Part shown: positions 1-36,878 of the stretch, in pieces
Numbering within the stretch: position 1 is the first letter of the stretch
Layout: each line of letters begins with the position of its first letter
Source of the DNA: a virus
Virus record (IMG/VR): IMGVR_UViG_3300044712_001102
Location: 1 to 36,878 of that record
DNA length: 36,878 bases
Strand: one strand, 5' to 3'
Position numbers and translations under genes: made by a program
Notes under the pieces: generated by a model
Database searches by the model: none
What the model was told of the DNA's origin: nothing
The model's input: the letters and a program-made list of their open reading frames with translations, nothing else

Positions 1-247
1 TTTTCCGATCTTGCTGACCTTGAGGCACATATCGAGCTGAGTGCTGCAATAGGTGCTTGGACTCTCCGCCAGGGTGGCAGAAGTGCCCTTGACGCGCACA
101 AACGCCGACGAACCGGCGCGCATGGTGGCCAGGATTCCCATCCCGGCGGCGTCTGCCTCCACCTTCATCTTCAGCTTGAACGCCGGGCGACCTTCAACGA
201 CGGTGACAAACGACGGATTCGCGCTGTCGATGTTCCACAGCGCTTTG
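1..247. repeat. Terminal direct repeat (copy 1), circular-contig overlap
   Basis: The first 247 bases recur at the right edge (36632-36878) with a single difference: G at 120 against A at 36751. Both copies lie inside the tail-tube gene, whose reading frame continues perfectly across the join. This is what an assembler leaves when it walks round a circular or circularly permuted genome. It is unlikely to be a true packaged terminal repeat, because it falls in the middle of a structural gene. Confidence 0.9.
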
Positions 248-867
248 ATCTGCCGGTCGAAGCTGACGGTCAATTCTAAAACACGAGTCAGCTTCGTCGA
301 TCCGATACCAGCACCGGAAGTATCCAGGTAGACGACGAATTCGGATGGATTCATCGGCACCGGAGCCGGATCTGCCAGGGACCCGGTCATAGAGAACGCA
401 TCCGTATACTTCTGCCCAACTCCCTTCCCGCTGACCTTAGCCTCTTTCCGAGTGAGCTTAAATTCCAACGAGGTAAACATTCCATGCGCCCAGCGGGCCC
501 CCCGGACACTCGATCCGCTCTCCATCGTAAACGCGGCCATCGTATCCGGACCGTCGGTATCCGGCGTGATGGCCCACGTTTTTGCCGTGCTCGCTCCCGT
601 CGGAGAGACCACCCCCAGCAGGCTGCTGAGGATGTAGATCATTTCGTTGTAATCAGGCACCCCATCGTATCCGAAATCGGTCCAGTCCTGACCCACCTGC
701 GCTACTAACGGGTATTTGAACCCATCCGGAGAAAACGTCTTGACGTCAACTTTCGGCTCCGGAGTGATTTTTATACTCCCCAGCCGTTTGGTAGCCGCTA
801 CCGCAGTCCCCGGAGCGGACTCTTTCCCGATCTGACAGATCTCAAAAACGGAACTTCGCTCCGTCAT
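1..867 (-). CDS. Major tail tube protein (N-terminal part; gene wraps round the circle)
   Basis: The gene starts at ATG 867-865 behind a GGAGG site five bases upstream and reads without a stop to base 1. Through the circular join it continues at 36631 and stops (TAA) at 36518, giving 326 residues in all. It would form the tube of a non-contractile or long flexible tail. The evidence is its place between the tail-terminator gene and the G/GT chaperone genes, its size, and a beta-rich sequence with acidic, Gly/Thr-rich segments typical of tail tube proteins. The middle reads like an Ig-like or tube beta-sandwich, but no signature motif fixes the family. The single base difference between the two terminal copies changes one residue (Arg here, Cys in the right-hand copy). 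Function is inferred mainly from gene order. Confidence 0.75.
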   Translation of the reverse strand, partial: MTERSSVFEICQIGKESAPGTAVAATKRLGSIKITPEPKVDVKTFSPDGFKYPLVAQVGQDWTDFGYDGVPDYNEMIYILSSLLGVVSPTGASTAKTWAITPDTDGPDTMAAFTMESGSSVRGARWAHGMFTSLEFKLTRKEAKVSGKGVGQKYTDAFSMTGSLADPAPVPMNPSEFVVYLDTSGAGIGSTKLTRVLELTVSFDRQIKALWNIDSANPSFVTVVEGRPAFKLKMKVEADAAGMGILATMRAGSSAFVRVKGTSATLAESPSTYCSTQLDMCLKVSKIGK

Positions 868-876
868 AATGCCTCC

Positions 877-1284
877 CTATTGCGCATTGATCCGATAGAT
901 ACCGCCCAGGTGGCGGTACTGAACCCCGTCCTGAATCTCCACCTCAGAGAACGGATTCTCTCTGATACACGACAGGACAATTCCACCGGCAACAACTCCG
1001 CTTTTTCTCTCCAACAGCGTATCCAGCCGATTGGCAATGTTTTCCAGGGCCACAAAGGACGCCCCCATTCCGACGGCTTTCACGATGTACGAGAAACCTG
1101 TCATGATCCGCACATCGACCGCCCGCACATCGTTCCCCGACGATTTGACCATTACCACATAGGGCATAGTCGCGTCGTTCGGCGCTACATGGCTGAAAAT
1201 CCTATCGGCTACATAGCCGTGCAGGGTGGAATCAGCGGCTAAAATACTGTAGATCCAATGCTCTACGGTTACCTGTTCGCTCAT
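877..1284 (-). CDS. Tail terminator / tail completion protein (DUF3168-like)
   Basis: A 135-residue protein beginning MSEQVTVEHWIYSILAADST. Size, the N-terminal helix, and a following strand-rich region (about residues 38-75) containing PYVVMVKSSG are typical of tail-completion proteins of the DUF3168/gp17 type, which cap the tail tube and join it to the head connector. It sits exactly where such proteins lie in siphovirus operons: after the gp10-like gene and ten bases before the tail tube gene. Its ATG overlaps the end of the upstream gene by four bases (ATGA), indicating translational coupling. It stops with TAG. Assignment rests on position plus general resemblance. Confidence 0.7.
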   Translation of the reverse strand: MSEQVTVEHWIYSILAADSTLHGYVADRIFSHVAPNDATMPYVVMVKSSGNDVRAVDVRIMTGFSYIVKAVGMGASFVALENIANRLDTLLERKSGVVAGGIVLSCIRENPFSEVEIQDGVQYRHLGGIYRINAQ

Positions 1285-1793
1285 AGGAACAACTTCTCCA
1301 TTTCCTGAAAAAACGCATCCCGTTCCTCATCGACCGCAGGCGCCAGGAATGGCCGCGGCTCGAGTTTTGCGCCGCCGATCTCCAGGAATAGACCGGCCTC
1401 ATTGACCACATTGACCAACGCTACCAACTCGCTCTCCATCGCCATCTCAATGCTGTTTACCAGCAGCCCATAATCGACGGCCGGAGACTCCCCCGGCGCG
1501 CTGGCCTGGTGATATTTATATCCGGTGACGAAATATTTCCGCCCTCGGTTGATCCCCCACTTCATGCCCCGATTGTGATATTGGCGCGCTGCCTCAGAAT
1601 TCATTCCGGTATATTTCCGCGTCTGGCCCCGGATGTACAGCCTTCCGCTCTTCGGTTCCCGCATCGACTGTTTGATTCTCCGCACCACGCGCAGCGCAGT
1701 TCTGCCCACGATGACGCTGGCCTTCTGCTGCATCAGTTCCGTCATCGAGTTAATCTTTGTGGTGTCATAACTGAGAGTAACGTTCCCGCTCAT
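1281..1793 (-). CDS. HK97 gp10-like head-tail/neck protein
   Basis: A 170-residue protein starting at the ATG that overlaps the upstream stop (TGATG); a GTG one codon earlier is a less likely start. It contains a basic helix after residue 20 (about 25-45, ending in RRIKQSMREP) and the segment GLFLEIGGAKLEPRPFLAPA (about 134-153). That segment matches the well-known 'G..EfGt....PRPFlrPA' signature of HK97 gp10-like minor tail or neck proteins. Such proteins act at head-tail joining or tail completion. Neighbours are the stopper upstream and the tail terminator downstream, the usual order. There are no obvious anomalies. Confidence 0.78.
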   Translation of the reverse strand: MSGNVTLSYDTTKINSMTELMQQKASVIVGRTALRVVRRIKQSMREPKSGRLYIRGQTRKYTGMNSEAARQYHNRGMKWGINRGRKYFVTGYKYHQASAPGESPAVDYGLLVNSIEMAMESELVALVNVVNEAGLFLEIGGAKLEPRPFLAPAVDEERDAFFQEMEKLFL

Positions 1794-2158
1794 CACAGCA
1801 CCTTATTGACCGTCACCTGACGGCCCGTCTCCAGCGTATGCGGAGCGCCGGCGCTGACGACTTCATAGGTGACTCCTCCGCTCACGATCCTGTCAGAGAC
1901 CAGCACGTTTGTCCCTGCCGGTACCGTAATGATAAACTGCTGGCTCATCGCGATTCGCTCAGCAATGTCCAGATCCCGGCCTCGAATGACCTGAGGCGTA
2001 ACGCGGCAGGCCACGGTCGCAACCGTGGCCCATGTTTCCGTCTGGCCCCCGGCGCCGTCCGATGCCTGGGTGAGCCGCGTAACCGCGCAGCTGTCGAACA
2101 TCGACGACTGGGCCGTCGCCCGCATCCGCGCCAGTTCATCAGCGGTAAAGGCGCGCAT
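1793..2158 (-). CDS. Head-tail stopper / head closure protein
   Basis: A 121-residue protein with an N-terminal helix (MRAFTADELARMRATAQSSM) followed by a beta-barrel-like half containing DGAGGQTETWATVATVACRV and a C-terminal strand pattern near GVTYEVVSAG. This resembles the SPP1 gp16/HK97-type head-tail stoppers, in which 'DxxGgxtxtwxxxxtvxcrv' is a recurrent pattern. It would close the portal channel after packaging and provide the docking face for the tail. It lies one base after the adaptor gene's stop and overlaps the gp10-like gene. The start uses GGAGCCTGTAAG as Shine-Dalgarno region, part of which is inside the previous gene. Confidence 0.7.
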   Translation of the reverse strand: MRAFTADELARMRATAQSSMFDSCAVTRLTQASDGAGGQTETWATVATVACRVTPQVIRGRDLDIAERIAMSQQFIITVPAGTNVLVSDRIVSGGVTYEVVSAGAPHTLETGRQVTVNKVL

Positions 2159-2159
2159 C

Positions 2160-2573
2160 TTACAGGCTCCCCACCAGGCCCGGATGCGGATCCGGGCTCA
2201 TATGTTGAGTGATGGTCCGCGCGCTGCGCCGGGACCGGTAATACCGTTCCCGCTTCGTGTACTGCTCGAATGCCTGGTTTCTGTTGAACGTGGCCCCATC
2301 CGCGCTAAACGCATAGTCACCGGCCAGCGCTGCCGCTTTCTCGCCCCAGATGTCGGCGGCGGCAGCGCATAAATCATAGGTCGGCACCCAGCTCTCATTG
2401 ACCGTTTTTTCCGGAGGAGTTCCCCCGCTGTAGTAATACGGCTCCTGGCCCAAATCATCCACCAGGGGATAGCGTTCGATAAACCCCTGGATCAAAACAT
2501 CCGTATAGGTTGTCGTTGTGGGCTCCGCTATCATCCGCCGCACCTCTGCAATTTGCGCCGCCGTTGCCGTCAT
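2160..2573 (-). CDS. Head-tail adaptor (connector) protein
   Basis: A 137-residue, largely helical protein starting MTATAAQIAEVRRMIAEPTT. The N-terminal helix pair followed by TYTDVLIQGFIERYPLVDDL is typical of the gp6/gp15-type adaptor that binds the portal ring ('...lR.lig....Ysd..l...i'). The tail is basic (YTKRERYYRSRRSARTITQH). An AGGAGG site lies six bases upstream of the ATG. It is followed after one base by the stopper gene. It also has AAAADIWGEKAAALAGDYAF (about 70-90), matching the 'aA..l...aa..a......dg' helix of this family. Assignment is by pattern plus position. Confidence 0.68.
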   Translation of the reverse strand: MTATAAQIAEVRRMIAEPTTTTYTDVLIQGFIERYPLVDDLGQEPYYYSGGTPPEKTVNESWVPTYDLCAAAADIWGEKAAALAGDYAFSADGATFNRNQAFEQYTKRERYYRSRRSARTITQHMSPDPHPGLVGSL

Positions 2574-2581
2574 ACCGCCTC

Positions 2582-2989
2582 CTAGAGTCTCACGTAATCG
2601 ACCAGCAACATGGCGTCGAGACCCACGGTGCTGGCCGAACCCGTCAGGGTGATGTATTTACCGCTCTCCCACAGCGCCGGGGCCGTGATGGCCGTTTTGG
2701 CGCTGTTCTGCATGACGTGCCCGTTGTAGCACGTATTGGCGCTGACGCCGTTCATAGCCAGAGCATTGATGATGTCGTTGGCCGAACTGGACGCATCCGC
2801 CGCCACGCCGATGGTAATCGTAGCCGCGCCCGTGCTGGCCGTGAAAACGATCAGCGTGGTCCGCAGGATCAACACACTCTTCCCCTCCGGGTTGGGCTGC
2901 GCGCCCAGACCCGCCGCCGCCGCGCTGGCCGCCCCGGTGATCCGGATAGCCAACTGGCCCCGACCTTCTGTTTCAACAGCAATAGCCAT
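2582..2989 (-). CDS. Small beta-rich virion protein, possible head decoration protein
   Basis: A 135-residue protein rich in Ala, Thr, Ser and Val (for example TLIVFTASTGAATITIGVAA) with alternating hydrophobic strands and almost no charged core, as in capsid-decoration or small head proteins. It follows the beta-helix gene and precedes the connector genes. It has a strong Shine-Dalgarno (AAGGAGAAG). It shares its overall style (short, Ala/Gly/Thr-rich, ending in a strand of V/L residues) with the 102-residue product at 7222-7530. I do not recognise the family; virion location is inferred from the operon. Confidence 0.5.
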   Translation of the reverse strand: MAIAVETEGRGQLAIRITGAASAAAAGLGAQPNPEGKSVLILRTTLIVFTASTGAATITIGVAADASSSANDIINALAMNGVSANTCYNGHVMQNSAKTAITAPALWESGKYITLTGSASTVGLDAMLLVDYVRL

Positions 2990-3001
2990 CGTCTCTTCTC
3001 C

Positions 3002-3949
3002 TTATGCCGTGGCCGAAACCACAAATTGACCGGCATTCCCGCCGCCGGTGATGACCCCGTTATCGAGGTAGACGCCGCCGCGATTGTTGCCCTCCCAATC
3101 GGTCGCCCCGATCGAGACGCAGCGCCGCAGCAACAGCCGCTTGTTGGCCGAATCGAACCCGGCCGGGATGGTGATGGCCTCCGTCAGGGCGGTCGAGGCC
3201 AGGTTCACGAACAGGCAATCCTCAAAAATCGTGAACCGATCGATTCCCGTGATGGCTTCCAGTTCGATGAATTTGGCAGCCGCGTGACCGGCAAACAGGG
3301 AGAAAACACAGTTGCGGAAAACATTGCGCGCCGCCGCGCTGGCCATCAGCATCCCGGCCATCCCTGTGGCAGCCGCGATGGTGTCAACACCGATCACACA
3401 ATCGACGAAGGTGTTTTCCTCAGCGCCGTTCAGGCGCAGGCTGGCCCCGCCGTCGATGGCCTGGGCGGCATGGCCGCCCCCGGCGAAATGGCAGTTCTCA
3501 AAATAGTTCCGCCCGCCGGACACCTCCACATTGATCAGGCTGGTCGCGTCATTGACGCCCTGGAAAATGTAGAGATTTTTGAAAATACAGCCCGTGGCTG
3601 TGATCGAGACCAACGGGGAAAGGCCGGTGGCGCTGGCCCCCTGGAAAATCCGCGCCCGCTGCGCCACCATCGTGGGCGCGCACAGGCCGATCAGATGCGT
3701 GTAGTTTTTCGCCCAGACCAGCTGAGCAGTCAGCGTGATCCCACTGGACCCGGCCACATACAGCACCACATCGTGCTGGTTGGCGACGCACTTGGCGTAG
3801 GCCGCCTCCAGCGTGGCCAGCGGCTGCTCGAACCGGTCTCCGGGATTCGTATCGCTCCCGTTGGCCGGATCGACGATATAGACGTTGCTGTTTTTCCCCC
3901 GGGGAATCCCCGTGAGATAGCTCTGCGCAATCCGTGGATAGAGTCCCAT
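3002..3949 (-). CDS. Right-handed beta-helix virion protein in the head module
   Basis: A 315-residue protein. Near the N terminus, NVYIVDPANGSDTNPGDRFE is the classic entry of parallel beta-helix proteins ('yyVdp.nGsD.npGt...P'). It is followed by repeated short strands ending in Asn or Cys (KNLYIFQG, RNYFENCHFAGG, NTFVDCVIG, RNVFRNCVFS, TIFEDCLFVN), spaced about 25-30 residues as successive helix turns. Such folds occur in tail spikes and pectate lyases, but here the gene lies between the capsid gene and the decoration/connector genes. A head fibre or capsid-surface glycan binder is therefore more likely than a tail spike. There is no signal peptide. AGGAGG precedes the ATG by six bases. 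Enzymatic activity cannot be judged. Confidence 0.7.
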   Translation of the reverse strand: MGLYPRIAQSYLTGIPRGKNSNVYIVDPANGSDTNPGDRFEQPLATLEAAYAKCVANQHDVVLYVAGSSGITLTAQLVWAKNYTHLIGLCAPTMVAQRARIFQGASATGLSPLVSITATGCIFKNLYIFQGVNDATSLINVEVSGGRNYFENCHFAGGGHAAQAIDGGASLRLNGAEENTFVDCVIGVDTIAAATGMAGMLMASAAARNVFRNCVFSLFAGHAAAKFIELEAITGIDRFTIFEDCLFVNLASTALTEAITIPAGFDSANKRLLLRRCVSIGATDWEGNNRGGVYLDNGVITGGGNAGQFVVSATA

Positions 3950-3958
3950 GATAGCCTC

Positions 3959-4897
3959 CTACGCTCCCAACACCGCGAACGGGTAGCGGGTAGCGCTGTT
4001 CCCGTTGATACGGTTGATGGGATTGGGAACCGCAAAACCCAGCCGCATGGTCAGCATCATCGCCGCCATCCGCTGCTGGAGTAGATTGTAGACGATTTTC
4101 CCGCTGGCGTCCTGAATGACGCCCTCAGTGAAGATGTCGAAATAGACATCCTGCCGCATCGAGTAGACCAGTTGCTGCCAATCCCCGGCAATCATGGGGT
4201 AGGTAGCCGACCCGGAGCCGTTGGTCGGGAAATAGGTCGTAGCTCCACCCAGGTTGTAGTTCTGACGATTAGCGGGATCGGCCACAAAGATGGGCTGACC
4301 GTCGCTATCCCGCGTCCCACGCAGTTTCCCCTTCATCGACAGGTGCGCGCAGACGCCGTTGACATCATAGCCGTCCGTCTCCACGACGGAGAAAAGGCCG
4401 CTTTCCCCCAGGATGGCGTCATAGAGATCCGGGAACGCGGCCTGGCTCACCAGATGACCGGCCGCGATCGCGGCCGGGACGATGGCCGTAGGCCACGCAG
4501 CCGGTTTATTGACAGCGTAGAGCATGGCCATATCGATGGCCGTCCCGGCCGCCGTCCGCATCTCCGGCTGCACCTGACTCCAGATCGGCACCCGCGAATC
4601 GCTGAGCACGTTCTTCGGGAGCGGCACGATACACGAAACATCCTTCGCGTAGATCGTCACATCGGTCCAGGCCATGTCCGTCGTTTGCACCAGGCCCTTA
4701 TCCCCATCGGGGAAATAGGCCGTAGCCAAAGCTGATAACACGGGCAGTTCAGTCTCATAGACCGTCATATCCCGCAACCGCCGCCCCATCCGCATCAGGA
4801 ACGAGGTCTCCGGAAGCGCATTGAGCAGCTCGTAGCTGACTTCGGTAGGGACCATACTCCCCACATCTTCGCGATTGATCACTCCATCGTAAGGCAT
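3959..4897 (-). CDS. Major capsid protein, HK97 fold
   Basis: A 312-residue protein starting MPYDGVINREDVGSMVPTEV. The order of elements fits HK97-family capsid proteins. There is a short N-arm, then the entry to the P domain (ELLNALPETSFLMRMGRRLR), an E-loop region with PVLSALATAYFPDGDKGLVQ, and the WTDVTIYAKDVSCIVPLPKN segment ('...f..v.l...kl.a.v.vs.el'). The C-terminal half contains LVYSMRQDVYFDIFTEGV, close to the usual 'd...y.i..r.g..i..s' strand. It follows the scaffold gene, has a perfect AGGAGG site, and comes ahead of the head decoration genes. Calling a family from pattern alone is sound here because context agrees. Confidence 0.88.
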   Translation of the reverse strand: MPYDGVINREDVGSMVPTEVSYELLNALPETSFLMRMGRRLRDMTVYETELPVLSALATAYFPDGDKGLVQTTDMAWTDVTIYAKDVSCIVPLPKNVLSDSRVPIWSQVQPEMRTAAGTAIDMAMLYAVNKPAAWPTAIVPAAIAAGHLVSQAAFPDLYDAILGESGLFSVVETDGYDVNGVCAHLSMKGKLRGTRDSDGQPIFVADPANRQNYNLGGATTYFPTNGSGSATYPMIAGDWQQLVYSMRQDVYFDIFTEGVIQDASGKIVYNLLQQRMAAMMLTMRLGFAVPNPINRINGNSATRYPFAVLGA

Positions 4898-4914
4898 TTC
4901 AAAATCCTCCTGGT

Positions 4915-5505
4915 TTATTTAACGTGGGCCCGGGCCCGGATATAGTCGTCCATCGACATTCCGGCGCCCTGCGATCCCTGCTGCGCCCCTGCCCCGGCAT
5001 TACCGCGGGGCGCCGGCGCGCTGGCCCGGAAAAGCTCCGGGTAAGTTTCCTTCAACTGCGTCCAGTTGATCCGGCCCCGTTGGTCGATCAACTGATCCTG
5101 CTGAGCGGCGATAAAGGCCAGCTTGACGCGGGTGCAACCCTGCTCGATGGCCTGTTCCGCGAAATCCGCCCGGGTCTCGGCGTCCTGAAGCTGTTTGGAG
5201 ATCCCCTCCAATTGTTTCTGGGCCTCGCTCCCGCTCTCCGCCTTTTTTGCCATCTCGGCGATTTGTTGACTCAGGCCTTTTTTCTCAGTGCGCTCCGACG
5301 CGAGCGCCGACCGCAGACCGGAAACATGCTCGTTGAACATGGCCTGCACGTCCTGAGGCTGCGCCGCGATCCATTGATCAAAGGTCTGCGGAGCCTGCGG
5401 CTGCGGCTGCCCCTGGCCCTGAGCCGGAGTATTCTGACCTCCCGTCGGCGTCCCGCCGTCCGGAGTCGTTCCATTACCGTTGCTGTTACCGTTTGGTGTA
5501 GGCAT
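4915..5505 (-). CDS. Capsid scaffold protein
   Basis: A 196-residue hydrophilic protein. Residues 1-40 are a low-complexity Pro/Gly/Gln/Asn-rich tail, residues about 60-125 are a long helical coiled coil (RSALASERTEKKGLSQQIAE), then comes a Gly/Ala/Gln linker and a short C-terminal segment, MSMDDYIRARAHVK. A disordered-coil-short-C-terminus plan immediately upstream of the capsid gene is standard for phage scaffolding proteins. The C-terminal helix is usually the capsid-binding part. CAGGAGGGCGAG precedes the ATG. No protease gene lies nearby, so the scaffold may leave intact or be removed by the MuF-region protein; this is inference. Confidence 0.8.
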   Translation of the reverse strand: MPTPNGNSNGNGTTPDGGTPTGGQNTPAQGQGQPQPQAPQTFDQWIAAQPQDVQAMFNEHVSGLRSALASERTEKKGLSQQIAEMAKKAESGSEAQKQLEGISKQLQDAETRADFAEQAIEQGCTRVKLAFIAAQQDQLIDQRGRINWTQLKETYPELFRASAPAPRGNAGAGAQQGSQGAGMSMDDYIRARAHVK

Positions 5506-5517
5506 CTCGCCCTCCTG

Positions 5518-6534
5518 TTATGCAGGCGTCCCGCCCGCGATTTCCCGCAATTGTTTGACCGGAGTCACCTGGGGAGTCGCTCCCCATACTGGATGTTGCT
5601 CCATCGTCAAAAACGAACTCAATCCGACCTGCCCGTCGCGCCACAATCCATATCCGGCGCCCAGAATATCCTCCTGGGTGGATACCGGCTGATCCTTGAG
5701 CCACGCCTCGCCGAATTTCCACTCCGGCTCCGCCTGGTTGGCGATGACCGGAATCCCGCTGCAGCGCCCCTGCGGATGATCGGGGATGGGTCCATAATAA
5801 ATGGTCCCTTCATCGGCCAGACAGGCCGCGCAAACGCGCCCATCGTGCGCTGCAATCCGCCGCTGTCCATTGACCATACCGGTGGCCTTGTATTGCTCCC
5901 AGGTGGCCATCCGGTAAATCCTCAACTGCTCTGTGCGGGCGATGGTGATGGCCGACCGGTACCCACCAGCCAGCGAGTCTTTAATCGCCCGGGCCGTGCG
6001 GATGGGGCTGATTCCCTGCGCCACGCTCTTCAGCAACTCCGCCTGAACCTTGTCAAAGGCCCCGGCCAGATCCGCCGCCACCCGCTCCCGCAGCAAATTC
6101 CCGATGGGCCGCCCGTCCCCGGCCAGCCCCGCAAAAATCTCCACGGCATCCGCCGGGAGCCGATTAAAGGCCCCCTTGACCTGAAGGCTCAGCAAATCGC
6201 TGGCGTTATCGATCCCCAGCGCCGCCAGGGACCGCTGCTCTCCTGTAATCACGCCGTCGGCATATCCGGCGTATTTCTGATATTCCTCGGCGACCTGCCG
6301 CCGCAGCTCCTGATAGCGGTCCATCCGGGCGATCATCCCTGGGGTAACCGTCTCTCCGGAGGCCCGCAGCGTCGCCACATCGCTGACCAGGCCGGATATC
6401 TGATCCGATAGCTGCCGCTCGACGCGCAGCCATGCCTGCGCCATCTCCCGCATCTGCGTCTCTTCGCGCCGGCGCAGCGCCTCGCGGAATTCGCGGGCCT
6501 GGAGAATGACCTGAGGATCGCTTATCGCTGGCAT
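5518..6534 (-). CDS. Minor head protein, Mu gpF-like (head morphogenesis)
   Basis: A 338-residue protein with a long helical N-terminal half and a C-terminal phage Mu F-like domain (about 200-290). The domain shows ITIARTEQLRIYR, then RRIAAHDGRVCAACLADEGT, then PDHPQGRCSGIPV. These match the signature 'R.E......a....y...g......w....d..vC..C......G....y......P.HP.CRC'. These proteins ride with the portal inside the procapsid and are thought to help head assembly or be injected. It sits between portal-proximal genes and the scaffold, the normal place. Cys residues and the His of the P-HP-C motif are present. The start follows GAGGGCTAAGCT, overlapping the stop region of the upstream gene. Confidence 0.88.
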   Translation of the reverse strand: MPAISDPQVILQAREFREALRRREETQMREMAQAWLRVERQLSDQISGLVSDVATLRASGETVTPGMIARMDRYQELRRQVAEEYQKYAGYADGVITGEQRSLAALGIDNASDLLSLQVKGAFNRLPADAVEIFAGLAGDGRPIGNLLRERVAADLAGAFDKVQAELLKSVAQGISPIRTARAIKDSLAGGYRSAITIARTEQLRIYRMATWEQYKATGMVNGQRRIAAHDGRVCAACLADEGTIYYGPIPDHPQGRCSGIPVIANQAEPEWKFGEAWLKDQPVSTQEDILGAGYGLWRDGQVGLSSFLTMEQHPVWGATPQVTPVKQLREIAGGTPA

Positions 6535-6537
6535 AGC

Positions 6538-7221
6538 TTAGCCCTCGTACTCATGGAATCCGATATAAAAATCCATCGTTCCTGTATTCTGTCCCACGGA
6601 CCATACCCGCGCCCAGCATTTAGTCCTGGCAGCCGCTCGCCGTGTCTGAATTGAAACCGGGGTCTCTTCAGTATTCACAGCCTGTGATTTGAATACAAAC
6701 TCAGTGTAGTTTCCTGCCGTCAGCGCCGCCGCGCCGGACTCTCCGAACGCAATCTGCACAAAATGCACCGCCCCGTCGTTCTCTATATCGGTAATCATCA
6801 TCCGATGGAGATCGAAATAGGCGGCCGCAGCCTGCACCGGAGTATCAGAACTCCCCACGATCTGCACCCACGCGCCCCAGGTGTTGTTCCCTCCGTCTAC
6901 CTGGAACGCTGCGGTTCCCGTTCCGATTCTGTCGGCGACGTGGGTTTCTCCCGATGGAACCGCCGCCCGGGCAAACCACTTCTCATAGGAATGCAGGTGG
7001 CGCTCGATCTCCCCGACCCGATAGGCCAGGGAATCCGCCACCCCCAGCAGCCCCAATGTGGCAATCCCGTCTATTTTGGCAATCCCCCCGCCGATCGATC
7101 CGACCGCGCTTCCGGTGGCCTTACCGGCTACCGCCGCCGCTACCTGATCGATCGTTCCAGCCGTCAGGCCCATGCTGTCTCCCGGCACCGCCGCCCCGCT
7201 GATTCCAGGTTTGATAGACAT
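6538..7221 (-). CDS. Virion-associated protein of unknown function
   Basis: A 227-residue protein. The N-terminal 65 residues are Gly/Ala/Ile-rich and look like an anchoring or flexible region. A short helix with YRVGEIERHLHSYEKWF (about 67-85) could trimerise. The C-terminal about 140 residues are strand-rich (WGAWVQIVGSSDTPVQ, YFDLHRMMITDIE, TMDFYIGFHEYEG) and look like a jelly-roll or lectin-like fibre head. The ATG directly follows the upstream TAA. Its place between portal and MuF genes suggests it is a head fibre or decoration protein. I do not recognise a family. Confidence 0.5.
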   Translation of the reverse strand: MSIKPGISGAAVPGDSMGLTAGTIDQVAAAVAGKATGSAVGSIGGGIAKIDGIATLGLLGVADSLAYRVGEIERHLHSYEKWFARAAVPSGETHVADRIGTGTAAFQVDGGNNTWGAWVQIVGSSDTPVQAAAAYFDLHRMMITDIENDGAVHFVQIAFGESGAAALTAGNYTEFVFKSQAVNTEETPVSIQTRRAAARTKCWARVWSVGQNTGTMDFYIGFHEYEG

Positions 7222-7530
7222 TTATGCCTCCAGGGTAACCGTCACGACGGCATCCGATCCGCCGGAGCGGATGAATTTCAACGCCTGGATATTCTCGTTG
7301 ACCAGCACCACGATGGTGCTCCCGGCATTGATGGGATGTCCGAACGTTGCCGTCGGCGCATCTCCGCTGTAGAGCATATTGACTCCGGCGCTGCTGGCGC
7401 TGATCACGGCGCTACGCGCTGCCGCCAGCTCCGCCGCCGTGAAACCGAAATCAGCGTGACTGAGGGCCTTTGCCACATTGCTCACCGTCGCATATCCCGC
7501 CGCCCGCGCTTTGTATCCGAACTCAGCCAT
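7222..7530 (-). CDS. Small virion protein of unknown function
   Basis: A 102-residue protein starting MAEFGYKARAAGYATVSNVA, with an Ala-rich helical first half (FGFTAAELAAARSAVISASS) and a strand-rich second half ending VVTVTLEA. Its ATG overlaps the portal gene's end by eight bases, and its own stop abuts the ATG of the next gene. The compact overlap pattern argues for a real, co-translated structural gene. It might be a partner or base for the following 227-residue fibre-like protein. No family was recognised. Confidence 0.5.
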   Translation of the reverse strand: MAEFGYKARAAGYATVSNVAKALSHADFGFTAAELAAARSAVISASSAGVNMLYSGDAPTATFGHPINAGSTIVVLVNENIQALKFIRSGGSDAVVTVTLEA

Positions 7531-8872
7531 TGACGCCGCCTCCCTGGTCGAAATTCTTGCGCGCCTGGTCTAAATAGGCCTGCGCCAAATCCGCGTTCGC
7601 GGTCATTTCCTCCTGGCGATCTGCCGCCAGCTGTCGCAGCTCATCATCGGCCCAACCCTCGCGCCGCAATTGATTCAACAGCGGGAGGCCCGCCGAATTG
7701 TTGGTCTGCCGGATCTGGGCCTGGGTCAGGGGCTGGATGGTGCCGGGGTCTTCGAACATGGCGTGAATGGTCAGCGGATCGACCTGTAATCCCGCCAGCC
7801 CCAACAGGAACGAAGCAAATCTTTCCCACACCGGCTCCCACCGTCTGATGTACTTCCGGGCCTTGTGGGTGAGGGGGGCTTCCATAGCGATCAGCGCCTC
7901 TCCGGAGGGATCTCCCGCCTGCATAAAAAAAAAGTGTTTGGGAGTCCGGCTGATCACGCCGACGGCGAGGGCTAATTTGTCGATGGCATTGAGGTACATG
8001 TTCAGATCTGTCTGGGAGAACTCCCCGACCTGGGTCCCCTGGCCCATTCCATCCCCGCCGAACAGATGCCAGATCGAGTTCGGTCCGTTTTTAAGGTTAT
8101 CAGTATCTCCGTTGCTGATAACCCATCTTTGCTTGAAAGCCGAAAATTCAGCCGCCACCATCATATCGGAAACCAACTTATTGATGGCGTTCTGGGGAGT
8201 GATAACATTCCGCAACTCCGATTTGATCGCCCGACGCTCCCGCCGCAGGTGCATCATGGGAATCACACCGAATGGGTTATCTGCAACCCCCTTATCCCCC
8301 TGGGTTTCATCCAACTGGAATTCTTTAGCCTCCCGAATATCCTTCATCTGGCATTTGGAGGCCGTGCGGTAATATTCCAGCCGGTCGGCGTAATAGAGGG
8401 TCAGGTAAACATATTCATCCTCACCCTGCCACCACTTCCCGGCGACCCGCATGATATTGGGATATTGGAAGTCATAAACGATCTCGACCTGCCGGGGATC
8501 GTTGTAGTAGGCCTGAATTCCCGTATCATCCCGCCAGCCTATGACGATGGCTTCTCCCGTGAGCAGCGCCGCCAGATGGACAGAATCAAAATCCTCCTGG
8601 AGTTCCGTGCTGGCCATCAGGCTATTGATCAGATCCGTAGCCGGTTGGTTTTCAGATACGACGAACCTCCGCAGGTTCAACCGTTCCAGCACGGAATCGA
8701 CGACGACCGCGCACCAGTTTTCCTCGAACCGTGCGTCGATGTCCCGAAAAACCTGCCGCAGCCGCTCGCTGCTGTAGACCAACGGCTGATCGCCGTCGTA
8801 ATAGTTGAAGTACAGCGAGTGATGCTTCTGTTTTTTGATCAGCCGGTCGACAATCATTTCCAGATCGGTCAT
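7523..8872 (-). CDS. Portal protein (SPP1 gp6-like)
   Basis: A 449-residue protein with the features of the SPP1/phi29-like portal family ('Phage_prot_Gp6'). It opens with a helix and QKHHSLYFNYYDGDQPLVYS, the common 'YY.G......' motif. NWCAVVVDSVLERLNL matches 'n.....vvd...drL', then comes a wing with GVADNPFGVIPMMHLR (the 'n.fG.vPvv.f.n' motif). The C-terminal crown is helical. It forms the dodecameric DNA channel and packaging motor base. It follows the large terminase directly (terminase TAA abuts the ATG), the usual order. Confidence 0.9.
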   Translation of the reverse strand: MTDLEMIVDRLIKKQKHHSLYFNYYDGDQPLVYSSERLRQVFRDIDARFEENWCAVVVDSVLERLNLRRFVVSENQPATDLINSLMASTELQEDFDSVHLAALLTGEAIVIGWRDDTGIQAYYNDPRQVEIVYDFQYPNIMRVAGKWWQGEDEYVYLTLYYADRLEYYRTASKCQMKDIREAKEFQLDETQGDKGVADNPFGVIPMMHLRRERRAIKSELRNVITPQNAINKLVSDMMVAAEFSAFKQRWVISNGDTDNLKNGPNSIWHLFGGDGMGQGTQVGEFSQTDLNMYLNAIDKLALAVGVISRTPKHFFFMQAGDPSGEALIAMEAPLTHKARKYIRRWEPVWERFASFLLGLAGLQVDPLTIHAMFEDPGTIQPLTQAQIRQTNNSAGLPLLNQLRREGWADDELRQLAADRQEEMTANADLAQAYLDQARKNFDQGGGVNG

Positions 8873-10414
8873 TTAGCCCTCCGTGCAGGTCGCAGCGCGC
8901 ATCCCGGCGCCGTTGCTGAGCATGAAATTTCCCCCGCTGACGGTATCCACGCTGTCATCATGCGCTCCGTTGGGGAATGCCGCGCACTCATCCAGGAACG
9001 CGGTAGCGTCCCAGGTGCCGTCATCCAGCAGATAAACCAGGCCGTCAGGAATGCGCGATCCCCACACCTGGGCGCGCACCTCTTTATTACCGGCGCGCCG
9101 GGCCAGAACAGGAATGATGGTCCGTCCCAGCAATTTGGGATCGGACTTCAATTCCTGGTAATACCCGGCCTGCTGGCCATCCGTCTCAACGCCCTGGACA
9201 ATACTGATGTCATCAGAAAGCATGCGCCGGGTGATATCCGCCCGCGCATTAATCCACGGACCCCGGAACCGATCGACCCGTAGAATGTAGATCTTTCCTT
9301 CGGCATAGCCGACTTTCCCTCCGCTGATCCAGTCGGCCCGCTTCGACCCGCTGACGGCCAGATCCCAATAGCGCACCACCCGCATTCGTTGCGGGAGCTT
9401 GTCCGGCGTGATCCGAATGATCCCCTCAGTTTTGATGAGATTACCGGTGCGCTGTTGGGGCCGCTGCTGATAGAGGGCGTCGAATTCATAGCTCCCGATG
9501 TTCCCCTGGATGCTTTTTAGCTGTTCCAGGCCATACTCTCCCGGCCACAGGGCCTCTCCCGGCTGCCGCCCCAGGGGATCGACGCCCATCCAGATCCCCT
9601 TTTTCATCTCCTCCAACTGCTTCGCCGGATCGACACCCAGCGCCCAATCTTCGGCGATGGCCGGGAGGGAGAGCACTTCCCACTGATCCGCGTTCGGTTC
9701 CCCTACCATCCGCTTCAACAGTCTCCCGGCCAGGTCGTCAGGACTCCACCGCGTCATAATCAACAGCGCCGCCGACCCAACTTCCAGCCGGGTATAGGCC
9801 GCGCTCTTCCACCAATCGTCTACCGCATCCCGGCGGATCTTCGATTCCGCCTCCGCCCGATCCTTGAAGGGATCGTCAATAATGAACAATCCGGCCCCGC
9901 GCCCGGAGATCCCGCCCATCACCCCCGCCGCCAACACGCCGCCCATATGCCCGGAGATAGACCACTCTTCGGCCGACCGGGTATCATCGGCGACGGTGAC
10001 CGGCTCCGTAGACCCGGATTTCTCGCCGAAGACGACTCGGAAGGCCGATTCCCCCAGCAGGTTCCGGGTGCGCCGGGAGAATGAGGTAGCCAGCGACGAG
10101 TTATAGCTGGCGTCGATGATCCGGCAGTCCGGATTCCGGCCCAACACCCAGGCCGGGAAAAGCACCGAGGCCGTGCTGCTCTTCCAATGCCGGGGCGGCA
10201 TGAAAACCATCAGCCGTCCAATGCCCTCCCGACCCTTTGTAGCGATGTAACGTTCAACCTGCTGCAATTTACTGCACAGCAGTTCCAGGTGCCGCGCCTT
10301 GACCGGCCAGCCGGGATAATAGAACTGAGCAAAATAGCGCAGCTCCCGCCGCGCCAGCTCCCGCCGCGCCAGCTCTGCCTGCGCCTCTTTTCTCAGTTCC
10401 TCATGATTCGTCAT
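8873..10414 (-). CDS. terL: Terminase large subunit
   Basis: A 513-residue packaging ATPase/nuclease. The ATG at 10414 overlaps the small subunit gene by 14 bases; an upstream in-frame extension lies wholly inside that gene and was not chosen. The ATPase domain has PPRHWKSST (73-81) as Walker A and GLFIIDDPFKD as Walker B. The nuclease domain has RYWDLAVSGSKRADW, then GVETDGQQAGYYQEL, then AHDDSVDTVSG, giving the three acidic clusters of the RNase-H-like fold. Oddities: Trp77 stands where the P-loop normally has Gly before Lys-Ser. Also, a 15-base tandem duplication (10341-10370) near the start encodes repeated ARREL. Confidence 0.93.
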   Translation of the reverse strand: MTNHEELRKEAQAELARRELARRELRYFAQFYYPGWPVKARHLELLCSKLQQVERYIATKGREGIGRLMVFMPPRHWKSSTASVLFPAWVLGRNPDCRIIDASYNSSLATSFSRRTRNLLGESAFRVVFGEKSGSTEPVTVADDTRSAEEWSISGHMGGVLAAGVMGGISGRGAGLFIIDDPFKDRAEAESKIRRDAVDDWWKSAAYTRLEVGSAALLIMTRWSPDDLAGRLLKRMVGEPNADQWEVLSLPAIAEDWALGVDPAKQLEEMKKGIWMGVDPLGRQPGEALWPGEYGLEQLKSIQGNIGSYEFDALYQQRPQQRTGNLIKTEGIIRITPDKLPQRMRVVRYWDLAVSGSKRADWISGGKVGYAEGKIYILRVDRFRGPWINARADITRRMLSDDISIVQGVETDGQQAGYYQELKSDPKLLGRTIIPVLARRAGNKEVRAQVWGSRIPDGLVYLLDDGTWDATAFLDECAAFPNGAHDDSVDTVSGGNFMLSNGAGMRAATCTEG

Positions 10415-10976
10415 CGTGAGACTCCTTCGGAACTCCGGCCAGGGCCTGGAGCGTGTCTGTACTGGCGTCTCGCAGGTCTCCCGGCTGTAACGGTGCCAAC
10501 CCAATGGCCTGCTTTGGCACATAGTCTCCGGTCATCTCCAGGAACAACTTCCGATCATTGTGATGACGATAGGAAGGATCCTTCGCCGACTCCACCAGGG
10601 CATTGATCACATCTGCCCGGGCGTGCTGGAGCGTCTTCAGCGCCGCCTGCCTGATCCGGGTTTCGATGGTGGGATTCTCCGCCTTCCAGTCGCGGATCGT
10701 TCGATCCGACAGCAGCCCCAGTACCTGCACCGCCAGCTCCCCCTGCGTGCGAGGGACGCGCTTGTCCTTCGGCTGGGCCGACCAAAGGATATAAACCGCC
10801 TGCCGCCAGCTCCATCCCTCGCCCACCAGCGTGAAATATTCGTCCATCCAGGGCTCAGCGCCGTAGGATGTCTCGAATATCTGGCGCGCCATCTCGCTGC
10901 GGGCCTGGGCCTCATCCAGCGGATTGGGTAACGCGCCTTCCATACCGGGCAGGGTGGGGATCAATTCATCAGCCAT
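10401..10976 (-). CDS. terS: Terminase small subunit
   Basis: A 191-residue protein immediately upstream of the large terminase gene. It should bind the packaging site and load the motor. Residues about 60-100 hold a helix-turn-helix-like region (GWSWRQAVYILWSA, then GLLSDRTIRDWKAENPTIET, where the 'SdrtIrdWk..np' pattern is typical of small terminases). These are followed by a long oligomerisation helix. The ATG at 10976 follows GAGG and overlaps the stop of the upstream membrane-protein gene; the longer frame to 10997 has no good ribosome site. A C-terminal segment rich in Leu/Asp/Thr likely contacts TerL. Confidence 0.8.
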   Translation of the reverse strand: MADELIPTLPGMEGALPNPLDEAQARSEMARQIFETSYGAEPWMDEYFTLVGEGWSWRQAVYILWSAQPKDKRVPRTQGELAVQVLGLLSDRTIRDWKAENPTIETRIRQAALKTLQHARADVINALVESAKDPSYRHHNDRKLFLEMTGDYVPKQAIGLAPLQPGDLRDASTDTLQALAGVPKESHDDES

Positions 10977-11304
10977 TCCATGCCTCATGCCGGTCATCTG
11001 TCTTTTTGAACAACTCGCGGATCATGCGCATCAGCGCCACGCCCATCCCAAACGGCAGCGCCGACCCGAAATAGCCCAGGCGCAGCGCCTGCCGTGCTTT
11101 TTTCAATGTATCCGGATCATCGATGCCCTGGGACCGTAAAAACCAGATATGCGCCGTCTCGATAAACGGATAAATCAGCGTCATCCCCACCGTGTAATTG
11201 GTGAGGCTGTTCCACGCCTGATATTTGACCGTCCGATCGATGATCGGCTTGGTCAAATGCCCCAACATCCCCCCCAGCAGGGCGATAACAAAATTAAAAA
11301 TCAC
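10969..11304 (-). CDS. Small membrane protein, holin candidate
   Basis: A 111-residue protein with a GTG start at 11304 preceded by AGAGGG. The start overlaps the upstream stop (GTGA). It shows hydrophobic segments at about 3-20 (FNFVIALLGGMLGHL), 35-55 (TNYTVGMTLIYPFI) and 80-97 (FGSALPFGMGVALM), with a basic tail (RELFKKTDDRHEAWNG). Size, two or three membrane spans and the charged C terminus suit a holin. However, it lies just ahead of the terminase genes and no endolysin was seen, so the role is uncertain. It could also be a membrane-anchored packaging or exclusion factor. Confidence 0.45.
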   Translation of the reverse strand: MIFNFVIALLGGMLGHLTKPIIDRTVKYQAWNSLTNYTVGMTLIYPFIETAHIWFLRSQGIDDPDTLKKARQALRLGYFGSALPFGMGVALMRMIRELFKKTDDRHEAWNG

Positions 11305-11759
11305 AGTAGACCCTCTTTCGGCTCCGGCTTCTTCTTGATCCTCGATGCTGGGACCGGAGTCATTAATTTCTGAAACTCCTCCGGTAACCAGACCGGAGTT
11401 TCTCCCCGTTTGGTGATCTGATCCATCAGGAGCAGAATTCCATGCCGATAATCCCGGTTTTGATCTTCCAGCGTTCGCAGCCGGGTCACAACCGAATCCA
11501 TCTGCGCCCGCCACCGGGCCTCCACCGCCTGGATCTCTGCCTCATGTTGCCGCTGCATATCGTCGATCAGTTTCCCGGCGACCTCGCGGATCTGATCCGC
11601 CGATCCGATCTCAATCTGCTCCGCCTCCGCGATGACCTTGCGGGCTTCCGCCAGCGTTTTGCGATTCTGGGAACGGGCGAGGTATAGACCGGTGATCCCC
11701 CCAATGACCCCGCTCCCCAGCAATGTCGCCAGAAACGCCAGCACGCTGCTCAATTCCAT
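11301..11759 (-). CDS. Membrane-anchored coiled-coil protein (spanin-like?)
   Basis: A 152-residue protein with one N-terminal transmembrane segment (SSVLAFLATLLGSGVIGGIT, about 4-23). A long charged coiled coil follows (about 30-110, e.g. ARKVIAEAEQIEIGSADQIR), then a Pro/Lys-rich tail (PVPASRIKKKPEPKEG). An N-in membrane anchor plus a periplasmic coil resembles i-spanins (Rz) or small tail/lysis accessory proteins. Its ATG overlaps the preceding stop (TAATG), and its own stop overlaps the next gene's GTG. No partner o-spanin was seen. If the host is not a typical Gram-negative, the spanin idea fails. Confidence 0.45.
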   Translation of the reverse strand: MELSSVLAFLATLLGSGVIGGITGLYLARSQNRKTLAEARKVIAEAEQIEIGSADQIREVAGKLIDDMQRQHEAEIQAVEARWRAQMDSVVTRLRTLEDQNRDYRHGILLLMDQITKRGETPVWLPEEFQKLMTPVPASRIKKKPEPKEGLL

Positions 11760-12238
11760 TACCCACGCTCGCCCGGATTCTCAGGATACGGATCATGATT
11801 CAACGGAACGGCAGCAGCGGGTCCGATCACCTGAACCCGCGGTTTGATCAGTCCAAGATAAACCCCCTGACTGGACGCCCAACCCACCAGCGAAACGGCC
11901 AGCACCTGCCACCACGGATCGATCTGAGCCCAGACATCCGCAGGAACCGCCGACAGCAACAACTTCGCCCCCAGGGGCAGGCCGATGGAAACGCCGAAAA
12001 TCACCCAGAACTTCACCTCCGGCTTCAACGCCTGGAACCCCGGCCACCGTTCCGCCAGGAACGCCAGCACCAGCCCCACGCCGCCCCCGCTGGCCAGCAG
12101 CGCCAGGATCTGCACCAGCGGCTGCACTCCGGCCGCCGGTTGGGGGCCTTCCCCCTGGGCCGCTACCGCCCCTGCTCCGACCAACGCCAAAACCAACACC
12201 GCCGCCGCCGTCAAACCGCAATTCCGTAAAAGTTTCAC
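11759..12238 (-). CDS. Secreted/membrane protein with signal peptide, first gene of the late operon
   Basis: A 159-residue protein starting at GTG 12238 behind GGAGGG; an upstream in-frame start lies on the far side of a terminator hairpin and is rejected. Residues 1-27 form a signal peptide (KLLRNCG..AAAVLVLALVGAGAVAAQ). Further hydrophobic spans lie at about 38-60 (VQILALLASGGGVGLVLAFL), 75-95 (VKFWVIFGVSIGLPLGAKLL) and 108-128 (WWQVLAVSLVGWAS). Three small membrane or coil genes in a row ahead of the terminase look like a lysis or membrane cassette. The family was not recognised; it resembles phage small holin-like proteins only in general form. Confidence 0.5.
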   Translation of the reverse strand: MKLLRNCGLTAAAVLVLALVGAGAVAAQGEGPQPAAGVQPLVQILALLASGGGVGLVLAFLAERWPGFQALKPEVKFWVIFGVSIGLPLGAKLLLSAVPADVWAQIDPWWQVLAVSLVGWASSQGVYLGLIKPRVQVIGPAAAVPLNHDPYPENPGERG

Positions 12239-12264
12239 CTTGCCCTCCTGGACTAAAGAATAAA

Positions 12265-12315
12265 AAAGCGCGCCGCTCCTGCCGTAGAATGGCAAAAGCG
12301 GCGCGCTGATTACGC
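12265..12315 (-). terminator. Strong terminator hairpin upstream of the late operon
   Basis: An 11-bp arm AGCGCGCCGCT and its exact complement AGCGGCGCGCT enclose a smaller TGCC/GGCA hairpin. On the minus strand the stem is followed by TTTTTT and then TATTC. It would stop transcripts coming from the 12353-12547 gene. No promoter is visible between it and the late operon's first gene, which suggests controlled read-through. Confidence 0.8.
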
Positions 12316-12352
12316 TAACGCCGGAAAACAGAACTAAAACCCCGGTGGGGGA

Positions 12353-12547
12353 CTAAACGTCGTCGAAGACTTCGGTCAGCTCACCTTTGACGGACGCCTC
12401 GCCCGCAAAGTTGAACTGCAACCGACCTTTGTCGATCTGCTGGATACCGGATTGCCGCTTGATCAACCAGGCGATCATCCGCGCCACGCGCGGATTGGTG
12501 ATCTGAATCTCCTGTCGACCGGCCTTCACAATCATTACAGTGTCCAT
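12353..12547 (-). CDS. Small protein of unknown function expressed from a leaderless promoter
   Basis: A 64-residue protein (MDTVMIVKAGRQEIQI at the N terminus, LTEVFDDV at the C terminus). Predicted order is beta-strand, helix (PRVARMIAWLIKRQSG), strand, with an acidic end. There is no Shine-Dalgarno. Instead a consensus promoter places the transcription start on or next to the A of ATG, so the mRNA is probably leaderless. It is the only gene between that promoter and the terminator at 12265-12315, which separates it from the late operon. A regulator of late transcription (for example an antiterminator) is a reasonable but unproven guess. Confidence 0.6.
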   Translation of the reverse strand: MDTVMIVKAGRQEIQITNPRVARMIAWLIKRQSGIQQIDKGRLQFNFAGEASVKGELTEVFDDV

Positions 12548-12582
12548 GCTTCCATTATATAGAAACCATGTTCTAAAGTCAA
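12547..12582 (-). promoter_or_regulatory. Consensus sigma70 promoter, leaderless start
   Basis: On the minus strand TTGACT (12582-12577) and TATAAT (12559-12554) are separated by exactly 17 bases. The expected start point, seven bases past the -10, is 12547, the first base of the ATG of the 64-residue gene. Confidence 0.85.
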
Positions 12583-12666
12583 TATGCTGATTTAACAGAT
12601 GAAAATGATAAAATCACCGAATTTTGACAACAACCCTGTAACGCAACCGTAACACATCACTTCTTG

Positions 12667-12708
12667 AAACCGCAGCAAATAGCGATAATAATAGAAAGGC
12701 TGCGGTTT
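12667..12708. repeat. Perfect 10-bp inverted repeat with AT-rich loop
   Basis: AAACCGCAGC at 12667-12676 pairs perfectly with GCTGCGGTTT at 12699-12708 around a 22-base AT-rich loop. It lies between the two divergent promoters. It could be an operator, or a terminator-like barrier isolating them; there is no adjacent T run long enough to call a terminator. Confidence 0.6.
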
Positions 12709-12732
12709 GGAATTTCTACATAAAAGTGAGGT

Positions 12733-12769
12733 TATGAACTTCATGAACTTTAAAAACTTGTGGTATAAT
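12733..12769 (+). promoter_or_regulatory. Extended -10 promoter overlapped by TGAACTT iterons
   Basis: TGGTATAAT at 12761-12769 is a perfect extended -10 element. There is no good -35. Instead TATGAACTT (12733-12741) and CATGAACTT (12742-12750) lie head to tail over the -35 position. The same motif is clustered in the candidate origin at 21866-22239. An activator or repressor that also binds the origin probably controls this promoter. The start point is expected at about 12776, exactly where the structured RNA begins. Confidence 0.7.
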
Positions 12770-12775
12770 CAACTT

Positions 12776-12948
12776 GAGCATCGCAACTCAACTCTGGACG
12801 GCGGCATTTTTATGCCACCTGGTTTACAATTAAATAACAACACCACGGATCGCAAATCCGGGTGTCTCGTTGTAGGTAAAGGCCTGCAACGGCATAACTA
12901 CCGCCTGTCCGAGTTGCGACGCTCCGCAGGTTGGCCGGTGCCGTTGCA
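12776..12948 (+). ncRNA. Candidate structured RNA with closing helix and pseudoknot
   Basis: The predicted transcript starts with GAGCATCGCAACTC (12776-12789), which pairs 13 of 14 with GAGTTGCGACGCTC (12911-12924). Inside are GGAC/GTCC plus GGC/GCC, a GGCAT-TTTT-ATGCC hairpin, and a long arm in which TTTAC/GTAAA, ACAAC/GTTGT, CACC/GGTG and CGGAT/ATCCG all pair (about 12822-12880). The unpaired strand at 12885-12894 (TGCAACGGCA) is exactly complementary to TGCCGTTGCA at 12939-12948 outside the closing helix, giving a 10-bp pseudoknot or a switch partner. It precedes the 88-residue gene, so it may be a leader or an independent RNA. It matches no class I can name. Confidence 0.65.
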
Positions 12949-12993
12949 AGCTTTTGCGTTATCTATCGGTAAATCAAAATTAGGAGCGTCACA

Positions 12994-13260
12994 ATGAAAG
13001 CAGATAAAATCGTAGAAGGCAGTGTGATCCTGAAGCTCAGTCCCAGCGACTGCGCTATTCTGTCTCACGCGTGCGCGACCGCCGCTGAGAACATGCTGGA
13101 CGAATCTCAAGACAACCAGCGCACCCAGATGCAGCAACTTTCGACCCTCTTCCATCTGGCAGGGGGCCTCGCCGCCGCCAGCGAACGCATCAATTTGCAT
13201 GATTTCGCGGAATTCGATCAGGCCTTCCGGGACATCGACCCCCGGGGAAAGGTGCAGTAA
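12994..13260 (+). CDS. Small protein of unknown function downstream of the structured RNA
   Basis: An 88-residue protein with AGGAG nine bases ahead of the ATG. The sequence begins with a short strand (GSVILKLSPSDCAILS) and continues as mainly helical segments (ACATAAENMLDESQ, MQQLSTLFHLAGGLAAASER), ending in a charged tail. There is no membrane segment and no clear DNA-binding motif. It is the first protein gene after the RNA and is coupled to the next gene (stop, one base, ATG). It may be the target or partner of the RNA. The family was not recognised. Confidence 0.6.
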   Translation: MKADKIVEGSVILKLSPSDCAILSHACATAAENMLDESQDNQRTQMQQLSTLFHLAGGLAAASERINLHDFAEFDQAFRDIDPRGKVQ

Positions 13261-13261
13261 G

Positions 13262-13717
13262 ATGAACCCCGACAATGAAAAACCCGTCCTGCAGTCGGTG
13301 CTGGCCCTGGTTGATGTCCAATCCGGGGCACAATCGTGGAAATGCAACTATCACCTCTCTACGCTGTCCACCGTCGTGAAAGATCTTTTTGGCCTGGAAA
13401 TTCGTCCCCTGGATCTCCGGGATCTCATCACCAAACGACTGGCCATCTGGGTCCATCGCACTACCAGCGGCTATGAAATCGTTCCCCATGCGGAGCGCCT
13501 GGAATCCCTCCGGGAACAATACCACATCGATCCTCAGGAACAGGGACAACTCACCGAAAAACTGATCTCCATCTGGACCAGGCGCGCCCATGAGCGCGTA
13601 GAACTCAGCGAAATCATCACGCAGGCCGTGATGGAACATCGTCGGGCCGGTAAAGCGCTCCCGACCCTCGAATCTCTCGAAGATATGATCACCCGCGTCT
13701 ACACCTGTCAAATTTAA
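13262..13717 (+). CDS. Protein of unknown function, second gene of the RNA-led operon
   Basis: A 151-residue protein starting one base after the previous stop, with AAAGG upstream. The frame continues further upstream but only inside the preceding gene. Residues 1-75 look like an alpha/beta domain (VLALVDVQSGAQSWKCNYHL, then LDLRDLITKRLAIWVHRTTS). The C-terminal half is helical (HERVELSEIITQAVMEHRRA). One could imagine a winged-helix protein (LSTLSTVVKDLFGLEI, then LRDLITKRLA, then a strand with GYEIVPHAE), but this is weak. It ends just before a strong terminator, so the operon is only RNA plus two genes. Confidence 0.6.
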   Translation: MNPDNEKPVLQSVLALVDVQSGAQSWKCNYHLSTLSTVVKDLFGLEIRPLDLRDLITKRLAIWVHRTTSGYEIVPHAERLESLREQYHIDPQEQGQLTEKLISIWTRRAHERVELSEIITQAVMEHRRAGKALPTLESLEDMITRVYTCQI

Positions 13718-13740
13718 CCCCTGACCTCACCCTAAGCGAA

Positions 13741-13772
13741 GGCCCCACCCGTCCCCCGGGTGGGGCCTTTTT
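13741..13772 (+). terminator. Intrinsic terminator of the plus-strand operon
   Basis: GGCCCCACCC and GGGTGGGGCC form a perfect 10-bp stem with a seven-base loop, followed by TTTTTC. It lies 23 bases after the stop of the 151-residue gene. Confidence 0.92.
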
Positions 13773-13936
13773 CGTCCCCCGGATTGCCCCGGCGCCCGGC
13801 CGTCATTCCGATCTCCCGCGGCAATCCGTCGTTTCTCATCACCGCCGATATTCCGACCTGGCCGTTCGTCGATCCGCTCCGCTCCGTGATCTGCCGGTCA
13901 GGCCATCGTCCTGCAGCGTCATTCCGTCCTACCCAC
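13773..13936. other. Intergenic stretch between convergent terminators
   Basis: This region lies between the two facing terminators. I see no ribosome site, promoter or convincing codon pattern. A plus-strand open frame passes through it but reads across both terminators and is taken as chance. Confidence 0.5.
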
Positions 13937-13962
13937 GAAAAAGCCCCGGGGTTAGCCGGGGC
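13937..13962 (-). terminator. Intrinsic terminator for the minus-strand accessory genes
   Basis: On the minus strand GCCCCGG, a six-base loop and CCGGGGC are followed by TTTTTCG. It lies 14 bases after the stop of the 165-residue gene and faces the plus-strand operon's terminator. Confidence 0.85.
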
Positions 13963-13975
13963 CTTCTTCTATTTT

Positions 13976-14473
13976 TCAATTATCGAACCAAAACACAAGG
14001 CGGCAATTACTTCCGTGTTTCTCAAATTCTTTCATTGATGCAAGCACGGCCAGATAATTTACATGAATTGAATAATGTAGATCTCTATGCATATCAATGC
14101 ATTTCTCAAATTCTCCAGTTGTTAACCATGAAGCTGAGTGATAATCTATATTACTTATCAATCTATCTCCAACATCAACAGATCCCATCTCAATAAATTT
14201 CTTAGCTGTTTCTTTGCTTATTAAACCAGACTGTAAATGCTCAATCTCATTATCGTCAATGATAAAAAAATAGTAACTATGACGTGATCCTATCGATGCA
14301 TCTTCAGGAAAGCCTCTAGGATTAAAACTATTTTCATTGCTTCCGCGCACCTTAGCCATAAGAGAAAACATCCCGTAATCTCGCTGAAGATACGGATTAG
14401 AAAAATCTTGCCACACGAAATTACCTCTAATTTCCATCTCGTACTCAATCATGACATGAATACCGGTTCCCAC
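13976..14473 (-). CDS. Phage protein of unknown function with RDY / PRGxPxD / SASWLT motifs
   Basis: A 165-residue protein with a GTG start at 14473. GGGGAGGG lies just upstream inside the preceding gene, and the stop-start spacing is one base. It carries IHVMIEYEME, QRDYGMFSLMAKVRG, NPRGFPEDAS and DYHSASWLTTGEFEKCI. This set (HVfiEy..., RDY.lF..la.vRg, pRGlPdD, HS.SWLt..el) recurs in a family of small phage and prophage proteins with no established function. The gene is clearly more AT-rich than both neighbours, pointing to recent transfer. Its last codons include GGTTCGATAAT, close to the intergenic repeat found further along this block. Confidence 0.65.
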   Translation of the reverse strand: MGTGIHVMIEYEMEIRGNFVWQDFSNPYLQRDYGMFSLMAKVRGSNENSFNPRGFPEDASIGSRHSYYFFIIDDNEIEHLQSGLISKETAKKFIEMGSVDVGDRLISNIDYHSASWLTTGEFEKCIDMHRDLHYSIHVNYLAVLASMKEFEKHGSNCRLVFWFDN

Positions 14474-14474
14474 T

Positions 14475-14813
14475 TCAACCCTCCCCTTTTTCCATCGCCA
14501 TCTGCAGCGCCTTATGCACCGCCTTACTCACTCCGCCGTGCTCGACGCACCAGGCAAGCTCATCATCGGTCAACGCTACACTATGCGGCGCCGTCCCAGA
14601 TTTTTTAGCCCCCACGATCCTCCCTTCCCGTTCCCCGCGCACCATCCGCGCCGCCTTCGTCGCAATCCGGCGCGCCTCATCCCGCGAAGCCCCTTCAGAT
14701 ACCAGCCGCTCAGTCTCCGCCAGCGTATCTGCATTGGTGTCTAAAGGAAGCTCCCGCAGCCTCGAAAGGCTGCGGGAGAGTCGCTCTGCGTTCTCCGGTT
14801 TGAATTTACCCAT
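14475..14813 (-). CDS. Small basic helical protein of unknown function
   Basis: A 112-residue protein rich in Arg, Glu and Ala (PENAERLSRSLSRLRELPLD, then EGASRDEARRIATKAARMVR) with a C-terminal helical part, VALTDDELAWCVEHGGVSKA. The latter resembles the short tails of phage DNA-associated helical proteins but names no family. The ATG begins one base after the stop of the 54-residue gene, and its own stop is one base before the next GTG. The three genes therefore form one unit from the palindrome-bearing promoter at 15032-15059. Confidence 0.6.
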   Translation of the reverse strand: MGKFKPENAERLSRSLSRLRELPLDTNADTLAETERLVSEGASRDEARRIATKAARMVRGEREGRIVGAKKSGTAPHSVALTDDELAWCVEHGGVSKAVHKALQMAMEKGEG

Positions 14814-14814
14814 G

Positions 14815-14979
14815 CTATTTCCCCCGGCTCATCGCCTGATTTACCTCAGCGAGCAACGCCTGTGCCTGCGCTTCAGTCCCGCCCAGTTCCACAACCTGAG
14901 CTACTACATCGGCCGGGTCCATCGCCGCGATCTCTTCCACCGAAACTCCGTGCGCCACAAACAAATCAAAGTTTTCCAT
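14815..14979 (-). CDS. Very small acidic helical protein (54 aa)
   Basis: A 54-residue protein, MENFDLFVAHGV... to ...LAEVNQAMSRGK. A strong AGGAGGG lies seven bases upstream. It is almost entirely helical with an acidic middle (VSVEEIAAMDPADVVAQVVE). It is the first gene behind the regulated promoter at 15032-15059 and is tightly coupled to the 112-residue basic protein, so an acidic-basic pair that bind one another is possible. A toxin-antitoxin-like arrangement cannot be excluded but has no sequence support. Confidence 0.6.
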   Translation of the reverse strand: MENFDLFVAHGVSVEEIAAMDPADVVAQVVELGGTEAQAQALLAEVNQAMSRGK

Positions 14980-15031
14980 CGTAGCCCTCCTGGCTTGTTT
15001 TGTATTGGGATTGTTCCCCCCAACTGTTTAT

Positions 15032-15059
15032 ATCATACGCTAATAGCGTATAATGTCAA
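15032..15059 (-). promoter_or_regulatory. Promoter with perfect palindromic operator in the spacer
   Basis: On the minus strand TTGACA (15059-15054) and TATGAT (15037-15032) are 16 bases apart. A perfect 17-base palindrome with 8-base arms (ATACGCTA, centre base, TAGCGTAT; 15035-15051) fills the spacer. This is a classic repressor site. It drives the three-gene unit 14979-13976. Confidence 0.78.
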
Positions 15060-15086
15060 TAGGCAAACCGTGAATTTCCAGGAAAT

Positions 15087-15132
15087 AAAAAAACCTGTAT
15101 TCATTCATCGATGAACGATGAACGAATACAGG
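15087..15132 (-). terminator. Intrinsic terminator after the 67-residue gene
   Basis: CCTGTATTC (15094-15102) and its complement GAATACAGG (15124-15132) continue through a TTCATCG/CGATGAA inner stem. On the minus strand the stem is followed by TTTTTTT. It separates the 15178-15381 gene from the promoter at 15032-15059. Confidence 0.9.
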
Positions 15133-15177
15133 TAGTAACGCCGCTATATGTCTAGTACCTGGTGTACCTGGGCAAAA

Positions 15178-15381
15178 TCAATCCGCAACAGGAGGCAACT
15201 TCAACGGCTCTATTTTGCGCACCTCCGAGACCAACACCGCCAGATCGGCCAGGTGCCGCTCACAGACAAACACACAACTCCCCACAAAATGCGCCTTAGG
15301 AATTCGATGCCCATCGTAAACCCTCACGAACAAATTAACCGACCGCTCCGCATTTTTGCCACAGCAAACACAGTGTTCCAT
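15178..15381 (-). CDS. Small zinc-ribbon-like protein
   Basis: A 67-residue protein with two Cys pairs: EHCVCCGKN near the N terminus (Cys4, 6, 7) and GSCVFVCERHLAD (about 35-47), the spacing of a small treble-clef or zinc-ribbon fold. The rest is helical (LAVLVSEVRKIEPLKL). AGAGAGG lies nine bases before the ATG. Small zinc proteins of this sort are common in phage early or accessory regions as DNA- or RNA-polymerase-binding factors, but no specific role is visible. It is flanked by a GC-rich hairpin upstream and a strong terminator downstream. Confidence 0.65.
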   Translation of the reverse strand: MEHCVCCGKNAERSVNLFVRVYDGHRIPKAHFVGSCVFVCERHLADLAVLVSEVRKIEPLKLPPVAD

Positions 15382-15412
15382 CAGGGGGACCTCTCTTCAT
15401 TATAAATGGGGT

Positions 15413-15439
15413 GGGGGAGGCCGCTGGAAAGCCTCCCCC
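15413..15439. repeat. GC-rich hairpin in the intergenic region
   Basis: GGGGGAGGC (15413-15421) pairs perfectly with GCCTCCCCC (15431-15439) around a nine-base loop. On the minus strand no T run follows. It may be a weak Rho-independent stop or mRNA-stabilising hairpin between the 135-residue gene and the 67-residue gene. Confidence 0.6.
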
Positions 15440-15505
15440 AACAAAACAGGAGTTTATGACGTGGATCTACCGTTATTGACGATTATAATATTCAGTGTCA
15501 CATCG

Positions 15506-15913
15506 TCAATACTGTCGATTAAGAACGGGTAAAACACTACAATTGTCAAACCGGAGATACTCCGGCCCGTGGCGATCGCACCACACCACGAACTGATCCC
15601 CAGAGAGAAACAGCGCCGCCCGCGCATCATCGAACTCCAGCAACACCTCCGGCCGCTCAAAAACCCCCAACAGATCATCAATCCCCGAATTCCCCGGATC
15701 TAGCACCGCCACCCGCACCGCCCGGCCATTCCCCGACACAAACTGCACCGTCATCTGCACCTCATCCGGAGCATCCGTCGGAGTTACATCTGCAACAGCT
15801 GCCCCACAATCGCAGTCCCCATCCTGAAACAGATCCACCCCCACCACAAACCCCAGCACAAACAGCACCGCAATCAACACCGCCCCGGCCATTCCTATAA
15901 AAAAGTTCTTCAT
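15506..15913 (-). CDS. Exported or membrane-anchored protein of unknown function
   Basis: A 135-residue protein with ATG at 15913 behind GGAAAGGA; the frame extends further upstream but through a hairpin without a ribosome site. Residues 3-26 are a membrane/signal segment (FFIGMAGAVLIAVLFVLGFV). It is followed by DGDCDCGA (two Cys) and an acidic, strand-rich soluble domain (VQMTVQFVSGNGRAVRVAVL, then LFLSGDQFVVWCDRHG). An N-terminal anchor with a small outer domain fits a superinfection-exclusion or other lysogen-expressed surface protein; that is inference. It is preceded by an 11-bp hairpin and a member of the intergenic repeat family. Confidence 0.6.
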   Translation of the reverse strand: MKNFFIGMAGAVLIAVLFVLGFVVGVDLFQDGDCDCGAAVADVTPTDAPDEVQMTVQFVSGNGRAVRVAVLDPGNSGIDDLLGVFERPEVLLEFDDARAALFLSGDQFVVWCDRHGPEYLRFDNCSVLPVLNRQY

Positions 15914-15927
15914 CGTAAATTCCTTTC

Positions 15928-15978
15928 CGGAAGCCGGAGCGATCCGGCTTCCGAGTATGTTGATTATCGGAACCAAAC
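15928..15978 (-). repeat. Intergenic hairpin element A (GGTTCYGATAAT family) plus perfect 11-bp hairpin
   Basis: Directly after the stop of the upstream gene (minus strand) comes TTTGGTTCCGATAATC (15977-15962), then a perfect stem CGGAAGCCGGA / TCCGGCTTCCG with a four-base loop (15928-15953), then the ribosome site of the next gene. Its GGTTCCGA can also pair with TCGGAAGCC. This is a member of the family also seen at 16690, 18090, 19314 and 20346. Confidence 0.7.
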
Positions 15979-15979
15979 G

Positions 15980-16360
15980 TCAAGCCGGCTTCAAATTGAT
16001 GACGGCATACTCATTGTCTGCAATAGGCCGATCCGCTGGGAGCGGTTGGGTGACGATCGGGAGAAAGTGCGATAGTTCCCGTCCTACCAAGTGATCACTG
16101 GTAAACATCCGTAATTTCCAGAATGTATGGGATGTTGCTTCCAGCTCCATGTATATGTCAGGACTACTTTGGGCCAGGCGGGCCAGGATGTAGATGTTAC
16201 AAATGCCCTGTACCTGCACAAAAACGGCATCATTTCGGTAGTACGTCACCGTATATCCAAAATCATGCAGGCCGGTGGCGGTTTCAAAACGCTGGAGCAT
16301 CTTCTGGACCTGCTCCGGTAATTCCAGTTTTCGGACCCATTCAATTTTTCGCTTTGCCAT
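15980..16360 (-). CDS. Protein of unknown function
   Basis: A 126-residue protein, ATG at 16360, starting one base after the upstream stop. A run of in-frame codons further upstream lies inside that gene and was not used. The N terminus is basic and helical (MAKRKIEWVRKLELPEQVQK), then RFETATGLHDFGYTVTYYRN and alternating strands (AVFVQVQGICNIYILARLAQ; TFWKLRMFTSDHLVG). It reads as a small alpha+beta domain. No motif was recognised. It is part of the accessory run 20321-15178, all on the minus strand. Confidence 0.55.
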   Translation of the reverse strand: MAKRKIEWVRKLELPEQVQKMLQRFETATGLHDFGYTVTYYRNDAVFVQVQGICNIYILARLAQSSPDIYMELEATSHTFWKLRMFTSDHLVGRELSHFLPIVTQPLPADRPIADNEYAVINLKPA

Positions 16361-16361
16361 T

Positions 16362-16673
16362 TCAGTTCCCTTTAACCTGAAAAATATCTTTGTCTTTTTC
16401 GTCAATTCCGAGGCGGATTCTGATTTCGTCCATGAATTTATCAAAATCGTCTTTATGCTCTTCTGACATTGCATATCCTTCTTCCTGGGTAACAATTCCA
16501 TATTTAACGCACCAATCGACAATCTTTATGCGGTCAAACACGCTGACACCTCGCGTCTTTGCGCCGTTGTACATCATTGAAAGAATTTTCCAGCGCGAAA
16601 CAGATTCTCCGTTATGAGCAGTAACAGCTATCCCCCACAACCTCTGAAATTCTTCGTTGGTAATCTTTCCCAT
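16362..16673 (-). CDS. Helical protein of unknown function
   Basis: A 103-residue protein with AGGAG four bases before the ATG. It is mostly helical and charged (TNEEFQRLWGIAVTAHNGES, then SRWKILSMMYNGAKTRGVSV, then DDFDKFMDEIRIRLGIDEKD). The gene is more AT-rich than the capsid genes. It is coupled to the downstream gene (stop, one base, ATG). No family was recognised. The first half has some resemblance to short phage helix-turn-helix proteins, but no clear recognition helix is seen. Confidence 0.55.
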   Translation of the reverse strand: MGKITNEEFQRLWGIAVTAHNGESVSRWKILSMMYNGAKTRGVSVFDRIKIVDWCVKYGIVTQEEGYAMSEEHKDDFDKFMDEIRIRLGIDEKDKDIFQVKGN

Positions 16674-16689
16674 AGGTCTCCTTTGCTTC

Positions 16690-16717
16690 GGTTCCGAGTT
16701 CGCCGATTATCAGAATC
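16690..16717 (-). repeat. Intergenic hairpin element B
   Basis: On the minus strand GATTCTGATAATCGG begins at the stop codon of the 130-residue gene and can fold back on TCGGAACC (seven of eight pairs, one wobble). It occupies most of the space between that stop and the ribosome site of the 103-residue gene. Confidence 0.65.
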
Positions 16718-17109
16718 TAATAGTCAGACATTCCTTCGCCGGTCTGCCACCGTTCGGTGGCACGATCATTCTCTTCCTGGATCGGATCGTAAGGCTCGGG
16801 CGCCGGAGGCTGCGGATCATTGGCGGGATCGTCATCATCCACACTGTAAATCCGCAACGAGGCCACCCGCGGCCAGTAAATCCGATAGATTGACCGCTCT
16901 GACGGCTTAACAGCTACGAAATACGACTCGTGATCGCGGGGAAATTTCCCGTCAAACATCAACCGGGCAGGTAATGGAATGGATGCGAGTCCCTCGTGCG
17001 GCCAGGTCATGGCCGGAAGAATTGCTACGATGGTTCCGCGCTTTTCTTTCCACGATCCTTGGGACTGAGAGTCCCAGGCCACCAAGTCGCCGATCTGAAA
17101 TTTTTCCAT
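16717..17109 (-). CDS. Phage protein of unknown function with KOW-like N terminus
   Basis: A 130-residue protein. Residues 4-40 (FQIGDLVAWDSQSQGSWKEK, then RGTIVAIL) resemble the 'F.vGd.V.W.SqsqGs.k.k.GtVv.vvp' opening found in a family of small phage proteins. That family also has RDHESYFVAV and YWPRVASLR later in the chain, both present here (about 68-77 and 88-96). Such proteins have an SH3/KOW-like beta barrel, but the role is unknown. The C terminus is acidic and Pro-rich (DDDDPANDPQPPAPEPYDPI) and probably disordered. AGGA lies upstream of the ATG. It follows the PP-loop gene in the accessory run. Confidence 0.65.
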   Translation of the reverse strand: MEKFQIGDLVAWDSQSQGSWKEKRGTIVAILPAMTWPHEGLASIPLPARLMFDGKFPRDHESYFVAVKPSERSIYRIYWPRVASLRIYSVDDDDPANDPQPPAPEPYDPIQEENDRATERWQTGEGMSDY

Positions 17110-17146
17110 TTTGCTTTTCCTTTCTTCGGCCTCATGAATGCCCCGA

Positions 17147-17164
17147 TTTAATCAGAGGACGGCA
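17147..17164 (-). repeat. Intergenic repeat TGCCGTCCTCT..TTAAA, copy 1
   Basis: On the minus strand TGCCGTCCTCTGATTAAA lies between the PP-loop gene and the KOW-like gene. The same 18 bases with one change recur at 19367-19384, between the 311- and 89-residue genes. It has no obvious coding role. Confidence 0.6.
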
Positions 17165-17185
17165 CCCATGCGGCCCATTCGTGCG

Positions 17186-18073
17186 TCAGAACAGGCGCAT
17201 CTGCGCCGACTCATCCACCGGCGCCGTCACCGGCCCGGCCAAAACTTCAATCATCGACGGCCGCCCCGGTGCCCACCAGGTCCGGCCCGTCGCCCGCTCC
17301 ACATCCGCGATCCGTCGCAGCACACCCAGGCTCACCGCCGTCTGCGCCTGGTGGCAGATATCCGCCTGGGTGGCGAAGATGCACCCGCGGCAGCTCGTGC
17401 GCGGGCCGCCCTCCTCATCCCGGTCGTACATCTGCGCCGGCGTCATGCCCTGATAGGCATAGGCCGGGTGAGGCTCAATCCCATATCCCCGCAGGTAACG
17501 AAAAACCTGCCGGCGGCTCCAGGAATGCACCGGGAGCCAGTTCCAGGCCGACCACGCGACCTGTTGAATTCGCGGCATCCACTCCACCTTCCGCGCCCGG
17601 CGGGGTGACTCTGCCGCCCGCTCCCCCAACGCCACCACCGCGTCAATTCCATTCTGCCGCATCTGGCGCAGGTAGGCATTGAGCAGGTCCCTCTTGAAGT
17701 AGCTGGTGCAAAAGCGGCTTGCGCTTGAGGGTGGCCAACCGCGCCGCAGTGCCAAATCAGTCACCCCAGCAATTGCCCCCGGCGTCCCCCAGGGGATCAC
17801 ATCGGCAGGGCTGCGCACGTCGATGATTTGCTGGCGGGTCGTCTCGATGCCGTCGCCGCGGGGCGCGTAGATGATCTGTTGACAGACCAACCGCACCCCG
17901 AGGCGATCACATACGGCCTGTGTGTAAGGAATCGTTTCCGACCAATCTTCAGGGATTGCTTGATGATGGGCCAGGAGCCGATCAGCGCCGAACCGCGCCA
18001 CCAGGTCGATCAGCATTGCGACGGAGTCCTTGCCACCTGATACCGAGACTATGATCGTTCCTTGAATGTCCAT
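17186..18073 (-). CDS. PAPS-reductase-like PP-loop protein
   Basis: A 295-residue protein with ATG at 18073 behind AGGGGG; upstream in-frame codons overlap the hairpin element and are rejected. SGGKDS (12-17) is the PP-loop that binds ATP or adenylyl-sulphate. RFCTSYFKRD (120-129) and GERAAESPRR (150-159) are the 'R.CT..fK' and 'G.R..ES..R' motifs of the PAPS-reductase family common in phages. Later Cys residues (C228, C231, C240) could bind a metal or Fe-S cluster, as in DndC-like proteins. Such enzymes activate a carbonyl or move sulphur. Next to a TGT/DpdA-like gene this suggests nucleotide or DNA modification. Substrate is unknown; QueC is less likely because the C-terminal pattern differs. 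Confidence 0.78.
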   Translation of the reverse strand: MDIQGTIIVSVSGGKDSVAMLIDLVARFGADRLLAHHQAIPEDWSETIPYTQAVCDRLGVRLVCQQIIYAPRGDGIETTRQQIIDVRSPADVIPWGTPGAIAGVTDLALRRGWPPSSASRFCTSYFKRDLLNAYLRQMRQNGIDAVVALGERAAESPRRARKVEWMPRIQQVAWSAWNWLPVHSWSRRQVFRYLRGYGIEPHPAYAYQGMTPAQMYDRDEEGGPRTSCRGCIFATQADICHQAQTAVSLGVLRRIADVERATGRTWWAPGRPSMIEVLAGPVTAPVDESAQMRLF

Positions 18074-18089
18074 CCCAGCCCCCTTTAAA

Positions 18090-18121
18090 TTGGTTCCAGT
18101 AATTCCACTTATCAGAACCAA
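18090..18121 (-). repeat. Intergenic hairpin element C
   Basis: Starting one base after the stop of the TGT-like gene (minus strand), TTGGTTCTGATAAG... closes on GAACCAA with a perfect seven-base stem. It then leads into the ribosome site of the PP-loop gene. Same family as elements A, B, D and E. Confidence 0.7.
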
Positions 18122-18122
18122 A

Positions 18123-19028
18123 TCAGGCCCATAGCCCAGGCTGCCAGGGCCTGAGATAACGCTGCGTATCAAACGTCCGCAGCCACTCCCGAGTTAACTG
18201 GACGTGCTCCGCCCGGTGCAGTCCCAACGTTTCCACCGGTGCGCCGCGGTAACGCGGATCGCGCCAGTCAGCATATCCCCACTCCCCCAAACAGGGTTTC
18301 AGGGAAGGCCCCGCGCTATCCGTGCTCAGCTCTACCCCATGCAGATCGCACAGCGCCGCCAGGTGGGCCAGGGCTGGAGCGTAGACGACGCCCCATAAAT
18401 GAACCCGTCGAACTCCAGCCCCGGCCGCCCATGGTATAACGGTGCTCATCGTGGCTCGGAATGACGGCATCATCTGCCCCGGCATTTTCCCAACGATGCA
18501 CCAGCCACCCAGCCCCAGATAATCCCCATCTGACATCGCCCTAACAACACCCTGGGTACATCGCAGATATTGAGACGGGGTGACTCCCTGAGCGGAGAGC
18601 ACCAACCGCCGCCCAGGAACGAGGCCGCGATTCTCTGACAGATACTGCGCCGCTGTAATCGTCTCTTCTACGGCCGCTTCGGCTTCTTCCTGGCTCCAGC
18701 GGCTTTTACTCCGCACCCCGTTCCCGTCCCACTTCTCATCGATCAACAAATCGTATGAGGCGGTAGCCTCAATCTGATCCAGGTAACCATATTCTTCAGC
18801 GTGGCGGATCTGCCGATCGAGCGCAGCCGCGTGACTCACGCGCTGCCGGGGTCCGTCAGAGAAAGCGCCGGAGTCTTGAATCATATCTACTCCGCCGGGA
18901 ACGGTTACGGAATTCTTTCGCTTTGTCGCCTCAGTGCGTCCATAGACTGGAGCAACACACGCGAGAGGGCCCGGTGCAACCGGGTGATGATTCCAGACCC
19001 TCTCGTTAATGCCACAGTAGAAGAGCAT
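18123..19028 (-). CDS. TGT-like protein (deazapurine DNA-modification DpdA family candidate)
   Basis: A 301-residue protein; the ATG at 19028 overlaps the previous stop (TGATG). The fold reads as a TIM barrel with tRNA-guanine-transglycosylase landmarks. MIQDSGAFSDG (49-59) matches the 'DSGGFQ' active-site loop with Asp52. YLGLGGWCIVGK (170-181) corresponds to 'GGLaVGE'. RRVHLWGVVYAPAL is followed by ELSTDSAGP, where the Asp may be the nucleophile. Phage DpdA proteins are TGT relatives that exchange guanine for 7-deazaguanine bases in DNA. Alternatively it could act on tRNA. It is shorter than housekeeping TGT and lacks its C-terminal zinc motif. No preQ0 synthesis genes are present, so the base would come from the host. 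Confidence 0.65.
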   Translation of the reverse strand: MLFYCGINERVWNHHPVAPGPLACVAPVYGRTEATKRKNSVTVPGGVDMIQDSGAFSDGPRQRVSHAAALDRQIRHAEEYGYLDQIEATASYDLLIDEKWDGNGVRSKSRWSQEEAEAAVEETITAAQYLSENRGLVPGRRLVLSAQGVTPSQYLRCTQGVVRAMSDGDYLGLGGWCIVGKMPGQMMPSFRATMSTVIPWAAGAGVRRVHLWGVVYAPALAHLAALCDLHGVELSTDSAGPSLKPCLGEWGYADWRDPRYRGAPVETLGLHRAEHVQLTREWLRTFDTQRYLRPWQPGLWA

Positions 19029-19297
19029 CACTTCCCCCACTCATCCGGACCGCCGAACCCATCCCATATCCGGAGCATGTCCCGAGACACGAAAGACCAT
19101 CCGCCTTCCATCGTCCAGAATGCACCTTCACTTTGCTGTGCAATAGAGCGAACCCGCTGTTCCTGCTCCGGCGTCACGTTTTTAAAGCACGCATGATCCT
19201 CTTCGATGTCATCTTCGTAATGGTAATTCCGATAGAAGACGATCGTCTTATCGTTAGGAAAGAAAACAACGCTCTGAATCTTGCTTTTCTCTGCCAT
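19028..19297 (-). CDS. Small acidic protein of unknown function
   Basis: An 89-residue protein (MAEKSKIQSVVFFPND...) with GGAGGG seven bases upstream of ATG 19297; a TTG further up is inside the ribosome-site region. Strand-rich first half (VVFFPNDKTIVFYRNYHYED), acidic stretch (YEDDIEEDHACF), then a helix with TPEQEQRVRSIAQQ and an aromatic C terminus. It overlaps the TGT-like gene start, so the two are probably co-translated. It could be a small partner of that enzyme. No family was recognised. Confidence 0.55.
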   Translation of the reverse strand: MAEKSKIQSVVFFPNDKTIVFYRNYHYEDDIEEDHACFKNVTPEQEQRVRSIAQQSEGAFWTMEGGWSFVSRDMLRIWDGFGGPDEWGK

Positions 19298-19313
19298 TTG
19301 TCCCTCCAAAGAC

Positions 19314-19341
19314 GGTTCCGATAACTGTCATTATCAGAACC
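19314..19341 (-). repeat. Intergenic hairpin element D (best-formed member)
   Basis: On the minus strand GGTTCTGATAA, a six-base loop and TTATCGGAACC form an 11-bp stem (one wobble pair), directly upstream of the 89-residue gene. This is the clearest copy of the repeat family. Confidence 0.8.
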
Positions 19342-19366
19342 AAACCAAACCGCACGAATAACCCTC

Positions 19367-19384
19367 TTTAATGAGAGGACGGCA
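19367..19384 (-). repeat. Intergenic repeat TGCCGTCCTCT..TTAAA, copy 2
   Basis: Seventeen of eighteen bases match the copy at 17147-17164. Here it begins directly after the stop of the 311-residue gene and forms a small CCTCT/AGAGG hairpin. Confidence 0.6.
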
Positions 19385-19385
19385 T

Positions 19386-20321
19386 TCATTCCGCTGATTC
19401 AAGTGGGGAGTGGAGTGGGGGAGTGGAGTGGGTGGGGGACGTATCCCCCAGCAAACTCCGTCGAAAGGCCCGCCCACTCGGGGTGATCTCCGGTCCATCC
19501 GGATGATTGCGATTTCCGTTACGCCAGCGTAAAAATCCGGCATTGACCATCGCTTTGAAAACCGCCTCCAGGCCATCCTCACTCATAATCCTGGCCCCCT
19601 TGGGACCCAGCTCCCGGCGCGTAAAGTGCCGCGCCCCAGGTCCATCCGTCGCCATAAAAATGGCCTTTAGTTGCTCAATTCCGGTCGGGATTTCATACAT
19701 CGCCATCGTCCGGCCCCGCGCCCCGCCGCCGATCGCCACGCTGGGCGCGTCCTTCGGCCCGATCGTCTCCACCGGCCGCCGATCTACATCCGTCACCTCG
19801 ACCTGCACCCGATCCTGCCGCGGCTGCGGATGCGCCTGGGGAGTCTCTTCCACTGCTCCGCTGTACGATTCCACCCGGCGCAGGAGCTGCCGATGATCCT
19901 TCAGCAGCACAAACCAGGCCACACTCAGCGCCGCCACTCCCACCACCGCCCCGACCTCCAGGGGAACATACCAGGGCCATCCGTTGTTGACCGTGGCCAC
20001 GATCCCCACCCCTATCCCCAGCACCGCCACCACGCCACCGCTGATCGCGGCCTGGTAGAACGGAACAATCACATCCCCGGCCGGGGTCGGCTGACGGGCC
20101 GGAGACTCGAACCGGGCCTCTTTCCATTGCTCTTCCCACGTTGCCCCGGCCATCGCTCCCAGCGCCCAGGGGGGAGCCGCTTGCATCTGCCGCTGCCGTC
20201 CCTCCCAGGATGGCCGCAGGTGCATTCCTGCAAACCGCGCCGCCTCTCCCAGCATCCCATCAGCGGGCCGTATCTCCACCGTCAAAGACTCACCACAATG
20301 AGGACATTTCAGCTCTTCCAT
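19386..20321 (-). CDS. Membrane protein with N-terminal zinc ribbon and C-terminal winged-helix-like region
   Basis: A 311-residue protein, ATG behind GGAGGGG. It opens with a single Cys pair, ELKCPHCGESLTVEI (Cys6, Cys9), a half zinc-ribbon. Residues about 85-142 contain two membrane spans (AAISGGVVAVLGIGVGIVAT; VGAVVGVAALSVAWFVLL) separated by WPWYVPLE. A basic/Gln-rich linker follows. The C-terminal part (about 225-290: ARHFTRRELGPKGARIMSED, then FKAMVNAGFLRWRNG) looks like a winged helix. Similar zinc-membrane-wHTH proteins are seen on plasmids and integrative elements, but I cannot name the family. It is the first gene after the bidirectional terminator. The frame ends in a Ser/Pro/His/Thr-rich tail. 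Confidence 0.6.
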   Translation of the reverse strand: MEELKCPHCGESLTVEIRPADGMLGEAARFAGMHLRPSWEGRQRQMQAAPPWALGAMAGATWEEQWKEARFESPARQPTPAGDVIVPFYQAAISGGVVAVLGIGVGIVATVNNGWPWYVPLEVGAVVGVAALSVAWFVLLKDHRQLLRRVESYSGAVEETPQAHPQPRQDRVQVEVTDVDRRPVETIGPKDAPSVAIGGGARGRTMAMYEIPTGIEQLKAIFMATDGPGARHFTRRELGPKGARIMSEDGLEAVFKAMVNAGFLRWRNGNRNHPDGPEITPSGRAFRRSLLGDTSPTHSTPPLHSPLESAE

Positions 20322-20345
20322 AGCCCCTCCATTGTAAAAACCGGC

Positions 20346-20366
20346 GATTCCAGGTATACTGGAACC
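20346..20366 (-). repeat. Intergenic hairpin element E / palindromic operator-like site
   Basis: GATTCCAG and CTGGAACC form an eight-base stem (one wobble) around five bases, upstream of the 311-residue gene. On the minus strand it reads GGTTCCAG..., the family start. It could act as an operator for that gene. Confidence 0.6.
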
Positions 20367-20394
20367 AACAACGCCCTCCTGGCGCTGTTAAAAA

Positions 20395-20440
20395 GCTCCC
20401 TGACGTTTGCCTCACCAGCCGCGTCAGGGAGGCTTTTTTT
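20395..20440. terminator. Bidirectional intrinsic terminator
   Basis: GCTCCCTGACG and its complement CGTCAGGGAG(G)C enclose a loop of about 16 bases. The stem is followed by TTTTTTT on the plus strand and by TTTTT on the minus strand. It separates the partition operon from the accessory run. Confidence 0.88.
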
Positions 20441-20506
20441 ATCACCCCTGCAAATACTCGTATCTCTCATTACACTGGCCTTAAAATCAATTCTACAAGG
20501 GCCTAT

Positions 20507-20586
20507 GCTGGCATTAATGCCAGCCAAAAGCCAGCAATGCGCCAGCGTCAATGCCAGCATTAAAGCCAGCGTCAATGCCAGCATTA
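20507..20586. repeat. Helically phased GCCAGC array, candidate centromere (parS)
   Basis: GCTGGC at 20507 is followed by six GCCAGC sites starting at 20519, 20530, 20541, 20553, 20565 and 20577. The spacing is 11-12 bases, about one DNA turn. The last four make a 24-base unit (GCCAGCGTCAAT plus GCCAGCATTAAA) repeated twice in tandem. The array starts at the stop codon of the ribbon-helix-helix gene. Phased short repeats beside a ParA/RHH pair are how type Ib centromeres are built. Confidence 0.82.
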
Positions 20587-20925
20587 AAAACGAATATCAT
20601 CTTCATCGACCGAAACCTCATACAGGTATTTGAGACTCCGCGCCGCCTCTTTCCGGGGCCGCTTTCCCTGGCGATAGGCCCGCATCCCCTCGCAGATCAG
20701 GAATGCCACAAACCCGCTGGGACCGCAGTCCTCAGTCAGCACCGCCGCCCGGATCTCCGCCTCCAACCATTCCGGGATATCGACGGTCAATTTGTTCCTG
20801 GCCTGATCCCGGGCCGCCTGCTTTTTCTGGGACGTCGTCATCGTCCGCGCCGCCTGCCGCTTCTCCCCGTCCCCCAGGATGGAAGAGACCGCCGGGTCTA
20901 TCACTACTTTTTTACGCTCACCCAC
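20584..20925 (-). CDS. Ribbon-helix-helix centromere-binding protein (ParB-type partner)
   Basis: A 113-residue protein with GTG start 20925 behind AGGAGG inside the end of parA (overlap of eight bases). The N-terminal 45 residues are basic and probably disordered (RKKVVIDPAVSSILGDGEKR; TTSQKKQAARDQARNK). NKLTVDIPEWLEAEIRAAVL then GPSGFVAFLICEGMRAY (about 45-88) fits a ribbon-helix-helix domain: strand, helix, turn, helix. A small RHH protein with a flexible arm directly after ParA is the standard layout of type Ib partition systems (ParG/omega-like). It should bind the adjacent phased repeats and also repress the operon. The tail is acidic (VSVDEDDIRF). Confidence 0.75.
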   Translation of the reverse strand: MGERKKVVIDPAVSSILGDGEKRQAARTMTTSQKKQAARDQARNKLTVDIPEWLEAEIRAAVLTEDCGPSGFVAFLICEGMRAYRQGKRPRKEAARSLKYLYEVSVDEDDIRF

Positions 20926-21703
20926 ACCCCACCTCCTGCATCATCCGGTCGAGCACCGCCTGGTACCCACCGGCCCACTGGCCAGACCGCAATTCAATCC
21001 CCCGGATCGCCTTGCACCGGGGAGCGCGTTCCCACAACGTTTCACCGAAGGCCGGGCTCTCTTTGGCTGCCTGATCCTGGGGAATCGGCGGCCAGACCAA
21101 TTTTTTGAAATCCTCCGCCAGCAACTGGAGCTGCTGGTGACTCTCTTTCGTCGAGCGCTCCCACATCGTGGGAATTACGCCCAGAAACCGCCCCGCATTC
21201 GCCCCGGCCTCCCGCAGCGCCGCCGCCGTGGCCAGTGCATCAGCCGCCCCCACCACCGCCAGGTGCTGCAACGAAACCGGCATGATAAAGGCATCGCATG
21301 CCACCAGCGCCGCGATCTGCAGAACATCCACGCCAGGAGCGCAGTCTAAAACGCAGACATCGATCCCCCGCGCCACCTGCCCCAGGGCCCGCTTCAGCGC
21401 CATCTCCCGAAAGGCCTTCCCGGCCAGGATGGTCTTAGCATCTACCGTGGTTTTGTTTCCTAAAATCGCAGTCAATCCCTGGCGTCCGGTCGAGCTGATC
21501 GCCTCGCTGTATTGCTCAGTGACCAAGAGCTGATATAGGCCCGAACGCTTTTCGATGCCCAGCACATCGGCCACATTCCCCTGAGCATCCAGATCCACAA
21601 TCAAAACCTGTTTCCCGGCCCTGGCCATCCCGTGAGCCAGGGTCACCGCCGTCGTCGTCTTCCCCACGCCGCCCTTCTGATTAACTACCGCTAGAGTCCA
21701 CAT
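20918..21703 (-). CDS. parA: ParA partition ATPase
   Basis: A 261-residue ParA/MinD-family ATPase. VVNQKGGVGKTTTAVTLAHG (7-26) is the deviant Walker A with signature lysine; VLIVDLDAQGNVADVLG (33-49) is the A' region; CVLDCAPGVD is Walker B. There is no N-terminal DNA-binding domain, so it is the small type Ib form. ATG 21703 follows GGAGG with seven bases between. It drives low-copy segregation of plasmids or plasmid prophages on the nucleoid. The RHH gene overlaps its 3' end and the candidate centromere follows. The presence in a phage with an integrase suggests a plasmid phase. Confidence 0.92.
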   Translation of the reverse strand: MWTLAVVNQKGGVGKTTTAVTLAHGMARAGKQVLIVDLDAQGNVADVLGIEKRSGLYQLLVTEQYSEAISSTGRQGLTAILGNKTTVDAKTILAGKAFREMALKRALGQVARGIDVCVLDCAPGVDVLQIAALVACDAFIMPVSLQHLAVVGAADALATAAALREAGANAGRFLGVIPTMWERSTKESHQQLQLLAEDFKKLVWPPIPQDQAAKESPAFGETLWERAPRCKAIRGIELRSGQWAGGYQAVLDRMMQEVGCG

Positions 21704-21851
21704 CCCGCGCCTCCATCTGTTTTGAAAATCTCAGATATTCGTAGGCGGTCATTTCAACCCAGGCCGCCCAGATCCGGATGATACTGTGCTGGCTGTCGGC
21801 CAGCGCTTTTGCCGCCTCGATAATCCTCTGAAACGCCTCTGATTCGTTCAA
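21681..21851 (-). CDS. Small helical protein between candidate origin and parA
   Basis: A 56-residue frame with TTG start at 21851 and a good GGAGG site five bases upstream. It ends inside the first codons of parA (23-base overlap). It is predicted to be all helix (NESEAFQRIIEAAKALADSQ, then IIRIWAAWVEMTAYEYLRF). It lies immediately next to iteron cluster 1 (21866-21891). Its coding status is supported by the ribosome site and position, not by a recognised family. It might be a small copy-number or replication regulator, or only a translated leader for parA. Confidence 0.5.
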   Translation of the reverse strand: MNESEAFQRIIEAAKALADSQHSIIRIWAAWVEMTAYEYLRFSKQMEARDVDSSGS

Positions 21852-22240
21852 ATTAACCTCCGAGTTATGAACTTCTGAACTTTATGAACTTCGATGATTT
21901 TTCCGGGTCTGAACATTGGAATTTTTTAAAATTTCCCATAGGGTCCGAAATAGAAAAACCACCCACTTATCACAAAGCTTGTAATAATGTTCATGAAGTT
22001 CATAAGTTCATAAGAAAACCGGTAAAAAATGCCTTTTTCTTGCGCTGATGACCGCACCATGAACGCAAAACGTTGCAAATTTCCAGTCTATTCAGTTGTT
22101 AAGGTCCCCGTCTATGAACTTCTGAACTTTATGAACTTTGTGCAGGGTACAAACGGGGTAAAAAATGTATTTTTTTAAAAATTCATTTTAAAACCGGCCT
22201 TATCCCCCGCTGGAAGTTCATAACGTTCATAAGTTCATAA
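21852..22240. other. Candidate replication origin with four clusters of TGAACTT iterons
   Basis: This gene-free 389-bp AT-rich stretch lies between the primase-helicase gene and parA. Clusters 1 (21866-21891) and 3 (22113-22138) are identical 26-base blocks containing three TGAACTT cores spaced 8-9 bases. Clusters 2 (21989-22012) and 4 (22214-22239) carry the same motif in the opposite orientation (AAGTTCATA). Between them are A/T runs, a GGAAATTTT-type inverted repeat (21918-21936) and two copies of GTAAAAAATG. Iterons plus AT-rich DNA next to replication genes is how plasmid and phage origins look. It may double as operator for the par operon. Confidence 0.7.
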
Positions 22241-24964
22241 CTACCCACCGAATGCCCGCTGGGATGACTGAGCCGCCTGGGATTTTTTATCCTCGCGCTT
22301 TGATTGCACTTCAATGATGGTTTTAATAACCGTTTCCAGCCGTTCCTCATCCAGGCCGTAGCGTTTTCTCAGGCCGTCGATCCTGGCCTCATTCAAGACA
22401 ACCTGGTAGCGCCCCTTGTGTGTGCTGCTGCGGGAGGTCTGTAACTGTAGTTGTTTCCGAGCCACGTCTCCAACCTTCTTCGAGGTAACACCTTTCCCTT
22501 CATACTCTTCGTCCTCATCGAGGTTCTCGAAGTTTATGAGATCGTTAACCAGGCCCGCTATGGTGTTAACCGTCATATCCCGCTGGGCTTCAGGCTTGCT
22601 CTTCTCAATCTCCGCCTGGGCCACCACGGCCTCAAGAACCTTGCTGGCCAGCGTCATTCCACGTTCAGCGATGAGTTGCTCGTTATATTTTTTCTGGAAT
22701 GTTTTCAGATCCCCCAGCAGATCTTCATCATCGACAATGCTAACCAGGGCGACCAGCACCTGGTTTAACCGTGGTTCGATAGACCCCTCTAGCCTATCGA
22801 ACTTTAGTTCAATGGACGGCTGCCAGTTTTCCAGGCGATACCTCAGCAGTAACGACTGAATTCGAGGAACCTCCACCGTCCAGAACTCCCGCGGGATCTC
22901 GATCGGTATATCGCTACGGGTAGTTGGCCCACCGGTCTCTTTAGTCAAGCATCGACTTTCCAGCGCCCAGTCCTCAAATTTCTTTCGTGTAGCAATAACC
23001 TTTGGACCGTAGCACAAGAACACTTCAGGCTCGAAATTGTTCTCCTTCGCGCCAGCGCGAAGGACGATACCCTGAGAACGTTGGTAGCCGGTATTGAAAA
23101 TCTTGACGATATCAGCCGCCTCGTCGCTCTTCCCAAAATCAGCCTCATCCATTACCAGCGTCCCACGATACCGATCCAGCAGGCGGAAGATGGGGCTGGT
23201 TGTTGCTGCTCCGGTAACCGTGATAGGTCGGTAACAGAGGCTTCCCACCGTTTGCAGAAACCGCGATTTACCGGTACCGGCATCCCCCAGCACCCGCAGG
23301 TAAGCGAGGGTGTTAAAGCTATCGTACAGCCAGGTGAAAACCACATAGTAGGCTGCCAACGTCTCATAGAAAACGTCCAGGTCCATGTACTTGTGAATCG
23401 TAGCCTGGATCTCGCGCACCAGCTCCCGCATGGTCCGCGATTCCCCGATCTCCGGAGCGAAGCGAACCACAGACTCAACCAGGATCGGATTCGTAGGGGA
23501 TGGAGGGCTATAGCGGATTCCATTAATATCCAGGTGCGGCCTGGTAATAATTTTCCCGTCAGGAGTTTTAACCGCCAACATCGTGCGCGCCCCTCCCGTT
23601 GCTGAGGAACCAGCCCCGCCTTCGGCCGGTTGATAGAGCGTTTCGACCAGGTGGCCCTCAATCATTCCCCCCACGATTTGCAACACGACGGCCGGATCAT
23701 CTCCCCCCGCACCCCCCTCGGTTTCTTTCAAGACGCCCTTCAGCAGTTTGTCATACTCGCGGCTTTTAAGGCCACTGAGTTCGAGCAGTTTTTCGCGCAA
23801 CACGTCCCGCTGGAACTGTGTCAGCCGGGCGATCATGCCGAAAAATTCAAGCAGAGCTTTCTCTTTATCCTGGCCTTCCAACCCTGAAACCCGCTGCGCG
23901 TAAACCTCAACGTAAGTAGGAGCAGCCGAAATCAACTTCGCAGCGTTCATAGCGCTGGCTTCCATCGGATTGTTTTTCAACCAGTCATTTGCATCGTGGT
24001 CCGGCCAGCGGACCACACGGATCTGAGGCCCCAACGTTTCAGCCAGCGCCCGGGCTCCGATCGCTCCAGCGTCATCCTGATCCAGTCCCACATATACCTG
24101 GAGTTGAGCCAGTTGGCGGAGCAGCGCCTGCCCCTCCTGCGTATTTCCGACCCGTACACCAGCCAGGGCTACGGCTGCAATTCCCCACTGGTTTAGTGTG
24201 ATGGCGTCAGCCTGGCCTTCTACCACTACAACCCGCCCAGTCCGCCCCATAGATTCCAGATTCCAGAACGGGCGCCGTTCCCCGAATGCCTCGCTGGGAA
24301 TGTTATAGTGGGCCAGGATTTCTTTAGGCAGTTCCTTTTTTTTACCGGTGTAGCAAATCCTCAGGCTCACATATACCGGCCGCCCATGTTCCAGGTGAGG
24401 ATAGATGATGTATCCATAGTCGCCCCCGCGGGGCATTTTGAGCAGAGCCTGGGCCGCTGCGGATTGCTGATCGATCCCATACATAGAGAACTCCCCCCGC
24501 AGGGCCTCAGAGTTCCCGTTCCAGTATCCGATCATGCATTCTGAAATCGTTTCGTCCGTCCACCCTCTCCCGTGGCAGTAGGAGAGAGCCGTCTCGTTAT
24601 TCAGAAGGTTCCGGTGCATCATTTTAACAGCGACCGTCGTTGTATCCTCGATCCGTCGCGCCGCGATTCGATCGGCAAGATCTTCCTTGCTCCAGGAAGG
24701 TGCCTGCACTCCGAACTCCCGCGCCAGCTCTTCAACCGCCGACTTGAAATCAAACCCCCGGCGCCGCATTACCCACTCAATAATGTCGCCGCTCTCGTTT
24801 TTGCTGTTCCAGTGATAGACGCCTTTCCGAGTATCCACCACCAAAGAATCACTTCGGCTACCGCGCAAGAATTTCTTTCCAGTCGCTTGCTCCAGCGGTT
24901 CATCTTTACGGACGACCTGATCAATAGGAATCTTCATTTTCAGATCGTCTATGTAGTTATCCAT
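22241..24964 (-). CDS. Primase-helicase with Cys-less CHC2-like domain, TOPRIM and P-loop ATPase
   Basis: A 907-residue replication protein. Residues about 30-88 follow the DnaG CHC2 zinc-domain pattern (SLVVDTRKGVYHWNSKN, then GDIIEWVMRRRGFDFKSAVE), but the Cys/His ligands are gone. TOPRIM follows with VVVVEGQADAI (Glu249) and YVGLDQDDAG (295-297). The C-terminal ATPase has Walker A GDAGTGKSR (560-568) and Walker B TLVMDEAD (602-609), as in DUF3987/D5-like or archaeal-plasmid helicases. It would make primers and unwind at the adjacent origin. Its stop codon abuts iteron cluster 4. The start is ATG 24964; no strong Shine-Dalgarno is visible. A long structured leader with two hairpins precedes it. 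Confidence 0.85.
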   Translation of the reverse strand: MDNYIDDLKMKIPIDQVVRKDEPLEQATGKKFLRGSRSDSLVVDTRKGVYHWNSKNESGDIIEWVMRRRGFDFKSAVEELAREFGVQAPSWSKEDLADRIAARRIEDTTTVAVKMMHRNLLNNETALSYCHGRGWTDETISECMIGYWNGNSEALRGEFSMYGIDQQSAAAQALLKMPRGGDYGYIIYPHLEHGRPVYVSLRICYTGKKKELPKEILAHYNIPSEAFGERRPFWNLESMGRTGRVVVVEGQADAITLNQWGIAAVALAGVRVGNTQEGQALLRQLAQLQVYVGLDQDDAGAIGARALAETLGPQIRVVRWPDHDANDWLKNNPMEASAMNAAKLISAAPTYVEVYAQRVSGLEGQDKEKALLEFFGMIARLTQFQRDVLREKLLELSGLKSREYDKLLKGVLKETEGGAGGDDPAVVLQIVGGMIEGHLVETLYQPAEGGAGSSATGGARTMLAVKTPDGKIITRPHLDINGIRYSPPSPTNPILVESVVRFAPEIGESRTMRELVREIQATIHKYMDLDVFYETLAAYYVVFTWLYDSFNTLAYLRVLGDAGTGKSRFLQTVGSLCYRPITVTGAATTSPIFRLLDRYRGTLVMDEADFGKSDEAADIVKIFNTGYQRSQGIVLRAGAKENNFEPEVFLCYGPKVIATRKKFEDWALESRCLTKETGGPTTRSDIPIEIPREFWTVEVPRIQSLLLRYRLENWQPSIELKFDRLEGSIEPRLNQVLVALVSIVDDEDLLGDLKTFQKKYNEQLIAERGMTLASKVLEAVVAQAEIEKSKPEAQRDMTVNTIAGLVNDLINFENLDEDEEYEGKGVTSKKVGDVARKQLQLQTSRSSTHKGRYQVVLNEARIDGLRKRYGLDEERLETVIKTIIEVQSKREDKKSQAAQSSQRAFGG

Positions 24965-24998
24965 ACTCCACCCCGTTTCTGTAAATTGCTGCGATTAT

Positions 24999-25019
24999 CC
25001 GGTGCAAGGGACGCACCGG
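24999..25019 (-). repeat. Hairpin in the primase-helicase leader
   Basis: CCGGTGC and GCACCGG form a perfect seven-base stem with a seven-base loop, 35 bases upstream of the primase start. A second palindrome GGTGG-CTA-CCACC lies close by (about 25039-25051). They could affect translation of the primase. Confidence 0.6.
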
Positions 25020-25061
25020 CCTTACCGACCGGGTGAGGGGTGGCTACCACCCTCCCGTTAG

Positions 25062-25131
25062 CTTGACAATAACTACTAAAAAAGCCTCTTCGAACTTCCG
25101 ACTATGAAGGTTATGTAGTGTTATCGTCAAG
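25062..25131 (-). promoter_or_regulatory. Inverted repeat and possible promoter of the primase gene
   Basis: CTTGACAATAAC..TAC (25062-25076) and its inverse GTAGTGTTATCGTCAAG (25115-25131) form a long imperfect inverted repeat. On the minus strand TTGACG (25130-25125) could be a -35, with only a weak -10 (TCATAG or TTCATA) near 25103. A dimeric regulator bound to both arms would flank the promoter. Confidence 0.5.
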
Positions 25132-25139
25132 TAGACCCG

Positions 25140-25946
25140 TTATCGGCCCATTTTCAAGGGCCCGACCCCGTGTTTCTCCACATCGGCGGCCGCGCCCGCA
25201 TTAAGGTACATATTCGGAACTTGCGTCGTTCTCTCGCTACTGACTTGATAACCAACAGCGCGCGCCAACTCCAACGCAGTCATAGACCCAGTCGCGTATC
25301 GCAACGTACGCGCATTTATCCATTCCGGCAACCCGGCCTCCGCTGAGCATTGCTTAACTGCATTATTCAGCCAGGTCCCCGACAATTCAGACCCGCCACG
25401 TTCCGAAACAAAAACCAGATCAGAGTTGTCAACCTCTCTATCTGCGCGATCAAGATAGATATTGACTGCCGCCCAGCACGGCGCCGGGAACTTATCCAGC
25501 GAAACCCATGCGCCAACCTGGATATCCAATAGACGCAACGACCGAACATCAGCGCTCCCCATGTGCGCGTAGATGATGCAGCTCATCATTGCATAGATGC
25601 GCGAACCGGAGACCGTTGTGATATCAGGAGCATTCATCAGCGCACGCAACTGGATCACCGTCAGCTCCTGATGACCTGCATTCGTAATGCTGACGTTTTC
25701 AATCCCTGCAAACGGGTTGTCAGAACGAAACCTGGAATAAAACGTAGAGCATGCCGACCGCGCCAGGTTGATCGAGGCGCTACTATCACCACGATCCCGT
25801 AGCCAGGAGAGATAAGCGTCAGCCTTCTCCGAGTTCACCGAATCGAGATCCCCTGCAAACGAAATCAAATCACGTAAAGCCCGACGATAGGCACGGGCCG
25901 TATTATGATTAGACAGAGCTTGCAGGAATTGACTGATGTCGTTCAT
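25140..25946 (-). CDS. Degenerate tyrosine-recombinase-like protein
   Basis: A 268-residue protein; ATG 25946 is used (a TTG 15 bases earlier is possible; neither has a clear ribosome site). Residues 8-90 form a core-binding, SAM-like domain (NHNTARAYRRALRDLISFAG; KADAYLSWLRDRG; SINLARSACSTFYSRF), as in XerC/XerD. The C-terminal half follows the recombinase fold (MGSADVRSLRLLDIQ; DLVFVSERGGSELSG; ARTLRYATGSMTAL; NMYLN). However, the first catalytic Arg aligns with Gly, HxLRH is ARTLRY, and GH is GY. Only the second Arg and the Tyr remain, and the beta-hairpin with Lys is very short. It is probably inactive and kept as a DNA-binding protein, possibly in replication control. Confidence 0.65.
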   Translation of the reverse strand: MNDISQFLQALSNHNTARAYRRALRDLISFAGDLDSVNSEKADAYLSWLRDRGDSSASINLARSACSTFYSRFRSDNPFAGIENVSITNAGHQELTVIQLRALMNAPDITTVSGSRIYAMMSCIIYAHMGSADVRSLRLLDIQVGAWVSLDKFPAPCWAAVNIYLDRADREVDNSDLVFVSERGGSELSGTWLNNAVKQCSAEAGLPEWINARTLRYATGSMTALELARAVGYQVSSERTTQVPNMYLNAGAAADVEKHGVGPLKMGR

Positions 25947-25957
25947 TTGTGGTACAG

Positions 25958-26188
25958 TCAATACGTGTTAGAATTCGCAGCCGCTACCGTAGCTGGAACT
26001 TTAACATCCTGCAGGACTGCATCAATATCCGTCTCGGGGAGATTGATGCACGTCGAGCAGATATAGATAGAACCGTTACGCCGCATACGCTCAGCCTCAT
26101 CGACACTCACTGCGCCGACTGTTTGATGACAGACGGCGCAGTTTAGCGCCAGCACGCCGACCCGCTCTTCCAATACAGATTTCCACAT
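25958..26188 (-). CDS. Small zinc-finger protein (two CxxC)
   Basis: A 76-residue protein with AGAGGTGAGAA before the ATG. LNCAVCHQTVGAV (Cys17, Cys20) and YICSTCINLPE (Cys44, Cys47) make a zinc-ribbon; a helix (SVDEAERMRRNGS) lies between. The rest is a short helix and Thr/Ala-rich tail. It follows the upstream stop by three bases. It is one of three neighbouring zinc-ribbon genes in this early block. Probably a DNA- or RNA-polymerase-binding adaptor; the precise role is unknown. Confidence 0.6.
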   Translation of the reverse strand: MWKSVLEERVGVLALNCAVCHQTVGAVSVDEAERMRRNGSIYICSTCINLPETDIDAVLQDVKVPATVAAANSNTY

Positions 26189-26191
26189 TTC

Positions 26192-26518
26192 TCACCTCTG
26201 ATTCAGTAACTGAATGGCTCTGGTTGCATATATCTCGACCAGCTTTTCAGCAGTTGGCCAAGCTCTCACCAATAGCGCCCGCGCCGCGAACTGGCGGGCC
26301 AGATTCATATACTGATCTCGACTGACCTTTGAATGCTGCAACTCAGCCCTCAATAGGCCGACAGTTGCCAGTGCCACGTCAGTAAGGGGATGCCCTTCTA
26401 AGGTAACGTACAGCAGGCATTCCTGACGCGGAGCAACATTTTGATGAAGAGCGCCACACATAACACGCTCACCATCTACACCCAGACACCGAGCGCACCC
26501 ATCACACATGGTATCCAT
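26192..26518 (-). CDS. Cys-rich helical protein of unknown function
   Basis: A 108-residue protein; ATG 26518 chosen because it follows the upstream TAG by two bases. N-terminal Cys residues (MDTMCDGCARCLG, then VMCGALHQNVAPRQECLLYV) suggest a metal-binding cap. The remainder is helical (TVGLLRAELQHSKVSRDQYM, then ARALLVRAWPTAEKLVEIYA). It lies between two other zinc-ribbon genes. It may form a complex with them. No family was recognised. Confidence 0.55.
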   Translation of the reverse strand: MDTMCDGCARCLGVDGERVMCGALHQNVAPRQECLLYVTLEGHPLTDVALATVGLLRAELQHSKVSRDQYMNLARQFAARALLVRAWPTAEKLVEIYATRAIQLLNQR

Positions 26519-26520
26519 CG

Positions 26521-27603
26521 CTAAAATCCTGGGCAGTCCGGAGTTGGACAGGCCCACACACCTGCAGGAGATGGCTCCATTTGAGCACCGCAATGCTCAC
26601 ATACGGGGATGTTAGAAATCAGCCAGGCATCCGCCGGAGTAATACGGATACGTCCAAAATCCGTCTGATTTGTCGGGCACCACACAGGAAGATCCCGATA
26701 ATCGGTAACCCGAACCATCCTGATGCTGATAACCTGCGTTAGAGAAACCACCTCGCCGTTAACGCTCGTATACCAGCCATTCGTTGGAGCAGGCCGTAGC
26801 GAGGTAATCGCGCCGATCTCATGGGCTTCTCCATTGGAGAGACCGAAGCGGATCACAAAATAGATGAACGGCTTGAACTCGGCTTTTTCAGCGTCGATCC
26901 GCTGGCGTTCGCGTTCCTGGTCGGAAAGTTGAACCTGCTGTTCATAATCCGAAATTTCGGTACTCTTATTGTTCAGAGCCGCCTGCACTCGTTGATCGAA
27001 GATTGCGTCAGAAAGGATAGCCTTAATAGAATTCAGATATACCCACGGGGACGGGCCAGACGCATCAATCGCTGCGATACGGGAAAGAAGATCGGCCACC
27101 TCCGCTTCGTGTCGGGCCATAACCTGCTCTGCAATTTCATCCTCATATTCATTCACTACATTTGTAGCCTTAGAAATTGCATTTACAACATCTTTATCGG
27201 AATCGAATCCCATCGAAGACGATTGCTTTATTGCCTCATTCAGCTCAGCGCGCCGAATATCGCGTCTGGATAACAATTTAATCAGTCTGGACTTGAATTC
27301 CATCATTGATTTATCGTTTGCAGAATACTGGGCCTCAACTCCATCGATCCAGACAACAATCGAATTCCGGTTCAAATCGCGTTCCCCAAACGTTCTCACG
27401 CTACCGCGATAGATCAGCTTAACAACCGGAAATCTTCCATCGGAATCGAATGAGGCATTCAATTCAAGCAACTCAGCCTCGCTCAGAACACTCATTGCAA
27501 CTGTCCGTATCCGTTCCAATGCCTGCGCCTCACGTTCTCGCGCCTCCGCAGCTGCAGCCTCACGCCTGGCCCGCGCCTCATCTAAAATCGCCTGTAATGC
27601 CAT
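26521..27603 (-). CDS. Coiled-coil protein with C-terminal zinc ribbon
   Basis: A 360-residue protein; ATG 27603 is preceded by AGGAG. Residues 1-40 are a charged coiled coil (ARARREAAAAEAREREAQAL). Residues about 45-90 are strand-rich (FPVVKLIYRGSVRTFGERDL, IVVWIDGVEAQY) and residues 90-240 are long helices (VVNEYEDEIAEQVMARHEAE). The C terminus carries CEHCGAQMEPSPAGVWACPT followed by PDC, a zinc ribbon. It is the largest gene of the early unit behind the 70-residue regulator. No enzymatic motif was found. It could be a structural or DNA-binding protein in replication or host takeover. The family was not recognised. Confidence 0.55.
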   Translation of the reverse strand: MALQAILDEARARREAAAAEAREREAQALERIRTVAMSVLSEAELLELNASFDSDGRFPVVKLIYRGSVRTFGERDLNRNSIVVWIDGVEAQYSANDKSMMEFKSRLIKLLSRRDIRRAELNEAIKQSSSMGFDSDKDVVNAISKATNVVNEYEDEIAEQVMARHEAEVADLLSRIAAIDASGPSPWVYLNSIKAILSDAIFDQRVQAALNNKSTEISDYEQQVQLSDQERERQRIDAEKAEFKPFIYFVIRFGLSNGEAHEIGAITSLRPAPTNGWYTSVNGEVVSLTQVISIRMVRVTDYRDLPVWCPTNQTDFGRIRITPADAWLISNIPVCEHCGAQMEPSPAGVWACPTPDCPGF

Positions 27604-27613
27604 TTTTCTCCTT

Positions 27614-27826
27614 TCAATCATGGGTTGGGGATGTAGTCTCGATCTGCTCTCTGAGCAGATCCTGAGCCATTCCCGGTTTAGCCACTACACGCTGCAACAA
27701 CAGTGCAGCCAGGTCTCGCGGGTCCATTCGCAGAACCTCAGCAATGCGCCTCAGCTCCCGATCGGAATCCGCATCCACACCCACGCGGTACGTTTGCCGC
27801 CTGATATTCTGTGGATTCATAGCCAT
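27614..27826 (-). CDS. Small regulator, Cro-position protein (RHH/HTH-like)
   Basis: A 70-residue protein, ATG behind GGAGG (six-base spacing). MNPQNIRRQTYRVGVDADSD is followed by two helices (RELRRIAEVLRMDPRDLAAL, then LLQRVVAKPG). A short strand with YRVGV followed by two helices fits a ribbon-helix-helix or small helix-turn-helix fold. It is the first gene of the leftward early operon and faces the repressor gene across the operator region, the position of a Cro-like protein. DNA binding is inferred from fold pattern and position. Confidence 0.55.
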   Translation of the reverse strand: MAMNPQNIRRQTYRVGVDADSDRELRRIAEVLRMDPRDLAALLLQRVVAKPGMAQDLLREQIETTSPTHD

Positions 27827-27838
27827 ATCAAACCTCCA

Positions 27839-27972
27839 TAGCTTAAAGCTAATCTCAATTGTACTTTTTTAAGCTCGATCGACAATAGACGAATGTCATA
27901 TACCAACCATTACTTTAATCATATTGAGCTTAAAAAAGCTCTTATTGTACAGGCTTATAGCTTGTCTAATCT
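27839..27972. promoter_or_regulatory. Lysogeny switch region: divergent promoters and palindromic operators
   Basis: Four related sites: TAGCTTAAAGCTA (27839-27851, perfect palindrome), CTTTTTTAAGCTC (27864-27876), GAGCTTAAAAAAGCTC (27926-27941, perfect palindrome), and GCTTATAGCTT (27953-27963). The consensus is AGCTTAAAAGCT. Leftward promoter: TTGTCG (27885-27880), 16 bases, TACAAT (27863-27858). Rightward promoter: TTGTAC (27945-27950), 16 bases, TAATCT (27967-27972). Operators lie between or over both promoters, as in a lambda-like switch controlled by the product of 28016-28411. Confidence 0.75.
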
Positions 27973-28015
27973 GGGTATACAAAAAGCCCATACAAATATG
28001 TATATTAGGAGAATT

Positions 28016-28411
28016 ATGAACGAAGAATTTCCCTACTGGATACGAGCACAAGCGGATGAACGCGGGTGGTCATTGCGTGAGGTGGCCAAACGCGCGAAAA
28101 TCAGCACCGGCGCCCTGAATCAAGTTCTCGGCCAGGGATACGGAGCAGGACCATCGTTTTGCATATCCATTTCTAAAGCGTTTGGAATTCCTCCTGAAGA
28201 TGTATTCAGACTCGCTGGAATCCTCCCTCAAATCCAGCGGGAAGAATGGGAAGAAATGCAAGGATATTTCACCATTCTCCCGAAAGAGGATCTATACATA
28301 CTTCTGAGGATGGCCAAAAACATGGCAATGGAGCACAGTATTCATGATGAGGAAACCGAAGAGGATGACTCATCCGCTGGAGACACAGGAGATGATGATG
28401 CATCCCAATGA
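28016..28411 (+). CDS. Helix-turn-helix repressor (Cro/CI-type)
   Basis: A 131-residue protein; ATG 28016 follows TAGGAG with optimal spacing, whereas a longer upstream frame crosses the operators. An XRE-type HTH occupies about 6-62: WIRAQADERGWSLREVAKRA, ISTGALNQVLG as recognition helix, then ISISKAFGIPPEDVFRLAG. The C-terminal part is helical and ends in a strongly acidic tail (EETEEDDSSAGDTGDDDASQ). No LexA-like peptidase motif is present, so it is not self-cleaving. It probably represses the leftward early promoter and controls itself. It overlaps the downstream gene by 14 bases. Confidence 0.82.
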   Translation: MNEEFPYWIRAQADERGWSLREVAKRAKISTGALNQVLGQGYGAGPSFCISISKAFGIPPEDVFRLAGILPQIQREEWEEMQGYFTILPKEDLYILLRMAKNMAMEHSIHDEETEEDDSSAGDTGDDDASQ

Positions 28412-28649
28412 AACAGGGGACGAAACAAAGTTTCAGATTATCACCGCACCTACAAATCTATACGCCAATCTCAGAGGAACAGACCAGAATTATCCAGTAG
28501 TACTTCTGGCTATTCGATTATCAACACTCGAAAAACCTGAAAATCCACTACTATTTCTCGGGACTAAAAATTTGATTTATCAGGACGATGAAAACTCAGG
28601 GGAATGGGTAGAATCTGAAAATTTCAGGCTATTTTATAGAGTGAAATAA
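28398..28649 (+). CDS. Small protein of unknown function coupled to the repressor
   Basis: An 83-residue protein. Three consecutive in-frame ATGs (28392, 28395, 28398) follow AGGAG; the third gives normal spacing, so 28398 is used. It overlaps the repressor's end. Strand-rich sequence (FQIITAPTNLYANLRG; YPVVLLAIRLSTLEKP; WVESENFRLFYRVK). It may form a small beta-barrel. The gene is AT-rich. It could be a co-regulator or an anti-repressor-like partner in the switch, but no family was recognised. Confidence 0.55.
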   Translation: MHPNETGDETKFQIITAPTNLYANLRGTDQNYPVVLLAIRLSTLEKPENPLLFLGTKNLIYQDDENSGEWVESENFRLFYRVK

Positions 28650-28684
28650 TTCAGCACGGGGTATCAAAATAGGGGGGATAAACA

Positions 28685-28712
28685 GGTATCACGGGCCGGT
28701 TAGATACCTTTT
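28685..28712 (+). terminator. Probable terminator of the repressor operon
   Basis: GGTATC and GATACC form a six-base stem around a 12-base GC-rich loop, followed by TTTT. It lies just upstream of attP. Confidence 0.5.
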
Positions 28713-28736
28713 GTTACAGGGGTGGGGGCAGCATTC

Positions 28737-28781
28737 TTCACATCCGTGAGGTCGTAGGTTCGAGCCCTATCTCGCCCACCA
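28737..28781 (+). other. attP core resembling the 3' half of tRNA-Val(CAC)
   Basis: From TTCACAT (anticodon loop with CAC) the sequence continues as CCGTG (anticodon stem 3' strand), AGGTC (variable loop), GTAGG-TTCGAGC-CCTAT (a full T-arm, one G-U), CTCGCCC (acceptor 3' strand), discriminator A and CCA. The 5' half of a tRNA is absent: the five bases before the loop (CATTC) do not pair with CCGTG. Integrases of tRNA-using phages restore the tRNA 3' end this way. The integrase gene follows at 28985. Confidence 0.85.
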
Positions 28782-28984
28782 GCCCCTTTTATCAGTACGG
28801 ACTCTCTCTCTACCATCCCGTGAGGCCGTGCTAAAAAAAGAGCGCTTTTTAGTTCTCCTCACGGATTCCGACTAAAAAAAACTTCCCCGAGTTGTGATAA
28901 TTGACCCATTATCACCCCCTTAAACACTGATAATCTATCACATTATCACAACTCGGGAGGTTAATTTTAATCGGAGGAACCACG
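28782..28984. promoter_or_regulatory. Repeat-rich att/integrase control region
   Basis: Gene-free region between attP and the integrase gene. CCGTGAGG (28818-28825) and CCTCACGG (28857-28864) form a hairpin; the same CCGTGAGG is inside the tRNA part of attP at 28744-28751. A perfect 16-base inverted repeat, CCCGAGTTGTGATAAT (28886-28901) and ATTATCACAACTCGGG (28942-28957), surrounds two more partial GTGATAAT motifs (for example ATTATCAC at 28909). These look like arm-type sites for integrase or an excisionase, or an mRNA hairpin shielding the integrase ribosome site (TCGGAGG). Confidence 0.65.
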
Positions 28985-29965
28985 GTGGGCAAACAAAAAC
29001 TATCTATATCGGCATTGATCGGCGGCTATCTCATTGACGCCGAATCGCGCAGGCTCAGCGAACACACGATCGCTGATTATAAAATCGCCCTCAGGCGATT
29101 GACTGAATTCCTGGGAGCGGACACTGCATTTGAAGACATCAAGGTAGATGACCTGAAAATGTTTTTTGCGGCCCTGGGCAGCGACACCTTTACCCCTCGC
29201 GGAGTCGCCGACCGAAAACCTCTGAAACTATCCAATAAAACCATCTTTAACCATCACGTAGCCCTCTGCGCCCTCTGGACATGGGCCATGAAAAACGAGC
29301 TAACCACCAAACATCTTATGCGCCAGGTCGAGGCCCCCAGGCCTGAAAAGGCCCAGATTGTCCCCTACTCGGAGGCCGACATTCGCAGTATCCTGGAATA
29401 TTGCGACCGCAACGTCTCCTATTTCACCAAAAAAGGCGCGTCCACCTGCGCCCGCCGATCATCCTCTGTGAGGGATCGCGCTATCGTGCTTCTTCTACTG
29501 GATACCGGTATCAGGGCCAGTGAAATCTGTGATCTGCGGATCAAAGATGTTGACCTGAAAAATCATCAAATATCAGTAACCGGGAAGGGCCGTAAGACCC
29601 GTACTATTCCAATCTGTGACAAGTCGTTCAAGGCCCTCTGGAAATATCTTAAAACAGAACGCGCCGATTGCGACGGCGCTGATTATGTTTTCATCTCCAG
29701 GTTCAAGGATCAAATCAGCCGGAATGGTCTGCTCAAGCTCTGTTACCACTTCGGAGAGGTAGCTGGAGTTACTGATTGTCATCCTCATCGGTTCCGCCAT
29801 ACCTTCGCCGTGCTATTCCTGCGGAACGGTGGGAACGTCTACGCACTCCAGCAGATCATGGGCCACGAGACGTTGGACACCATCAGGATCTATCTAAAAA
29901 TAGCGGAGGCCGACATTAACGCCGCGCACAAAACGGCATCCCCAGTACAAAACCTGCTCAAGTAA
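28985..29965 (+). CDS. int: Tyrosine integrase
   Basis: A 326-residue tyrosine recombinase with GTG start behind CGGAGG (eight bases). The N-terminal core-binding domain lies at about 8-120 (LSEHTIADYKIALRRLTEFL). The catalytic domain has all six residues: Arg177 (TGIRASEICDLR), Lys201 (VTGKGRKTRTIPI), His268 and Arg271 (HPHRFRHTF), His294 (IMGHETLDT) and Tyr303 (IRIYLK). It should join attP at 28737-28781 to a host tRNA-Val gene. It reads toward a strong bidirectional terminator, so it is a single-gene unit. No excisionase gene is obvious nearby. Confidence 0.95.
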   Translation: MGKQKLSISALIGGYLIDAESRRLSEHTIADYKIALRRLTEFLGADTAFEDIKVDDLKMFFAALGSDTFTPRGVADRKPLKLSNKTIFNHHVALCALWTWAMKNELTTKHLMRQVEAPRPEKAQIVPYSEADIRSILEYCDRNVSYFTKKGASTCARRSSSVRDRAIVLLLLDTGIRASEICDLRIKDVDLKNHQISVTGKGRKTRTIPICDKSFKALWKYLKTERADCDGADYVFISRFKDQISRNGLLKLCYHFGEVAGVTDCHPHRFRHTFAVLFLRNGGNVYALQQIMGHETLDTIRIYLKIAEADINAAHKTASPVQNLLK

Positions 29966-29969
29966 AATC

Positions 29970-30003
29970 AAAACCGGGCCGCTCTTCAGCGGCCCGGTTT
30001 TTT
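29970..30003. terminator. Bidirectional terminator between integrase and tail operon
   Basis: ACCGGGCCGCT and AGCGGCCCGGT form a perfect 11-bp stem with a CTTC loop. It is followed by TTTTTT on the plus strand and by TTTT on the minus strand. It ends the integrase transcript and the whole late transcript. Confidence 0.93.
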
Positions 30004-30193
30004 AATTCAACTGCACCCAACTTGATCCATTCCAGTATTCCAGATTTGAACCGCTTATTCGGAACAATACCCCGGAGAAATTTTCCTCCAACTGTTTCAC
30101 TCGTTTTTCCAACGCCAGCAACCGATCTACAAGATTACCTTCCACGTGACTCACCGCCATTTGAGAACCCGGCTGAGTTAAACCCCCATCCAT
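30002..30193 (-). CDS. Small coiled-coil protein ending the late operon
   Basis: A 63-residue protein; ATG 30193 lies behind GGAGGTGGAGGA and overlaps the hub gene's end. The centre is a coiled coil (LVDRLLALEKRVKQLEENFS), the end is strand-like with YWNGSSWVQLN, a common terminal motif of phage fibre or structural proteins. It probably is a minor tail-tip or fibre-associated protein. The TAA sits inside the terminator stem region. Confidence 0.55.
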   Translation of the reverse strand: MDGGLTQPGSQMAVSHVEGNLVDRLLALEKRVKQLEENFSGVLFRISGSNLEYWNGSSWVQLN

Positions 30194-31179
30194 TCCTCCA
30201 CCTCCACCGTACATAGACCACTGACAGCGCGCCACTCGCGAGCGATAACCCGCGCCGGCGCATTGAACCCAAACTCCCCGGCCTCGACTCCGGCCTCGAC
30301 CATGACAACGTCACCAACGTCGTATGATGCGAACAATCCAGGCACCCGGTTCTGCACATCAGAGAGGGTAGCCCGGCGCCGGGGATAGCGGTAGTAATTG
30401 AGATCGTTCTGGGCCTGGAACGTCAACGTAGTCTGATCAGTAATCTGATTGTAGGATATCGGATACTCCCGCAGCCCATAATCCAGCACGCTCCCCGCGT
30501 CTTGTAGGATAGAGGAAACCCCAGCCCCCTGAGCGTATATGGAATTCCATACCGGCCCTTGCTCATCGATCACCGAGGAACCCACGTTCCCATTCAGTCC
30601 CTCAGCCAGTAAAACCGTCTCGCTGCGATCGACGCCGCGCCGATCATAGAAATTCAGGTACAGATTCAGCAGGCCGCCATCCTCCTCTGCCGAAACCGAA
30701 TAGTCTCCCAATCCCTGAATATTTTCCCGTAGATATGCCCACCGGAACTGTTTTGACAGCGCATCCCCATTCTGATAGATCGACCCCGGCATGATCCCGA
30801 TCGGATACCGCCCCTCAGCATAGGCCAGCAGTTCGCGCACCACGGCTCCCGGAGTTCCCGCGTGGGACTCCGGATTCGAGGTTACGCGCCACGATAAAAT
30901 TTTATCTCCTTCATAGCCATTGAACGTTATCGTTTTCCCCCGCACTCCCAGCGGGAGATCGATCACGCCGCCCCAGTTCGGAAGCCCATTGTTAAACTGG
31001 ATCAGCATCCGGTTACCCGGGCGAATAATCGCCCGGGTAGCTTTGTCGTTTCTCGCATCGATGCTGAGGATTGCGCTTCCAGTCTGATTCAGCTTCCAAC
31101 ACGCAGACTGTATATCGCAATCAGCATCGGCCAGTTGTTTACCGGCCCGGTTATAGATGGTAACTTGTACAACGTTCAT
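30178..31179 (-). CDS. Tail hub / baseplate-like protein
   Basis: A 333-residue protein; ATG 31179 overlaps the preceding stop (ATGA) with GAGAGG upstream. It opens with NVVQVTIYNRAGKQLADADC, then repeated beta-strands (AILSIDARNDKATRAIIRPG; GNRMLIQFNNGLPNWGGVID). These match siphovirus tail hubs of the 'Gp37/ReqiPepy6-like' type with a barrel built from 'l..v.....vi.pG..v.i.'. A C-terminal beta domain ends VIAREWRAVSGLCTVEVEEW. It would sit at the tail tip under the distal tail protein. A second possible role, a tail-associated protease fragment, has no motif support. Confidence 0.7.
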   Translation of the reverse strand: MNVVQVTIYNRAGKQLADADCDIQSACWKLNQTGSAILSIDARNDKATRAIIRPGNRMLIQFNNGLPNWGGVIDLPLGVRGKTITFNGYEGDKILSWRVTSNPESHAGTPGAVVRELLAYAEGRYPIGIMPGSIYQNGDALSKQFRWAYLRENIQGLGDYSVSAEEDGGLLNLYLNFYDRRGVDRSETVLLAEGLNGNVGSSVIDEQGPVWNSIYAQGAGVSSILQDAGSVLDYGLREYPISYNQITDQTTLTFQAQNDLNYYRYPRRRATLSDVQNRVPGLFASYDVGDVVMVEAGVEAGEFGFNAPARVIAREWRAVSGLCTVEVEEWMGV

Positions 31180-34157
31180 TCTATCCACCTCTCATCGAAT
31201 GAAATATCGATGTCCATCTGCACCGTCCCCACGTCTCCAAATGTCAGCACGTTCGCGCCGGGAGCCAAACGCAGCCAATCACGTCGTGTAGAGCTCAACG
31301 TTTTAGATGAATTCGCTCCCATCCCATTTAGAGAGATCGTTTTTAGATCGGTATCGACGATCAGGACATCATCGACCTGCATCCCAACAGCCAAAACAAT
31401 GGACTCCCCGGTAGTCTCGTTTTCAATGGTGCAATCGAGCTGATAATTCCCCTGCTCTGCGCCAACCGCCGCACTCGGAGTATGGCTGGAATCCAGTGCA
31501 ACTGCAACCGTTGAAAATTCAACATAGGTAGATTGACCTACATCCAAAACGTGAAACATCCCCCCGATTTTAACGAACTTTATATTTACACCGACAAACG
31601 TCACATTCGAACTCCAGGAATGCCAGTTCCCGTCAGTTGTAAATAACCCGCTCGATTCCGTGTAATAGTTAACTCCCCCCGTGCTACCCTCGATTAACCA
31701 TTTAAAATACTGATCCTGTCCTCCAGTGCCCTTGTTTGATTTATATTCTGCGGTAGAAACATTTATTCCCAAAATTCCAACTGGATTATAAAATCTCCCA
31801 GCTCCAGCAGTAAACGAACTCGGTCCATTTTTATAAATTCCAAAAACGGACCAGGGGTCAGCAGATCCCCCGTGATTTGCTGTATACAGAGAAAATCCAT
31901 CCACCAACACCCATCCATAGATTCCGCTTCCGTCATCCCATCCGAAATCGTTATAATTCCAGGTTGTATTCGACGACGTAGCGACATCAAAAATCGGTTT
32001 GTATGTATCATTCGTTGCTGGAGCCGACAGGGATGCATCCCCGTAGTAGATCCACAGATCATGCTGAATCCATCGCACCGCCGCCGACCCGGAATGCGCC
32101 GCTTCAGACGTTCCCCGCGCCGCCCGCGTAACCCCGTAAAACTTTTTCAAGCGAGAATTACGTGATGTATAGGTAAACGCTTCACTGCCAATCAGCAAAA
32201 TTCCCTCACCCGGCATCGACCCAATATCCTCATTAACTTCGATCTCGCTAATTGATCCACTTCCGGCGATCGCAGTTTTCAGCGTCATCGACACATCAGC
32301 CGAAAAATCGAGATTCGTCCAGATCCCCAGCGACGAAACCAGCGTCCCAGTCAGCCAGCGGTAAATCTCATCAACGCCGTCATAAATCCGCACATCGTCC
32401 CCGTCGGCCTGGGCCTTGCCGCTCAGGTCTAATCCCGTCGCTATCAAACAAGGATACCGATCTACCGACTGATCAGAATTCCACGTGACTGGAACCCATC
32501 TTCGGTATTGAAATCCTGCTGTTTTAGCCGCCTTCGGCACGATTTTAAACCGTGGATAGGCGTCATCAGACCCGCCATTTGTGACCGGCAGTCGTCCGGT
32601 ATCTCCAGAGATGCGCCAGAAATCTGCTCCGTCGGCATTCCGGTACCGGACATCGCCATCCACAACCAGAGGGACCGTAACGCCAGTCAGAACCGGCTCG
32701 CTTCCTACCGTCATCGCATCAGTCCCCAGTGGTATCACATTGACGAATCGCGGATTGATTCCCGCTGTAACCGCGGCATAGTTGGCGATGGCATCATTGA
32801 TATCCAGATGAGTATAGAACCGCAGCTGGTGAATGATGATATTTCCGAACGTTTCAGTTCCATCCCATCCAACAAACAGTTCACTCAAATCGTAATCCGG
32901 GCATGCCGAAGGCTCCCCGATGATCTGTCCGTTCAGAACAAACCACATCTGATTATTTTCCCAACTGATAACCAAGTGATACAGAGTTCGTCCATCCGGA
33001 GTGAAATTTGGATCAAATCCATAATAGGGTGTGACGAAGAAGTTAAGCGTTCCCACCACTGAAGACCAATATAATTTCAAGTCACCATCGTTGAGGATAT
33101 AATGATCTGAAATATCATTAGGGGCCTGTGGAAAATCAAACTCAAATACCATCTCAATCGCTCTTACTCCGACTAAATCTGTATTCTGAATTGAGCAATT
33201 CGACGCATTTCTATAGCTATCTAACGGATGAACAAAATAATTAAATCCGTGTCCTGGTCCCAGAGCCCCATCACAGAATTCAGTTGGATACGTTTTCTGT
33301 TCAACCTGAAGACCAGTAATATACCATGCACCATCCTGATAAAACCATATTTTAGCCCATTCATCCCCATCAACGTTGTTTGTTGTGACTGCTCTATACC
33401 ATCCTCCTCCAACCGGGTAAAACATCGTATCACCGAGGTCAGACCCATTCACATACATTACAAACGGCATGGATTCCATTGCATTCCCGTCAACCCTCCG
33501 GACATAGCACGAGAATGTTAGAAATGATCCTCCCCCAAGAGCAGACAATTGAGATAAATATTTATCGTCATTTAGATTACTGACGTATACCGCCGTATCC
33601 ACTCCAGGAATCGGAGTCTCTATCCCCTCCACCCGCGTAAATGTCCCGATCATCGTCCAATGGGACAGATCATCAGCAAACCGGGCATTTTCCAGGAGAT
33701 TCTGAGTGGATTCCATCAAATGCAACCCCGGGCGGATCAGGAATCCGGACCCGGAATCAAAACTCATTTCCATAGAATTCCCCAGGATATCGCGGATGGA
33801 ATAATCCTCCAGGTTCAGATCCCAGGGGCCAAATATTCCCACCAGGCCGTCAACGCCTTGCAGAACATTATCGACGACCGTCAGCCGCTTTGACTCCTCA
33901 TTCTCATAATTGATCATCCCGAACAAAATCTGGCGCGCCGCGTAGAGTCCCTCAGCGGTGAGATTGCGCCAGGTCACCTCCATTGACATCGACCGCTGGC
34001 CCCGCTGCACCGTCGAAAATGACGGCCAGTATCCAAACCGCTGGGCCATTTGAGCCGAAACACGCGGGAGGCCCTGAGCCCCCCGCAGAAACGCGAACCA
34101 GTTTTTCGCGTCCTGTATGACGCTGGTTCCGATCGCAAACGGTTTGATTGCGTTCAT
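31176..34157 (-). CDS. Large distal tail / receptor-binding protein with LamG-like and DUF2341-like domains
   Basis: A 993-residue protein; the ATG overlaps the tape-measure stop (TAATG). Residues 1-120 look like a distal tail (Dit) domain (SVIQDAKNWFAFLRGAQGLP; SMEVTWRNLTAEGLYAARQI). Residues about 150-300 resemble a carbohydrate-binding jelly roll (NLLENARFADDLSHWTMIGT). Residues about 335-440 look LamG/concanavalin-like (EMVFEFDFPQAPND; LYHLVISWENNQMWFVLNGQ). About 560-770 resembles DUF2341 (GFQYRRWVPVTWN; DLWIYYGDASL) interrupted by a 'GEGILLIGSEAFTYTSRN' repeat module. The C terminus returns to a strand-rich virion domain (LKTISLNGMGANSSK; RDWLRLAPGANVLTFGDVGT). It attaches the tail tip to surface glycans. 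Confidence 0.78.
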   Translation of the reverse strand: MNAIKPFAIGTSVIQDAKNWFAFLRGAQGLPRVSAQMAQRFGYWPSFSTVQRGQRSMSMEVTWRNLTAEGLYAARQILFGMINYENEESKRLTVVDNVLQGVDGLVGIFGPWDLNLEDYSIRDILGNSMEMSFDSGSGFLIRPGLHLMESTQNLLENARFADDLSHWTMIGTFTRVEGIETPIPGVDTAVYVSNLNDDKYLSQLSALGGGSFLTFSCYVRRVDGNAMESMPFVMYVNGSDLGDTMFYPVGGGWYRAVTTNNVDGDEWAKIWFYQDGAWYITGLQVEQKTYPTEFCDGALGPGHGFNYFVHPLDSYRNASNCSIQNTDLVGVRAIEMVFEFDFPQAPNDISDHYILNDGDLKLYWSSVVGTLNFFVTPYYGFDPNFTPDGRTLYHLVISWENNQMWFVLNGQIIGEPSACPDYDLSELFVGWDGTETFGNIIIHQLRFYTHLDINDAIANYAAVTAGINPRFVNVIPLGTDAMTVGSEPVLTGVTVPLVVDGDVRYRNADGADFWRISGDTGRLPVTNGGSDDAYPRFKIVPKAAKTAGFQYRRWVPVTWNSDQSVDRYPCLIATGLDLSGKAQADGDDVRIYDGVDEIYRWLTGTLVSSLGIWTNLDFSADVSMTLKTAIAGSGSISEIEVNEDIGSMPGEGILLIGSEAFTYTSRNSRLKKFYGVTRAARGTSEAAHSGSAAVRWIQHDLWIYYGDASLSAPATNDTYKPIFDVATSSNTTWNYNDFGWDDGSGIYGWVLVDGFSLYTANHGGSADPWSVFGIYKNGPSSFTAGAGRFYNPVGILGINVSTAEYKSNKGTGGQDQYFKWLIEGSTGGVNYYTESSGLFTTDGNWHSWSSNVTFVGVNIKFVKIGGMFHVLDVGQSTYVEFSTVAVALDSSHTPSAAVGAEQGNYQLDCTIENETTGESIVLAVGMQVDDVLIVDTDLKTISLNGMGANSSKTLSSTRRDWLRLAPGANVLTFGDVGTVQMDIDISFDERWIE

Positions 34158-35989
34158 TATGGCATCATCCCCTGTAACTGATTGATCACATCGTTCGGGT
34201 TATTGGACTGGATGGTTACCGGCCCATAGATTCCGAAATTTTGACTGTTTGACGTGTTGTTATTTGTCGTCCGATAGCTCGATCCAGCGCTCATCACCCC
34301 GGAACTACGAACTCCCCCGCCATATCCTCCGCTGTTATACCCTACGCCAAACGCAGAGAACCCGGCCGCGAGTCCTTCGGCAATAGCCTGCTTGTTGTCG
34401 ATCAGCCATTGCATCGCTGAATTCAACGCCTTCACTGCCGCCGTCATCGTATCGATTGCCCTCCCAATGGACTTGAACGTCTCATCCAATCCATACTCGA
34501 CCATCGCGGCGGCCAGTTGTCCAAACGCCTGGCTAAGGCCTTTGGCGTTCCCAAATCCCAGGGACGCCGCCAGCTCATCCAGCGCCCGGCGGAATGTCCC
34601 CGATATTTCTCCCAGGGCCTGGAACGCCTCAGCCAGCTTGGGCCGAATGGTTGACACAAAATCGTTAATTGTGCTTTTCATCTCTCCGAATTTAGAGTAA
34701 AACCCATCCAGAAACCCGAAAACAATCGACCGGATCTCCGGCGGCAGGATCTGGGAGATGGCCAGTTTAAACGAATCGAACGTTCCCAGGCCCGCCTGCA
34801 TTCCCGTCTGAAATGAAGTAAAAGCTCGCGTCAGTCCCTCGAAATTAGCGCCCAGGGCCACCAGGCCCGCCCCCAGCACCAACACCACCGGAAGCAAAGG
34901 CCCGCTCAGGGCCGCCCCCAAGGCCGCCGCGCCGGTGGCCAGCGATCCCAGCAGCACCAGTAACGGACCGGCCGCTGCAGCCGCCGCCCCGAACCCGACA
35001 ATGGACATCTGGATTCCTGGATCGAGCTGCAGAAATCCTTCCAGCAATGAATTAGCTATATGCACAAGGTCGGTAGAGATCGGCAGCAGATTGTTACCCA
35101 TTGCCGCCGCGGCATCCTGGAGCAGCGCCGTGGTGCGGCGCGAACTGTTGGCTAAACCCTCACTGGTGCGATTGTAATCTCCCATTGCATTGCTACTCTG
35201 TTCCATAATTAGAGCCCATGTTGCCTGGGCCTTCGCAGCGGTTGTCAGTTCTCCGGTCGTTCCCTGCAAAGCCTCTTCTACTTTCCCCTGCGCCTCGACC
35301 ACAGCCATCTGCGCCTGCCGCGCCTCGATGCTCCCGGAGCCATATTTCGCGGCGGCCTCAGTCGCCCGTTGCTGGGCCGACTCCACATCCAACAGCGCCG
35401 CCTGATATTCCTGCGTGCTGACTGTCGTTTCTACCAGCCCCATTTCTACGGCCTTTAGCTGCACCATACTGGCGTTGAGATTGATCCCCAGCTCCTGCAG
35501 CGGCTCAAATTGCCCAGCCATCGCCGATTGAAATTTCTTGAGCGCCACTTCGGGAGATTCCAGATTAGCAAACGAAGTCCAGTCCACCCCCAACTGGACC
35601 ACGCTTTTCGACATATCGGCTGCCGTTTGCTCGCCTATCCCCATCGAATCGAACAGATTCCCAAACGTGGAAACTGCATCGAGAGTGCTCTGCTCAGCCA
35701 TCCCCATTGATTGATTGGCCGTATCGGCAAAGGCTTCCATCTCTCCAGAAAGATCTCCAAAAATAACCCGAGTCTTACTCAAGCTCTCCGACATATCGCT
35801 GGCCGCATCGATAGAAAACCCTGCCGCTGCGGTCAGCGGCAGGGTCAGGCCCAGCGTCATTTTGGTGCCCAGGTCTGTCAATCCCTGGCCCAAATCGCGG
35901 ACCTGTGATTTTACGCTATTGAGACCCTCAACAGCCTCGTCTACATCCGCGCCAATTTTCGCAAACAGCGAGGCGATCTGTAACGCCAT
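34157..35989 (-). CDS. Tape measure protein
   Basis: A 610-residue protein. It has a helical N terminus (EAVEGLNSVKSQVRDLGQGL), the TMP-type signature TDLGTKMTLGLTLPLTAAAG, then long coils (AATEAAAKYGSGSIEARQA). Hydrophobic membrane-like segments lie at about 330-385 (GFGAAAAAAGPLLVLLGSLA; GPLLPVVLVLGAGLVALG). The C-terminal part is Gly/Ser/Asn-rich (GVGYNSGGYGGGVRSSGV). At the usual 1.5 angstroms per residue it predicts a tail near 90 nm, which is on the short side. Its ATG overlaps the stop of the GT chaperone frame (TAATG). It follows the frameshifted chaperones, the classical siphovirus order. Confidence 0.9.
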   Translation of the reverse strand: MALQIASLFAKIGADVDEAVEGLNSVKSQVRDLGQGLTDLGTKMTLGLTLPLTAAAGFSIDAASDMSESLSKTRVIFGDLSGEMEAFADTANQSMGMAEQSTLDAVSTFGNLFDSMGIGEQTAADMSKSVVQLGVDWTSFANLESPEVALKKFQSAMAGQFEPLQELGINLNASMVQLKAVEMGLVETTVSTQEYQAALLDVESAQQRATEAAAKYGSGSIEARQAQMAVVEAQGKVEEALQGTTGELTTAAKAQATWALIMEQSSNAMGDYNRTSEGLANSSRRTTALLQDAAAAMGNNLLPISTDLVHIANSLLEGFLQLDPGIQMSIVGFGAAAAAAGPLLVLLGSLATGAAALGAALSGPLLPVVLVLGAGLVALGANFEGLTRAFTSFQTGMQAGLGTFDSFKLAISQILPPEIRSIVFGFLDGFYSKFGEMKSTINDFVSTIRPKLAEAFQALGEISGTFRRALDELAASLGFGNAKGLSQAFGQLAAAMVEYGLDETFKSIGRAIDTMTAAVKALNSAMQWLIDNKQAIAEGLAAGFSAFGVGYNSGGYGGGVRSSGVMSAGSSYRTTNNNTSNSQNFGIYGPVTIQSNNPNDVINQLQGMMP

Positions 35990-36506
35990 TAGGCCCCCCT
36001 TTCCTGGATGATATTATGGGCCTCAATCTCTGCACTTTCGCAGATCAGCGCCGCATCCATCCAGAAAACAGATTTTTCAGCCAGTTCCCACGGCGCTACC
36101 CCCAGATAGCGCGCCGCCCGGATCAACAATGCAAACCACGGAGGCGATTCAACTATTCCCGGCTCAAGGAGCCACCGTCTGAGCGCGGTGGCTTCGTCCC
36201 TTTTGGGCGCAGATCCGCATTAATCGCCCCCAGGATTGCTGCCAGCACCATAATCCCCATTCTCACAAACGAATCGTGGTTTACGGGAACTTTTTCCGTT
36301 CCATCTATCAGATCCCAATCCACAACAATGCTCTCCAGTAGCTCCGCAGTAGTCCCAACCGGCCGCTTCTCATCGATGTTCAGAATCATGCTCTCCAGCT
36401 CCGGAGTGTACGCCGACGGATTGTAGGCTACCATAAATTCCAGGCCCTTGAGCGAAACAACAACTTCCCGCCGATCCGCCATCAAATCCGATAATTGGAC
36501 ACCCAT
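35989..36506 (-). CDS. Tail assembly chaperone GT (product of -1 frameshift)
   Basis: Ribosomes that slip at 36201-36207 leave the G frame after residue 102 and read 70 further residues in the -1 frame to TAA at 35991-35989, giving a protein of about 172 residues. The T part reads RDEATALRRWLLEPGIVESP, then WFALLIRAARYLGVAPWELA, then EKSVFWMDAALICESAEIEA, the usual 'pw.l.e.......a' helical chaperone half. It binds the tape measure and recruits tail tube subunits; G alone acts in excess. The stop overlaps the tape-measure start. It has no independent start codon, and the -1 frame is open throughout. Confidence 0.85.
36153..36506 (-). CDS. Tail assembly chaperone G
   Basis: The unshifted product, 117 residues, ATG 36506 behind GGGGGATC. 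VVVSLKGLEFMVAYNPSAYT (about 15-34) and ESIVVDWDLIDGTEKVPVNH (about 58-77) are typical of tail chaperones ('W.l....g..v.'). The end (RPKGTKPPRSDGGSLSRE) is read only when no slip occurs; this stretch carries the slippery site and downstream hairpin. Located between tail tube and tape measure, as expected. Confidence 0.85.
   Translation of the reverse strand: MGVQLSDLMADRREVVVSLKGLEFMVAYNPSAYTPELESMILNIDEKRPVGTTAELLESIVVDWDLIDGTEKVPVNHDSFVRMGIMVLAAILGAINADLRPKGTKPPRSDGGSLSRE
36170..36207 (-). promoter_or_regulatory. Programmed -1 frameshift signal
   Basis: Slippery heptamer C-CCA-AAA (36207-36201, in frame with G), a spacer of seven or eight bases, then stem GCCACCG / CGGTGGC (36192-36186 with 36177-36171; one more A-T pair possible) with an eight-base loop. 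All three parts of a -1 frameshift site are present with standard spacing. Confidence 0.9.
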
Positions 36507-36517
36507 AATGATCCCCC

Positions 36518-36878
36518 TTACAGAGACGCCACAGTGTTGACGCTGGTCCAGGTCAAGGCCTTGGTCCAGGTGGCATCATGAGCCACATCGAACTCATATT
36601 CGACGGCATAAACGCCGTCCGAGTCTCCTAATTTTCCGATCTTGCTGACCTTGAGGCACATATCGAGCTGAGTGCTGCAATAGGTGCTTGGACTCTCCGC
36701 CAGGGTGGCAGAAGTGCCCTTGACGCGCACAAACGCCGACGAACCGGCGCACATGGTGGCCAGGATTCCCATCCCGGCGGCGTCTGCCTCCACCTTCATC
36801 TTCAGCTTGAACGCCGGGCGACCTTCAACGACGGTGACAAACGACGGATTCGCGCTGTCGATGTTCCACAGCGCTTTG
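36518..36878 (-). CDS. Major tail tube protein (C-terminal part)
   Basis: This is the right-edge part of the tail tube gene; bases 36632-36878 duplicate 247-1. It is open at the window edge and ends at TAA 36518. The reading phase fits the left-hand part exactly, so the two join into one 326-residue protein. The last 37 residues beyond the duplicated part include GVYAVEYEFDVAHDATWTKA, a strand-rich tube end. Base 36751 (A) gives Cys where the left copy gives Arg. The G chaperone gene starts 11 bases downstream. Confidence 0.75.
   Translation of the reverse strand, partial: KALWNIDSANPSFVTVVEGRPAFKLKMKVEADAAGMGILATMCAGSSAFVRVKGTSATLAESPSTYCSTQLDMCLKVSKIGKLGDSDGVYAVEYEFDVAHDATWTKALTWTSVNTVASL
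36632..36878. repeat. Terminal direct repeat (copy 2), circular-contig overlap
   Basis: Matches bases 1-247 except for A at 36751 in place of G at 120. It supports a closed circle of about 36,631 bases. Confidence 0.9.

Follow-up and report, generated by a model that had tools for sequence, protein, structure and literature searches.

The window, by which we mean the whole 36.9-kb virus record analysed here, encodes a terminase, a primase, a ParA protein, an HTH repressor-like protein, a tyrosine integrase, and a tape-measure protein, and between 0.9 and 27.8 kb nearly all of the genes lie on the minus strand. A plus-strand unit at 12.76-13.77 kb breaks this pattern; it consists of an extended -10 element, a structured leader, ORFs of 88 and 151 aa, and a GC-rich terminator (Table 1). 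The presence of an integrase gene together with a tRNA-3'-end attachment-like sequence (28738-28785) indicates that the phage is temperate, and the plus-strand unit therefore looks like independently expressed cargo. The attachment-like sequence is a tRNA 3' end that reads tRNA-Val-like, terminates in CTCGCCCACCA, and lies just 5' of the integrase gene; it is a probable attP core. It is matched at 96-98% over 47-48 bp in two otherwise different IMG/VR phages (L027 and L028), hinting at a common host group. Immediately 5' of the integrase ORF, a long inverted repeat (AACTTCCCCGAGTTGTGATAAT...ATTATCACAACTCGGGAGGTT, 28880-28962) may represent arm-type sites or an operator.

Table 1. Features of the plus-strand unit, with positions in the window
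Feature	Position	Strand	Basis and remarks
Extended -10, TGGTATAAT	12761-12769	+	Sequence; predicted +1 at about 12776; same position relative to P1 in both homologues
P1, 5' strand, GAGCATCGCAACTC	12776-12789	+	At the expected RNA 5' end; first nucleotides resemble the Shine-Dalgarno (SD) strand
P2, 5' strand, GGACGGCGG	12796-12804	+	Fold; partner 12901-12910; equivalents in L005 and L126
P3, 5' strand	12810-12816	+	Fold; partner 12891-12897; 3' strand overlaps the end of arm A
P4 hairpin	12840-12865	+	Fold; insertion in the window copy only, absent from L005 and L126
P5 hairpin	12869-12890 (12869-12877/12882-12890)	+	Fold; conserved GUUGUrG..AAAG motif; incompatible with pairing of arms A and B
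Arm A of the second conserved helix	12877-12894	+	Pseudoknot arm of the sequence-only reading, extended; 7 of 18 pairs doubly changed
P1, 3' strand (anti-SD strand)	12911-12925	+	12918-12925 complementary to 12983-12990
Arm B of the second conserved helix	12939-12956	+	Downstream GCGTT common to all three copies
SD strand, GGAGCGTCACAA	12983-12994	+	Complementary to the P1 3' strand; 5 of 12 pairs doubly changed
88-aa ORF	12994-13260	+	pI 4.9; directly under the putative switch; resembles the 61-aa ORF of copy a (L005)
151-aa ORF	13262-13717	+	Second ORF of the operon; orphan
Operon terminator	13741-13772	+	Sequence; GC-rich hairpin and T-run

A reading of the letters without database searches (the sequence-only reading) had described an extended -10, an expected start of transcription on the first base of a 14-bp closing helix, several helices nested within it, and a 10-bp pairing reaching outside it. 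The -10 element is present; because no good -35 was scored with it, the transcription start at about 12776 is predicted and not mapped. The closing helix P1, formed by GAGCATCGCAACTC and GAGTTGCGACGCTC (12911-12924), has the boundaries given to it, but 13 of its 14 positions are paired, the exception being an A.C mismatch (12780/12920). The computed fold of the leader contains P2, P3, P4, and P5 as nested helices, and a U-run at 12807-12811, found in all three copies described below, comes after the 5' strand of P2. The pairing of TGCAACGGCA (12885-12894) with TGCCGTTGCA (12939-12948) is exact and extends, with one mismatch, to 12877-12894/12939-12956, the helix of arms A and B.

The folding energy of positions 12776-12993 was -87.5 kcal/mol compared with a mean of -60.9 kcal/mol (sd 4.3) for shuffled sequences, corresponding to a z-score of -6.2, and none of 200 shuffles equalled it. 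In a z-score scan of both strands of the window, leader windows ranked third and fourth among 980. The SD of the 88-aa ORF lies in the octamer GGAGCGTC (12983-12990), whose complement is found at 12918-12925 within the 3' strand of P1; full P1 and pairing of the SD are therefore mutually exclusive. The likely output of the switch, sequestration of the SD by the P1 3' strand, was absent from the sequence-only reading. Because the 10-bp helix shares bases with the 3' strands of P3 and P5, it is compatible with P1 and P2 but not with P5 or with a complete P3. The whole leader folds best with the outer end of P1 open and the SD hidden, and a fold with full P1 and free SD is 3.5 kcal/mol costlier, a gap as small as a switch would need.

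Two homologous copies were found in a distantly related IMG/VR phage, IMGVR_UViG_3300018080_000446 (G002), which contains the stretches L005 (copy a) and L126 (copy b). A covariance model made from the window sequence alone (R1) and searched against about 1.4 Mb blindly matched copy a (L005:5851-5968, 27.1 bits, E 0.0022) and, after the whole G002 record had been fetched, copy b (L126:8690-8801(-), 32.1 bits, E 1.7e-4); the other R1 matches were the antisense strand of the window itself and matches with E above 2. A descriptor without fixed sequence asked for an SD 8-mer, upstream of it the exact complement, and still further upstream a near-complement of this second strand; from both strands of 1.56 Mb it retrieved only the window, L005, and L126 at zero to two mismatches, and the next best match had three mismatches. 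A covariance model built from the three copies (R2) revealed no further copies in the sequence searched. When the second helix was searched for as a DNA pattern, 96 IMG/VR stretches matched; leaving aside the window and the L005 record, one alone had so much as the two free bases complementary, and none of these other stretches rose above chance in R1 or R2. Protein searches yielded no relatives in IMG/VR for the 88-aa ORF, the 151-aa ORF, the leader frame, or the 907-aa primase of the window, and none in GTDB genomes for the 88-aa ORF and the terminase. The terminase, with 25 distant relatives, was the only gene tried that gave relatives in IMG/VR. A search with an alignment of the two small proteins likewise brought nothing, and for those leaders and small ORFs that were tried, phage and plasmid records gave no match at either the DNA or the protein level.

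The copies share one anatomy in different letters. In the window, P1 is GAGCATCGCAACTC/GAGTTGCGACGCTC, the SD and start codon are GGAGCGTCACA-ATG, and the arms are TAAAGGCCTGCAACGGCA/TGCCGTTGCAAGCTTTTG; the corresponding elements are GAGATGGGCATCTC/GAGATGCCCATCTC, GGAGATGGGCAA-ATG, and CAAAGGCCAGCAATGGC/GCCATTGCTGGCTTTTG in copy a, and GATTCTGGCGAATC/GATTCGCCAGAATC, GGATTCTGGCAA-ATG, and CAAAGAGCCACAGTGGA/TCCACTGTGGCTCTTTG in copy b. P1 starts 7-8 nt past the -10 in every copy, and both homologues have a -35 as well (TTGACC-18-TATAAT and TTGACT-17-TAAAAT, each with TG). The second helix is 16-18 bp long in the three copies, in all of which the U-run follows P2 and the UUGUrG..AAAG motif builds P5 with part of arm A. 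In the window, copy a, and copy b, the leader is 218, 175, and 179 nt long, respectively, and the spacers are nearly constant, with 14, 13, and 12 nt from P1 to arm B and 16, 16, and 14 nt from arm A to P1. Each copy forms a separate cassette of promoter, leader, and small ORF in which the SD of the small ORF is the competing strand, and the pairing strands differ between both copies of G002.

Compensatory change was assessed in a strand alignment of the three copies (A9), two of which come from one phage. The strands were aligned separately, as a first-pass MAFFT alignment of whole leaders misplaced P1. The alignment was assembled by hand from strands known to pair, so the percentages from it are partly a product of its construction, and the independent evidence lies in the blind matches and in the slide controls. 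Paired cells made up 97.6% in P1, 96.3% in arm A:arm B, 91.7% in SD:anti-SD, and 87.5% in P5 (21 of 24 cells in register). A search for compensatory changes in both helices by covariance model had been suggested by the sequence-only reading, and the outcome was strong, with double compensatory changes in 8 of the 14 pairs of P1 and 7 of the 18 pairs of arm A:arm B; such changes were also found in 5 of the 12 SD:anti-SD pairs and 2 of the 8 pairs of P5. None of the shuffles matched the P1 and arm A:arm B values, one in 500 matched the SD and P5 values, and sliding the strands by one to three columns lowered pairing to 33-49%. When the window and copy a were compared alone, doubly changed pairs numbered four in P1, two in arm A:arm B, and four in the SD helix. 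It follows that both members of two mutually exclusive sets are conserved, P1 and SD:anti-SD in one and P5 and arm A:arm B in the other. The leader structure is almost certainly functional, and, judged by comparison of the sequences, this is a real, conserved phage leader RNA outside Rfam. The sequence-only reading had left a choice between a pseudoknot and a two-state switch ahead of two unknown genes, and the covariation in two blindly found homologues bears out a structured RNA of this kind.

A local alignment of the 88-aa ORF with the 61-aa ORF of copy a was significant (shuffle p 0.0002), and BLASTP of the pair gave no alignment. In both phages, these ORFs occupy corresponding positions, with the ParA/PAPS-reductase genes on one side and the terminase genes on the other. 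The 70-aa ORF under copy b lies just 5' of the tape-measure gene and showed no significant similarity to the other small ORFs (p 0.15-0.2). The products of the small ORFs are small and acidic in all three copies (pI 4.4-4.9). No family match was obtained for them or for the 151-aa ORF of the window, and AlphaFold models of the 88-aa and 151-aa products, made without relatives, were of low confidence (pLDDT ~55). A hairpin 3' of the 61-aa ORF (L005 6228-6262) ends in GCTTTTGCGTTATT, nearly identical to the window tail GCTTTTGCGTTATC after arm B. Directly 3' of the 70-aa ORF lies a long near-perfect hairpin, AATAAAGAGCAC...GTGCTCTTTATT (L126 8345-8405, minus strand), and because of this position the copy b cassette seems to be closed by its own terminator within the tail gene cluster.

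In translational riboswitches as a general class, a closing helix P1 competes with sequestration of the SD, and the anti-SD is released from P1. The leader resembles them in its conserved interior motifs and possible pseudoknot, and, as in a riboswitch, mutually exclusive structures appear to govern access to the SD, on comparative and energetic evidence. It differs from them in having no Rfam riboswitch match and in occurring, so far, in phage cargo cassettes only. The three copies matched no Rfam family at gathering level, riboswitch aptamer families included, in keeping with the view of the sequence-only reading that the RNA fits no recognised class, and 4227 Rfam models run against the window at E<=10 returned only two chance-level hits to unrelated families. 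Nor did scans of neighbouring ORFs with Pfam, PHROGs, and PADLOC find a reverse transcriptase or cas gene, which agrees with the earlier statement that no retron reverse transcriptase or CRISPR genes are nearby.

Three phage RNAs are the closest analogues of the leader. Like the C4 antisense RNA of P1/P7 (RF01695), the leader is a structured RNA at the start of an operon, and it contains strands that can pair with the SD region of a phage ORF downstream (12918-12925 with 12983-12990, and likewise in the other two copies), and c4 RNA pairs near the ant RBS (PMC12197685). Unlike in C4, the strand that serves as anti-SD belongs to a 14-bp closing helix, in which it is the 3' strand and pairs with the RNA 5' end, and icd/ant cannot be recognised among the downstream genes; the C4 model had no match in the window at E<=10 and none above gathering in the window, L005, or L126. 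P4 CI RNA has two complementary sequences, seqA upstream and seqC downstream, and pairs with both (PMC4825925). By logic alone, the leader is likened to this seqA/seqB/seqC arrangement, in that one strand, the P1 3' strand, is complementary to both an upstream copy, the P1 5' strand, and a downstream copy, the SD strand, within the same leader; in P4, however, the outcome is premature termination of transcription, whereas strand C of the window is a Shine-Dalgarno sequence, pointing to translation. The short IsrK RNA of the Salmonella Gifsy-1 prophage binds its own read-through mRNA and frees the RBS of a 45-aa ORF that precedes an antirepressor gene (PMC4825925). The IsrK/orf45/anrP locus shares with the window a structured temperate-phage 5' leader, whose alternative folds sequester a small ORF's RBS, and a second gene after that ORF (PMC4825925). 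IsrK has a terminator-defined short form and acts in trans. In each copy of the present leader one promoter site is predicted, and a terminator after arm B is doubtful, copy b having no free U-run. Unlike in IsrK, the RBS strand of the window copies the 5' end of the RNA itself, and there is no Rfam match; IsrK homology did not emerge among the 4227 Rfam models, which presumably include IsrK. Because the C4 model and all of Rfam were unmatched and trans action is hypothetical, we file the leader as working like C4, P4 CI, and IsrK and not as a member of any of them; in our analysis it would best be called a new family among conformational leader RNAs.

The resemblance to these RNAs raises the alternative of a trans-acting immunity or activator RNA, in which a short RNA from about 12776 to about 12956, made from the same promoter, would pair with the leader or SD of a longer transcript and so repress or activate the small ORF, and barcode-like strands would set phage-specific immunity. 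Phages use such logic (P4 CI, IsrK, c4), one window strand pairs with an upstream and a downstream copy, the small ORF precedes a second ORF, and the two copies of G002 differ in their pairing strands, as expected if cross-talk is to be absent. However, the default for complementary strands that lie in one transcript is to pair in cis, neither a terminator nor a processing site was established past arm B, where copy b has no unpaired U-run, no Rfam model, C4 included, rose above chance even at E 10, and the 151-aa ORF has no recognisable antirepressor domain, so that we regard this explanation as unlikely. Much less likely still is a transcription attenuator with the arm A:arm B helix and the following CUUUUGCGUU as intrinsic terminator and P3/P5 as antiterminator. 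At about -44 to -45 kcal/mol, the hairpin of arms A and B is highly stable, a terminator-like site was scored at L005 5980-5993, and the window tail GCTTTTGCGTTAT recurs 3' of a GC-rich hairpin after the 61-aa gene of L005; yet the U residues are mostly paired with the AAA of arm A, the stem of copy b has no U-run after it (GGCGTTCTAGTT), a loop of >40 nt would be needed, and the covarying SD strand would be left unexplained. The second helix as an intrinsic terminator was once favoured and then dropped, copy b being without a free U-run.

The leader might also be protein-coding, since an open frame with a possible RBS spans it entirely and, at 12734-12997, overlaps the ATG of the 88-aa ORF (ATGA), as in translational coupling; the helices would then be by-products. 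This seems extremely improbable, because the frame (12707/12734-12997) has no codon-position bias, its GC contents of 0.48/0.41/0.51 being flat against about 0.64/0.38/0.67 in the two downstream genes, and because its ATG lies 5' of the predicted transcription start. Moreover, the homologues differ in length by 43 and 4 nt, neither a multiple of three, searches for a protein resembling that of the frame returned none, and the pairing strands covary with compensatory changes that fit pairing. Conservation as a coding frame, which the sequence-only reading had named as grounds for abandoning an RNA, was not seen.

Positions 12776-12993 are probably the 5' leader of a small phage-cargo mRNA that belongs to a new family of cis-acting translational switches. 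There is good reason to believe that the leader controls translation via the SD, and it is likely to act mainly in cis. Because the SD strand nearly copies the first nucleotides of the RNA, the 5' end and the SD are expected to compete by strand exchange. When P1 is formed, the anti-SD would be held by the RNA 5' end, the SD would be free, and the 88-aa ORF would be translated; when P1 is open, the anti-SD would cover the SD and translation would be off, the assignment of ON and OFF being the presumed one. The helix of arms A and B could either brace P1 as a pseudoknot or replace P3/P5 and so open P1. The summed energies for coexistence of P1 with arm A:arm B, before any pseudoknot penalty, were -82.5, -80.8, and -86.8 kcal/mol in the window, copy a, and copy b, respectively, and the nested optima were -87.5, -73.2, and -79.7 kcal/mol; by these calculations arm A:arm B may coexist with P1 as a pseudoknot, and the near-constant spacers favour such coexistence. 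The minimum-energy nested fold of copy b corresponds to the other state, in which arm A:arm B takes the place of P3/P5; with the arm A:arm B hairpin formed, P1 open, and the SD unpaired with the P1 3' strand, it counts against the proposed switch. A presumed trigger, be it a protein, a metabolite, an RNA, or the state of infection, would shift the balance between the states, and it is rather doubtful that the leader senses a specific ligand. More tentatively, these leaders could constitute a new class of phage RNA whose 5' end mimics its RBS, so that one captured strand serves both the head of the RNA and the SD of the gene, and which is reused within a genome with interchangeable barcodes, a pseudoknot core sensing a ligand, a protein, or the RNA of a sister phage and deciding whether small cargo is expressed.

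To our knowledge, few structured phage leaders are understood, and most of these are from enterobacterial models (C4, CI, IsrK, lambda cIII). Support for the present leader comes from compensatory changes among three copies, carried by two uncultivated phages; it occurs twice in one genome with different pairing strands, and its cassettes resemble independently expressed cargo. Because copies in distant phages keep their base pairs while their letters have largely changed, it appears, from sequence comparison, to be a real and previously undescribed kind of RNA switch. Competition of the 5' end and the SD for one strand is a concrete, testable mechanism, the three-strand descriptor is a ready tool to search for more copies, and the cassettes provide an entry point to small orphan phage proteins with seemingly controlled expression.

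Two further elements lie outside the unit. A strong hairpin at 15090-15135 (CCTGTATTCATTCATC/GATGAACGATGAACGAATACAGG), located where the folding z-score of the window is lowest (-8), is probably a terminator. Another promoter-like site (TTGAAA-17-AATAAT) is present at 12664-12708; a perfect 10-bp inverted repeat (AAACCGCAGC/GCTGCGGTTT) encloses its -10 and could be an operator 5' of the leader's own promoter.
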